NCBI GenBank assembly: GCA_024275565.1
Contig: JAJRYY010000054.1
Coordinates: forward strand, 1 to 48,124
DNA: 48,124 bases
Direction: 5' to 3'
Origin: Planctomycetota bacterium
Lineage (GTDB): Bacteria > Planctomycetota > Phycisphaerae > UBA1845
Made by a program: the position numbers and the translations under genes. Shown piece after piece: positions 1 through 48,124 of the stretch; the stretch's first letter is position 1; every line of letters begins with the position of its first letter. Under the pieces are notes generated by a model. The model was given only the letters and a program-made list of their open reading frames with translations, was not told the DNA's origin and ran no database searches.

Positions 1-1651
1 ACAACGCGCGACGAGCATCCAGAGCGTCGCTGAGGTGGATTTCGGCTTCATCAAATACAGCCAATTGCAGATACGTTTTGCCAATGGTGTGCTGCAACGA
101 CGCGCGAATCATCGGATTCTCTGTCATGGTTCCCGTTTTGAGGCGTTCTGCTGCATGATCCAGGATTTGACGCACCGTTGGATCCTCTCCACGCGCAACG
201 GTTGGATCGACCGACGCTAGCATGCCCTGAAGGAACTGCGTGATCGTCTCAGCACGTCCCGCCTGCAACCTGGCTTCTTCAGCTTCCTTGTCAGCACGGG
301 CAGCCTGTAGCATCGCCTTCTCGGACTCATTGTCTGCCCGCACCGCCTGCATTCGTGCTTCCTCAGCCTGCCTGCTCTCACGCCAGGCGAACGTCCCCGT
401 ACCCACCATGCCGATGAACACCGCTACCAGAGCGATCGCAATTCCGGCGACAAAACCACGATTTCGCTCCGCAAATCGCTGCAGATGATAGAGCGCGGTC
501 GGCGGACGGGCTGTCACCGGTTCCCGATTCAGATGTCGGCGTATGTCTGCACTCAAAGCGGATACAGTTGGGTAACGCCGATCCGGGTTTTTCTCCAGCG
601 CTTTCATGAGAATGGCTTCAATGTCGCCGGACAAAGACGCTCGTATCGCACCAGCCGGTCGAGCATCCTGAGTGCAGATGATACTGATCGCCTTTGGCAG
701 CGATTTATCGGACACATCGAACGGTTGCTTTCCGGTCAGCAGCTCATAAGCAACGACGCCGAGTGCATAAACATCGCTTCGGGTGTCGAGGATTCCGTCG
801 TCGGCATCGAGTCGCTCAGGACTCATGTAGGCAATGGTCCCAAAAAATTGTCCCGCACCGGTTTGGAGCGTCACAGAACGCAGATCATCACGCGTCACCC
901 GGGCGACACCAAAGTCAACAACTTTCGGACCCGCGTCATTGACGAGTATGTTCCCAGGTTTCAGATCGCGATGGATGACGCCCTTCTGGTGTGCGTGTTG
1001 CACGGCATCGCAGATTTTGGTCACAAGAACGAGCTTTGCCCGGACGTCGAGCTGCTGTCGATCGGCGTAGGCAAGCAATGGTTCGCCCTGTACCAGTTCC
1101 ATCGCAAGGAAGGGTTGCGGACCCGATGAGGTGGAAGCTGTCCCGACCTGATCCAGCCCAGGAGCTGTCCCGACCTGATCCGACACTCTTGCCGATACAT
1201 CTACGTCAGCCATCCCCGCTTCAAAAATCTGAGCGATCCCCGAATGCTGCAGTTGACCAAGAATTTCCGCTTCGTGGCGAAAACGGCGGATCGAATCCCG
1301 ACTGGTCAGCCCGGGGCGAATCAGCTTCAAAGCGACGGTCCGCTGCGGCGTTACCTGCTGTGCTTCATACACCACCCCCATCCCCCCACGTCCAATCTCA
1401 CGGATGATCCGATAAGGACCGACGCTGCTCGGGAGCGTATCTTCAGGGAAGGAAAACGACTGGGTAATGACTGGCTCGGCGAGGAAACCCTGCATGCCGT
1501 TCGAATCGCTCTCGAGCATGCGCGACACAAACGCTCGCAGCTCAAGATCGCTGGCGCAGCGATCGTCCAATAACGCCGGACGCTGTTCCGGCGACACCAC
1601 GACCAACTCCTGAAAGATCGCTTCAACTCGATGTAGGCGTGCAATATCCAC
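1..1651 (-). CDS. Hanks-type serine/threonine protein kinase, membrane anchored, 3' part outside the window
   Basis: This frame stays open to the left edge, giving about 550 codons. Visible are the glycine loop GRGGMGVVYEA (residues 86-96), the ATP lysine in VALKLI (K108), the helix-C glutamate (E126), HRDLKPGN (226-233), DFG (245-247) and GTIAYMSPE. So it should be an active Ser/Thr kinase. A hydrophobic stretch near residues 380-400 is followed by a charged, repetitive AREA/KEAEEA coiled coil and what looks like the start of TPR-like helices (GKTYLQLAVFDEAE). The start is GTG at 1651: an in-frame TGA lies three codons upstream, and the N-terminus (RVEAIFQELVVSPEQRPALLD) matches the usual leader of planctomycete kinases. 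The sigma-factor gene ends 71 bp upstream on the same strand, so the pair is probably co-transcribed. Oddity: residues 157-171 contain a duplicated DQVGTA insert between the N-lobe strands and the hinge. Confidence 0.93.
   Translation of the reverse strand, partial: MDIARLHRVEAIFQELVVVSPEQRPALLDDRCASDLELRAFVSRMLESDSNGMQGFLAEPVITQSFSFPEDTLPSSVGPYRIIREIGRGGMGVVYEAQQVTPQRTVALKLIRPGLTSRDSIRRFRHEAEILGQLQHSGIAQIFEAGMADVDVSARVSDQVGTAPGLDQVGTASTSSGPQPFLAMELVQGEPLLAYADRQQLDVRAKLVLVTKICDAVQHAHQKGVIHRDLKPGNILVNDAGPKVVDFGVARVTRDDLRSVTLQTGAGQFFGTIAYMSPERLDADDGILDTRSDVYALGVVAYELLTGKQPFDVSDKSLPKAISIICTQDARPAGAIRASLSGDIEAILMKALEKNPDRRYPTVSALSADIRRHLNREPVTARPPTALYHLQRFAERNRGFVAGIAIALVAVFIGMVGTGTFAWRESRQAEEARMQAVRADNESEKAMLQAARADKEAEEARLQAGRAETITQFLQGMLASVDPTVARGEDPTVRQILDHAAERLKTGTMTENPMIRASLQHTIGKTYLQLAVFDEAEIHLSDALDARRAL
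1136..1181. repeat. 19-bp direct repeat, period 27, inside the kinase gene
   Basis: The same 19 bases occur at 1136-1154 and 1163-1181. The period of 27 bp keeps the kinase frame and encodes DQVGTA twice. It looks like a slippage duplication. Confidence 0.85.
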
Positions 1652-1722
1652 CGATGTTCACTCGTTCCAGAATCCAGTACGCGAATGGAGAGTCGCACCC
1701 ATCACAATAAATCGATAATTCT

Positions 1723-2307
1723 TTATTCGGAACTGTCCCCACCAAGCTGTGTGTGCAGCAGCGCCCGCGTGAAACGCCAGTCACGCTCGACCGTCGGCAG
1801 TGAAACACCGATGGCCTCGGCGGTTTCACTCAGGGTCAGACCGGCAAAATAGTGCAACATCACGATCCGGGCTTTTCGAGGATCAGCCTGCTCCAGGTCC
1901 GATAATGCTTCGTCCAGAGCAAGGATGTCTTCGGAGGGCTGTTCGATGGCAAAATCGCCCTCTTCAAGCTCCACTTGACGCCAGTTGCCACCCCGCTTCA
2001 AACTGCCCTTGCGTCGCGCACACTCCACTAGAATATTCCGCATGGCGATCGCGGCTGCCCCGAAAAAGTGCCCACGACCGTTCCAGCCCGGATCAGTATC
2101 CCCCACGAGTCGCATATAGGCTTCGTGTACCAGGGCGGTTGGTTGAATCGTCGCACCCGGCGGTCCGTTTGCCATTCGCGATCTCGCCAGTCGACGCAAT
2201 TCGTCATAGACGAGCGGCAAGAGCTTATCCGCCGCCTGCGGATCGCCATTTCCGGCAGCATGAAGCGTTCGGGTGAGTTGTTCGACCGGCTGATCCACAG
2301 AAAACAA
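1723..2307 (-). CDS. ECF-type RNA polymerase sigma factor (PF07638-like)
   Basis: A 194-residue protein. The sigma2 region is seen in LLPLVYDELRRLARSRM and QPTALVHEAYMRLVG, followed by GHFFGAAAIAMRNILVECAR. The sigma4 helix-turn-helix is in LSETAEAIGVSLPTVERDW. This is the layout of the ECF family common in planctomycetes, which directs core RNA polymerase to a small set of promoters. The kinase gene follows on the same strand; in planctomycetes such sigma factors are frequently encoded next to Hanks kinases, so phosphorylation control of the sigma factor is a reasonable inference but not shown. The frame opens at a TTG (2307); a GTG at 2298 is an equally possible start and neither has a clear Shine-Dalgarno sequence. 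No anti-sigma gene is visible. Confidence 0.92.
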   Translation of the reverse strand: MFSVDQPVEQLTRTLHAAGNGDPQAADKLLPLVYDELRRLARSRMANGPPGATIQPTALVHEAYMRLVGDTDPGWNGRGHFFGAAAIAMRNILVECARRKGSLKRGGNWRQVELEEGDFAIEQPSEDILALDEALSDLEQADPRKARIVMLHYFAGLTLSETAEAIGVSLPTVERDWRFTRALLHTQLGGDSSE

Positions 2308-2492
2308 TCCAATAATTCATGACGAATATGATGGTCAAATCGCGTCTATTTCGTACTGCCACTACGAAGGCGGAGAACTGATTGAGATTTGGTGGCGGCC
2401 CGCTGGGTATTCTACCTGAACGATGGGCAAAAATCACATATCCACCTGTGCAAAATAAAATGAAGTGTCAACGGAAATACGGAGTTCATGAG

Positions 2493-3344
2493 ATGAATAA
2501 CAGTGTTATCGGGCTGAGGACAGCTCTGCTGATCGCGGGTCTTGGCATGATCGGATTTGGGGCGATCGCTCGGGCAGATATCGGACCACCGGCAGCCATC
2601 AAATTAGCACCTGACGCGAACATCGCGGTTTCCAGTCAGGCGTACGATGGAGCGTTCGAGATTCGGATCGGCAAAAGCGGTGATGTGAGCGATTTTCGGT
2701 TTGAGGGCGAGGGTTGGCAAATCATCACATCGACGCTTCCGACGTCCTCGTTTCAGGCGGATATTGGGACCATCTATGTGACATTCAGGGCGATTCCGAC
2801 AAATGCTGACAATCCGCTTGGGATGAGCTTTCGATTCAACGGTCGGCGCGTGAAAGCGCTTTTTGAAGTGGGGCCGGAATATGCTGAAAAGAAGGAAACG
2901 CGCGCGCTGACGCGGATCCCGAATACGACCGGGTGGAAATCGGTCGAGGGCGGGGAACCCCCAGGCTGCAATGAAGCGACGACCCAGGCAGCGGGCGGAG
3001 CGATTCCGATTCGTGCGGTCGGTAGAGTGGTCTACACGCGTGCAGGGCGCGATCTGTCGAACCCGCCGGATGGTGATTTTGACGACTTCGGCGAGACCCC
3101 GCCAATGACTGTTGGTGGTGTCGGGCTGACGGTCCAGTTCCTGGATCAGGATTTGACCGGTGTTGAGACCATATGGTCCGGTCAGACGGACGATCAAGGG
3201 TATTTCGATTCCGGGGTCATCATGTGGGACGATTGCGACATCCTCGGTTGTGACCTGCCTGATCTGGTGCTGGTTGTGAGTACAAGCGTCAATACATTTG
3301 CAGTCATGGACCTCCGCGAAGAAGTCTACATCTTTGGTGTTTAG
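2493..3344 (+). CDS. Secreted protein, N-terminal part of an interrupted metalloprotease-like gene
   Basis: 283 residues beginning with a signal peptide (MNNSVIGLRTALLIAGLGM, cleavage probably after ARA). The ATG at 2493 is preceded by GGAG at 2481, so it is preferred to the open frame running back to 2382. The body is beta-rich. Around 205-275 it resembles a carboxypeptidase-regulatory or Ig-like fold (RVVYTRAGRDL, TDDQGYFDSGVI). Translation ends at TAG 3342-3344, but the same frame continues without another stop to 7664, and the sequence just after the TAG (EILDFEGNC) reads on naturally. I therefore regard this and the next entry as one original gene with a nonsense codon, or a gene read through. 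No function can be given for the N-terminal domain alone. Confidence 0.8.
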   Translation: MNNSVIGLRTALLIAGLGMIGFGAIARADIGPPAAIKLAPDANIAVSSQAYDGAFEIRIGKSGDVSDFRFEGEGWQIITSTLPTSSFQADIGTIYVTFRAIPTNADNPLGMSFRFNGRRVKALFEVGPEYAEKKETRALTRIPNTTGWKSVEGGEPPGCNEATTQAAGGAIPIRAVGRVVYTRAGRDLSNPPDGDFDDFGETPPMTVGGVGLTVQFLDQDLTGVETIWSGQTDDQGYFDSGVIMWDDCDILGCDLPDLVLVVSTSVNTFAVMDLREEVYIFGV

Positions 3345-3371
3345 GAGATTCTGGACTTTGAGGGTAATTGC

Positions 3372-6300
3372 ATGGACTACGGCTGGCTGACGCCTGCCAC
3401 AGCCGACATGCCTGCTATTCACATTTACAACAGCATCCTGACTGCGGAGCGCTTTATCACGGAGGAAGTCGCTTATCCGACCAACAATCTCAACGTCATC
3501 TGGCCTGATGATTCCAACGGTGACACTTCGTATTTCAGCCCAGGCGACTTAATGATCCACGTGACGTCCGCCTCGCAGTGGTCAGAGGCGACTGCGATCC
3601 ATGAATATGGGCATCACCACAATCATTTCTACTACTCAACACCTCTCCCTTCCCCTGACTACTGCGATCCAGCGATGAACTGCGACACCAATCCGCCTGA
3701 CGACTGTGGTCATTGTCTCTGGTGCTCTGAAAACCAGAACGATGCGTGGTCTGAAGGTTGGCCTGACTGGTTGGCTGACGTCGTGACGCGCGATTTTCCG
3801 AATCGATATACTTTTGATGACGGGACACCCTTCACTGCCCTGTTTCCGCTATCACACGAAAGCCCCCGCACCTGCAATAATACCTTCCAGAATCCTCTCA
3901 CGACGGAAGGATTTGTGGCTGCCCTTCTGACGGATATCGAGGATGAAACGCAGGACGATCATGACGACGATCCTGACGTGGGGACAGTCTCGCGGGACGG
4001 GGTTTTCGATCTGATGTGCCTTGGGATTGAGGAGATTTTCTTCGTCACATACGAGCGTGAACCCACCACGGTTGCGGCGTTCATTGACGCGTTCCGGGTT
4101 GAGTATCCGCCCCATGCGGCGGACCTCTGGGCGACGGCGTACAATGTCGGTGGTGATGCCTATGTGAGTTCCTTCCCTGAAGATACAGAACCGCCGGGAC
4201 TCGTATCGGGTTTGTTCTCACCGACGCATCCGGTGGGGATCGGTGGATCACTGCCCTGCATTACATTTGAATTCGATGCTGCCAGTGATGATGTTACCGG
4301 CGCAAACCGTTACAGCTGGGTTCTGACGCAGAACCCTGCTGGTGAAGAACCGGACGAGTTCATCGAGTTTGTGCGGACGACGGATCGTTGCAGGATAGAA
4401 GGTACTGCACCTGCACCGGGCCTTGGGGAGTGGTACCTCAGTATCAAAGCCAGAGACAATTCCGGGTCTGTTCCGGGTGGTATGACTGGAACCTGGTCCG
4501 AGCAGTTTGCAACCTATGGCCCGTTCGAGATTCTCGACTGCAACAATACGGGGCAGATGGGTATCTGCGACATCGACTGCTCACACACCGGAACGTTTGG
4601 CGGCGCGTGTTCCTACATCGTTTCGCCGTGCAACGCGCTTGCGGAGTGCGTGGAGTCTTCGACTGACTGCAATGGGAACCTCCGGCCTGACGAGTGCGAC
4701 ATCAACGAGGGGTTCAGCGAGGATTGCGATGTCAATTTCATCCCCGATGATTGTCAGGAGATGAAGCATTTCTTCACTGAGGCTGATCCGCCCGAGGGGT
4801 TTGACTGGGGATTAAGCAGTAACTGGGAGGAGGGGATCATTCCGCAGGATGGTGACAGTGTGTGCATCCCGGATGATGCGTCCGTGGTAACCGTTGTCTA
4901 TAAGGAGGAGGACACCGTTCTGCGTAACATGGGGTGTTTCAAGAATTTCATTATGGCGGGTGCGGTTTTTCCCGCGCAGTTCCCGCGTCCTGATCTGGAC
5001 TTCGATGAGAACTCGTTCATTCAGGGTGATTTTCAGATGGAGGGTCGATCGACGTTGACCGTGAATGATCGTCTGTACATCGATGGTCGATTCATATGGA
5101 AGGATGGCGATATTCATGGCAATGGCGTGACGGAGGTTGGCGAAGGAGTGAGTCTCTCGACCAGTTCCGTAAGCCTGGTCAACGGAGAACTCAAGCTTCT
5201 CAGCGGTGATTCATTCTCCAGTGGTCCGCGTATTGTCCTGCAAAGCGGAGCCGACATTACCATTCGCCCATCTGCGACCTACACCTACGAGGGCGACTCT
5301 GCCATTTTTGACGGTGGCAGTGGACTTATCGATCTCGATGGTGCGCTGATACGGTCCGCTGGTGATGGTACTGCATCGGTGTTGACGCCGATCGACAATT
5401 CCGGCGTGATCCATGTTCAAACCGGTGAGCTGGTACTGAGTCGCGCCAGCACGCACACAGGTGATCTGCTCGGTGATGAGGGAACCACGCTGGGTTTTGG
5501 TGGAAACCACACACTGACGCAATCGTCCACCCTCGTGGCAGACACGGTCGAATTTATCAGTGGAACGAGCATGGATCACGGGACCGTGAACATTTCAGAT
5601 ACCATCAATGGAACCGGTGCGATATGGACCTTCGCGGAGGATGCCAACATCATCAGCTACGGCGATCACCTTTATGTCGAACGAGGCAGGGTGAACTTCC
5701 TCGCACCCGCCGACGCGTCGATCGACCTTCAGACCATCACGATCACGACAGGTGGTGAATCGTCCGGACAAGTTGATTTCAACACCGGACAACCGGTAAA
5801 CGTCGAGGATTTCACGATGACCAAAGGGACACTGTGGGGGCCTAACCCGATCAACGTCAGCGGCAACTTTTCATGGACCAATGGCAGCTTTCGGGCGGGG
5901 GGTGCCATGACTGCGAACGGCCCGGTGGTCTTCAATGCCACCAGCAGCTCCAGAAACCTCAATCGCATCCTGAACATCACCGACCAAGCCGTTTTCAATT
6001 CTGCCTTTGGCATGAGCAGTGCGGGACGTGTGAACATCTACCCCGGCGTTGTGGTCAATATGCCATTCAACAGCGGCGGTATTGGCGGCGGTGTGTTCGA
6101 TAACAATGGCGAGACCGTCCTGCGTACTTCCGGCGATGGTGAAATCAGCATCAGTGGCAAGATCATCAACAACGGATTGTTTCACAATCAGACGGGTACG
6201 CTCAGCTTTGCCACCCATGCACTGGCCGGAGGCAGTACATACACCGGTGATATCCTCTCTGACCCTGGTGCGATTCTGAAATTTGCCGGAGCAGGCCATG

Positions 6301-7664
6301 ATCTGCAAACGCCGTCAACCATGACGGCGGAGTCGCTTGTGCTCTCGGCGAACAGCAGCACCTGTCACGGAAGTGTGGACATATCCGATTCCATCTACTG
6401 TGATGGATGCGCTTGGACGTTCGCCCCCGATGCCAACATCATTGACTACGGAAACGATTTGAGAGTTGAGCGTGGCGTGTTGCGTATCGAGTCGCCTACG
6501 GACCGGGCAATCAGCTTCGACACTGTCACGATTGAGGTGAATTTCAACGGTTCGTCCCTGTATTTCGACACTGGGCAACCGGTTAATATCAACACATTGC
6601 GATTGTTGAATGGAAACTCGCTTCTTGGCGGTTCAAGCCCGATCAATATCGCCGACCAGTTTACCTGGAATAATGGGAATATTTTCGCCGGCGGGACCAT
6701 AATCTCCGACGGAAACACGACAATCAACCCCACCAGCAACGCCCGGACCCTCTCGAGACCGTTCATCAACAACGGACTCATGACCTTCGTGGGTGGTTTC
6801 TCGCTGGGCGGTAGCGGCAGAATCGACAATTCGTCGACCGGCGTGATCGATTTCCAATACGATTTCAGGACAGTCACGAATCGCACGATCAACAACGCGG
6901 GCATGATCATGCGAACGGCCAACGATGGAACATCGCTCCTGCAGAACGTAGACATCAACAACTCTGGAACCATTGACGTCCAGCAGGGTACGCTCGAAAT
7001 CACCACAGCCCTCTTCACTCAGACTACCGGCAATACCATCATCAACGCGGGTACCACACTCGACCTGAGCACCAGCGATCCATTCGCCCTCGATGGTGGT
7101 TCCTTGATTGGAACCGGTTCGCTTATTGGAGACGTCGAGAATAACGGCGGCGAGGTGATGCCCGGGTTTTCCGCCGGCGAGCTCACCATCGATGGCGACT
7201 ATACACAGGGCGTGAGCGGATCGCTGCATATTGAAATCGGTGGCGTGAATGACGGGATGTTCGACGTCCTGACCGTCACGGGAACGGCCAACCTTGCGGG
7301 TGCATTAAACGTCGAGCTGATCGACGGATTTGTTCCCGATTCCACAGATTCGTTCGTGATTTTGACGGGGTCGCAGGTTATCGGGACATTCGATTCGATC
7401 GTGGTCCCGGACAATTACGAAGTGATTTACAATGCCACAAATATCACGATCAACGCGAGCGCCCCATCGGTGGACCTGAACGGCGACGGCCTGCTCGACC
7501 TGCATGATTTCCGCCTGTTTCAGACATGCTTTTCGGGCGTTGGCAACCCGCCCCCGGGAAGCTGCCCCGTCGATGTCAATGCAGATCTGGATACCGATGG
7601 CGATGTTGATCTGGACGATTACGAGATCTTGTTCGTCGCGTCGAAGTCAACAACAATCGACTAA
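3372..7664 (+). CDS. Giant protein: HEYGHH metalloprotease-like domain, beta-strand repeats, dockerin-like C-terminus
   Basis: 1430 residues from ATG 3372, which has GAGGG eight bases upstream; the frame is open from 3345. Domain order: zinc-protease-like segment with HEYGHH at 77-82 and EGW at 128-130, a gluzincin-like pattern; an Ig-like segment near 280-350; CNGNLRPDECD near 435; about 800 residues of short beta-strand repeats (TWNNGNIFAGG, NNGLMTF, NSGTIDV) typical of a right-handed beta-helix or autotransporter-like stalk; a SGSLHIEIGG...FDVLTVTG segment; and a C-terminal dockerin-like pair of calcium loops (DLNGDGLLDLHDF, DVNADLDTDGDVDLDDY). As it stands it has no signal peptide; that lies in the preceding reading frame, separated by one TAG. 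Likely a cell-surface or secreted protease/adhesin if expressed whole. The start codon used in the cell is uncertain. Confidence 0.85.
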   Translation: MDYGWLTPATADMPAIHIYNSILTAERFITEEVAYPTNNLNVIWPDDSNGDTSYFSPGDLMIHVTSASQWSEATAIHEYGHHHNHFYYSTPLPSPDYCDPAMNCDTNPPDDCGHCLWCSENQNDAWSEGWPDWLADVVTRDFPNRYTFDDGTPFTALFPLSHESPRTCNNTFQNPLTTEGFVAALLTDIEDETQDDHDDDPDVGTVSRDGVFDLMCLGIEEIFFVTYEREPTTVAAFIDAFRVEYPPHAADLWATAYNVGGDAYVSSFPEDTEPPGLVSGLFSPTHPVGIGGSLPCITFEFDAASDDVTGANRYSWVLTQNPAGEEPDEFIEFVRTTDRCRIEGTAPAPGLGEWYLSIKARDNSGSVPGGMTGTWSEQFATYGPFEILDCNNTGQMGICDIDCSHTGTFGGACSYIVSPCNALAECVESSTDCNGNLRPDECDINEGFSEDCDVNFIPDDCQEMKHFFTEADPPEGFDWGLSSNWEEGIIPQDGDSVCIPDDASVVTVVYKEEDTVLRNMGCFKNFIMAGAVFPAQFPRPDLDFDENSFIQGDFQMEGRSTLTVNDRLYIDGRFIWKDGDIHGNGVTEVGEGVSLSTSSVSLVNGELKLLSGDSFSSGPRIVLQSGADITIRPSATYTYEGDSAIFDGGSGLIDLDGALIRSAGDGTASVLTPIDNSGVIHVQTGELVLSRASTHTGDLLGDEGTTLGFGGNHTLTQSSTLVADTVEFISGTSMDHGTVNISDTINGTGAIWTFAEDANIISYGDHLYVERGRVNFLAPADASIDLQTITITTGGESSGQVDFNTGQPVNVEDFTMTKGTLWGPNPINVSGNFSWTNGSFRAGGAMTANGPVVFNATSSSRNLNRILNITDQAVFNSAFGMSSAGRVNIYPGVVVNMPFNSGGIGGGVFDNNGETVLRTSGDGEISISGKIINNGLFHNQTGTLSFATHALAGGSTYTGDILSDPGAILKFAGAGHDLQTPSTMTAESLVLSANSSTCHGSVDISDSIYCDGCAWTFAPDANIIDYGNDLRVERGVLRIESPTDRAISFDTVTIEVNFNGSSLYFDTGQPVNINTLRLLNGNSLLGGSSPINIADQFTWNNGNIFAGGTIISDGNTTINPTSNARTLSRPFINNGLMTFVGGFSLGGSGRIDNSSTGVIDFQYDFRTVTNRTINNAGMIMRTANDGTSLLQNVDINNSGTIDVQQGTLEITTALFTQTTGNTIINAGTTLDLSTSDPFALDGGSLIGTGSLIGDVENNGGEVMPGFSAGELTIDGDYTQGVSGSLHIEIGGVNDGMFDVLTVTGTANLAGALNVELIDGFVPDSTDSFVILTGSQVIGTFDSIVVPDNYEVIYNATNITINASAPSVDLNGDGLLDLHDFRLFQTCFSGVGNPPPGSCPVDVNADLDTDGDVDLDDYEILFVASKSTTID

Positions 7665-7877
7665 ACACGAATCGGACCATCGCACGCGGTTATCGTAATG
7701 CTGGTTACTGATGCAGCACTGGCCCTAAATTATCACTTCAATTTGTTCGCTCGTTGCAAATAGCCGGGGAGTTACCTAAAATCATGAGTAATCCCGCTGT
7801 CGCGAGCAACGGCGAAGGATTTCAAGGGGAGGATTCAATTCCAGGCGGAAAAGTTCAGGAGTAAGGGGTATCCAGAT

Positions 7878-10800
7878 ATGTGTCTGTCGTGTCTTTTGAG
7901 GAAATATGTCGCACGCTGCCAACTGCAGCTGGTTTTTCTGATTTTGGTGGCTGTCAGCGGAGTCGCTTCCGCTGCGCATGAAGTGGTTGCCAACACGTCC
8001 ACATCGTCGATGACGTACGCTGATGGCAAGCTGTACTGGAGTGTCTTACCTGGTCCGGATTGCTTTGGGGGCGCTGGACCGGGCAGGATCAATAAAAAAT
8101 CCGCAGGAACGTCCGGTTTCACCACGACGATTCTTGATGGTACGTTATGCACGCCGCGCGCGACGCTCCTGCGGTACAATAATGCATACATCTACTTCGT
8201 GGATCAGGAACCCAACCCCGACCTCATCAAACGTCTATGGGTGGCTGGTGGCGTAGTCGAGACGCTCGCAACAGCCTCGGGAACTGTCAAAGATTTCGAA
8301 GTAGATCAATCACGGATCTGGTGGGTTGACGATGACGGCATACAGTTCGCACCGAAGAGCGGAGGGGCACCGACGCTCTATCAGGGACACTTCATTTTCG
8401 CCGAAATCAGTGAAATCGCCATAACAAAAAACAGCCTGGGCGACGTGTACTGGCTTGTTGGACTCCCCGGGAACACCCAGGTCATCAGCCGCAGGTCCAA
8501 GGACGAAACCGGTACACCCACAAACATCACAGGCGCCCTCGACGCACCCGTCCATCTCACCCTCAACACTGCACAATTCCATGATGAGGAATTCTTGTTC
8601 TGGGGAGAGGGCAATGGAGATATCCGCCGAGTACGCCAGGACGGTACTGCACTCGCAACACTACACAATAACAGTGGCAACCCCGAAATACTGAGCATGG
8701 TTGTCGACGATGACAACGTCTACTGGGCGCAGTCTACCGGCGGCACCAATGGACTTGTTCAGCGCGTCCCGAAGACTGGCGGAGCGACCACGACCATGGC
8801 AGCCAGTCTCAACTTCCCCACATCGCTGCAACAGAACGACGACTATATTTACTTCGCCGAGTCGTCGATTTTTCGTGTCAGGAAGGATGCCAGCAAAGCG
8901 CTTCCGGACCTAAGCTGGGCGGGCTTGGAAGTAACGCAGGTTCTTCAGACAATTCCGACCGATCCGAACCTCACACTGGTCGCGGGAAAACCGACCGTGG
9001 TGCGAGCGTTTCCGACATCCACGCAGGATCGACCTGTTGTATTCGCCGAGCTGCGTGGGACGCGTGATGGGAGTCCGTTGCCAGGGTCACCGCTGCGTGC
9101 CCGGCGCGAGACAGTGTTCGTTACTGCAGGTGCGGCGGTCGATCGAGATACGCGTGAGGTGTTCGAGTTCCGCCTGCCGCAGGAGTGGCGATTCGGAACG
9201 ATCGATCTGCAAGCCGTTATCAACCCCAACCAGTCGTCGCCGGAATCCAATTCGGGGAACAACACCATCAACCGGCTGGTGACGTTTGATTCTGTCGGAC
9301 CGACGTGCATTTTCGCCATCCCGATTTCCACCGATGGCGGTATCTATCGAGCATCGGAACCTGATTTCTGGGAGATCATCGATCGCTTCGAGTCGATGTG
9401 GCCTGTCGCGGAAGTTCGCGTCAACGCGACCGATTTCGTGCTTGAGGAATTGGAATGTTGCGAGTTTTTCGGACCGATTCCGCACCCCTACCTCGATTCC
9501 TTTGAGTATGACGACGATGAGGATGTGATCCTTGTCACGATTCTGACATTTCAGTGGTTCACACAGTTTCCATTCGCGTGCGGCCTGAATGAATTCTATA
9601 TGGGCATGATTGATCCGTCGGCTGCTGGCGGTCCGGGCGGGATGGCGTACAGACCGGGCAGAACGTCCTTCGTGAAGATGGACAGCGGAGGGTGGGGTCC
9701 GCAGTGGAATCGTCCCCGCGCCGGAGGTGTCATCGCGCAGGAGCTTGCCCACAACCAGAATCGACTGCATGTCAGTTGTGGTTGTCCTCCGAATATCGAC
9801 CCCGATTACCCGCATTGCGATGGCACTGAATGCTGCGATGACCCCTGTGAAGACGATCCGCCGCCGTTGTGCGATGCGATTGGACCGGTGGATTCCGAAA
9901 CCGGACTCTGGGGATACGATGTATTGACGAATACGGCTGTCCCTCCTATGGGGTCGCGTGATTTTCTTTCATACTGCGGGCCAAGGTGGGTTTCCGATTA
10001 CACATGGGAGGCGCTTGCGAACCCATTCGGAGGGACCACTGCCGCCGCCGAACCGATCTCAGAGCAAAGACGTGCATACCAGGTGACCCGCGCGAACCGA
10101 CCTGTCAACACTGACCGATCAGCATCCTCAGGCCGACTTACCAGTACGAACCGATCCACCCAGACTGATACAGAGGCTGCGAGTGCGGACGGTACAGGTG
10201 CGGACGGTGCATGTGGACCGGGCGCGGGTGACTGCTGCGCTCAAAATGGGTCGCCCGGTTGCGAGGACAGCACATGCTGCGAAGCGGTGTGTATCGATGA
10301 CCCCTTCTGCTGCGAAATAACGTGGGACGACGTTTGCGCTGCCCGTGCAGCGGACCAGTGCGCCACATGTGCCCTTCCGAGTTGCAACGAAGATGCTGGC
10401 GACTGTTGCTCGGCCAACGGAACGCCTGGCTGCGACGATAGCGACTGCTGTGCGATCGTCAGCGCCTGCGATCCATTCTGCAGCGATTCAAACTGGGACG
10501 AAGCCTGCGCCGGAATCGGATTCCAGGGCAATGGTTGCGGCGCTCAGCTTCTGTGCAACACATGCTTCGAGGACACAGCAGATTTACTATCCGTGGTCGG
10601 GCTTGTCAGACCGAGCGAGAATACGGCTGAGATCGTCCTTGCCTATCGCGCTCCGGACGGATTCCTGGACGTCGACGATCCTGATCTTTTCAGCGATGAA
10701 AACGCCATGTTCCCCGGTGATGGATACACGATCGAATTGCTCAACGCTTCGGGTGCTCTGCTCACATCCCAGCCGGTGCAGTTGCGCGAGAACTCAGCAC

Positions 10801-12392
10801 ACGACATGACCCGGACTGAGGCATTCACCGCACACGTACCCTTCGACCCAGCCACAGCCAGCATGCGGATTATGCAGGGCGAAAAATCCCTTGCTCACCG
10901 AAGCGTGACACCTGGCGCACCCTCTGTGAACATCCTCACACCGGTATTCGGATCGTTGCAGACGCCGTCATTGACCGTGCAATGGGAAGGATCGGACCCC
11001 GATGGCGATGCCCTCATCTATTCCATTCAATACAGTCCTGACAACGGAACAAGTTGGCATCCGATCAGCCCGATGCATCCGGATAACGGGTCGGGGCTGA
11101 ACACGCTGACGGTCGATGACGTCGATACCCTGAACATTCCCGGGTCTGCATCATACGAATTCCCGGGTACGTCGCGGATTCGCATCGTCGCCAGCGACGG
11201 CGTCAACACAACCATGGCCATCAGCAAGCGGTTCATCCTGCTTCCACACGCTCCGTCTGCCATCATTTCAAGCCCGGGAGATGGTGACCGGTTTTTCCAC
11301 AACGAGCTGATCCTGCTTCGTGGTCGAGGCTACGATGCAGAGGAAAGCACCCTTGGCAACTCCGGACTGTCGTGGAGCGTCAGCGGGCTTGGCGACGTGG
11401 GTACAGGTAGAGAAGTTACCCTCGAAGGGCTGCCGCCCGGAACATATACTGTCACGCTCACGGTTCTGGACGCCGATCAGTTTGCGGGGTTCGCCTCGGT
11501 CGATATTCTCGTGGGCGACGCGACGATCGAGACCAGCGATTGCTGTGAGGAAAACGCTACGGCCGGCTGCGATGATGCGGTTTGCGCGGATCTTGTCTGC
11601 GCCTGCGACCCATTCTGCTGTGAAAATCAATGGGATGAGGCGTGCGCGGGGACTGGCTTCGTCGAGAACTGCGGAGCGGAGATCCTCTGCCGCGACCTGT
11701 GCAGTGGTGGTCCCTCAGCCGACGCGGATGGCGACGGTGTCCCGGATTCTATCGACAACTGCGTCAACGATTCAGACAACACCCAGGCCGACGCGGATGG
11801 CGATGGTGTTGGAGACGTGTGCGATAATTGTCCCGCCCTTGGCAACCCCGCGCAGATCGACCGCGACGGTGACAATGTCGGCGACCTGTGCGACCTCTGC
11901 CCGACCTCGGCCAACGATGAGAACGATCCGGATGGCGACGGCATTTGCATCAACGACAATTGCCCAGAGATGGCCAATGCAAACCAGGTGGATAGCGATG
12001 GGGACGACGTCGGCGATGCATGCGACAATTGCACCAACGAATTCAACCCCGGCCAAAGCGATTGCGACGACAATGGGATCGGTGATGCCTGCGAAATCAT
12101 CGCCAATCCGGAAATCGACTGCAACGGCAACACTGTCCCGGACAACTGTGACCTCGCATTCCAGACGTCGCTGGACGCCAACGAAAACAGCATCCCCGAT
12201 GAGTGCGAATGCCCCGGCAAGGTCGATGGATCAGTCACGCTGAACGACTACGCGAGATACGCTGCCTGCATATCGGGACCAGGCGGCGGAACCGCCAGTG
12301 AATGCCTGTGTTTCGATTTCGACAAGGACAACGACGTCGACTTCTCGGACTTTGCGGCGCTACAGCTGATATTCACCGGTAACGTCCCATAA
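7878..12392 (+). CDS. Giant secreted multidomain protein: beta-propeller, degenerate metalloprotease, Cys-rich and TSP3 repeats
   Basis: 1504 residues; AGGGG lies nine bases before ATG 7878 and a signal peptide is visible (LVFLILVAVSGVASA). Order by eye: propeller-like repeats about 35-335 (DNVYWAQ, YIYFAES, RVPKTGG); a CARDB-like segment about 345-475; a domain with GGVIAQELAHNQ near 616-627 and DFLSYCGPRWVSDYTWEAL, which has the shape of secreted zinc metalloproteases that normally read HELGHN, but here residue 621 is Gln; a Ser/Thr-rich linker; cysteine repeats (CCSANGTPGCDDSDCC) in two adjacent copies and a third near 1215; Ig/PKD-like folds; thrombospondin type 3 calcium repeats (DADGDGVPDSIDNC, about 1280-1400); and a dockerin-like end (DFDKDNDVDFSDF). 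Probably surface-located and calcium-stabilised; proteolytic activity is doubtful. Confidence 0.88.
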   Translation: MCLSCLLRKYVARCQLQLVFLILVAVSGVASAAHEVVANTSTSSMTYADGKLYWSVLPGPDCFGGAGPGRINKKSAGTSGFTTTILDGTLCTPRATLLRYNNAYIYFVDQEPNPDLIKRLWVAGGVVETLATASGTVKDFEVDQSRIWWVDDDGIQFAPKSGGAPTLYQGHFIFAEISEIAITKNSLGDVYWLVGLPGNTQVISRRSKDETGTPTNITGALDAPVHLTLNTAQFHDEEFLFWGEGNGDIRRVRQDGTALATLHNNSGNPEILSMVVDDDNVYWAQSTGGTNGLVQRVPKTGGATTTMAASLNFPTSLQQNDDYIYFAESSIFRVRKDASKALPDLSWAGLEVTQVLQTIPTDPNLTLVAGKPTVVRAFPTSTQDRPVVFAELRGTRDGSPLPGSPLRARRETVFVTAGAAVDRDTREVFEFRLPQEWRFGTIDLQAVINPNQSSPESNSGNNTINRLVTFDSVGPTCIFAIPISTDGGIYRASEPDFWEIIDRFESMWPVAEVRVNATDFVLEELECCEFFGPIPHPYLDSFEYDDDEDVILVTILTFQWFTQFPFACGLNEFYMGMIDPSAAGGPGGMAYRPGRTSFVKMDSGGWGPQWNRPRAGGVIAQELAHNQNRLHVSCGCPPNIDPDYPHCDGTECCDDPCEDDPPPLCDAIGPVDSETGLWGYDVLTNTAVPPMGSRDFLSYCGPRWVSDYTWEALANPFGGTTAAAEPISEQRRAYQVTRANRPVNTDRSASSGRLTSTNRSTQTDTEAASADGTGADGACGPGAGDCCAQNGSPGCEDSTCCEAVCIDDPFCCEITWDDVCAARAADQCATCALPSCNEDAGDCCSANGTPGCDDSDCCAIVSACDPFCSDSNWDEACAGIGFQGNGCGAQLLCNTCFEDTADLLSVVGLVRPSENTAEIVLAYRAPDGFLDVDDPDLFSDENAMFPGDGYTIELLNASGALLTSQPVQLRENSAHDMTRTEAFTAHVPFDPATASMRIMQGEKSLAHRSVTPGAPSVNILTPVFGSLQTPSLTVQWEGSDPDGDALIYSIQYSPDNGTSWHPISPMHPDNGSGLNTLTVDDVDTLNIPGSASYEFPGTSRIRIVASDGVNTTMAISKRFILLPHAPSAIISSPGDGDRFFHNELILLRGRGYDAEESTLGNSGLSWSVSGLGDVGTGREVTLEGLPPGTYTVTLTVLDADQFAGFASVDILVGDATIETSDCCEENATAGCDDAVCADLVCACDPFCCENQWDEACAGTGFVENCGAEILCRDLCSGGPSADADGDGVPDSIDNCVNDSDNTQADADGDGVGDVCDNCPALGNPAQIDRDGDNVGDLCDLCPTSANDENDPDGDGICINDNCPEMANANQVDSDGDDVGDACDNCTNEFNPGQSDCDDNGIGDACEIIANPEIDCNGNTVPDNCDLAFQTSLDANENSIPDECECPGKVDGSVTLNDYARYAACISGPGGGTASECLCFDFDKDNDVDFSDFAALQLIFTGNVP

Positions 12393-12440
12393 CAACCATC
12401 ATCAAGCGCTTGTTCCGGTTTGGACCAGGAGGCGTACAGG

Positions 12441-13265
12441 TCACCGGGGAAGCTGATAATCCACGGGATCGCCGCCGCCGACCTGCACCGATACCGTCCC
12501 ATCGTTGGGCGATTCCGCATCGAATGTGACGACGATCGTAAGCGTATCTGGTCCCGGACCGTCATTGGGAACCTCGAAGGTCAGTGTACCGACCTCTGGT
12601 GTGAAATTGCCGTTTACGATCGGGCTGATGACCAGATTTTCGATGGCGACTGCAAGCTCTGCATCGTCTGGCGACGTCAATGTCAGCGTGGCTTCGCTGA
12701 TGGTCATGACGCCCGTTTCCGCGTCGATCTGTAACGTGATGGTCCCCGTAGTCGCCCCGACGCCGGAAATGTCGATGTCCACAGTTCCAGCGAGCGCAAC
12801 ACTCAAACCATCGCGCTGCAAACTCAACGCCATGGTCCCCGTCACCGTACCACTGCTCGTCATAAAATCGTTGAATGTCACATCGAAAGATCGTGTGGCA
12901 GTATCGAATACGACAACGATGCCACCACCCGCAGAGGTGTCCGCGTAATACTCATTGGTGCAACCGGCAGGGAAATCAAGCGTCATCGTCGCAACGCCAT
13001 CCACAAACCCCACGTCGACCATCGGGCATTCCCCGAATGCAGTGTCGCCATCCGCGTCGATCCCATCGAAACTGTCCGCGATGCCCACAATTGCGGCAGC
13101 CACAGCTTCGATCTGCATAACCACACTGTCCACAGCCGCTTCCTGATCAGCCGTCAAAGTCAGATCACCATTAACCATGCCACCGATCGGCGGATTGGAA
13201 CATCCTGTAGTCCAGACAATTCCTGCCATAACAAAAAACGACATCGTGCGTCGCACGCAATTCAT
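12441..13265 (-). CDS. Putative lipoprotein of unknown function
   Basis: 274 residues. The N-terminus is a lipoprotein signal with lipobox TTGC (Cys22), so it should be anchored to a membrane. The mature part starts with a short helix (ADQEAAVDSVVMQIEAVAAAI) and continues as alternating beta strands rich in Thr, Asp and Gly (GTVDIDISGVGATTGTITLQID), suggesting a beta-sandwich or barrel. I recognise no catalytic motif. It converges on the giant secreted protein gene with 48 bp between the stops; no convincing terminator hairpin is seen there. Confidence 0.8.
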   Translation of the reverse strand: MNCVRRTMSFFVMAGIVWTTGCSNPPIGGMVNGDLTLTADQEAAVDSVVMQIEAVAAAIVGIADSFDGIDADGDTAFGECPMVDVGFVDGVATMTLDFPAGCTNEYYADTSAGGGIVVVFDTATRSFDVTFNDFMTSSGTVTGTMALSLQRDGLSVALAGTVDIDISGVGATTGTITLQIDAETGVMTISEATLTLTSPDDAELAVAIENLVISPIVNGNFTPEVGTLTFEVPNDGPGPDTLTIVVTFDAESPNDGTVSVQVGGGDPVDYQLPR

Positions 13266-13338
13266 CAGTGATTCTCCAAGCGTCAGCTATCAACCCTCTA
13301 CCTGCGAGCCGAACAGTCGGCCACCGCGTCAAGCTACT

Positions 13339-13356
13339 ATCGTCAAACCTGACGAT
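13339..13356. terminator. Small perfect hairpin with T-run, possible plus-strand terminator or operator
   Basis: Seven-base arms ATCGTCA and TGACGAT around a 4-base loop, followed by TTTT on the plus strand. It lies between two minus-strand genes, upstream of the lipoprotein gene. A terminator reading would act only on plus-strand transcripts, so an operator role is as likely. Weak evidence. Confidence 0.25.
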
Positions 13357-13486
13357 TTTCATTGAAATACATTGGTCAGACTCTGATCCGGAGATAATTT
13401 TCGCAAAAAGCCAGCCAGGAAAGTGATGGGGCCTACTGCTCATGAGCGATTGTTGCAGCAGCAAAAACCTCAGACCGGGCAGTGCA

Positions 13487-14614
13487 TTATGATGGCCAGA
13501 CGCCGGGTTTGAGGTCGCTGAGAGAGATTTTCCTCTGAATCAGGATGTCGCCCTCGATATCGAGAATCTGCAGGCGAATCTCAGGATCGGATCTGCCCCA
13601 GTCGATGACGATCATGCCAAAATGATGCCCGCGCGTAGCCGTACTCACGCGATGGCGATTCACCTCGGGGAGTCGAACGTTCATCCGGGCGGAATTCAGC
13701 CCGCTGGCTGTCAAATCGTATAACGGATACCCCACGCCAGCATCCATCTCCGATAATTCCGCGAAATGCCGGTCACCGCTTAAAACGATCAGCCCCGATG
13801 CTCCCGTACGCTTAATAAGATCGAACAACCGCTGACGCTCATGCGGCAGATTCGCCCATTTCTCAAAACCGTGATCCTCCGCGATCACCTGGATGCTCGA
13901 TACAAGCAACCGCACGTCGGCTGGCTCCTTGAGTTGCTTCCCAAGCCACTTCCATTGCGCCTCGCCCAGCATCGTGACAGAAGTGTCGCTGCCGGGTGCA
14001 TATCCACTCTTTGGCGACTCCGGATTTTTATACGTCAGCGGACCGCGAAAATAACGCGTATCCAGCAGGATGATCTGTACGCGTCGACCCTTCGGGCCAA
14101 AAGTCTCCGCTCGATATATTCCCTCCTGCTTCCGCAACGGAGAATTCTCTGCCACACGGAAGAAATCCAGAAACGCCTTTTGCGAACCTGTTTTTGCCGG
14201 ATAATCTCCACCGGCATCCGGACCACCAAAATCATTATCATCCCAGGTCGCCAAAATCGGACAGGTTTTCTTCAACCGGCGGAACCCGCCAATGGCCTCG
14301 AATTTTGCATATTCCCGGGCTCGAACCTCCTCGTCCTGGGTGACGCAGTAAATATTGTCACCGAGGAACAAAAATAAATCCGGTTTGGTTGCGATCACCG
14401 TATCCCAGATTGGCTGGGGGCGGTCCTGCTTGGCACAGGATCCAAATGCGATCCGGGAAATCGGCAATTCCGGATCACCCGCCATGCCAGCTCCCGAGTC
14501 ACCACAACCGCTCACCGCGCCAATGGCAATGCCAAACAAACACGCAACACCCCATACCCCCCGAACCACCACCCGGATTACCCGGTTTCCCACGCTATAT
14601 CCAATGACGTCCAT
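13487..14614 (-). CDS. PhoD-like metallophosphatase, lipoprotein
   Basis: The ATG at 14614 is preceded by AGGAG with a 7-base spacer, so it is preferred to the upstream in-frame codon at 14683. This gives 375 residues. A hydrophobic leader ends in lipobox VSGC, implying a membrane-anchored periplasmic enzyme. The alkaline phosphatase D/PhoD family pattern is present in order: AFGSC, FLGDNIY, TWDDNDFG, LLDTRYFR, and LSGDRHFAE near the C-terminus. These Asp, Asn and His residues bind the metal centre in this family, which cleaves phosphomono- or diesters. Substrate is unknown. The lipoprotein gene follows 221 bp downstream on the same strand, and the OPT transporter is divergent. Confidence 0.9.
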   Translation of the reverse strand: MDVIGYSVGNRVIRVVVRGVWGVACLFGIAIGAVSGCGDSGAGMAGDPELPISRIAFGSCAKQDRPQPIWDTVIATKPDLFLFLGDNIYCVTQDEEVRAREYAKFEAIGGFRRLKKTCPILATWDDNDFGGPDAGGDYPAKTGSQKAFLDFFRVAENSPLRKQEGIYRAETFGPKGRRVQIILLDTRYFRGPLTYKNPESPKSGYAPGSDTSVTMLGEAQWKWLGKQLKEPADVRLLVSSIQVIAEDHGFEKWANLPHERQRLFDLIKRTGASGLIVLSGDRHFAELSEMDAGVGYPLYDLTASGLNSARMNVRLPEVNRHRVSTATRGHHFGMIVIDWGRSDPEIRLQILDIEGDILIQRKISLSDLKPGVWPS

Positions 14615-14984
14615 CACAATTCTCCTGATCCCGGCGGACTTGCTCGTGGTGCGATTCATCCAGTTGGGCGTGTGGTTCCGCATCGCAGGGTCGGCTGAAC
14701 GGGCCGAATCCCGCTATCGAACGATCGCCCATCCGATGGTCCACGCCGCGCACTCTGTAATCGCACATACCATCCCCATCGGTCAGCGTAGACTTTGTTC
14801 CTCAGCATTTCACGTCATCCATCCGCCACACTTGCACGCACCTGCCATCATTCGCTACACTTCCACCCCCACGAACGTGAAAGTCGGGTTCGTCTGCAGG
14901 CAGGACGCCGGCTGATATCAGCCGTGGGGCGAAAAAGGAATACAGGAAAACCAGCAGCAATCAGGAAGCAGGAGACCGGTCCCA
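14615..14984. other. Divergent intergenic spacer, 370 bp
   Basis: Lies between the PhoD-like gene (minus) and the OPT transporter gene (plus) and must hold the promoters of both. I see no RNA gene, no long hairpin and no convincing -35/-10 pair. Confidence 0.5.
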
Positions 14985-16865
14985 GTGCCACCGCCCACAA
15001 AACAATATCGCGAGCTTACGTTTTCCAGCATTTTCCTGGCTGTGCTTGTCGGATTGGTCCTGAACGCAGGAATATGCTTTGCGGGGTTACAAATCGGTTT
15101 CACCATCGTTGGATCGACCGTTGCGGCTGTCATGGGCTTCGGAATCCTGCGCGGGCTGATGCGAAAGGGATCGATCCTCGAGGTCAACATTTTCCAGACC
15201 GTAGCCTCGGCCGTAAACACGGTGAACGCTGGCGTCATTTTTACCGTCCCAGTCCTGTTCATACTCGGGATGTCCAAAGATATCGATTACACCGCCCTGA
15301 TACTGGCTGCCACGGCTGGTTCGCTGCTGGGCGTGGTGATGATCATTCCGCTGAGAAAGCAGATCATCGACTACGAGCGGCTTCGCTTCCCCGAGGGGAC
15401 AGCCGTGGCGTCGATCCTGAAATCTCCGGGTGCAGGCGTCCAGAAAGCGATTCTGCTGGTCGTTGGCATCGCAATCGCCGCGACGGTCTCCGGGTTGAAG
15501 CACTTTCCGCTGGATGCTCCACTGCTTGCAGGGAGTCTCCATCTTGGGAAGCACCTTTCTTTCATTCCGCCAGGATTCAGCTCCGTATTCGCAATCAGTT
15601 TGCTAAGTATCGGCGCGGGCTTTCTGGCCGGACGCCCAGGACTGGTTGTTCTCTATGGTACGTTGCTCAACTATTGGATTCTGATTCCCGCGTGTCTATG
15701 GCTTGGCTGGGTGCCTGCGAAATACCGAGGATACGATCTCTGGTTCAGGGAAACTGGTGTCGACAGTCACAAACTCAGCGAAGCCTTCGTCGACGCATTC
15801 AGCCATTTCACGTCTCGCAATGTCGGCATTGGGATGATCCTGGGCGGAGCTGTGGCAGGGATTATTCTTGCCGCCCCAGCGCTGAAGAGCGCGCTTGGCA
15901 GCTTAAAAAAGGGGGCAGGCGGCAGCGGCGTTCGAGAGGAACTCCCCATCAGCGTTTTGAATGGCGGACTGCTGGCAGGTGGCGTACTCATGTTGCTTGC
16001 AACCAAGCTTTCCGGGGGCGATCACGTTTCCTGGGGGACTGCACTGCTGGTGACGGTCGTGGGCGGGGTATGGCTATGGGTGGCCGGGCTTGTCGTTGCC
16101 CAGACCACGGGCAGAACCGACTGGTCTCCACTGTCAGGACTCGCACTGATCGCCATAGCCATCATGATGGGCATCATGGGGACCGGGGATGAATTTATCG
16201 TCCCGGCAGTAACGATCGGAGCAGCCATCTGCGTCGCCACATCCATGTGTGCTGACATGATGACGGACCTCAAGACCGGATATCTCGTCGGCAGCCGTCC
16301 CATCCGGCAGCAGATAGCACAAATCGCTACCTGCTGGATAGGTCCGGCGTTTTCAGTGGCCATCGTGATCGTGCTTTGGGAAGCGTATGCATTTGGCCCG
16401 GATCAAGCCAAAATTCTCCACGACCGGGCGGAACAGGCTTCCGTCGCGGAAAACGACCCCTCAATTTATGATGATTTTCTAATGGCGGGCGGTTCGGAAA
16501 CGAGTCTTCCGAAAGGAGTTCCACCCTTGGGGGCTCCTCAGGCGGGCGCTCTGCAAGGTGCGATCAGAATCGTACAGTCTGGTGATATCGCGCTCGGGAA
16601 ATACCTCACCGGAGCAGCGTTGGGACTTCTGACCTCCATACTGGTGTCACCAGGACTCGGCGTCATGGTCGGATTGTCGTTGTATCTCCCCTTTGAATAT
16701 ATGGCGGTCTTTGGTCTTGGGGGCATCGCGTGCGTTCTCCTGCGACGCTGGAAAGGGGCAAGATTCACCGAGGATAAAGGCGTACCCTTTGCGGCGGGTC
16801 TTATCGTGGGCGACGCCGTTGTAGAAGTGATGTACGCGGTCATCAAGGTCTCTATGAGCCTCTGA
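14985..16865 (+). CDS. OPT family transporter (oligopeptide/metal-chelate type)
   Basis: 626 residues, almost entirely hydrophobic, with about 14-16 predicted membrane segments by eye. The N-terminus YRELTFSSIFLAVLVGLVLN with NAGICFAGLQIGFTIVGS, and the segment RFPEGTAVASILKS, are characteristic of the bacterial OPT family, which imports small peptides or metal chelates by proton symport. Near the C-terminus are GVMVGLSLYLPFEYM and GLIVGDAVVEV. The start is GTG 14985 with GGAG ten bases before; an in-frame TGA at 14913 leaves no ATG alternative. A small membrane-protein gene begins 13 bp after the stop, so the two are likely an operon. Substrate cannot be read from the sequence. Confidence 0.93.
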   Translation: MPPPTKQYRELTFSSIFLAVLVGLVLNAGICFAGLQIGFTIVGSTVAAVMGFGILRGLMRKGSILEVNIFQTVASAVNTVNAGVIFTVPVLFILGMSKDIDYTALILAATAGSLLGVVMIIPLRKQIIDYERLRFPEGTAVASILKSPGAGVQKAILLVVGIAIAATVSGLKHFPLDAPLLAGSLHLGKHLSFIPPGFSSVFAISLLSIGAGFLAGRPGLVVLYGTLLNYWILIPACLWLGWVPAKYRGYDLWFRETGVDSHKLSEAFVDAFSHFTSRNVGIGMILGGAVAGIILAAPALKSALGSLKKGAGGSGVREELPISVLNGGLLAGGVLMLLATKLSGGDHVSWGTALLVTVVGGVWLWVAGLVVAQTTGRTDWSPLSGLALIAIAIMMGIMGTGDEFIVPAVTIGAAICVATSMCADMMTDLKTGYLVGSRPIRQQIAQIATCWIGPAFSVAIVIVLWEAYAFGPDQAKILHDRAEQASVAENDPSIYDDFLMAGGSETSLPKGVPPLGAPQAGALQGAIRIVQSGDIALGKYLTGAALGLLTSILVSPGLGVMVGLSLYLPFEYMAVFGLGGIACVLLRRWKGARFTEDKGVPFAAGLIVGDAVVEVMYAVIKVSMSL

Positions 16866-16878
16866 GGAATGTGAAAGC

Positions 16879-17478
16879 ATGAAAATCATTGCAAATATCT
16901 TTCTCACAATCGGCGTCTGTTTCGCATCCGTCGGAGCAGCTGGGTTTCACAATCCAGCAGATACCGGACGCATCGAGAAGAAGTCTGAGGGGAACCCTGA
17001 TACAGAACCGAAAGCCTGGCCTCTGTTCGGTTGCGGCATGTTCATCATTGCAGTGGGCGGATTTCTCACGCGTTCCGCAAAATCCGTAACTGTGAATTCA
17101 CAAGATGCACAGCACGAACATCCAACCGCGACCGCGGTAACGGAGACGCTTAACCATATCTGCATCAGTGTGAACAGCATCGACGACGCAAGGGAGCGAC
17201 TGTCTCGATCGGAATTGTGTCACGAGATTGATACCTTGCTCAGCGGATACTTTTTCGACCTTGTCGACCTGCGCGAAGATTTTCTTCAGATGGTAGGGTT
17301 TTCCGACTATGTGAAGGTTTGGGACGGTGTCGCCACCGGCGAACGACTCCTCGCACGCGTCTGGTCCATCGCCACAGACGGCTACCACGAAGAAGCACTG
17401 AAGGACCTCCCGGTCGCAAGGGAGCATATCCAGCGGGCGTCCGACGAACTCAGGAAGCTTTGGCCACAGTCCTCATAA
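16879..17478 (+). CDS. Small membrane protein downstream of OPT transporter
   Basis: 199 residues. Two hydrophobic segments (about 3-22, possibly a signal anchor, and about 47-63, FGCGMFIIAVGGFL) precede a soluble helical region of about 130 residues (SIDDARERLSRSELCHEIDTL onwards), probably cytoplasmic. I do not recognise the family. The 13-bp gap to the transporter suggests co-expression and perhaps an accessory or regulatory role, which is inference only. Confidence 0.75.
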   Translation: MKIIANIFLTIGVCFASVGAAGFHNPADTGRIEKKSEGNPDTEPKAWPLFGCGMFIIAVGGFLTRSAKSVTVNSQDAQHEHPTATAVTETLNHICISVNSIDDARERLSRSELCHEIDTLLSGYFFDLVDLREDFLQMVGFSDYVKVWDGVATGERLLARVWSIATDGYHEEALKDLPVAREHIQRASDELRKLWPQSS

Positions 17479-17550
17479 TCCTATTTGATCAATCCAGAAA
17501 ACAGGTACCGGATAGCAGAACCACATACCAACAGATTGGAATACCAGCTG

Positions 17551-18435
17551 ATGAATGCACTACGAAAAGGTCTCACCCTGACTTGCCTGATACCGTCCTT
17601 CATATCAGCCACAATCGCTACCACAACACTGGCTGGTGAGGATGTCATGGCCCGCCCCAGACTTGAGAAGATGCTCGCCGATGGCGATACCGACTGGATC
17701 GTCGAAACCATGCGGCGACACCCCGATAACGTCCTCTCATTTGTAGACAGTTATCTCGAGGGCGGTCTCAAAATGATCGAAGATGGAAAAAGCGAATCCG
17801 ACGCGCGCGACTCATTTCGGAAAGGCCTGGAATTCGCAAAACTCGCGGATCGCGCGTTCAATGAAATGATCTTTTCCCAATACGCAGCCTCATTCGGAAG
17901 CTGGAGCCCGTCAGAGCAAAAGCAATTTCGACAAGGGCAAGCAGAATTCGGCGCAGGGCGAAAAATCAAGGACGACCCAGCTGCGTCACTTCTCCATTAT
18001 CAGAAATCGCTCGAACTGTCGAAACCACTCAACGATTCCTGGGGAATGGCGATGGCGTATTTTAGCATCGCAAAGTCCGAATTCGACCTTGGAAACCACG
18101 ACAAATCCCGAGAAGCTGCAATGAAATCGTCAGAATTGAATGGCCGACTTCGATTACGCATTTCTCACATCCGTTCGCGACTCATGTGCGGGCAGATCTA
18201 CGCCCGCACCAACGCACCAGCCTCAGGCCGAGGACACCTCCGCATCGCCTGGGAGCAGATCAAACCCACCGACGACCCGAAGCTCCGCACCGAAGTCCTG
18301 GACGCCTACTGCATATCTCTGGAAGCAGCGGGCAATGCAAGACTGGCCGCATCCCTCCGGAAAAAACACGAAACCCCCAGCAAAAAGGAAGTTCCACAGA
18401 AGAGCGATACCCCAGTCGAATCTCCGACGAAGTGA
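17551..18435 (+). CDS. Secreted helical-repeat (TPR-like) protein
   Basis: 294 residues from ATG 17551; the open frame extends upstream to 17485, but the signal peptide (MNALRKGLTLTCLIPSFISA, cleavage near TLAGE) supports the internal ATG. The mature part is helical. LLHYQKSLELSKPLNDSWGMAMAYFSIAKSEF and the following AREAAMKSSELNG-like stretch have TPR spacing, ending with a Lys/Pro-rich tail. It is probably a periplasmic scaffold. It lies on the same strand as the OPT pair, 72 bp downstream. No enzyme motif is seen. Confidence 0.75.
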   Translation: MNALRKGLTLTCLIPSFISATIATTTLAGEDVMARPRLEKMLADGDTDWIVETMRRHPDNVLSFVDSYLEGGLKMIEDGKSESDARDSFRKGLEFAKLADRAFNEMIFSQYAASFGSWSPSEQKQFRQGQAEFGAGRKIKDDPAASLLHYQKSLELSKPLNDSWGMAMAYFSIAKSEFDLGNHDKSREAAMKSSELNGRLRLRISHIRSRLMCGQIYARTNAPASGRGHLRIAWEQIKPTDDPKLRTEVLDAYCISLEAAGNARLAASLRKKHETPSKKEVPQKSDTPVESPTK

Positions 18436-18574
18436 CTCGGTAGCAATAAAGTCACTGCGACTCAGGCAGGTCCACGGACGACTATTTTCCCGTTTTATAC
18501 TTCGATCTCGGCGGAAAATACCATACGATGGCCCTGCAGAATGATCACATTGGTCCGGCGTAGAGGGACACATC

Positions 18575-19681
18575 ATGCCCCATATTATCTCGGCGATGCT
18601 CACATGTTCACTACTGGCACCTGCTCTATTGGCGGATGAGACACCCAGGTCGTCAGACCTCGTCCGTGTGGCGGTCGATCAGTTGCTGACAATGCAGGAA
18701 TCCGAAGGAGATTGGCCATACGAAGGGGTCTATCGCGTTCGAGGAAAAATCCCCGTAGGGTATCGCATTGGTGGAACAGCAATCGTCTCGACAGCACTGC
18801 TTCATGCGACCACGGCAGATCAGAAAAATGCATCGGCTGCGATTGATAAAGGCGTAGCGTTCATTCTCGATCATCTGGGAGACCGCCTGATGTCGACTTC
18901 TACAGAGGACCGCTACGACGTCCGCGTCTGGGGTCATACATACGCATTGCTGTTTTTTTGTGACCTCTTAAATGCGGACCGGGCAGGCAGGCATACGGAG
19001 GCAGTCAAACGCTGGGTCCCACGGCTGACAGAAACACTCATCACCGAGCAGCTAGACGACGGTGGATGGAATTATGCGACACGAAAGCGACATGCAGTGT
19101 TCGTCACGTCGTCAGTGGTCCAGTCCCTCATGATGGCAAAGGCACGCGGGATGACCGTTTCCGGGGATGTGTTCGCAAAGGCCCGTGAATGCCTCCTCGC
19201 AAGCCGCAAAGATGACGGAGCCTTCCTCTACACAGGACGCTTCACAAAGGAACCCCGAAAGAGCATTCACGCTCTCCTGCCAGGCTCGATCGCACGCTCA
19301 TGCATCGCGGAAACGACGATCCGACTCCTGGGAGCGGGGTCAGTGAAAGACGTCCAGGCATCGCTCGACGCATTTCATACACATTGGGATGAACTTGAGA
19401 AACGCAGAAAGAAAACGGGAACGCATACCGCACCCTATGGCGTCGCTCCATACTACTTCTACTTCGGGCATCGATATGCAGCCCAGGCGATCCAGATGCT
19501 CCCCGAGAAGGATCGCCCAGCCGAGCGAAAGCGATTTCTCGAAGTGATCCTACGGACACGCGATCCTGATGGAACCTGGAACGATCGCGTCTTCCCACGA
19601 TCGAAAAATTTTGGCACAGCCATGATCTTGATGGCACTCCTCGAAGACGCAGCACCACTACCACCAGCCTACACAGGATGA
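18575..19681 (+). CDS. Secreted squalene-cyclase-fold (alpha/alpha toroid) protein
   Basis: 368 residues; a short hydrophobic leader (MPHIISAMLTCSLLAPALLA) and GAGGGA before ATG 18575. Repeating helical units with QW-like motifs (QESEGDWPYEG, DDGGWNYATRK, SRKDDGAFLY, DPDGTWNDRVFPRSKNFGTAMILMALL) match the prenyltransferase/squalene oxidase repeat fold. The catalytic DXDD motif of true squalene-hopene cyclases is not seen, so this is more likely one of the non-cyclase toroid proteins frequent in planctomycetes. It is convergent with the DUF481 gene; the 193-bp gap holds a 13-bp direct repeat (GGCTTGAAATCTG twice, near 19845-19875). Confidence 0.8.
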   Translation: MPHIISAMLTCSLLAPALLADETPRSSDLVRVAVDQLLTMQESEGDWPYEGVYRVRGKIPVGYRIGGTAIVSTALLHATTADQKNASAAIDKGVAFILDHLGDRLMSTSTEDRYDVRVWGHTYALLFFCDLLNADRAGRHTEAVKRWVPRLTETLITEQLDDGGWNYATRKRHAVFVTSSVVQSLMMAKARGMTVSGDVFAKARECLLASRKDDGAFLYTGRFTKEPRKSIHALLPGSIARSCIAETTIRLLGAGSVKDVQASLDAFHTHWDELEKRRKKTGTHTAPYGVAPYYFYFGHRYAAQAIQMLPEKDRPAERKRFLEVILRTRDPDGTWNDRVFPRSKNFGTAMILMALLEDAAPLPPAYTG

Positions 19682-19874
19682 TAACACCAGCCTACACTGC
19701 ATGACTTGCACATACCAAGGCTGAACCAACGCAAGGCAGAAAACCGGACGCCCCGATAAACAGAACCCCCGATACACGATACCCTTAGACGCCCCGAATC
19801 CCGCACACACCAGCAAGGCGTCGATTGCGGCAGCTCAGCGGCAGATGGCTTGAAATCTGTCGGCTTGAAATCTG

Positions 19875-20936
19875 CTACTTCAGGCTGACGACCATGCTCG
19901 TGTAGTAGGTGTTGTCCAGACGCTCCAGGCCTCTCTGTGGGCGAGAGTTGTACTCGTGCCGGATGCCCATCTTCCACTTCCATCGATCGTTAGCAAACGG
20001 GACCACCAACGCGTTGTCAACATCCAGGCGGTAGTTACCGTAGTCCTGAAAGTCCGGCAGATAGACCGTCTGATGCGTAAATTGACCCCAGGGCAAAAAG
20101 TCAAGCCGATAATCCAGCGTCAGGTCAAGAACCGCATCGTTCACCGTACGCCCGGAAGTGTACGATTCATTACGATAGCCAAGACCGACCGACGTCGCCA
20201 GCTCGTGATGCTCTTCCTTCAACCAGAAATATCCACCACCAACCGCCACGGTCGTACGCAGGTCCAGACCTTCAAATTCGTCGAATTCCAGCTCAAGACG
20301 CGTATACCAGTACCAGCGCTCAGCAAGATCCTGACGAAACCGGATCCCGCCACGGTATTCGTTCACAGTGCGTAATTTGTTCTGCTCAGTATATTGAGCA
20401 GTCAGGTAGAAGTGCAATAAATCCTCAGTCGTTTTACGCTTCACGTCCAGACGACCATGAGCGACCAGCGTCTCTGTGTTGCCCTCAGTCATCACACCAC
20501 CAGCCTCAACGTCGAACGTCCACACGGGCTTAAGCCGTTCGATCTCAGCATTGGTTTCTTCGCGAACAGCGAGTACGACCGGATCCTCCTCACCCACAGC
20601 CCACATCGACGTCACCTTTGTAGCATCGACCGAAATCTCGCCGAGGGCTGATTTCATCATGGAACCATCACCCGAAGGCGTCATATGACCAACGAGCTTG
20701 TCACCCGTCGAAAATGCAACATTCATCGGTTCGTCGGTGACGATTTTAACGATCTCTGTCGCGTCGATCTCCAGAAGACCCGCGATCTTGGTCTCAATCG
20801 TCAGCTTACCCCCGTAGAGGCGCACTATTTTTCCGACCAGGGTGCTTCCGTCACTCGTCGTCACGCTGTCAGCCAGGACTGTGGAGACTGCACAGACAAA
20901 CATCGTTATCAGGACTGCTGCGTACGTTCTTTTCAT
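19875..20936 (-). CDS. DUF481-type outer-membrane protein
   Basis: 353 residues from ATG 20936 (the frame also allows a start at 20966). Signal peptide MKRTYAAVLITMFVCAVSTVLA. Residues about 25-120 form a small domain with DGSTLVGKIVRLYGGKLTIET, often seen before the barrel in planctomycete members. From about 140 onward there are alternating amphipathic strands (FDVEAGGVMTEGNTETLVAHG, YRGGIRFRQDLAERWYWYTRLELEFDEFEGLDLRT cut here by eye into strands) ending in aromatic/hydrophobic MVVSLK, as expected of an outer-membrane beta-barrel of the DUF481/YdiY group. Function of the family is not established. The Shine-Dalgarno signal is weak. Confidence 0.85.
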   Translation of the reverse strand: MKRTYAAVLITMFVCAVSTVLADSVTTSDGSTLVGKIVRLYGGKLTIETKIAGLLEIDATEIVKIVTDEPMNVAFSTGDKLVGHMTPSGDGSMMKSALGEISVDATKVTSMWAVGEEDPVVLAVREETNAEIERLKPVWTFDVEAGGVMTEGNTETLVAHGRLDVKRKTTEDLLHFYLTAQYTEQNKLRTVNEYRGGIRFRQDLAERWYWYTRLELEFDEFEGLDLRTTVAVGGGYFWLKEEHHELATSVGLGYRNESYTSGRTVNDAVLDLTLDYRLDFLPWGQFTHQTVYLPDFQDYGNYRLDVDNALVVPFANDRWKWKMGIRHEYNSRPQRGLERLDNTYYTSMVVSLK

Positions 20937-21075
20937 GGTTGTTCGGATCACAGATTCTTGTATCACGCCGCAAGGTTCCAGTTCAGTCCACCAGGGCGAC
21001 AGTCAGATCAGCCAAAACGCGTGGAACGCTGAAGCTGCCTCGGCAACATGATGTCATGGTTTGTTCTGCATTGTC

Positions 21076-21228
21076 ATAAGTCGCACAGTCAAATAAGTCG
21101 CACAGTCATTAAGTCGCACAGTCCATAAGTCGCACAATCCATAAGTCGCACAATCCATAAGTCGCACAATCATAAGGCGTTCTGTCATGATGCATGGTCT
21201 GTCATGATGCGTTCTGTCATGATGCGTA
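21076..21228. repeat. Two adjacent minisatellites
   Basis: First array, about 21076-21175: six copies of a 14-18 bp unit with core AAGTCGCACA. Second array, about 21181-21228: three copies of a unit with core TCTGTCATGATGC. No conserved spacers, no cas genes. It lies in the gap between the DUF481 gene and the small lipoprotein gene. Confidence 0.9.
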
Positions 21229-21263
21229 CCGGCATGCTGCATGCTGAGGACGAAAAAGCACGA

Positions 21264-21479
21264 TCAGGACTCAAAAGCGCGGTTGATCGCCTCAGTAATG
21301 AGGGCATCGAGAGGAGTAAGGATCGCGCCCCGGACCAGCGATATAATGGCCTGTCTCCCATCGACGGTCGTCGTTGTGGTAATCTGACCAAGGTCGCACC
21401 CGCCGAGCTGAAACACGGTGCCAGCCCCGCAAAGGGTTGCCAGCATCCGAGCGTTGATCTTCCGTTTACGTCTTCGCAT
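21264..21479 (-). CDS. Very small putative lipoprotein
   Basis: 71 residues. ATG 21479 has GGGGA seven bases upstream. A basic N-terminus (MRRRKRK) leads to a hydrophobic stretch and lipobox LGGC, followed by DLGQITTTTTVDGRQ and a conserved-looking hydrophobic helix (LVRGAILTPLDALITEAINRAF). The architecture, twin basic head, lipobox and short amphipathic helix, argues for a real gene even though it is short. I recall similar small lipoproteins in Phycisphaerae genomes but cannot verify this here. Function unknown. Confidence 0.65.
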   Translation of the reverse strand: MRRRKRKINARMLATLCGAGTVFQLGGCDLGQITTTTTVDGRQAIISLVRGAILTPLDALITEAINRAFES

Positions 21480-21639
21480 AACCACGTCCCCAGTATTAAA
21501 AGTCCAGATTTTACCGATCCGCCAACCCTAAACGCCTGCCAGCCGGACGTCAAGCAGAATGCTATGGCGCTACATATCGGGGGCAGGACAGCAGTGGCAG
21601 GGAATATTGAACAAGAGAGAACATGTAGCAGGCTGTGGC

Positions 21640-21816
21640 CATTAATGTAGCACAGCCGCCCCCGGCTGTGGCAGTTCAGCGTAACCCCCCGGCTGCGGCA
21701 GTAAATGTAGCACAGCCGCCCTCGGCTGTGGCAGTTCAACGTAGCCGCCCCCGGCTGTGGCCGTTAAACACCACCCCCCCGCCAGTGAACCCAGCCGAGG
21801 GCGACAGGGCTACATG
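21640..21816. repeat. Palindromic repeat cluster (REP-like), copy A
   Basis: A unit of about 60 bp is present twice in tandem (about 21643-21702 and 21703-21763). Each has a 20-bp hairpin CACAGCCG-N4-CGGCTGTG, at 21651-21670 and 21711-21730. Two further degenerate CGGCTG(T/C)GGC halves follow each, and a decayed copy is near 21790-21816. The cluster is in the long gap upstream of the ABC-F gene. The same element is in inverted orientation at 36.2-36.4 kb. Confidence 0.9.
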
Positions 21817-21997
21817 CAAAACTCCGCCGGATCGTTGTGACCCATCCCCGCCAAAACTGCCACACCCCCCCGAGATAGCCCTCGCAGAGAGAGGCGATTC
21901 CGATTGGCTCGCGAATCTGCTATGCTGACGGATCTCGGTGGGTTTCGGTGTGCCATATTGGCGATTTGTCTGTTTGTCTGTCGGTGGAGCGTGCGTT

Positions 21998-23920
21998 TTG
22001 ATTTTAGTGCGAAATGTGACCAAACAGTTCGGCGAGCAGATCGTGCTCAATGGCCTGACAGCCGAGTTTCGATCCGGCGAAACGGTGGGACTTGTCGGTG
22101 CGAACGGATGCGGAAAAACGACGCTATTCCGGATCATCACAGGAGAGCTGGAGGCGGACACGGGTGAGGTCATATGCTCAAAAAGCGTCAAAATCGGATA
22201 TCTCGCCCAGTCGCTCGATCTCGGAACAGACACCACCTTAGAGGAAGAGGTCACTCAGGCATTTGCGGGTCTATACGAGATGGAACGACGTCTGGAAGCA
22301 ATGGCCCACAAGATGGCAGCACCAGACGCTCCCGATTCGCTCATGCACGACTACGACCGCATTCGCTCGCGGTTCGAAAGCTCGGGTGGATTCGATATGC
22401 AGAAACGCCTGGGCGAAGTCCTTGGCGGACTGGGGTTCATCCAGTCCGACTGGAGCTTGCCCATGACCGCCCTCTCAGGCGGCCAGCGGTGTCGGGCAGC
22501 CCTCGCGAAGCTGCTGCTGGAGGATCAGAGCTTTCTCCTGCTCGATGAACCGACAAACCATCTGGACATAGACGCGGTCCGCTGGTTGGAAAAATATCTG
22601 TCAAACTACAGAGGCGGTGCGATCATCATCTCGCACGACCGATATCTGCTGGATCATGTGGTGGATCGGATCGTGGAGGTCGAAGGCGGGCGGGCGACAG
22701 GCTACGCCGGTGGATATTCAACCTATCTGGAGACCAGGGCAAACAACCAACTCACCGCCGAACGGCAGTTCGAGAAGGACCAGGCATTCATCGCCAAGGA
22801 GCAGGCCTTCATCAACAAACACATGGCCTCCCAGCGGACAAAGGAGGCGCAGGGTCGGCGAACGCGTCTTGAGCGTCGCAAGAAGGCAGGCGAATTTGTC
22901 ACAGAGGTCGCCCGCAACAGGAAGGGTGTGAAGCTTAATTTCGATGGGGTTCAAACGGATGGCAGCACCGTCCTTCGTGTGGATGACATCGCCAAAGCCT
23001 TCGACGGTCGGGAAGTTCTGAAATGCGTCCGATTTCAGATCCAGGGGCAGCAGCGATTTGGAATCACGGGTCCAAATGGCGTAGGAAAATCGACCCTCCT
23101 GAAGATCGTGATGGACGAATTGGCATTGGATTCGGGGACCTTCGAGTGGGATACGCGGGGTGAGGTGGGCTATTATGCCCAGGATACCGGGGCGCTTGAT
23201 CCGAAAAAAACCGCCCTGGAGTGCATCCACGACATATGCCCGGACCTGAACGAGACCCAGAAAAGATCCCTCCTTGGGCGATTTCACTTCTATGGCGAGG
23301 ATGTCTTCAAAACCGTCAACCTGCTCTCCGGTGGTGAGCGATCGCGCATTCGCCTGCTTCGGCTGATCCTCTCGAATCCGTCGGTGCTGGTGCTGGATGA
23401 ACCAACGAACCATCTGGACATCCCCTCCCGGGAAGCACTGGAGGAGGCGTTATCGGACTTTCCCGGCACGCTCATCGTCGTCAGCCACGACCGATATTTC
23501 CTCGATCAGATCGTCAATCATCTGCTCGTTTTGCGACCCGGTGGCCACGAGGTGTTTGACGGCAACTACTCCGATTACGTCCGAACCTGGGAATCGCGCC
23601 GGGCTGACACGGCGCGCAAGAAGGCAGTCTCCAAAGACAAGGCCGCACAAAATCAGGCAGCCACAAAGCAGCAAAATTCAAGTGGCAGCGGACACAGGAA
23701 GTCGTCCAAATATGACAGTCTGAGCATCGAACAGATCGAGGCGCAGATTCTCGAACTGGAGGAGAAAATTGAAGTGCTAAACGAAAGGTTCGGTGATCCG
23801 AAGATTTACAAGGATCCGGAAGCCGCCAGGTCGCTTAAAGCTGAACTTGAGGAAGTAAAGACGGAACTGGAAGAAGCGGAGGAATGCTGGAGTGACCGAG
23901 CAGACACCATGCACTCATGA
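21998..23920 (+). CDS. ABC-F family ATPase (Uup/EttA-like)
   Basis: About 640 residues. There are two nucleotide-binding domains on one chain and no membrane segment, which defines ABC-F proteins acting on ribosomes. Domain 1: Walker A GANGCGKTT (about 34-42), signature LSGGQRCRAALAKLL, Walker B LLLDEPTNHLD. A charged linker follows (RTKEAQGRRTRLERRKKAG). Domain 2: GPNGVGKSTL, LSGGERSRIRLLRLIL, LVLDEPTNHLD. The C-terminus has a Lys/Gln-rich linker and a coiled coil (IEQIEAQILELEEKIEVLNERF), as in Uup-like members. Start: TTG 21998 with GGAG eight bases before gives ILVRNVTKQFGEQ, the usual beginning; the frame is open back to 21938. The stop overlaps the next gene's start by ATGA. Confidence 0.93.
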   Translation: MILVRNVTKQFGEQIVLNGLTAEFRSGETVGLVGANGCGKTTLFRIITGELEADTGEVICSKSVKIGYLAQSLDLGTDTTLEEEVTQAFAGLYEMERRLEAMAHKMAAPDAPDSLMHDYDRIRSRFESSGGFDMQKRLGEVLGGLGFIQSDWSLPMTALSGGQRCRAALAKLLLEDQSFLLLDEPTNHLDIDAVRWLEKYLSNYRGGAIIISHDRYLLDHVVDRIVEVEGGRATGYAGGYSTYLETRANNQLTAERQFEKDQAFIAKEQAFINKHMASQRTKEAQGRRTRLERRKKAGEFVTEVARNRKGVKLNFDGVQTDGSTVLRVDDIAKAFDGREVLKCVRFQIQGQQRFGITGPNGVGKSTLLKIVMDELALDSGTFEWDTRGEVGYYAQDTGALDPKKTALECIHDICPDLNETQKRSLLGRFHFYGEDVFKTVNLLSGGERSRIRLLRLILSNPSVLVLDEPTNHLDIPSREALEEALSDFPGTLIVVSHDRYFLDQIVNHLLVLRPGGHEVFDGNYSDYVRTWESRRADTARKKAVSKDKAAQNQAATKQQNSSGSGHRKSSKYDSLSIEQIEAQILELEEKIEVLNERFGDPKIYKDPEAARSLKAELEEVKTELEEAEECWSDRADTMHS

Positions 23921-24714
23921 GCGGACACCCTACACCCATGAATAACGGGGTCGGAACGAGCAAAACACGCATGAATAACGGGGTCGGGACGAGCAAACGT
24001 GTGTTCCTGATTCAGGTGCGCGAGCGCGAAGATGTTCGTGCGCAGGAGCATCGGTGCTTTGTGGATCGCTGCGGACTGGATTCCGAGCAGCTGGAATCGG
24101 TGTCGATCGTTCATGAGGCTGTGCCATCTTGGGAGCGAGTGTCTGAGTTTGATGCGGTGATGATCGGTGGAGCTGGAATATATACGGCTACACAGGAATA
24201 CGAGTTTACTCAGCCAATGGTGGAGCTTGTGCGGAAGATTTGCGATGAGGGGATGCCGCTGTTTGGGGCCTGCTGGGGGCATCAGTTTATTGCGCGCGTA
24301 TTGGGCGGGTCGCTTGTGACGGATGAATCGCGGGCGGAGGTTGGTACGCACGAGGTGGAGCTTACGGCAGCTGGGATGGAGGACCCTCTGTTTGCTGGAT
24401 TTCCGCAGCGGATTCTTGCGAATATGGGACATCATGACCATGTGGATCGACTCCCGGAGGGAGGGGTGGAGCTTGCGACTTCGGCGCTTTCCAGGAATCA
24501 GGCTTTTCGGATTACGGGGAGGCCGATTTATGGTACTCAGTTTCATGTTGAGATGACTGCTCCTGACCTGGTCGAACGGCTGGCGATCTATCAGGATATT
24601 TATATGCCTGAGGATGATGAGTTTGATGCTTTGCGTGAGAATCCTCTGGCAAGTCCTGAGGCGGACCAGATTCTGCGTCGCTTTATGGACCATTTTGTGG
24701 CTGAGGCGGTGTGA
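23917..24714 (+). CDS. Class I glutamine amidotransferase-like protein
   Basis: 265 residues from ATG 23917, overlapping the ABC-F stop by four bases. The class I GATase triad is intact: Cys119 in GACWGHQF, His210 and Glu212 in QFHVEMT. GGAGIY near 84-89 provides the oxyanion-region loop. It is a stand-alone domain, like GuaA N-domain homologues of unknown acceptor, hydrolysing glutamine or a related gamma-glutamyl substrate. The family-like sequence begins only at about residue 28 (RVFLIQVRERED); before it is a 33-bp direct duplication (MNNGVGTSK twice), so ATG 23938, ATG 23971 or GTG 24001 could be the true start. Translational coupling with the ABC-F gene is likely. Confidence 0.88.
   Translation: MSGHPTPMNNGVGTSKTRMNNGVGTSKRVFLIQVREREDVRAQEHRCFVDRCGLDSEQLESVSIVHEAVPSWERVSEFDAVMIGGAGIYTATQEYEFTQPMVELVRKICDEGMPLFGACWGHQFIARVLGGSLVTDESRAEVGTHEVELTAAGMEDPLFAGFPQRILANMGHHDHVDRLPEGGVELATSALSRNQAFRITGRPIYGTQFHVEMTAPDLVERLAIYQDIYMPEDDEFDALRENPLASPEADQILRRFMDHFVAEAV
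23938..24003. repeat. 33-bp tandem duplication at the start of the amidotransferase gene
   Basis: Units 23938-23970 and 23971-24003 both begin ATGAATAACGGGGTCGG. They are in frame and each brings its own ATG. Only the 3' ends of the units differ. Confidence 0.85.
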
Positions 24715-24985
24715 CAGGTTGTGAGACTGTGGGATATGGCTGTCTGTAGATGCCTGGCTGGGCGGCTGGGTTGATGGTGCTGTTCCGGGTGCGCTGGGGC
24801 TGAAAGCACTGGTGGATAAGTCACCAGTGACACTTTGGAATCGCGTGCGAGGATCAACTTGTAGGAATTGCCGGAAAAACGACGTCCGACTCCCCCAACC
24901 TTCATCGCTGACCCCCTTTCTTGCCTCAATGTAACCGAGCGATATTGTGTTGGCAGGGAAGAGATATGTGTAGTAAGGTTATCTC

Positions 24986-25936
24986 ATGAGACAGCATTAC
25001 ATACCTCAGTTTTACCTCACAAACTTCGCAAGCAAGGAAGGGAAGCGAAACAAGATCTGGGTGCTAGACAAAGTCGAGCAACGACAATGGACAACTTCGC
25101 CAACGAAAGCGGCTCATCGTCGTAATTATTACCGATATAGTGAGGAAACTACGGATGACCCGGACGAAATCGAGCACGCGATGGGAAAGATTGAGAGCCT
25201 AGCTGCACCAGTTTTGCGGAAAATTCTGGCGTCTAAAAATCTTCCTGAATCAGACGAGGAACGCGGCATTCTCCTAAACTTTGTTGCGCTTATGGCGGTT
25301 CGTGTACCAGGTGCCAGAGGAGTGACAAGAGTGCTGGCTGAGAAGCTCAATAAAATGTGTCTTCGAGAATTGGTCTCATCGCAGGAGACATTTAAGGCAC
25401 ACTTGGAGTTGATGCGTAAGGACGGCGTTAAGGTAGATGACAGTATGGACTATGAGACCATGCAGGAGTTCGTTGTACGGGACGAATTCAGCATCGAGAC
25501 ACCGATAGAATTTGAACTTGATTCCATGCTTATCAGTTTCGATATTATTCTTGAGCTATTGGCGCAACGAAATTGGTTCTTGCTCATCGCCAACGAATCC
25601 GCATCCGATTTTGTTTGTTCCGACCGTCCTGTGACGCTGGATTGGATCGGTCAGCCGCCCGGTTTTCCATGTAATCTGCCAGGTTTCGGAATGCTGAACA
25701 GCATCGTTCGATTACCATTGTCTCGTCGCATGACTCTTGCGGGCTTGTTCGACAGGGCCGAGTTAACATGCGAGGCGTCCGCAGAACTCGTAGGTCAAAC
25801 GAATGCTTGTACTTGCGGGACCGCTGAACGATTCATCTATTCTGCTACTCAAGACTTTGTATGGATGCACCGAGACAGATCACTCAAGAATGTTGATCAC
25901 CTAATGGGCGAACTGAAAGCCAGTGTGCGTCAGTGA
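24986..25936 (+). CDS. DUF4238 domain protein
   Basis: 316 residues from ATG 24986. The N-terminal HYIPQFYLTNFAS is the hallmark of DUF4238, a family of unknown function found scattered in accessory regions. Further family-like features are RRNYYRYSEETTDD, the NFVALMAVRVPG helix and FVCSDRPVTL. No signal peptide or membrane segment. It stands alone, 271 bp after the amidotransferase gene and 355 bp before a glycosyltransferase-like gene, and its base use is more AT-rich than its neighbours (many ATT, AAT, GTT codons), which fits horizontal acquisition. A toxin or defence role has been discussed for such orphan families but nothing here proves it. Confidence 0.8.
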   Translation: MRQHYIPQFYLTNFASKEGKRNKIWVLDKVEQRQWTTSPTKAAHRRNYYRYSEETTDDPDEIEHAMGKIESLAAPVLRKILASKNLPESDEERGILLNFVALMAVRVPGARGVTRVLAEKLNKMCLRELVSSQETFKAHLELMRKDGVKVDDSMDYETMQEFVVRDEFSIETPIEFELDSMLISFDIILELLAQRNWFLLIANESASDFVCSDRPVTLDWIGQPPGFPCNLPGFGMLNSIVRLPLSRRMTLAGLFDRAELTCEASAELVGQTNACTCGTAERFIYSATQDFVWMHRDRSLKNVDHLMGELKASVRQ

Positions 25937-26291
25937 TATTTGAGTGAAACGAACAACCGCAAGTGGCGGGAGTTGAAATGGGGGCGTAGCTGGATTTTGC
26001 GCACGGTTTCGGGAGTCGGAACGAGCGACGCTCTTCATCGATCGAAACTTTTTTCAAAATACCAGTTCGGCCCAACAACAGGCCCTGCCGGGGGTTACAG
26101 CAATTTGCGACGGTGTGGCCAAAAAAATACCAAAAATATAGTTGCAATTTGATCGAGTATGGCGTATGTTAGTATGGAGGGAGTAAGGTGGCTTCGGCGA
26201 CATCGCTGCTTCTGGAAAAAAGAAGGTGCATCCGGGACGCACCCTATGTGTTGTGGACTATCGTTTTGGGCTATTTTGTGGTTGATTCCAA
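25937..26291. other. 355-bp intergenic spacer, AT-rich
   Basis: Contains an A-rich tract near 26121-26140, a possible promoter (listed separately), and a short inverted repeat GGTGC...GCACC at 26225-26243. No convincing gene or RNA is seen. Confidence 0.5.
26142..26170 (+). promoter_or_regulatory. Possible sigma70-like promoter
   Basis: TTGCAA at 26142-26147 and TATGTT at 26165-26170 with 17 bp between, each matching four of six consensus bases, about 120 bp upstream of the GT-C-like gene. Chance occurrence in AT-rich DNA is possible. Confidence 0.25.
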
Positions 26292-27833
26292 GTGACAGAT
26301 TGTGGCACTGATGCGTATCGTGGTTTGAAACTGCCTTTGTGGGTGGCTGGGCTGATTGTATTGGTGTGGGGGTTTGACGCAGCCGTGGCGGTCCGGTCTG
26401 ATCTTTTTCGGGTTGTGGATGATTCATTTTTCTATCTGGTGGTGGCTGACCATCTTGCTGCGGGTGATGGGAGTACGTTTAACGGGGTGCTGCGGACGAA
26501 TGGGTATCATCCGCTGTGGGCGTGGATGTTGACGCCGGTGGCGTATTTTACTTCGGATACTGAGACGTATTTTGATGCTGCGCTTGTTCTGAACCGTGTG
26601 CTCGTGTTGCTGGCGACGCTGCTACTGGCGGATTTTGCCTGGCGGCGGGCATCGCGGTGGTCGGTGATTGCGCTTGTCTGCGGGGTGTTCTGGTTGCATG
26701 CCTTGCGTGGTACGGCGCTGTCGGAGGCGGGTGTTGCGGTGCTTATGCTGGCGGTCGTTCTGCGCGGGTTCGCTGCGTATGAAGCTACATATCGTGCGTC
26801 TATTGGGCTTGGGCTTGCGTCGGGGCTGCTGGTGCTTGCACGGTTGGACATGGTGTTTTTGCTTGCGCCTATGGGTTTGTATCTGTTGTGGGTTCATCGC
26901 AGCCGGGCATTTTATCCGGTGATGTGGGGTGTTGTGACGCTGGTTGTGCTTTGTCCGTACCTTGTGTGGAATCAGGTTACGTTTGGTCATCTGACTCCGA
27001 TCAGCGGGGCGACGAAATCGACCTTTCCGGATGCGGGTTTTCGTTCATCTGCGATGCCGATTGATTACTGGGCGTGTCTGGCGGTGTCGTGGCTCAGTCT
27101 TGCGGTGCTTTACTTTGTTCGGGCTGGTTGTTCACTGCGTTCTGTTCTGTTCGTGGTGACTGTGGCTGCCAGTTTGCAATCTGTGTATCTCGTTTGCTTC
27201 ACGCGGTTCGCGACGCATTGGCATTGGTATTTCAACCTGCATGTGGTGTCGGCTGCTCTTGGTGCGGGGTTGTTGCTGTCTTATCTTGGCAGCTTGCGAC
27301 CGCTTGCTCTGATGGTGCGGATGATGGTTTCGCGCTGGTTTCAGGTTCCTTTGGCTGTCTGCTGCAGTTTGTTGCTGTGCGTTGCGGTTGTGCTTCTTCA
27401 TCGCGGGCCTCGGCAGGCGACGGCGGTGTGGGCGGAGTTGATCGGTGAGGCGATTCCTGAGGGTTCTATCTGTGTTGTGAATGATTCGCCGGGGATGTTC
27501 GCGTTTTTTGGTGGTACGCGGATTATTCCGACCGATGGGCTGATGGGGGATTATGAATCGCACAAGCTGTTTGAATCGCTTGGTGCTGAGGCTGGGATGC
27601 GTCTGCTGGGGGCTGAGTATTTTTGCTGGGTTGTGGGTTATGGTCAGATATGGCATGAGATGGATGCGGATGTGTCGCGGGCTGGGTATGGGCGTGTGGA
27701 CATTCGCATGAAGAGTTTGATTCTGGATGCGTGGGTTGGGTCGTTTGCGTTTTCGGAATCTGATGAGGTTTTGCGACATTTTCCTGCTGAGACGGATGGT
27801 ACGGCTGACGGGTTTGTGATCTGGAAGATGTGA
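26292..27833 (+). CDS. Polytopic membrane protein, GT-C glycosyltransferase-like
   Basis: 513 residues, GTG start at 26292 (no strong Shine-Dalgarno). Around ten membrane segments; the first is followed by a loop with VVDDSFFYLVVADHLAAG and NGYHPLWAW. The acidic pair DD followed by aromatic residues in the first outer loop is the pattern of GT-C enzymes (ArnT/PMT/GT39 and relatives), which transfer a sugar from a lipid-phosphate donor outside the membrane. A soluble C-terminal domain begins near 420 (GSICVVNDSPGMFAFFGG). Acceptor and sugar are unknown. Codon use is strongly G/T-rich. Convergent with the nicotinate phosphoribosyltransferase gene, only 18 bp between stops. Confidence 0.78.
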   Translation: MTDCGTDAYRGLKLPLWVAGLIVLVWGFDAAVAVRSDLFRVVDDSFFYLVVADHLAAGDGSTFNGVLRTNGYHPLWAWMLTPVAYFTSDTETYFDAALVLNRVLVLLATLLLADFAWRRASRWSVIALVCGVFWLHALRGTALSEAGVAVLMLAVVLRGFAAYEATYRASIGLGLASGLLVLARLDMVFLLAPMGLYLLWVHRSRAFYPVMWGVVTLVVLCPYLVWNQVTFGHLTPISGATKSTFPDAGFRSSAMPIDYWACLAVSWLSLAVLYFVRAGCSLRSVLFVVTVAASLQSVYLVCFTRFATHWHWYFNLHVVSAALGAGLLLSYLGSLRPLALMVRMMVSRWFQVPLAVCCSLLLCVAVVLLHRGPRQATAVWAELIGEAIPEGSICVVNDSPGMFAFFGGTRIIPTDGLMGDYESHKLFESLGAEAGMRLLGAEYFCWVVGYGQIWHEMDADVSRAGYGRVDIRMKSLILDAWVGSFAFSESDEVLRHFPAETDGTADGFVIWKM

Positions 27834-27851
27834 TGTGGTGGGATGGTGCGT

Positions 27852-29324
27852 TCATCGTCCGTGCCCTCTTGCTTCGAGGATGAGCTGTGTTCTTATGTCG
27901 AATAATGAGCGTTCGAGTCCGACGGGGTATTCGTGCGGGTGGACGAATCGTTTGACTCCGGCGTGGAACCGGCTGAGCTGCTGTTGGGCGTGCTTTCGGA
28001 TGTCGTGGATGTTGGGTCTTTTGTAGACGGTGCGTCCGGTGCGCATGATCGGGACGAGCAGGTCGGTGTGTTTTGCGTCTGGCGGGATGATTTTTCTGCG
28101 GGTCATGTCCATGGGGTCCACGATTTCCCGTTGGTCGGTGACTCCTGTTGGGACGTCGTAAATCATGTCCGCGATGAATTCGTCGTCGAGAGTGAATCGT
28201 CGGATCTGCTGGATGCCAGGGTTTGACACTTTGAGCGATTGCTCTGAAAGCTTCACTTTATATTGCCATGTATGGTCTGGTTTTCGGACTGCGGAGAGCT
28301 TGTAGACGCCGCCCATGGCTGGCTGATCGTATGCGGTAGCGAGTTTTGTTCCGACGCCCCAGATTCCGATGGTCGCCCCTTGTGTTTTGAGGCTTGCGAT
28401 GATGTGTTCGTCGAGATCGTTGCTTGCGATGATGTGCGCGTCTGGAAATCCTGCGTCGTCGAGCATGCGTCTTGCTTCGATGCTCAGGAATGCGAGGTCG
28501 CCGGAGTCGAGGCGGATGCCGATGAGTTCGTGGCCTGTTGCTCTGAGGCGTTTTCCGACTTCGATTGCTCGCTGGACGCCTGGGAGTGTGTCGTAGGTGT
28601 CCACGAGGAAGACGCAGTTGTTTGGCATTGCGTTGGCGTATTGTTCGAAGGCTTCGATCTCGGTGTCGAAGCACATGACCCAGGAGTGGGCATGTGTGCC
28701 TTTTACGGGGATGTCGAAGTATTTTCCTGCGAGGACATTTGATGTGGCAGAACAGCCGCCGATGTATGCTGCTCTGCTTGCTGCCAATGCTCCGTCGATT
28801 CCCTGTGCGCGTCGCAGGCCGAATTCGAGGACGGGGTCTCCGCCGGTTGCGAGGCAGATTCGTGCTGCTTTTGTGGCGATGAGGGTCTGGAAGTTGATGA
28901 TGTTCAGGAGCGGGGTTTCGAGGATCTGACAGGGGATGATGTTTCCTCGGACGCGGACGAGGGGTTCGTGTGGGAAAACGGTCGTTCCCTCGGGTATCGC
29001 GTCTACGTCGCAGTCGAATTTCAGCGTGCCGAGGTATGTGAGGAAATCCTCTTCAAATAGGGGTTTCTGGTCGTTTCCGGTGAGCGTTGCGAGGTATGCG
29101 AGGTCGTCTGGTGTGAACTGGAAGCGGTCGAGGAAGTCGATGACGTGTTCGAGGCCACACGCGATGCTGACCCCCCCACCGAAAGGGTGCTGCCTGAAGA
29201 AGAGGTGGAAGACTGTTTCCCGATTTGCGACGCCGGATTTCCAGTATCCGTAGGCCATCGTGAGTTGATAGAGATCTGTGAGCAGTGCGAGTGATCCGTT
29301 GTATAGCGATGTTGGTGGTTTCAA
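27852..29324 (-). CDS. pncB: Nicotinate phosphoribosyltransferase
   Basis: 490 residues. Makes nicotinate mononucleotide from nicotinate and PRPP with ATP, in the Preiss-Handler route of NAD salvage. Family features: LLTDLYQLTMAYGYWKSG at the N-terminus, LEFGLRRAQGIDGALAASRAAYIGG, GTHAHSWVM with the histidine (211/213) that is phosphorylated in this family, GIRLDSGDLAFLS and GVGTKLATAYDQPAMGGVYKL. Length is normal. Start is TTG 29324 with GGAGAGG just upstream. It lies 60 bp downstream of the M28 peptidase gene on the same strand, so it may be the last gene of a three-gene transcript. Confidence 0.95.
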   Translation of the reverse strand: MKPPTSLYNGSLALLTDLYQLTMAYGYWKSGVANRETVFHLFFRQHPFGGGVSIACGLEHVIDFLDRFQFTPDDLAYLATLTGNDQKPLFEEDFLTYLGTLKFDCDVDAIPEGTTVFPHEPLVRVRGNIIPCQILETPLLNIINFQTLIATKAARICLATGGDPVLEFGLRRAQGIDGALAASRAAYIGGCSATSNVLAGKYFDIPVKGTHAHSWVMCFDTEIEAFEQYANAMPNNCVFLVDTYDTLPGVQRAIEVGKRLRATGHELIGIRLDSGDLAFLSIEARRMLDDAGFPDAHIIASNDLDEHIIASLKTQGATIGIWGVGTKLATAYDQPAMGGVYKLSAVRKPDHTWQYKVKLSEQSLKVSNPGIQQIRRFTLDDEFIADMIYDVPTGVTDQREIVDPMDMTRRKIIPPDAKHTDLLVPIMRTGRTVYKRPNIHDIRKHAQQQLSRFHAGVKRFVHPHEYPVGLERSLFDIRTQLILEARGHGR

Positions 29325-29384
29325 TGTGCCTCTCCGAGAAAGCCCAGGCTGCGTGATGTCAGGCCGTGATTATCATGGGCGATT

Positions 29385-30677
29385 CTATGGTGCGTCGCCG
29401 ATGCGTTCCTCCATGTCCGCCAGGACATACGCTACCGTTGCCAGCATGGCGACGTTTCTGGACAGGTCGTGGGGATCGATTTTGTCCAGTGTGTCGGCGG
29501 GTGTGTGGTGGTAGTGGAAATATGTAGATTGTTCGACTTCGTGCCCCATGACGACCACGTCGTATTGTACCATTGGGCTGACATCTGCTGCGCCTTGGCC
29601 TGGGATGATTTGTCTGGCGCCGAGTGATTCTACCAGCTTCATGATTTCCTGCATCTGGACGACAGCCCGGTCCTGTTTTGCCTTATTATTGCATTTGACG
29701 CCGAATCCGCGTGGGGCGAAGCAGCCACTGTCGGATTCGATGGCAGCGACGTGATTCAGCATCTGTGACTGGTGATTTTTGGCGTATTGTTTTCCGCCGC
29801 CGAGTCCGTTTTCCTCGTTGGTCCACAGGACGACCCGGATTGTGCGACGGGGGATGAGGTTTAATTGCTTCAGTATCCGGGCAGCTTCCATCGCGAGGAT
29901 GCACCCACATGCGTCGTCGTGTGCTCCCTGTCCTACATCCCAGGAGTCGATGTGTCCGCCGATTACGACGATTTCTTCGGGGCGTTCTCTGCCGATGATC
30001 TCACCGATGACGTTGGCAGATTCGACAGGGGCGTGGTTTTTCGCTTCCATTTTGAGGGTGACGGAGACCGGGATTCTGCGTTCGACCAGTCTTGCGATCA
30101 TGGAGGCATCTTCGACGGTGAGCGCTGCTGCTGGTATTTTATTCGCGACGTCGCCATACCGCATGCTGCCGGTGTGGGGTGTGCGGAGGCTGCCGGCGGT
30201 GACAGATCGGACGAGGCAGGCGGTCGCACCCATCTCGGATGCAAGGCGTGCGCCGTGGACGCGGTATTTGACGCTGCTGCCATATTGCGTCCCGTGCGAA
30301 GGATCGAAGGGCGGCATTGGATTGTTGAACAGCACGATTTTGCCGCGGATTGCATCGCTTCCGAGGGATGTCAGGGATTCTTCGCTGTCGACGACAACGA
30401 CCTCGCCGGTGATGCCCTCTGGTGGTGTGCCTACCGAACCCCCGAGTCCCAGCATGACGAGCGACTCATGTCGCGGTGCGATCAACTCGAGTGATTCTTC
30501 ACCTCGAACCCATCTTGGGACCGTGACGGGTTCGAGGCGGACATTTTGGAGCCCGTCGCCTCGCATGCGTTCTGCTGCCCAGAGGATGGCTTGCTCGAGC
30601 TGGGGTGATCCACTGAGCCGGTGCCCGATGCCGTCGCAGAGTTCTTCCATTTTTCGCCACGCATGGTTGCCACCCAT
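29385..30677 (-). CDS. M28 family zinc aminopeptidase, mature part; signal peptide separated by a stop codon
   Basis: 430 residues from ATG 30677. All metal ligands of the M28 family are visible: GGHIDSWDVG (His242, Asp244), AHDD (254/255), NEENG (Glu288/289), ESDSG (Asp316) and HHTPADTLD (His391). A protease-associated domain insert is likely around 85-200 (GEVVVVDSEESL). Such enzymes cleave N-terminal residues outside the cytoplasm, yet this frame has no signal peptide. The same frame, read upstream, continues 34 more codons (EQRYRPVADRIIS) to a TAA at 30780-30782, and beyond that a perfect signal peptide. The original gene therefore probably began at 30857. Whether a cytoplasmic form starting at 30677 is made is unknown. 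Confidence 0.88.
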   Translation of the reverse strand: MGGNHAWRKMEELCDGIGHRLSGSPQLEQAILWAAERMRGDGLQNVRLEPVTVPRWVRGEESLELIAPRHESLVMLGLGGSVGTPPEGITGEVVVVDSEESLTSLGSDAIRGKIVLFNNPMPPFDPSHGTQYGSSVKYRVHGARLASEMGATACLVRSVTAGSLRTPHTGSMRYGDVANKIPAAALTVEDASMIARLVERRIPVSVTLKMEAKNHAPVESANVIGEIIGRERPEEIVVIGGHIDSWDVGQGAHDDACGCILAMEAARILKQLNLIPRRTIRVVLWTNEENGLGGGKQYAKNHQSQMLNHVAAIESDSGCFAPRGFGVKCNNKAKQDRAVVQMQEIMKLVESLGARQIIPGQGAADVSPMVQYDVVVMGHEVEQSTYFHYHHTPADTLDKIDPHDLSRNVAMLATVAYVLADMEERIGDAP

Positions 30678-30779
30678 GACGGTGGAGATGATGCGGTCAG
30701 CTACCGGGCGGTATCGCTGTTCGAGGGATTTGGATTGAAACTGCGACTGGCTGGCGGTCGAGGTGCCGGGTGTATCGGA

Positions 30780-30857
30780 TTACTCTGCGTGAGAGGCGTG
30801 CATAGATGCGGTTGCGATTGTCAGGGTGATGATCGCTACCAGGCTGGTGTACCGCAT
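30780..30857 (-). pseudogene. Signal-peptide reading frame cut off from the M28 peptidase
   Basis: ATG 30857, with AAAGG six bases before, encodes MRYTSLVAIITLTIATASMH followed by ASHAE and TAA. It is a classic signal peptide with an AXA-type end (SHA), in the same frame as the M28 peptidase. The intervening 34 codons are typical of the family's N-terminal region, so the TAA looks like a single nonsense change. Confidence 0.75.
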
Positions 30858-30931
30858 ATTCAACCTTTCAAATTCTGTCTGTATCTGTCTGTATCTGTCT
30901 ATCATTGCAGGGTCAGTCGACGATCCGGTTG

Positions 30932-32779
30932 CTATTTCTTCTTTGTATGCTGGATCCATTCATTGACGCGTCGTTCCAGAATGTCGAGGGGGATGGAACC
31001 TGAACCAAGGACGACATCGTGGAATGCCCGGATGTTGAATTGTTCGCCAAGTGATTCTTCGGCGCTTGCTCGGAGTTCGCGGATTTTCAGCTCGCCGATT
31101 TTGTAGGCTGTCGCCTGGCCTGGCCAGGAAATGTAACGATCTACCTCACTTCTGATATTCAGTTCGCTGAGTGCGGTGTTTGCCTTCATGAAATCGATCG
31201 CCTTCTGACGCGACCAGCCTCTGGCGTGGATGCCGGGGTCGATGACGAGTCGGCAGGCTCGCCACATTTCGTAGAGGAGTCGTCCGAAATCGTCGTAGGG
31301 GTCGTCATAAAGTCCAATTTCAATTCCCAGTCGCTCGGAGTACAACGCCCACCCTTCACCAAAAGCATCGAACCATGCGTGTTTTCGGAATTCCGGGACA
31401 TTTTCGAGTTCCTGGGCGAGGGCGATCTGGAGGTGATGTCCGGGTACTGCCTCGTGCATCGCCAGCGCGACCATCTCGTATTTCGGGCGTTGTTTCAGGG
31501 CGTATGTGTTGGCCATGAACCATCCGGGCTGGGCGTTTGCGATGGCTCCGTGCTGGTAGTATGCGGTCGTCTGATCTGGAGCCATGAAGGCTGGTATTTC
31601 CTTGACGCCGTAGGGGAGCCTGGGGAGGTTTCCGAAGAATTTTGGGAGATTTGCGTCGATGCGTTTGCATATGTTGCGGTAACCTGCGAGGAGTGCTTGC
31701 GGGTCGGTGTAGTAGAATCGCGGGTCGGTCCGCAGGTAGTGTAGAAATGCGGCGAAAAGTGCATCGTCGTCGATGGTGGAAGCTTCGGGATTGCTGGTCA
31801 GGAAATCGCTTTTTCTGATAACCTCGAGCATTTCCTTTCTGATGCGATTTACCTCGAGATGTCCGAGGTCGTAAATTTCCGATGCGGTCATGTCCGTTGT
31901 TGTAAATTTTCGCAGTAGAAATGTGTAAAATTCATCACCCTCCGGCCAGGTGTCCGCTCCGATGTCGAATCGGCAATTTGGTATGTATTGGCTGACCACG
32001 AAGGATCGATACTTACTCAACAAGTACCAGGCGCCTGCGTGGCCTCTGGTTTCGAATTTTACGCGTAGTTCTTGCTGCAGTTCGGTTGGGATTGAGGATG
32101 GCATGTTGTTGAATGGTTCGAGCAGCATGTCCAGTCCGCCGTCGACCAGGAGTGCGTCAATTTGATCGGGTACACCTTGTAGTGTGATGTCAGGCGGCGT
32201 GCGATTTTCTTCCAGGCCTTGCTTCAGAAGCTTCATCGTCTGTCCCAGCAGGGTGGGTAATTTTCTGAATCGTTTGATGTAGTTTCGGTAGTCGTCGATC
32301 GTCTCAAAACGAATGCCGATCGCCATTTGAGCTATGGTGTGATGCAAGCCGGATCGTGCGTTCAAGGGTGCCAGATATGTGCGGAATCGGTGTTCTTCCA
32401 ATTCGAGGGTGAGCGTCCACTCGAAGAGGTCGTAGTTGAGCTGATCGTCTGCATTCAACGTGGATCGATCGATTTTGTGCAATTGCGAAAGATGGGCCTG
32501 GGTATCGCGGTGCCGTCTATCGATTGTTTTCAGGCTGTAATCTGTGATGCGATCGGCGTTTGCATATTCGCCATGGCGAATGGCTTCGTCGGGGAATTCG
32601 TATCCCCACCAGGTGTGCCGTTGTTCGAACAGTTTGTGCAGAGGTCCGGAGGGTGGTGGATTTGATGTGAGTGGCGGATTTGATGTGCCTGGTGGATTCG
32701 ATGTGCCTGGTGCATCCAACCCAAGCGTTGTTCCCGTCGTCCAGATGCACCATGACACGGCTATGATTTGCCATCGCAC
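30932..32779 (-). CDS. DUF885 family secreted metallopeptidase-like protein
   Basis: 615 residues, GTG start at 32779 with AGGA nine bases before. Signal peptide (IIAVSWCIWTTGTTLG). The DUF885 hallmark is present: AMHEAVPGHHLQ, a HExxxHH-like metal site, followed by FGEGWALYSERLG with a further Glu; SQYIPNCRFDIGA and PGQATAYKIGELKIRELR are also typical. Length is normal. The proteins are probable zinc carboxypeptidases acting outside the cytoplasm. Just after the signal peptide is a low-complexity (P)GTSNPP repeat. The M28 peptidase leader begins 74 bp downstream, so two exported peptidases seem to be co-encoded, perhaps for peptide scavenging. Confidence 0.9.
   Translation of the reverse strand: MRWQIIAVSWCIWTTGTTLGLDAPGTSNPPGTSNPPLTSNPPPSGPLHKLFEQRHTWWGYEFPDEAIRHGEYANADRITDYSLKTIDRRHRDTQAHLSQLHKIDRSTLNADDQLNYDLFEWTLTLELEEHRFRTYLAPLNARSGLHHTIAQMAIGIRFETIDDYRNYIKRFRKLPTLLGQTMKLLKQGLEENRTPPDITLQGVPDQIDALLVDGGLDMLLEPFNNMPSSIPTELQQELRVKFETRGHAGAWYLLSKYRSFVVSQYIPNCRFDIGADTWPEGDEFYTFLLRKFTTTDMTASEIYDLGHLEVNRIRKEMLEVIRKSDFLTSNPEASTIDDDALFAAFLHYLRTDPRFYYTDPQALLAGYRNICKRIDANLPKFFGNLPRLPYGVKEIPAFMAPDQTTAYYQHGAIANAQPGWFMANTYALKQRPKYEMVALAMHEAVPGHHLQIALAQELENVPEFRKHAWFDAFGEGWALYSERLGIEIGLYDDPYDDFGRLLYEMWRACRLVIDPGIHARGWSRQKAIDFMKANTALSELNIRSEVDRYISWPGQATAYKIGELKIRELRASAEESLGEQFNIRAFHDVVLGSGSIPLDILERRVNEWIQHTKKK
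32650..32715. repeat. 18-bp coding repeats in the DUF885 N-terminus
   Basis: Three to four imperfect copies with core GGATTTGATGTG/GGATTCGATGTG read on the plus strand. On the coding strand they give a TSNPP-type repeat just after the signal peptide. Confidence 0.75.
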
Positions 32780-33070
32780 TTTAATTCATCCTCCCAAAAC
32801 GAAACTCAACTGTATGCTGTTTTTCCGATTTTGTGTCCGCCAGAGGTTTTTGCGAGAACAACTCCGGTTCCACCACGATCGAGCTTCCATCACTCTCAAG
32901 CAAAGCGCGCAGCTTGTCCAGCGGCTGGGGAAATTTCGCTTCACATCGGGCATGATTTGGGAATAGAATGGGGGCTGGGCGGAGTTTATGAACTGAACCC
33001 ACTGCTGGATTGGCGGTGGGCTTGCGTGGGCGTGGTTGGCTGTTGGATACAATCGCTATGGATACACCTT

Positions 33071-33655
33071 ATGGATACCACCGTAACGACGTATGCGGGG
33101 AATACTCAGGTTCGTCGAAAAAGCTCAGCTCCAGCCGTCGTTTGTGTCATATTGCTGCTGGCTGGGGTGTATATTGCTTATCAGCGTGTTGGTACCTTTG
33201 CCAACGTTGAGAGAATCGAATTCAACACGAATTTCTCCGGAGGATTTCTTGCTGTTGGGATGACCGATTCTCAACCGGGTTTTGTTCTGCTATCCATGAT
33301 GGGTCGTGAAAAGGTGACGGTCCATGCGGAGCAGTATAAGAACGGTTTGTCGGGAACGTACACGCATGTCCTCGTGACGACGCCGGAAGGCCAGCGTCGA
33401 ATTCGGCTGCGCGATGCAGAAGTGATTCTGATCGATCGGTCCGGGTTATCTGAACACTGGCGCGTCGACTGGACGTTCGACGAGTTCAAGCGTATCAGCA
33501 TGACCGTTGCCTGTGAGGAGCACGACGAACACAGCGGTGAACCCGCGTCCTGCGGTCAACCGTTCCTGCAGCTTGGTCGATTTCTCATGAAAATGCCCGA
33601 ACATCGAGTGCCGGAAGGACTGCTTGCGTTCCTGAAGAATTCTCGGCGTGCGTAG
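33071..33655 (+). CDS. Single-pass membrane protein of unknown function
   Basis: 194 residues from ATG 33071; the frame is open further upstream, but the region before has no protein-like character. One membrane segment at about 21-40 (APAVVCVILLLAGVYIAYQ) precedes a compact beta-rich domain (VERIEFNTNFSGGFLAVGM, GREKVTVHAEQYKNGLSG, RIRLRDAEVILIDRSGLS), likely periplasmic. No family recognised and no clear Shine-Dalgarno sequence. Convergent with galE and divergent from the DUF885 gene. Confidence 0.65.
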   Translation: MDTTVTTYAGNTQVRRKSSAPAVVCVILLLAGVYIAYQRVGTFANVERIEFNTNFSGGFLAVGMTDSQPGFVLLSMMGREKVTVHAEQYKNGLSGTYTHVLVTTPEGQRRIRLRDAEVILIDRSGLSEHWRVDWTFDEFKRISMTVACEEHDEHSGEPASCGQPFLQLGRFLMKMPEHRVPEGLLAFLKNSRRA

Positions 33656-33660
33656 GGATG

Positions 33661-33719
33661 GGATACGACTGTAGCATCTGATTGTGCTACTCCATCTGAT
33701 TGTGCTACTCATCGTATCC
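33661..33719. repeat. Inverted and tandem repeats between convergent genes, possible terminator
   Basis: An 18-bp unit (CATCTGATTGTGCTACTC) is perfectly repeated at 33675-33692 and 33693-33710; the second copy covers the galE stop codon. GTAGCA/TGCTAC (33671-33690) can form a hairpin, and GGATACGA/TCGTATCC (33661-33668, 33712-33719) enclose the whole. A bidirectional terminator is possible, though there is no T-run. Confidence 0.55.
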
Positions 33720-34691
33720 GTCTGGGTGGGATTTATGCCATTTCCAGGCGGATTCGATCACGCCGGTGATGTTGTCGAATTTCGGTGACCAGCCAAGTTC
33801 GGTTTTGATTTTGGTCGGGTCGGCGAACAGTTCGGGGGGATCACCGGGGCGTCGCTCGATCAGCTCCGCAGGGATGGCGTGTCCGGTCACTTTTCGAGCT
33901 GCTTCGATGATGTCCTTGACGCTGGCGGCGTTTCCAGTGCCGACATTGTAGTAGCGGAATTCGCTGGGATTTTGAGTTTCCATGGCTTTCACATGGGCGG
34001 TTCCCAGATCCTCGACGTGGATGTAGTCTCGCAGGCAGGTGCCGTCCGGCGTGGGGTAGTCATCGCCGAAGATTTTGATGGAATCTCGCTGCCCAAGGGC
34101 GACTTGCAATACGAGCGGAATGAGGTGCGATTCCGGGTCGTGGTCTTCGCCGATGGTCGCGTCCGCCGAGGCTCCGGAGGCATTGAAGTATCGCAGGGCG
34201 CAACCACCGAGTCCCCATGCGGTCGCGCAATCGCGCATGGCCCACTCCATTGCGAGCTTGGTGTGTCCGTATGGGTTGATCGGATGCTGGGGCATGTCTT
34301 CGGTGATCGGCATGGATGCGGGTTCGCCATAGGTCGCACAGGTCGAGCTGAACACGAACTTTTTGATGCCCGCGTCCCGCATGATCTGCAGCATTCCGAT
34401 CGTGTTGCCGAAATTGTTTTCGTAGTATTTCAGGGGTTCCCGGACGGATTCGCCCACGTCGAGGAAGGCTGCGAAATGCATCACGCCGTCATATCCACCG
34501 CCGGAAAGTGTGCGGTGAAGCAAGTCTTTGTCGGCAAGATCGCCTACGATGAGGGTTGCCCGGGTATCGACGGCAGCCCGGTGACCTTGTGATAGATTGT
34601 CGTACGCGACCACCTCGTGTCCCGCATCGAGCAACGCCCGCACGGAATGACTTCCCACATACCCTGCTCCACCTGTGACGAATATTTTCAT
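33705..34691 (-). CDS. galE: UDP-glucose 4-epimerase
   Basis: 328 residues, full length for the family. Interconverts UDP-glucose and UDP-galactose with bound NAD, in the cytoplasm, feeding polysaccharide and glycan synthesis. NAD-binding GGAGYVG (7-13), the SSTCATYG strand-loop (115-122), and the catalytic Tyr141/Lys145 pair in YGHTK are intact; LRYFNASGA and the C-terminal ELGWSPKF are typical of GalE. The start is ATG 34691. It lies alone between a convergent membrane-protein gene and an upstream small conserved gene, 57 bp away on the same strand. Confidence 0.95.
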   Translation of the reverse strand: MKIFVTGGAGYVGSHSVRALLDAGHEVVAYDNLSQGHRAAVDTRATLIVGDLADKDLLHRTLSGGGYDGVMHFAAFLDVGESVREPLKYYENNFGNTIGMLQIMRDAGIKKFVFSSTCATYGEPASMPITEDMPQHPINPYGHTKLAMEWAMRDCATAWGLGGCALRYFNASGASADATIGEDHDPESHLIPLVLQVALGQRDSIKIFGDDYPTPDGTCLRDYIHVEDLGTAHVKAMETQNPSEFRYYNVGTGNAASVKDIIEAARKVTGHAIPAELIERRPGDPPELFADPTKIKTELGWSPKFDNITGVIESAWKWHKSHPDGYDE

Positions 34692-34748
34692 AGTGCGTGC
34701 AACCCCATTTTATCAGGTAATCATAGGTACAATCAGGTACAATATTGC

Positions 34749-35021
34749 CTACTCGGTCACAACATCCTCCAGACGGGAGACGCTCATCACCTTGGATCGC
34801 ATGACCAGCACTTTTTTGCGGTTTACGGCGATTCCCTGCACACTCACGTCGTTCAGGTAGGATTCCACCGTTGCGTGTCCAGACCGCTCGTCGTGAACAT
34901 CCGCTGATTCGAGCATAAAACCTGCATCGTTCACTTCGATCAGCGTTCCGATGTACACCACGGGACCGCCGGTGTCCAACACGACGATTTTCGCAATGAA
35001 TGTTTCAAATGGACCTGCCAT
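34749..35021 (-). CDS. Small conserved protein of unknown function
   Basis: 90 residues from ATG 35021, with AGGA eight bases upstream; an open frame extends further back to 35066. It is beta-rich (KIVVLDTGGPVVYIGTLIEV, AGFMLESADVHDER) with a C-terminal VNRKKVLVMRSKVMSVSRLED strand pair, an Sm-like or SH3-like pattern. I believe related proteins with LDT.GP.VYIG and DVHD are common in planctomycetes but no function is known to me. No signal peptide, so probably cytoplasmic. Encoded upstream of galE on the same strand, 57 bp apart. Confidence 0.72.
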   Translation of the reverse strand: MAGPFETFIAKIVVLDTGGPVVYIGTLIEVNDAGFMLESADVHDERSGHATVESYLNDVSVQGIAVNRKKVLVMRSKVMSVSRLEDVVTE

Positions 35022-35160
35022 GGTTTCGTCCTGCCCTCCACAGAATGCCAATACTTGATGTAGCATTCACTGACGCATATAGTCAAGGGGTCCAAACTCT
35101 TTTTCATTCGCCCAGGGGCGATATGGGTGAAATGCCCCGGATACAACTACCCCGGAGTCG

Positions 35161-36177
35161 ATGTTGCCAATGTTCCAAATGATGAACAAGCCGATCATCA
35201 GGGTCGCACTCATTGCCACCGTCTGTTTCATGGTGCCAAGCGATGTTTTTGCGGATTCGGTCGATGATACCTATGCTGAGCGATTCAAGGCGCTGAAGCG
35301 TGACGACCTCCGTGGTCATCTCGAACTCGCGAAATGGGTCCGTGATCAGGACCGCTGGGATCTTGTTTCCCGGTCGTGTACGCATATTCTGCGGCAGGAA
35401 CCCAATCACAAATTCGCCAAGCTTCTCCTGGAGCAGGCCCGTGCGCGTCTTGGCAAAGACGATCGGGATCAGCGGAAGAAACCCAGCTCACGCAAGAGAG
35501 GTGGGAGGTCGCGCAGTGTCGGTGATCCGCCGCGGTTGCTCACCCATGATGAAATCCAGCGTATTCGACGAGCTGAGTTCGAACCCGATATCGATGACCG
35601 TGTGAACATTCGCATCGACCGAAAGATGCTGAAAGCCTTTGCAGAGTCGATGAAGGGGAGTATCGAATTCCCCTATGACAATCGGCGGGATTTTTTCCGG
35701 GATGATCGCGTCGAACAGGCATCCCTCATGCTGCGGCTTGGGAGCAAGCGCCATCGTGAAGGGGTCGGTATTAACGGCGACCCTGAACGGATCAAGGGGT
35801 TTGATCGAACGGTGGTTCCCTATGTGCAGCCAAACTGTGCGACGTCCGACTGCCACGGTGGTGTTCACGCCGGGAAATTTCGCATACTCGGCGGTCGATC
35901 GCTCTCCAACAGTGCGATGTATACGAATTTTTATCTATTGCACGAATATGTCGTGGGTGGCGAAAGATTGATCAATCGGAAAGCACCGGAACGAAGCCTC
36001 CTGCTGACCTATGGGCTCCCCCCCACCAACGACCCGGAGTTCAAGGGGCTGAGTCATCCAGCGCCGAGCGTTGCCGCATTTGAGGATAAAAACGACCCTG
36101 AATACCGCGCCGTACTCAGCTGGCTGAAGTCCCTCGATCTGACGTCTCCGGACTACGGGATCGATCTGAACAAGTAA
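35161..36177 (+). CDS. Secreted protein with CX4CH motif (cytochrome-like)
   Basis: 338 residues; signal peptide in MNKPIIRVALIATVCFMV with cleavage near VFADS. ATGs at 35161, 35170 and 35182 are all possible starts. Residues about 40-100 look like a helical repeat, followed by a basic linker (KKPSSRKRGGRSRS) and a conserved-looking domain with QPNCATSDCHGG. The cysteines 226 and 231 followed by His232 give CX4CH, a spacing unlike the usual CXXCH haem site but reported for some haem proteins; planctomycetes encode many secreted proteins of this type. Haem binding is therefore plausible, not proven. Followed by the palindromic repeat cluster. Confidence 0.78.
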   Translation: MLPMFQMMNKPIIRVALIATVCFMVPSDVFADSVDDTYAERFKALKRDDLRGHLELAKWVRDQDRWDLVSRSCTHILRQEPNHKFAKLLLEQARARLGKDDRDQRKKPSSRKRGGRSRSVGDPPRLLTHDEIQRIRRAEFEPDIDDRVNIRIDRKMLKAFAESMKGSIEFPYDNRRDFFRDDRVEQASLMLRLGSKRHREGVGINGDPERIKGFDRTVVPYVQPNCATSDCHGGVHAGKFRILGGRSLSNSAMYTNFYLLHEYVVGGERLINRKAPERSLLLTYGLPPTNDPEFKGLSHPAPSVAAFEDKNDPEYRAVLSWLKSLDLTSPDYGIDLNK

Positions 36178-36245
36178 CGCCGTGGGGTCGATCTGACACA
36201 AGTAAACCGATATCGTGCTGCTGACACCGGTACAGCGATCCGGCG

Positions 36246-36415
36246 GTGCTTTGCATGTAGCCCAGCCGGGGGCGGCTGGGATCCCACAGCTGGTAGAGGT
36301 TGTGTGCATGGAACGGCCACAGCCGGGGAACGGGTGTGGTGTATTGAACGACCACAGCCGAGGTGCGGGTGTGGTGTACTGAACGGCCACAGCCGAGGGC
36401 GGCTGTGCTACATAC
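36246..36415. repeat. Palindromic repeat cluster (REP-like), copy B, inverted relative to copy A
   Basis: Perfect hairpins at 36261-36280 (CCCAGCCG-N4-CGGCTGGG) and 36388-36407 (CACAGCCG-N4-CGGCTGTG), with two degenerate 35-36 bp units between (about 36316-36386). The 35 bases ending near 36414 match the reverse complement of the unit at 21.7 kb at 33 of 35 positions. Located between the CX4CH protein gene and the 3' end of the next minus-strand gene. Confidence 0.9.
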
Positions 36416-36454
36416 GCCTCACGTTCACATCTCCGCCAAAACTGTCACGGCCCC

Positions 36455-37768
36455 TCACCGTTGTGGTGAAGGGGGTATTTGTTGTGAGGGGTGCACGTCG
36501 TCCCTGGGCGATCCATCGTTGTCTTCAGCCGGTTCCTCTCGGACTTCATCATCACCACCGATGTCAGGTTGAGTCGCGTCGGGTGCGCCTGTCTCTTCCT
36601 TTTCGGGCAATTCTGTCTCTTCCTTCTCGGACAATTCTGCCTCTTCCTTCTCTGGCGATGTTGCAATTTCCGGCATCGTGACGAGCATCGGCGCTGCACG
36701 TTCCAATCGTACGACGACATGGTCCATCCCATCGGGAAAGTGTGCTTCACGCATTTCGGTCGTCGTCTTCTCACACCAGGTCCGGGTCGTGTCGCGCTCG
36801 CTCGACGAAGTATCATTGCTCCATGCGTCGCAAATGGATTGCCGAATCCAGGCGGCAGACCTTGCCCCTTCCAGTCGTCTTCGCTGGGTACTGAATCGGT
36901 TGCGACTCTCTTCTTCCAACATGATTGTCAGGTCCCATGCGGTTGCGTATCGCTTTTCAGCCAGCAGGTATCTGCATCGCAGAAGTCGTGCGAAGAAATC
37001 GGGTATTATCGCTTCACGCTGAGGGGCTTCGGTCACTACGGGCAGGATCCGGATCGCCCGGTCGAAACGCCCCATCCGGGCATAAAGCCTCGCCTCCCAG
37101 AGAAGTGCCAGCGCAGCAACTTCCACCCGTGGATCCTCAAGGTGCTCCAATATCTCCAGCGAAGCGTCCGACAAGGAGGATTCTGATCCTGGCGCTGTTT
37201 GTTCAACAACACCGGCAGCCATCGCGTTGGCGAACGCAATCAATACATCCAGGTCATCCTGCAACGCATAGGCCTGCTCGGTCTTTGCATCCGATTCATT
37301 TTCCTTGAAATAATCATTCAGCAATTCGCTCGCGGATGTAAGTTCTGCAATCGCCAGCGTCCGCAACGCACTTACCTTCGACCCATCTTCAGAACGACCC
37401 ATGCCGTGCAGCATTCGTGACATCACGGGTTCGATTTCGCGGGCAAGTATCCAATTGGCCACAGCAGCTCGGCCTTGTGCATTGGATAATCTGGATGCGC
37501 TTTTCAAGGCAGAATCGAACTCAGCCACCCTGGAAGACAACTCCAGTCGCTGGTCCGTCAACCATCGCTCGTACTCAGCCTCCGTTTCAACGTCCTCTGG
37601 AAATGACTCTTTACTTAGTATGATGACAGGTTGCGTGGTTGCACTGTCAGAGTGCGAGGAGGACTCTGCGGTCAACCCGTTAGAATCAGAAATCGCGATA
37701 AGGGTCCAAGCGAAAAAACATGCACCAGAAATTGTCATTGATACAGCGCTTTCAGTAAATATGGACAT
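36455..37768 (-). CDS. Envelope protein with helical repeats and acidic C-terminal tail
   Basis: About 437 residues from ATG 37768, which begins with a hydrophobic leader (AVSMTISGACFFAWTLIAIS); the frame is open back to 37909 but that extension is Arg/Cys-rich and unlikely. The body is helical (RVAEFDSALKSASRLSNAQG, EVAALALLWEARLYARMGRF), reminiscent of TPR/SEL1 solenoids. The C-terminus has three imperfect EKEE(A/T)EL(S/P) units encoded by 24-bp DNA repeats (about 36590-36655), then an acidic, Pro-rich end. Function unknown. It is divergent from the VWA-ExbB-ExbD locus, with 253 bp between starts, so could share its regulation. Confidence 0.72.
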   Translation of the reverse strand: MSIFTESAVSMTISGACFFAWTLIAISDSNGLTAESSSHSDSATTQPVIILSKESFPEDVETEAEYERWLTDQRLELSSRVAEFDSALKSASRLSNAQGRAAVANWILAREIEPVMSRMLHGMGRSEDGSKVSALRTLAIAELTSASELLNDYFKENESDAKTEQAYALQDDLDVLIAFANAMAAGVVEQTAPGSESSLSDASLEILEHLEDPRVEVAALALLWEARLYARMGRFDRAIRILPVVTEAPQREAIIPDFFARLLRCRYLLAEKRYATAWDLTIMLEEESRNRFSTQRRRLEGARSAAWIRQSICDAWSNDTSSSERDTTRTWCEKTTTEMREAHFPDGMDHVVVRLERAAPMLVTMPEIATSPEKEEAELSEKEETELPEKEETGAPDATQPDIGGDDEVREEPAEDNDGSPRDDVHPSQQIPPSPQR

Positions 37769-38021
37769 CCGTTCAATACAATATGAGCATCCTTGCAAAC
37801 GCGTTCCGCACCCGCTCAGGTCGTGCCGCCATCGAAGCATAGACCCACTGTCGCCAGATCGCAATGACGCGAGATTTCCTTCAGTACGCCAGGAAGCCCT
37901 CAATTGCAATATCCCGCGTTGACCGGCGATCGTTGCGGCCCTAAACTGGACTGGTCGCAGGCCTCCTCAGATGCTCGACCCTCCATGGGGTCGATCCTCT
38001 ACCAAACTGCCGGATGCACCC

Positions 38022-38993
38022 ATGACGCAACCACAGCAAACCACACAAGACGGTAACGCTTCGCACAAGCCCGTGTACACGAAAAAGCGGACGCCCCTGG
38101 TGTTTGCAGGGAGGCTTACTGGTGGGGCCGTCGTGGCGAGTTGGCTTATCTCGGTGTTCTATCACGCTGTACTTTTTATAGCGATGGCGCTCGTCCCCTG
38201 GCTGTCCGGATTCGTCAACAGCAAAGCCGACTACGCTCCCTTCACGGCGATTGTCGGCGAAGTGGACCAACCCACTGTGACGCTCGAATCGTCGAATGCC
38301 CCAGATACCACATCCCGGACGGATTCTTCAAAATCGCTCAAATTTGAACCAACCGATTTCAAGCCGTTGTCCCGGGCGACCCCGGTCAAGCGTGAATCTC
38401 TGGATATTATCGGCGTCGGGACGCCTTCGCTTGGGAAGGGTGGTTTTTCGCTCCCTGGGTTCACAAAGGGTCCGGAGTTTTTCGGTCTTGGATCCAGTGC
38501 ACGGGGTGCCCGGAAAATTGTGTATGTTGTTGATCGATCCGGTTCGATGATCTTGACGTTGAAGGGTGTCATCAGCGAGCTTCGCGAATCGATCGGAGGG
38601 TTGCGGCGAAGTCAAAAATTCCACGTCATTTTCTACAATTCCGGATCACCCTTGGAAAATCCTCCGCAACGCCTCGTCAGCGCCATCCAGGCCCACAAGC
38701 GAAATGCTTACGAATTTTTCAGTAAAATCCAACCATCGGGAGGAACCGATCCGCGACCAGCATTAAGACGAGCGTTCGCAGTCAAGCCGGATCTGATTTA
38801 CTTTCTCAGTGATGGAGATTTTCAGGAACACAACGCAGGTGTCTTGAAGCTACTCAAACGCCTGAATGGCGACAAGCATGTGCGCATCTATACACTCGCT
38901 TATGTCAGTCAGGCTGGCGCGGCGATTCTCGAACGCATTGCGCGTGAACACAACGGCGAATTTAGATTTGTATCCGAAAATGAAATTTATTAA
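38022..38993 (+). CDS. Membrane-anchored von Willebrand factor A domain protein
   Basis: 323 residues from ATG 38022 (an in-frame ATG at 37971 also exists). A cytoplasmic N-terminus is followed by a membrane segment about 34-62 (GGAVVASWLISVFYHAVLFI), then a Pro/Ser-rich linker and a VWA domain. The metal-ion-dependent adhesion site is intact: DRSGSM (Asp171, Ser173, Ser175), a Thr in GGTDPRPAL, and LSDGDF. VWA domains bind protein ligands through a bound divalent metal. It opens a plus-strand run with secreted, ExbB and ExbD genes, and its stop overlaps the next start, which suggests it is part of that complex. Confidence 0.88.
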   Translation: MTQPQQTTQDGNASHKPVYTKKRTPLVFAGRLTGGAVVASWLISVFYHAVLFIAMALVPWLSGFVNSKADYAPFTAIVGEVDQPTVTLESSNAPDTTSRTDSSKSLKFEPTDFKPLSRATPVKRESLDIIGVGTPSLGKGGFSLPGFTKGPEFFGLGSSARGARKIVYVVDRSGSMILTLKGVISELRESIGGLRRSQKFHVIFYNSGSPLENPPQRLVSAIQAHKRNAYEFFSKIQPSGGTDPRPALRRAFAVKPDLIYFLSDGDFQEHNAGVLKLLKRLNGDKHVRIYTLAYVSQAGAAILERIAREHNGEFRFVSENEIY

Positions 38994-40053
38994 CCTCTCA
39001 CGGCTGATCGTCACTGCTCTGGTGCTACTGTGTGTCAGCAGTAGTACCCGTGCTGATCGTATCGTGACGCGTCAGACGACCTACGAGGATGTCACGATCA
39101 TAGACCTCCAGCGTGACAGCCTGCTCTACCAGACACCCAGCGACACTTTCAACAATATACCAATTGACGATATTCTACTCATCGGCGTAGATTCTGAACC
39201 AGGTCTTCGTGATTTCAATAAAGCAGAGCTGTTTCGGAAATCCAGGCGGTATAATCAGGCAATCACATATTACGAGCGCGCAGAGCGGTTGGCCGACGGT
39301 CATTGGCTTAAACTCGTCCAAGCCAGGCTGATCCAGGTACTGGATCTGGGCAACCGTATCGACCTGCTCGTCGATCGACTTCTGGGATTGTTGATTCAGA
39401 GCGGTGATCCCGCGCTGGCTGCTGCCCTGCTCCCCGAGCATGCTCCCGACGGAAACCGAGGTGTACAGTCAGCCAGTCGCCGCCTTAGGAAGGAACTTCA
39501 GATCGTCGACGATTCGGACCGTCGCCTCATTGCGCAACTGCTCGATTTCCACATCGCGGACCGCACAAATCGTTCCGACATCACACAACTGGCCAAGCGG
39601 CTTGCATCTCAGCCACTCCCCCCCAACGTCTCGACGGCGGCTGCCTACAGAATACGCCTGCGCGTGTTTCGCCGACTCAGTGGTATTGATCAGGCTGTAG
39701 ACGCATTTCAGGCTGCGGTCGCCATCGACTATCTGAACCGCGACATCGCATCGGCCCCCGAGGCAGTCCTGCCGGAGGTTCTGATGCTGAAATCCGAGCT
39801 TCTCGCCGAAACTGCGACGACCGACGCGTCTTTGTATGATGCAGCCCTGGTGGCGATGCGTGTGGCGATTCACTATCCACAGAACCCGCTTGCACCTGTG
39901 GCGCTTCGTCGTGCTGCAGACATTCACGAACGGTTGAACCGTCATTCGACTGCGTTGCGACTCCTTCAGGAGTCTCTAGATCACCCACGGACCCCGGAAC
40001 CGCTACGCGTAGAAATCGCAAAAGAGATTGATCGCCTCCGCGCCGCAGGATAG
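38980..40053 (+). CDS. Secreted helical-repeat protein of the ExbB/ExbD locus
   Basis: 357 residues from ATG 38980, which overlaps the VWA gene by 14 bp in another frame. Signal peptide MKFINLSRLIVTALVLLCVS with cleavage near TRADR. The first 60 mature residues (DRIVTRQTTYEDVTIIDLQ, DSLLYQTPSD, IPIDDILLIGV) resemble an SLA1-homology-like small beta domain seen in planctomycete exported proteins. The rest is a helical solenoid (RRYNQAITYYERAERLADGHW, PVALRRAADIHERLNRHSTA) with TPR-like spacing. Likely a periplasmic partner of the neighbouring energy-transducing proteins. Confidence 0.82.
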   Translation: MKFINLSRLIVTALVLLCVSSSTRADRIVTRQTTYEDVTIIDLQRDSLLYQTPSDTFNNIPIDDILLIGVDSEPGLRDFNKAELFRKSRRYNQAITYYERAERLADGHWLKLVQARLIQVLDLGNRIDLLVDRLLGLLIQSGDPALAAALLPEHAPDGNRGVQSASRRLRKELQIVDDSDRRLIAQLLDFHIADRTNRSDITQLAKRLASQPLPPNVSTAAAYRIRLRVFRRLSGIDQAVDAFQAAVAIDYLNRDIASAPEAVLPEVLMLKSELLAETATTDASLYDAALVAMRVAIHYPQNPLAPVALRRAADIHERLNRHSTALRLLQESLDHPRTPEPLRVEIAKEIDRLRAAG

Positions 40054-40104
40054 CCTGCACCCCGAGCAGAATATTTTGCACTCAGAAAGGACCGAGCATT
40101 CAAC

Positions 40105-41010
40105 ATGACGTATGAATCTGAACACAAGGAGAACCTCGCTTTGCGACGATTCCCACAAATCAGGACCACAATCAGCAGGATCTCGTCAATCAGGGTCGAA
40201 CAAATCGGGATCGCGCCGTATGTCCTGTTGGCCGTCCTCGTGCTGATGGTCTTTCCGGACGCTGTCGCATTTGCCCAGCCGGCGGATGCTGCCACGACAG
40301 ATGCACCGACCGGAGCCATGCGCGTTTTCGACCACTTTATTGTAAAAGGTGGCTTTATCACATGGTTCATCCTGGTCCCGCTTTCGGTGGCGACCGTCGC
40401 TCTGACCGTTGAATATTCAATCTCGATTCGCCGCCAGACATTCGTTCCACCCGAGACCTACGCTATAATCTCAGAGTCGTTCAACCAGCAGAATTACGCA
40501 GAAGCACTCAGGATCTCAGACAGCGATCCCAGTTTGCTTGCGGCTGTCATCAAGACCAGTCTTGTCGAATCCAGCAACGGTTATCCTGCGATGGAACGCG
40601 CCATGGAAGAATCTCTCGAAGAGCGGTCTTCACGCCTGATGCGTAAAATCGAATACCTCAACGTCATCGGAAACATCAGCCCCATGGTCGGATTGTTCGG
40701 AACGGTCTACGGTATGATCAGTCTGTTTGCCTCGATCCGTGAGGCTGGTGGCATGCCCGAACCCGCCCGCATCGCAGATGACATCTCGGTCGCACTCGTG
40801 ACCACATTCTGGGGGCTGCTCGTCGCCATCCCCGCACTGAGCATCTTCGCGATATTCAGGAATCGCATTGACGTGTTGACAGCAGAATGTGCCATCGCAG
40901 CCGACAGACTGCTCTCTCCATTCAAGCCCGGTGCCCAGAGATCGCCCCAGTCCAGGCCTCAGCAATCAACGTCCCAACAAGCGGTGGGCCAGCAAACGGC
41001 AGCCCAGTAA
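40105..41010 (+). CDS. exbB: MotA/TolQ/ExbB proton-channel family protein
   Basis: 301 residues. Three membrane segments: about 36-58 preceded by a long N-terminal extension, about 82-106 (GGFITWFILVPLSVATVALTV), and a C-terminal pair around 185-250. The family signature is clear: RLMRKIEYLNVIGNISPMVGLFGTVYGMISLF, then DDISVALVTTFWGLLVAIPAL. In this family it forms a pentamer around ExbD/TolR and uses the proton gradient to move a partner across the envelope. The tail is Gln/Ser-rich. Two ExbD genes follow. The symbol is a family label only; the Ton, Tol or motor role is not determined. Confidence 0.93.
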   Translation: MTYESEHKENLALRRFPQIRTTISRISSIRVEQIGIAPYVLLAVLVLMVFPDAVAFAQPADAATTDAPTGAMRVFDHFIVKGGFITWFILVPLSVATVALTVEYSISIRRQTFVPPETYAIISESFNQQNYAEALRISDSDPSLLAAVIKTSLVESSNGYPAMERAMEESLEERSSRLMRKIEYLNVIGNISPMVGLFGTVYGMISLFASIREAGGMPEPARIADDISVALVTTFWGLLVAIPALSIFAIFRNRIDVLTAECAIAADRLLSPFKPGAQRSPQSRPQQSTSQQAVGQQTAAQ

Positions 41011-41055
41011 TCGGTACCACCGCAACAGTCATGATCGAAAGAGAATTGCGACGCC

Positions 41056-41517
41056 ATGGCCAACCACAAGAATAAATACCGTCCGAGACCGTCCTTGACG
41101 ATCAACATGTCGCCAATGATCGACGTCGTATTCCTGCTGATCATTTTTTTCGTTCTTGTCAGCCACTTCGCCTCGGCTGAGCTGGTTCCGCTTGAATTAC
41201 CCGATCCGGACCAGTCTCAGGCGCTGAACATCAAAGTGACAGACCGCGTCATCATCAACATCCGCCTTGTCGCTCCGAACGACCCATCGGCTGGTACTCT
41301 GTTCAGCGTCGGTCCGATTCCGCCCGAACCGCTCGATACGATCGCCCGCCGCCTGGAGTTGCACAAACGTGCCAACCCCGATGTCAAAGTTGTCATCCGA
41401 GCCGACAAGCGCACCAGATACGCTGATGTTCGTTCTGTGATGGAGACTGTCGCAGAACTTGGCATCGAAGAAATGCACCTGGTCGCTCATATCGGGAACT
41501 CGGGGGAGCAGCCATGA
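41056..41517 (+). CDS. exbD: ExbD/TolR family protein, first copy
   Basis: 153 residues. A short basic N-terminus leads into LTINMSPMIDVVFLLIIFFVLVSHF, with the membrane-embedded aspartate (Asp23) that carries protons in this family. The periplasmic domain follows (TIARRLELHKRANPDVKVVIRADKRTRYADV, cut by eye) and has the ExbD fold ending in an EEMHLVAH strand. Starts 45 bp after the ExbB gene and overlaps the next ExbD by ATGA, so translation is coupled. Confidence 0.92.
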   Translation: MANHKNKYRPRPSLTINMSPMIDVVFLLIIFFVLVSHFASAELVPLELPDPDQSQALNIKVTDRVIINIRLVAPNDPSAGTLFSVGPIPPEPLDTIARRLELHKRANPDVKVVIRADKRTRYADVRSVMETVAELGIEEMHLVAHIGNSGEQP

Positions 41518-42053
41518 CTGATCGCCATGTCCCAACTACAGGTGTCACAACTGCAGATATCCCAGCGTCTGATCATGCTCCAACCGAAGAGGTCGTCCAT
41601 TTTCGCCCGCGTCGGAAACGCACGCAGCGAGAACTCACCTCGCTCACCCTCAACCTCGCGCCCATGGTCGATGTGGTCTTCCTGCTGCTCATCTTTTTCA
41701 TTGTCACAACCACGTTTAAGAAAGCGGAAGGCGTGCTGCCATCGCGACTCCCCAGCCAGGGCGGTGTGGCGGATCAGTACGATCTACCGATCACGCCCAT
41801 CACCGTCCACGTCATCGGCAAGAGCGATTCGCCGACCGAGTACGAGATTACGGTCGAGCATTTCGTGAACCGGCCAACGACGTTCAACGAGCTTTCCACT
41901 TTTCTCAACGAGATACAAGCCAACCCCGGATTCGACGACGAGACCCCTGTGATTATCCGGTCGGCGGACGACGTTCTCTGGGACCACGTCGTCGGATGCT
42001 GGAACGCAGCGGTCCGCGCGGGCTGCAAACGCATCTCCTTCGGTACGGAGTAA
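41514..42053 (+). CDS. exbD: ExbD/TolR family protein, second copy
   Basis: 179 residues. Overlaps the previous gene by four bases. Differs from the first copy by a longer N-terminal cytoplasmic tail (about 40 residues, HFRPRRKRTQRE) before LTLNLAPMVDVVFLLLIFFIV with Asp53. The periplasmic domain ends in NAAVRAGCKRISFG, typical of ExbD. Two different ExbD chains in one locus suggest a heterodimeric stator rather than duplication without purpose. The long repeat protein begins 9 bp after the stop. Confidence 0.92.
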   Translation: MTDRHVPTTGVTTADIPASDHAPTEEVVHFRPRRKRTQRELTSLTLNLAPMVDVVFLLLIFFIVTTTFKKAEGVLPSRLPSQGGVADQYDLPITPITVHVIGKSDSPTEYEITVEHFVNRPTTFNELSTFLNEIQANPGFDDETPVIIRSADDVLWDHVVGCWNAAVRAGCKRISFGTE

Positions 42054-42062
42054 CCCGCCAGC

Positions 42063-44936
42063 ATGAACCCGCTCTGCCAGACAACCGCTTCTCGAACTGG
42101 ATATATCGTCGCGATCTTCGCTGTCGCTACCAGTGTGACATTATGTCGTTCCGCACCCCCGCAGCTTCAGCAGCACCCCGAGGAATCCCGCTTCGACGGC
42201 ACCGCCTTCCGCGACGGTCTTAAAACGCGAGGGCTGACCGATCTCCTGACCCACTATATCAAGGAATTCCCACCCGCGGACGACATAGATGCCCGACTCC
42301 TCCAGCGTGACATCAAACTGACCGAATCGACCGACCTCTCACGTTCATACCGACAACGACGCGAAGCGATCGCAGAAGCAAATCGCATCCTCGAATCTCT
42401 CATCAACGATTACCCGGACGACAAACGCCACATACGCTGGCAGATCGACCTTGGCGAATCTCTGCTCTACTCCGAGGCAGAACCGTACACCACAGCCATC
42501 CTCTTTGAAGGAGGTGGTCCAGCAGACCGCAAAGCCCTCGCAGAAATCATGGAACGCTGCAACGCCGTCTTCGCCATCACATACGCAGAGCTCTCGGCTG
42601 ACTATGAATCCCTCGACAACCTTTCCGCCCGCGTCTACGACAAACGCGAAGCAAAGGGCGACATCGCCCGCCTCGAACGGAATCTGGCAGCCTCCGACTA
42701 CATGCACGCCTGGGCACGATATTTCCAGACCCTCGCGACCGTTGAAAACGCACCGAATAAACCAGGTACTGACGACCCCGACGCCGTTCAGCGAAGAACG
42801 ACCCTCCGCGCCGTTCTCGAATACCTCGATGATCGTTCAAACCTCCTCGAAGCATCGCACTCCGAAACCGGCTACCAGGCGCAGGCAACACTCCTCAGCG
42901 GGATGACCTTGCGTCAGCTACAGGTCCACCAGGAAGCCCGGCGACAACTCGCCCGCACGATCGAAATCGTCTCATCCATCATCGACGACTCACAGCGACA
43001 AACTGTGACATGGGTCGCAAACCTCGCCCGAATCGAACTCATCAGAAGCTGGAGTGACACGCGCGATTTCGAGTCGGCGCAGAAAGCGATCCGACTCTTC
43101 CGCAACCAGTTCAAATCCGGATCCGATCAGGATCGAGCGATGGAGATCATCGTAGCCATTCTCGAGCGCGATGTGATCTTCGCGGAGGCTGCGGTCGCAG
43201 ACAGACGCGGCGACTGGCGTAGAACTGCACAATTACGCGAGCAGGCCATCCAGTCGCTCCGAGCCATCGCCTCACGCGGCGGAGACCAGCAAACGCGCGT
43301 CTACGACGCCCTCTACCGCAGGATCGGCCCCGACGGATTCCTCGATTCGCTACACCCATTCGAGAAAACCGCACTCATCGCAGGCTTGCTCTCAGAGGCG
43401 GAATCACAATCCGTGATCATCACAGAACTCCGCGAACGAGGCCTCGATGCCCTCGACCCCGCAGTTGTGACCGTAGAAGATCGCAGAACCGCACTGCTCG
43501 AACGCGTCATCACAATCGCACAAAATATGAAGGCATCATCTCAACCCATCCCCAGCGACCTGCGCCCTCAGGTTCTCTACAATCTTGCCGTCGCCCAGAA
43601 CGCTCGTGGCAGGCGACTCGAGGCAGCCAGGGAATTCCAGACCGTCGCAAGGGATCACAGGCAATTCGACCGCGCCCCGGAGGCTGCCTTGTACGCAGTC
43701 CAGATCGGTTGGCAGCTTCGCACCGACCCTGCCCTGGCGTCACGTCCCGATATCAAAACCCTCCTCGGCGAAGCACTGCAAACCCTCACCCGCGACTACC
43801 CCCATACCGAGGGGGCAAAATATTGGCAGTTCTTCCGGGCGCAGTTTCTGGCAGAACGCGAGCAATACACGCTGGCAGCAGCAGAATATGAACGAGTCGC
43901 ATCCGACCACGAGCGATACATCGAAGCCCGATTCCTCGCAGCCGAGTGTCGTTCGATCGATCTCAATCGCTACGCCGCCGATCACCTCGGCGAGCTTGAC
44001 CACATCAACCGCCGCGCCACAGAAGCACTCGCCGCCGCCAGATCAGCCAAACGCACGATCAACAACGCCAGAACGAAGAAACCCGAGGATTCAAAGCGGA
44101 TAGCAGAACTGGCTGCAAGAATCGACATCCTGACCGCTGAGATCCAGATCGTCCCAGGCGTCGATCGCCACGCTGCAGCACTCGACGCAATCAAGGATTT
44201 TGAATCCCGCCACCCTGAGTCGCCACAACTCATCGGCAGAGTGCTACGCGTCCGTATGATCTCCCTCGAAGCTCTCGGCAAGCACGATGAAGCTGCCCGC
44301 CTCATCCCCCAATATGTCAAAACCGACCCGGAGGGAGCACCCCCAACGCTCCAGGGCCTCTACGATCTGCTCACCGAAGAAATCAACCGCGACAGAATCG
44401 CAGGTCGAACCGAGCAGGCAAATGAACGCGCCATTTCAGCAGCAGTCCTCGCTGGCGGAATATACGACCTCGCAGCCAAACAGCCCGAAATCTTCGGCCC
44501 GGACGCACGCTACGCCCTCCGCCTCCAATACGCAGAAGCCATCCTCGAAACGGGCGCTCTCGACCGCGCAGAAGCTCTTTTCAACCAGTGCATCGCAGAA
44601 AACGCCTCAAAGTACCCCGACGCCACCCCCCACGACAGCAGAGCAATCCAGGGGGCCGCACGAACTTTTTACCTGAAAAAACAGTACGAAAAAGCACTCC
44701 CGCTTTATAATAGCCTGTTCCGCGGTGTTCCAAGAGGCGAGCGTATCTGGTGGGAGGCACTCCTCGGCGAGTTGCAATGTCGAACGCAAATGAACTACAA
44801 ACCTGCCCGAATCGTCAAAAGCATCCGGCAGCATAAGTTCCTGGATGCAGAAATGGGTGGCCGCGACCTGCATCGCCAGTTTGACGCTCTCCTGGAAGAA
44901 AATAAAGCCCGCGTCGCCGAGGAAACTTCAAAGTAA
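42063..44936 (+). CDS. Very large exported TPR-like repeat protein of the ExbB/ExbD locus
   Basis: 957 residues. N-terminal hydrophobic leader (TGYIVAIFAVATSVTLC). Almost the whole protein is helical with solenoid repeats; for example RARQLARTIEIVSSIIDD-like and NARGRRLEAAREFQTVARDH, and EILETGALDRAEALFNQ with EKALPLYNSLFRG near the end. No catalytic motif. Starting 9 bp after ExbD2 and carrying a signal peptide, it is the obvious candidate for the periplasmic load or scaffold driven by the ExbB/ExbD channel; functional data are lacking. Confidence 0.85.
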   Translation: MNPLCQTTASRTGYIVAIFAVATSVTLCRSAPPQLQQHPEESRFDGTAFRDGLKTRGLTDLLTHYIKEFPPADDIDARLLQRDIKLTESTDLSRSYRQRREAIAEANRILESLINDYPDDKRHIRWQIDLGESLLYSEAEPYTTAILFEGGGPADRKALAEIMERCNAVFAITYAELSADYESLDNLSARVYDKREAKGDIARLERNLAASDYMHAWARYFQTLATVENAPNKPGTDDPDAVQRRTTLRAVLEYLDDRSNLLEASHSETGYQAQATLLSGMTLRQLQVHQEARRQLARTIEIVSSIIDDSQRQTVTWVANLARIELIRSWSDTRDFESAQKAIRLFRNQFKSGSDQDRAMEIIVAILERDVIFAEAAVADRRGDWRRTAQLREQAIQSLRAIASRGGDQQTRVYDALYRRIGPDGFLDSLHPFEKTALIAGLLSEAESQSVIITELRERGLDALDPAVVTVEDRRTALLERVITIAQNMKASSQPIPSDLRPQVLYNLAVAQNARGRRLEAAREFQTVARDHRQFDRAPEAALYAVQIGWQLRTDPALASRPDIKTLLGEALQTLTRDYPHTEGAKYWQFFRAQFLAEREQYTLAAAEYERVASDHERYIEARFLAAECRSIDLNRYAADHLGELDHINRRATEALAAARSAKRTINNARTKKPEDSKRIAELAARIDILTAEIQIVPGVDRHAAALDAIKDFESRHPESPQLIGRVLRVRMISLEALGKHDEAARLIPQYVKTDPEGAPPTLQGLYDLLTEEINRDRIAGRTEQANERAISAAVLAGGIYDLAAKQPEIFGPDARYALRLQYAEAILETGALDRAEALFNQCIAENASKYPDATPHDSRAIQGAARTFYLKKQYEKALPLYNSLFRGVPRGERIWWEALLGELQCRTQMNYKPARIVKSIRQHKFLDAEMGGRDLHRQFDALLEENKARVAEETSK

Positions 44937-45001
44937 CAATGTTGATTTTTGCAGGGCGGGCCCATCCGCCGTCGAGTTTAACACGAAAGGCATAACATCC
45001 C

Positions 45002-45595
45002 ATGCACAACCAGCTACGCCTCGACCCCGACCGCGCCATGCTCCTCGTCATCGACCTCCAGCAAAAACTCCTCCCATCGATCGCGAATCGTGACCGCGTC
45101 ATCGAAGCCTCCTCGCTGCTCATCCGTGGCTGCAGGCTGTTCGACATCCCTGTCCTCCTCACAGAGCAATACCCCAAAGGCATTGGCAGCACCGATCCCG
45201 ACCTCGCATCCCTGCTCGCAGAATCCAACGCAACACGCCTGGAAAAGCTCCACTTCAGTTGCTGCGGAGACGACAAAATCCGCGACGCCATCCGAAACAT
45301 CGACCGCCCACAAATCATCGTCATCGGCATTGAAGCCCACGTCTGCGTCCAGCAGACCGTCCTCGATCTCCTCGTCATGGACTACGACGTCCACGTCTGC
45401 GCAGACGCCATCGGCTCGCGATATTCCATGGACGAAAAAATCGCCCGCCACCGCATGAGACAGGCAGGCGCTACCATCTCCACGGTCGAAAGCGCTCTCT
45501 TCGAGCTATGCATACAGTGTGGAACCCCCACCTTCAAGGCAATGTCCGCCCTCATCAAGGAACCCAGATCAGCCATGTCCGGCGGGAAAAACTGA
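45002..45595 (+). CDS. Isochorismatase-like cysteine hydrolase
   Basis: 197 residues. The catalytic triad of the family is visible: Asp18 in LLVIDLQQKL, Lys82 in LEKLHFSCC, Cys115 in GIEAHVCVQQT, with the cis-peptide segment typical of YcaC/ISOC1-type members. Substrate unknown; such hydrolases cleave amides or related bonds in the cytoplasm. It begins 65 bp after the large repeat protein and may start a new transcript that includes the zinc-ribbon genes, the first of which starts 5 bp after its stop. Confidence 0.92.
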   Translation: MHNQLRLDPDRAMLLVIDLQQKLLPSIANRDRVIEASSLLIRGCRLFDIPVLLTEQYPKGIGSTDPDLASLLAESNATRLEKLHFSCCGDDKIRDAIRNIDRPQIIVIGIEAHVCVQQTVLDLLVMDYDVHVCADAIGSRYSMDEKIARHRMRQAGATISTVESALFELCIQCGTPTFKAMSALIKEPRSAMSGGKN

Positions 45596-45600
45596 CACCC

Positions 45601-45894
45601 ATGCCCTGCTGCAACCTCATCCCCGACGACGATTTCGACCCGGACGATTACTCGCCCGGCGACGATCCCAACGCACCCCTGGAAAGCGACCTCCAGGACG
45701 GCGGCGAGGGTTATGATGACGAAGGCGACGTCGTCCCCTGTCCAGGCTGCGGCAGCGAGGTCTACGAAGAAACCCAGAAATGCCCCCACTGCGGCGACTG
45801 GATCACCCCCAGCGTCGCACTGAACCGAAAAAATCCCATCTGGATCATAGCAGCCATCCTCGCACTCCTCGCCATGATCGTCCTCTCCATCTGA
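45601..45894 (+). CDS. Small zinc-ribbon membrane protein
   Basis: 97 residues from ATG 45601. A strongly acidic N-terminus (DDDFDPDDYSPGDDP) precedes a zinc ribbon (CPGCGSEVYEETQKCPHCGDW) and a single C-terminal membrane helix (IWIIAAILALLAMIVLSI). Function unknown. One base separates its stop from the next zinc-ribbon gene. Confidence 0.82.
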   Translation: MPCCNLIPDDDFDPDDYSPGDDPNAPLESDLQDGGEGYDDEGDVVPCPGCGSEVYEETQKCPHCGDWITPSVALNRKNPIWIIAAILALLAMIVLSI

Positions 45895-45895
45895 C

Positions 45896-46582
45896 ATGCA
45901 AACCCCACCCACCCCATCCAACCCACCAGGCCCCCAAAGCAGCGACCCGGAACTGACACCCAGGGATTCCACCGACACCGACTACCGTTGCCTCGAATGC
46001 GACTACAACCTGACAGCCCTCACAACAGACCGCTGCCCCGAATGCGGCGAAGAAATCGATCGAACCCTCCTCGATTTCGCCAATCAAACACAGCACCGTT
46101 CAGGTCGACAACTTCGCCTCACCCTCATCAGCAGTTTTTCTGGAATTATCTCACTGGTCCTCGCGACAATAGCTTTTGCAGCCGCGAGACAAATAGGATT
46201 CGAAGCAGGTGCGTACGCTGCCGCAACAGCATCCGCCGGGTGTATACACGTTATACTATGCGTCCGTTATTCGCCCATGGGAACCTTCGATCGCCGCAGA
46301 TCATACCGATTCCCCCTCATTGCATACACTGCCGCACTCAGTCAGATCGCCATACCACTATGGCTGATACTCAGATCAAGATCTGCGCCTGGATCACCCC
46401 CAATGGGTGCCCAGTTATTCGTTTTCACCATCGCGGCATTCCCCGGATGGACACTTTTCATCGCAGCCAAATCAGCCTTTCCATCACGTCGCAAGCGAAT
46501 CGGTGAACTCCGAGCTTCATACAAGCGTCACTCAGAGGTGCAATTCATCACACCAGATTCACAAGAGAGTGACAAAAAATGA
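45896..46582 (+). CDS. Zinc-ribbon polytopic membrane protein, paralogue 1
   Basis: 228 residues. The N-terminal zinc ribbon is YRCLECDYNLTALTTDRCPECG (two CxxC pairs), then about four membrane segments and a basic C-terminal loop with RRKRIGELRASY. Such CLECDYNLxxL proteins are frequent in planctomycetes and of unknown function. It is the most diverged of the three paralogues and has a Pro-rich N-terminal extension. Its stop overlaps the next start (ATGA). Confidence 0.85.
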   Translation: MQTPPTPSNPPGPQSSDPELTPRDSTDTDYRCLECDYNLTALTTDRCPECGEEIDRTLLDFANQTQHRSGRQLRLTLISSFSGIISLVLATIAFAAARQIGFEAGAYAAATASAGCIHVILCVRYSPMGTFDRRRSYRFPLIAYTAALSQIAIPLWLILRSRSAPGSPPMGAQLFVFTIAAFPGWTLFIAAKSAFPSRRKRIGELRASYKRHSEVQFITPDSQESDKK

Positions 46583-47202
46583 CACTCAAAGAAACAACCG
46601 GCACCGCCCACCGCTGCCTCGAATGCGACTACAACCTCACAGGTCTAACCTCAGACCGCTGCCCCGAATGCGGAGCAAAAATCGACCGAAACCTGCTAAA
46701 TTTCGCCAACGAGATTCAAAGCCGCACAACCCGCCAAGTCAGACTGGCCTTCCTTGCAGGCTTGTTCGGGATCATATCATTCGCCATCAGCGCGAGGTGG
46801 TTTTATGAGGCTCGAAGGTTTGGAGTTCGTACCGAACCATACGCAGCCGCAGCCGTATTGGCAGGATGCTTTCTTGTGGCGTTATCTGTTCACAATGCGT
46901 TAAGACGGTCTTTCGACCGCCGAATTTCAAACCGATTTCCTGTCCTCACCTACACTGCCGCACTCACACAAATAGCATGCTCAACCTGGTTCGGCCCCAA
47001 TGCAACACCCCCATCACCAGGCCTGAGTGAATATATGAATTGGTTCACCATCGGATCCACCCCCGGCTGGGTACTTCTCTTTGTGGCCCTCATGACATTC
47101 TCAACTCGTCGCCAGCGAATCCGCCAACTTCGTAAACGCTACAACCGCAGCATCGACGAACAACTCTGTTCGTTTGATTGGTTTGAGGGTGACAAAATAT
47201 GA
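46579..47202 (+). CDS. Zinc-ribbon polytopic membrane protein, paralogue 2
   Basis: 207 residues. Zinc ribbon HRCLECDYNLTGLTSDRCPEC, then four hydrophobic segments and a basic tail (RRQRIRQLRKRYNRS). The first 116 bases are nearly identical to those of paralogue 3, while the membrane part is not. Coupled to both neighbours by ATGA overlaps. Confidence 0.86.
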   Translation: MTLKETTGTAHRCLECDYNLTGLTSDRCPECGAKIDRNLLNFANEIQSRTTRQVRLAFLAGLFGIISFAISARWFYEARRFGVRTEPYAAAAVLAGCFLVALSVHNALRRSFDRRISNRFPVLTYTAALTQIACSTWFGPNATPPSPGLSEYMNWFTIGSTPGWVLLFVALMTFSTRRQRIRQLRKRYNRSIDEQLCSFDWFEGDKI

Positions 47203-48005
47203 CACTCAAAGAAACAACCGACACCGCCCACCACTGCCTCGAATGCGACTACAACCTCACAGGTCTAACCTCAGACCGCTGCCCCGAATGCGGAGCAAAA
47301 ATCGACCGAAACCTCCTCAACTTCGCATACAAACCTCTGGAACGCACCGGCGGAGAAGCCCTCCTCGCCCTCCTCACGGCAGGTGCAGGAATCATCACGC
47401 TCGGCTTCGCGACGATCTTATTCGTGATAGTTATTGAGACTTCATCATTCAAACTCACAGCCTTGTGGTTCGCAATTCCAACCGTCGCAGCGGGATGCCT
47501 TCATCTGCTGATTAGTGTTGAACATGGTCCAAACCGAGCTATCAAACACCGCACGTTTTCCATGCTCCCCAGAATCATTTATGCAGTCGCAATCACGCAA
47601 ATCACCGTTGTGCTACTGGGGTTTCTCATAGCAAACCCCGGACCCAAATCTCCAGGCCTCGTCGGCTACCTCCTCACATGCATCATCTTCGCATTCCCCG
47701 GCTGGTCCCTCCTGCTAGCTGCCACCATAACATTCTCATCCCGCCGCGAACGCATCCGCCACCTCAGAAAACGCTACGAACGCCGCACCGACGAGCACCC
47801 CGGCCCACCATTCCGCATCCTCGCCGCAGGACGCTTCCACCCCGAAAACGTCCACACCCAGTGGCAGAACACCCCACGCCCCACCGACCCAGCCACCGAA
47901 GCACGCATCGAATCCCAATGGCAATCCGCGCTCGCTGACGCAAAAACCAACAACGGGGGTGTGCTAATTTTAGTTGAAATTTTAGACGAACGGCTCCATG
48001 AATGA
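47199..48005 (+). CDS. Zinc-ribbon polytopic membrane protein, paralogue 3
   Basis: 268 residues. Zinc ribbon HHCLECDYNLTGLTSDRCPEC, four membrane segments, a basic RRERIRHLRKRYER loop, and an additional C-terminal tail of about 70 residues (HPGPPFRILAAGRF...). The last 16 residues (GGVLILVEILDERLHE) differ in composition from the rest and may lie in DNA that belongs to the next element. Confidence 0.84.
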   Translation: MTLKETTDTAHHCLECDYNLTGLTSDRCPECGAKIDRNLLNFAYKPLERTGGEALLALLTAGAGIITLGFATILFVIVIETSSFKLTALWFAIPTVAAGCLHLLISVEHGPNRAIKHRTFSMLPRIIYAVAITQITVVLLGFLIANPGPKSPGLVGYLLTCIIFAFPGWSLLLAATITFSSRRERIRHLRKRYERRTDEHPGPPFRILAAGRFHPENVHTQWQNTPRPTDPATEARIESQWQSALADAKTNNGGVLILVEILDERLHE

Positions 48006-48045
48006 CGGTGGTTTTTGGAACATCCATCAAACAAGGAGCCGTATC

Positions 48046-48124
48046 ATGAAAAGTTTCGTACGAATCGGAGCAAATCGCAAGGGTAGCCGGAAGGAAATCG
48101 ATGAGGCAGTCCCGGGCGATCAGC
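48046..48124 (+). CDS. Start of an unidentified gene, cut by the right edge
   Basis: ATG 48046 is preceded by AAGGAG with a suitable spacer; 26 codons are visible (MKSFVRIGANRKGSRKEIDE, then AVPGD), basic and without signal peptide. Too short to classify. Confidence 0.5.
   Translation, partial: MKSFVRIGANRKGSRKEIDEAVPGDQ

Follow-up and report, generated by a model that had tools for sequence, protein, structure and literature searches.

A single in-frame stop codon separates the export signal of an M28 peptidase from an otherwise intact enzyme frame

The interrupted peptidase gene

The window, by which we mean the whole stretch of 48,124 nucleotides analysed here, carries on its minus strand a reading frame (30857-29385) that translates as MRYTSLVAIITLTIATASMHASHAE*SDTPG..., with a stop at codon 26. 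An earlier note on this DNA had described a signal peptide beginning at ATG 30857 and ended by a TAA 25 codons further on, with the same frame continuing into an M28 peptidase, and the translation bears out this arrangement. The 25 codons from ATG 30857 (30783-30857, minus strand) encode an export-signal-like stretch, called from a hydrophobic run with an A-x-A-like end rather than by a signal-peptide predictor, and orthologues have comparable hydrophobic stretches at this position. The premature TAA follows directly (30780-30782, minus strand), and between it and the terminal TAG at 29387-29385 (minus strand) lie 464 sense codons. The first 34 of these (30678-30779, minus strand) lead up to ATG 30677 and form the N-terminal part of the mature peptidase with most of helix 1, as judged from alignment, from the residues Y23 and I30 and from a predicted helix at residues 19-36. 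The body of the peptidase then extends from ATG 30677 to the TAG (29385-30677, minus strand).

The identity of this body is supported by a match to the M28 family PF04389 (E 2.4e-30, 106.1 bits vs a curated cut-off of 21.3) and by its likeness to 3iib, an M28 precursor from Shewanella amazonensis that is the nearest solved structure in sequence as well as in predicted fold. The post-stop protein matches 3iib with a phmmer E of 1.9e-75, and its AlphaFold2 model, which has a mean pLDDT of 92.5, aligns with it at a TM-score of 0.90 over 447 columns, with 35% identity. The likeness covers the whole post-stop length and includes the metal-binding positions, the difference being that in the window copy a stop stands between the export signal and the mature enzyme. 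The exported M28 type to which 3iib belongs is also related to mammalian plasma glutamate carboxypeptidase. All of the metal ligands are present, as the earlier note had stated, at H276, D288/D289, E322/E323, D350 and H424/H425 in post-stop numbering, and they occupy invariant columns in an alignment of 31 sequences. The window gene is the sole full-length copy of the peptidase in its genome.

Just upstream of ATG 30857, between it and a DUF885 gene, repeat detection found a 10-bp tandem repeat of 2.7 copies (30874-30900), which lies inside a possible in-frame extension from ATG 30905. A longer N-terminus beginning at this ATG is possible, yet the TAA would still be in frame. A conserved operon comprising the peptidase and its DUF885 and NAPRTase neighbours was also considered and rejected, DUF885 being found beside one orthologue and NAPRTase beside none within 1.5 kb.

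Orthologues and the downstream start codon

The peptidase is common among genomes of the family and order to which the window belongs, and is mostly present in single copy. N-termini were read in 55 distinct orthologues, of which 54 belong to this family and order and one (L035) comes from another record. In all 55 a hydrophobic export-type stretch runs on into the enzyme, and no stop was found between these two parts; export signal and enzyme, continuous in these proteins, are discontinuous only in the window copy. Orthologues such as L007, L006 and L045 share approximately 52-64% identity with the window protein over the body, together with the same N-terminal helix, and differ from it in having no stop between the export stretch and the enzyme. 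Because the match to the open orthologues extends across the frame, sequence comparison rules out a chance reading frame as its origin. In the alignment, the 34 codons that separate the stop from ATG 30677 fall on the N-terminal end of the mature enzyme in the relatives. Two of their residues, Y23 and I30 in post-stop numbering, are shared by 95% or more of the orthologues, which agrees with the earlier description of these codons as family-like. A TAG flagged in the G080 orthologue was discarded, as it falls outside the aligned stretch of that gene. A search of viral contigs gave no exact match to the sequence around the stop. A YPETEP-like motif occurs just past the hydrophobic export stretch in the M28 orthologues of L016, L019, L021, L025 and L028, and the window copy is without it.

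The earlier note had also raised ATG 30677 as the possible start of a cytoplasmic form, and had proposed a comparison with close relatives. Such a functional cytoplasmic peptidase, produced by internal initiation or by re-initiation, would be consistent with an ATG that is in frame and with a catalytic body that is intact from there onwards. ATG 30677 is the first ATG, GTG or TTG past the TAA, with no alternative start of these three kinds in between. However, it lies 34 codons downstream, which is a long way for re-initiation, and none of the 55 orthologues starts at its equivalent. Furthermore, helix 1 is predicted in the AlphaFold2 model to span residues 19-36 (pLDDT approximately 97) and ATG 30677 corresponds to residue 35, such that a start at this codon would delete 16 of the 18 residues of this conserved helix along with the near-invariant Y23 and I30. 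Pairing with the anti-Shine-Dalgarno sequence upstream of ATG 30677 amounts to +0.7 kcal/mol, that is, to none, and ATG 30857 is preceded by a weak GAAAGG Shine-Dalgarno-like stretch (-3.8 kcal/mol). The comparison of the two starts is modest evidence and carries limited weight, because the median at random positions is -3.2 kcal/mol and approximately one in two of the other window genes tested shows stronger pairing. A short isoform would be expected to have a start that is conserved in relatives and an initiation signal, and ATG 30677 has neither. Since no orthologue starts there, the ATG lies inside helix 1 and Shine-Dalgarno pairing is absent, the alignments and the structural model do not support a cytoplasmic form, and we consider it very unlikely. 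A search of the literature on internal initiation and on draft-genome errors returned nothing pertinent.

Single-stop genes and stop readthrough

Single-stop genes occur elsewhere in the genome, and the presence of a stop is not special to the peptidase. At least four other genes in the window's genome have a frame that is continuous but for a single stop, and in two of these a Pfam domain spans the stop, namely an ABC ATPase with a TAG (C189:6174-6596, equivalent to L081:775-1197, minus strand) and a protein kinase, likewise with a TAG (C209:15978-16733, equivalent to L082:779-1534, minus strand). Two more, a TldD-like gene with a TAG (L133:18496-18498, minus strand) and a VWA-type gene with a TAA (L124:5700-5702, minus strand), were recognised by gene architecture only. 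In the relative G023 a TAA falls inside the exonuclease domain of PolA (L162:205-207, plus strand), where again a Pfam domain spans the stop, and gene architecture alone points to a TAA in an ABC ATPase (L161:10688-10690, minus strand) and to a TAG in an MCE-type gene (L162:15305-15307, minus strand). The C189 and C209 cases came from domain scans of the window's genome, which was sampled in stretches; the remainder came from approximately 565 kb scanned for stops flanked on either side by coding sequence, a scan that yielded many chance matches and ordinary gene neighbours and from which the named cases were picked by eye, so that they do not give a rate. An earlier scan for interrupted genes that used codon usage was too insensitive. 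Among approximately 155 listed kinase matches of the family there was one other stop.

The occurrence of several genes with a single TAA or TAG in a continuous frame would be in keeping with readthrough of the peptidase TAA, whether by a suppressor tRNA or as a programmed event, in which case the exported enzyme would still be made. A candidate for such a tRNA is provided by ARAGORN, which called ordinary anticodons among the tRNA matches of the genome except for one tRNA-Stop(tta) (G000:C76:45849-45932). However, this call corresponds to the first half of a tandem tRNA-like RNA (L187:986-1134, minus strand, equivalent to G000:C76:45785-45933) that lies directly downstream of rtcA, a gene assigned by reading its ORF. 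The RNA is conserved in seven relatives at 72-81% with its D and T arms kept, and an rtcA homologue adjoins it in four of the relatives. Its anticodon varies among them (tta, gaa, caa, tga), and on this ground a suppressor tRNA was rejected. It also gives a weak YrlA-like match; YrlA, encoded in the Salmonella rsr-yrlBA-rtcBA locus, is a tRNA-like RNA that accompanies an RNA-repair operon (PMC7790460). Because the arms are kept, the anticodon is not conserved and rtcA is its neighbour, the RNA resembles YrlA more than it does a suppressor tRNA, and it is possibly a YrlA-type or repair-related RNA of an rtc operon.

Further observations weigh against readthrough. TAA terminates 9 of 31 window genes and TAG 6 of 31, and these codons are therefore normal terminators in the window. 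The sequence after the peptidase TAA shows no excess of structure (z -1.4), and no Rfam recoding element was found at the TAA. Reassignment or suppression of the stop would call for a tRNA that reads UAA and for UAA not to serve as a terminator, and neither was seen among the tRNA matches or the window genes. We regard readthrough of the peptidase stop as highly improbable. Were the stops scattered through these genomes real and the proteins still made, tolerated readthrough would be indicated; that the lineage tolerates single stops in this way, through appreciable readthrough by which the peptidase, the ABC ATPase, the kinase, the TldD-like protein and the PolA of the relative are all still made, is less credible still.

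Recency and origin of the stop

The frame beyond the stop bears no sign of decay. Among 133 nearly invariant positions, 4 are altered in the window gene; orthologues have 2.4 such changes on average and 7.8 at most. No second lesion was found in the peptidase frame. We simulated decay by adding random substitutions, and scored a sequence as matching the observed state if it had no further stop and at most 4 extra broken sites. With divergence set to 1.4%, 2.2% and 2.9%, the simulated probability of such a state was 0.35, 0.12 and 0.02, respectively, and neutral drift of more than 2-3% since the stop arose is unlikely. The earlier suggestion that selection kept the enzyme until recently is thus upheld, drift above approximately 3% being hard to reconcile with the few changed sites and the lack of a second lesion. 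With 0.76 changes per column the terminal branch leading to the window gene is long, and any period of relaxed selection must therefore be a very small part of the history of the gene. The window gene combines a stop that is missing from orthologues with conservation of the remaining frame, as would be expected of a recent nonsense pseudogene. The lack of decay fits a recent mutation and a base error equally.

Taken with the open frames of the orthologues, these observations make it very probable that the locus is an ordinary gene for an exported M28 peptidase and that its one stop represents a recent nonsense allele or else a base error of the draft assembly. According to this explanation, a single full-length gene for an exported M28 zinc peptidase would have gained a nonsense codon right after the export signal, either because the sequenced population recently acquired a nonsense mutation or because the draft consensus has a wrong base. 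If the stop is real, translation from ATG 30857 would yield only a 25-residue peptide, and we infer that the mature enzyme would be lost or made at a very low level; the intact downstream frame would then be left over from selection that was at work until very recently.

The second branch of this explanation, in which the gene of the organism is intact and the stop stems from an error of consensus or assembly, or from a minority strain variant that entered the consensus, is a serious contender that falls somewhat short of probable. It is favoured by the state of the source genome, a draft of 236 contigs with 1.66% estimated contamination, by the occurrence of single stops in genes that are expected to matter (the ABC ATPase here and polA in G023) and by the undecayed peptidase gene. 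However, at normal coverage it is uncommon for consensus errors to produce exactly one in-frame stop, and no other damage was seen in the window, where neighbouring genes look intact and the contig therefore does not appear to be generally poor.

The stop as an observation is real, and the biology is ordinary. As it stands the case is of limited significance, concerning a lone nonsense codon in the gene of one secreted peptidase, in a draft genome. It does counsel caution: frame-intact single-stop genes are scattered in this genome and in a relative, and gene loss should not be inferred from such drafts without reads. Young nonsense pseudogenes and single-base errors in drafts alike present one stop in an otherwise intact, conserved frame, with further cases scattered in the genome, and the peptidase gene shares all of these features; it differs only in the notable position of its stop, right after the export signal.
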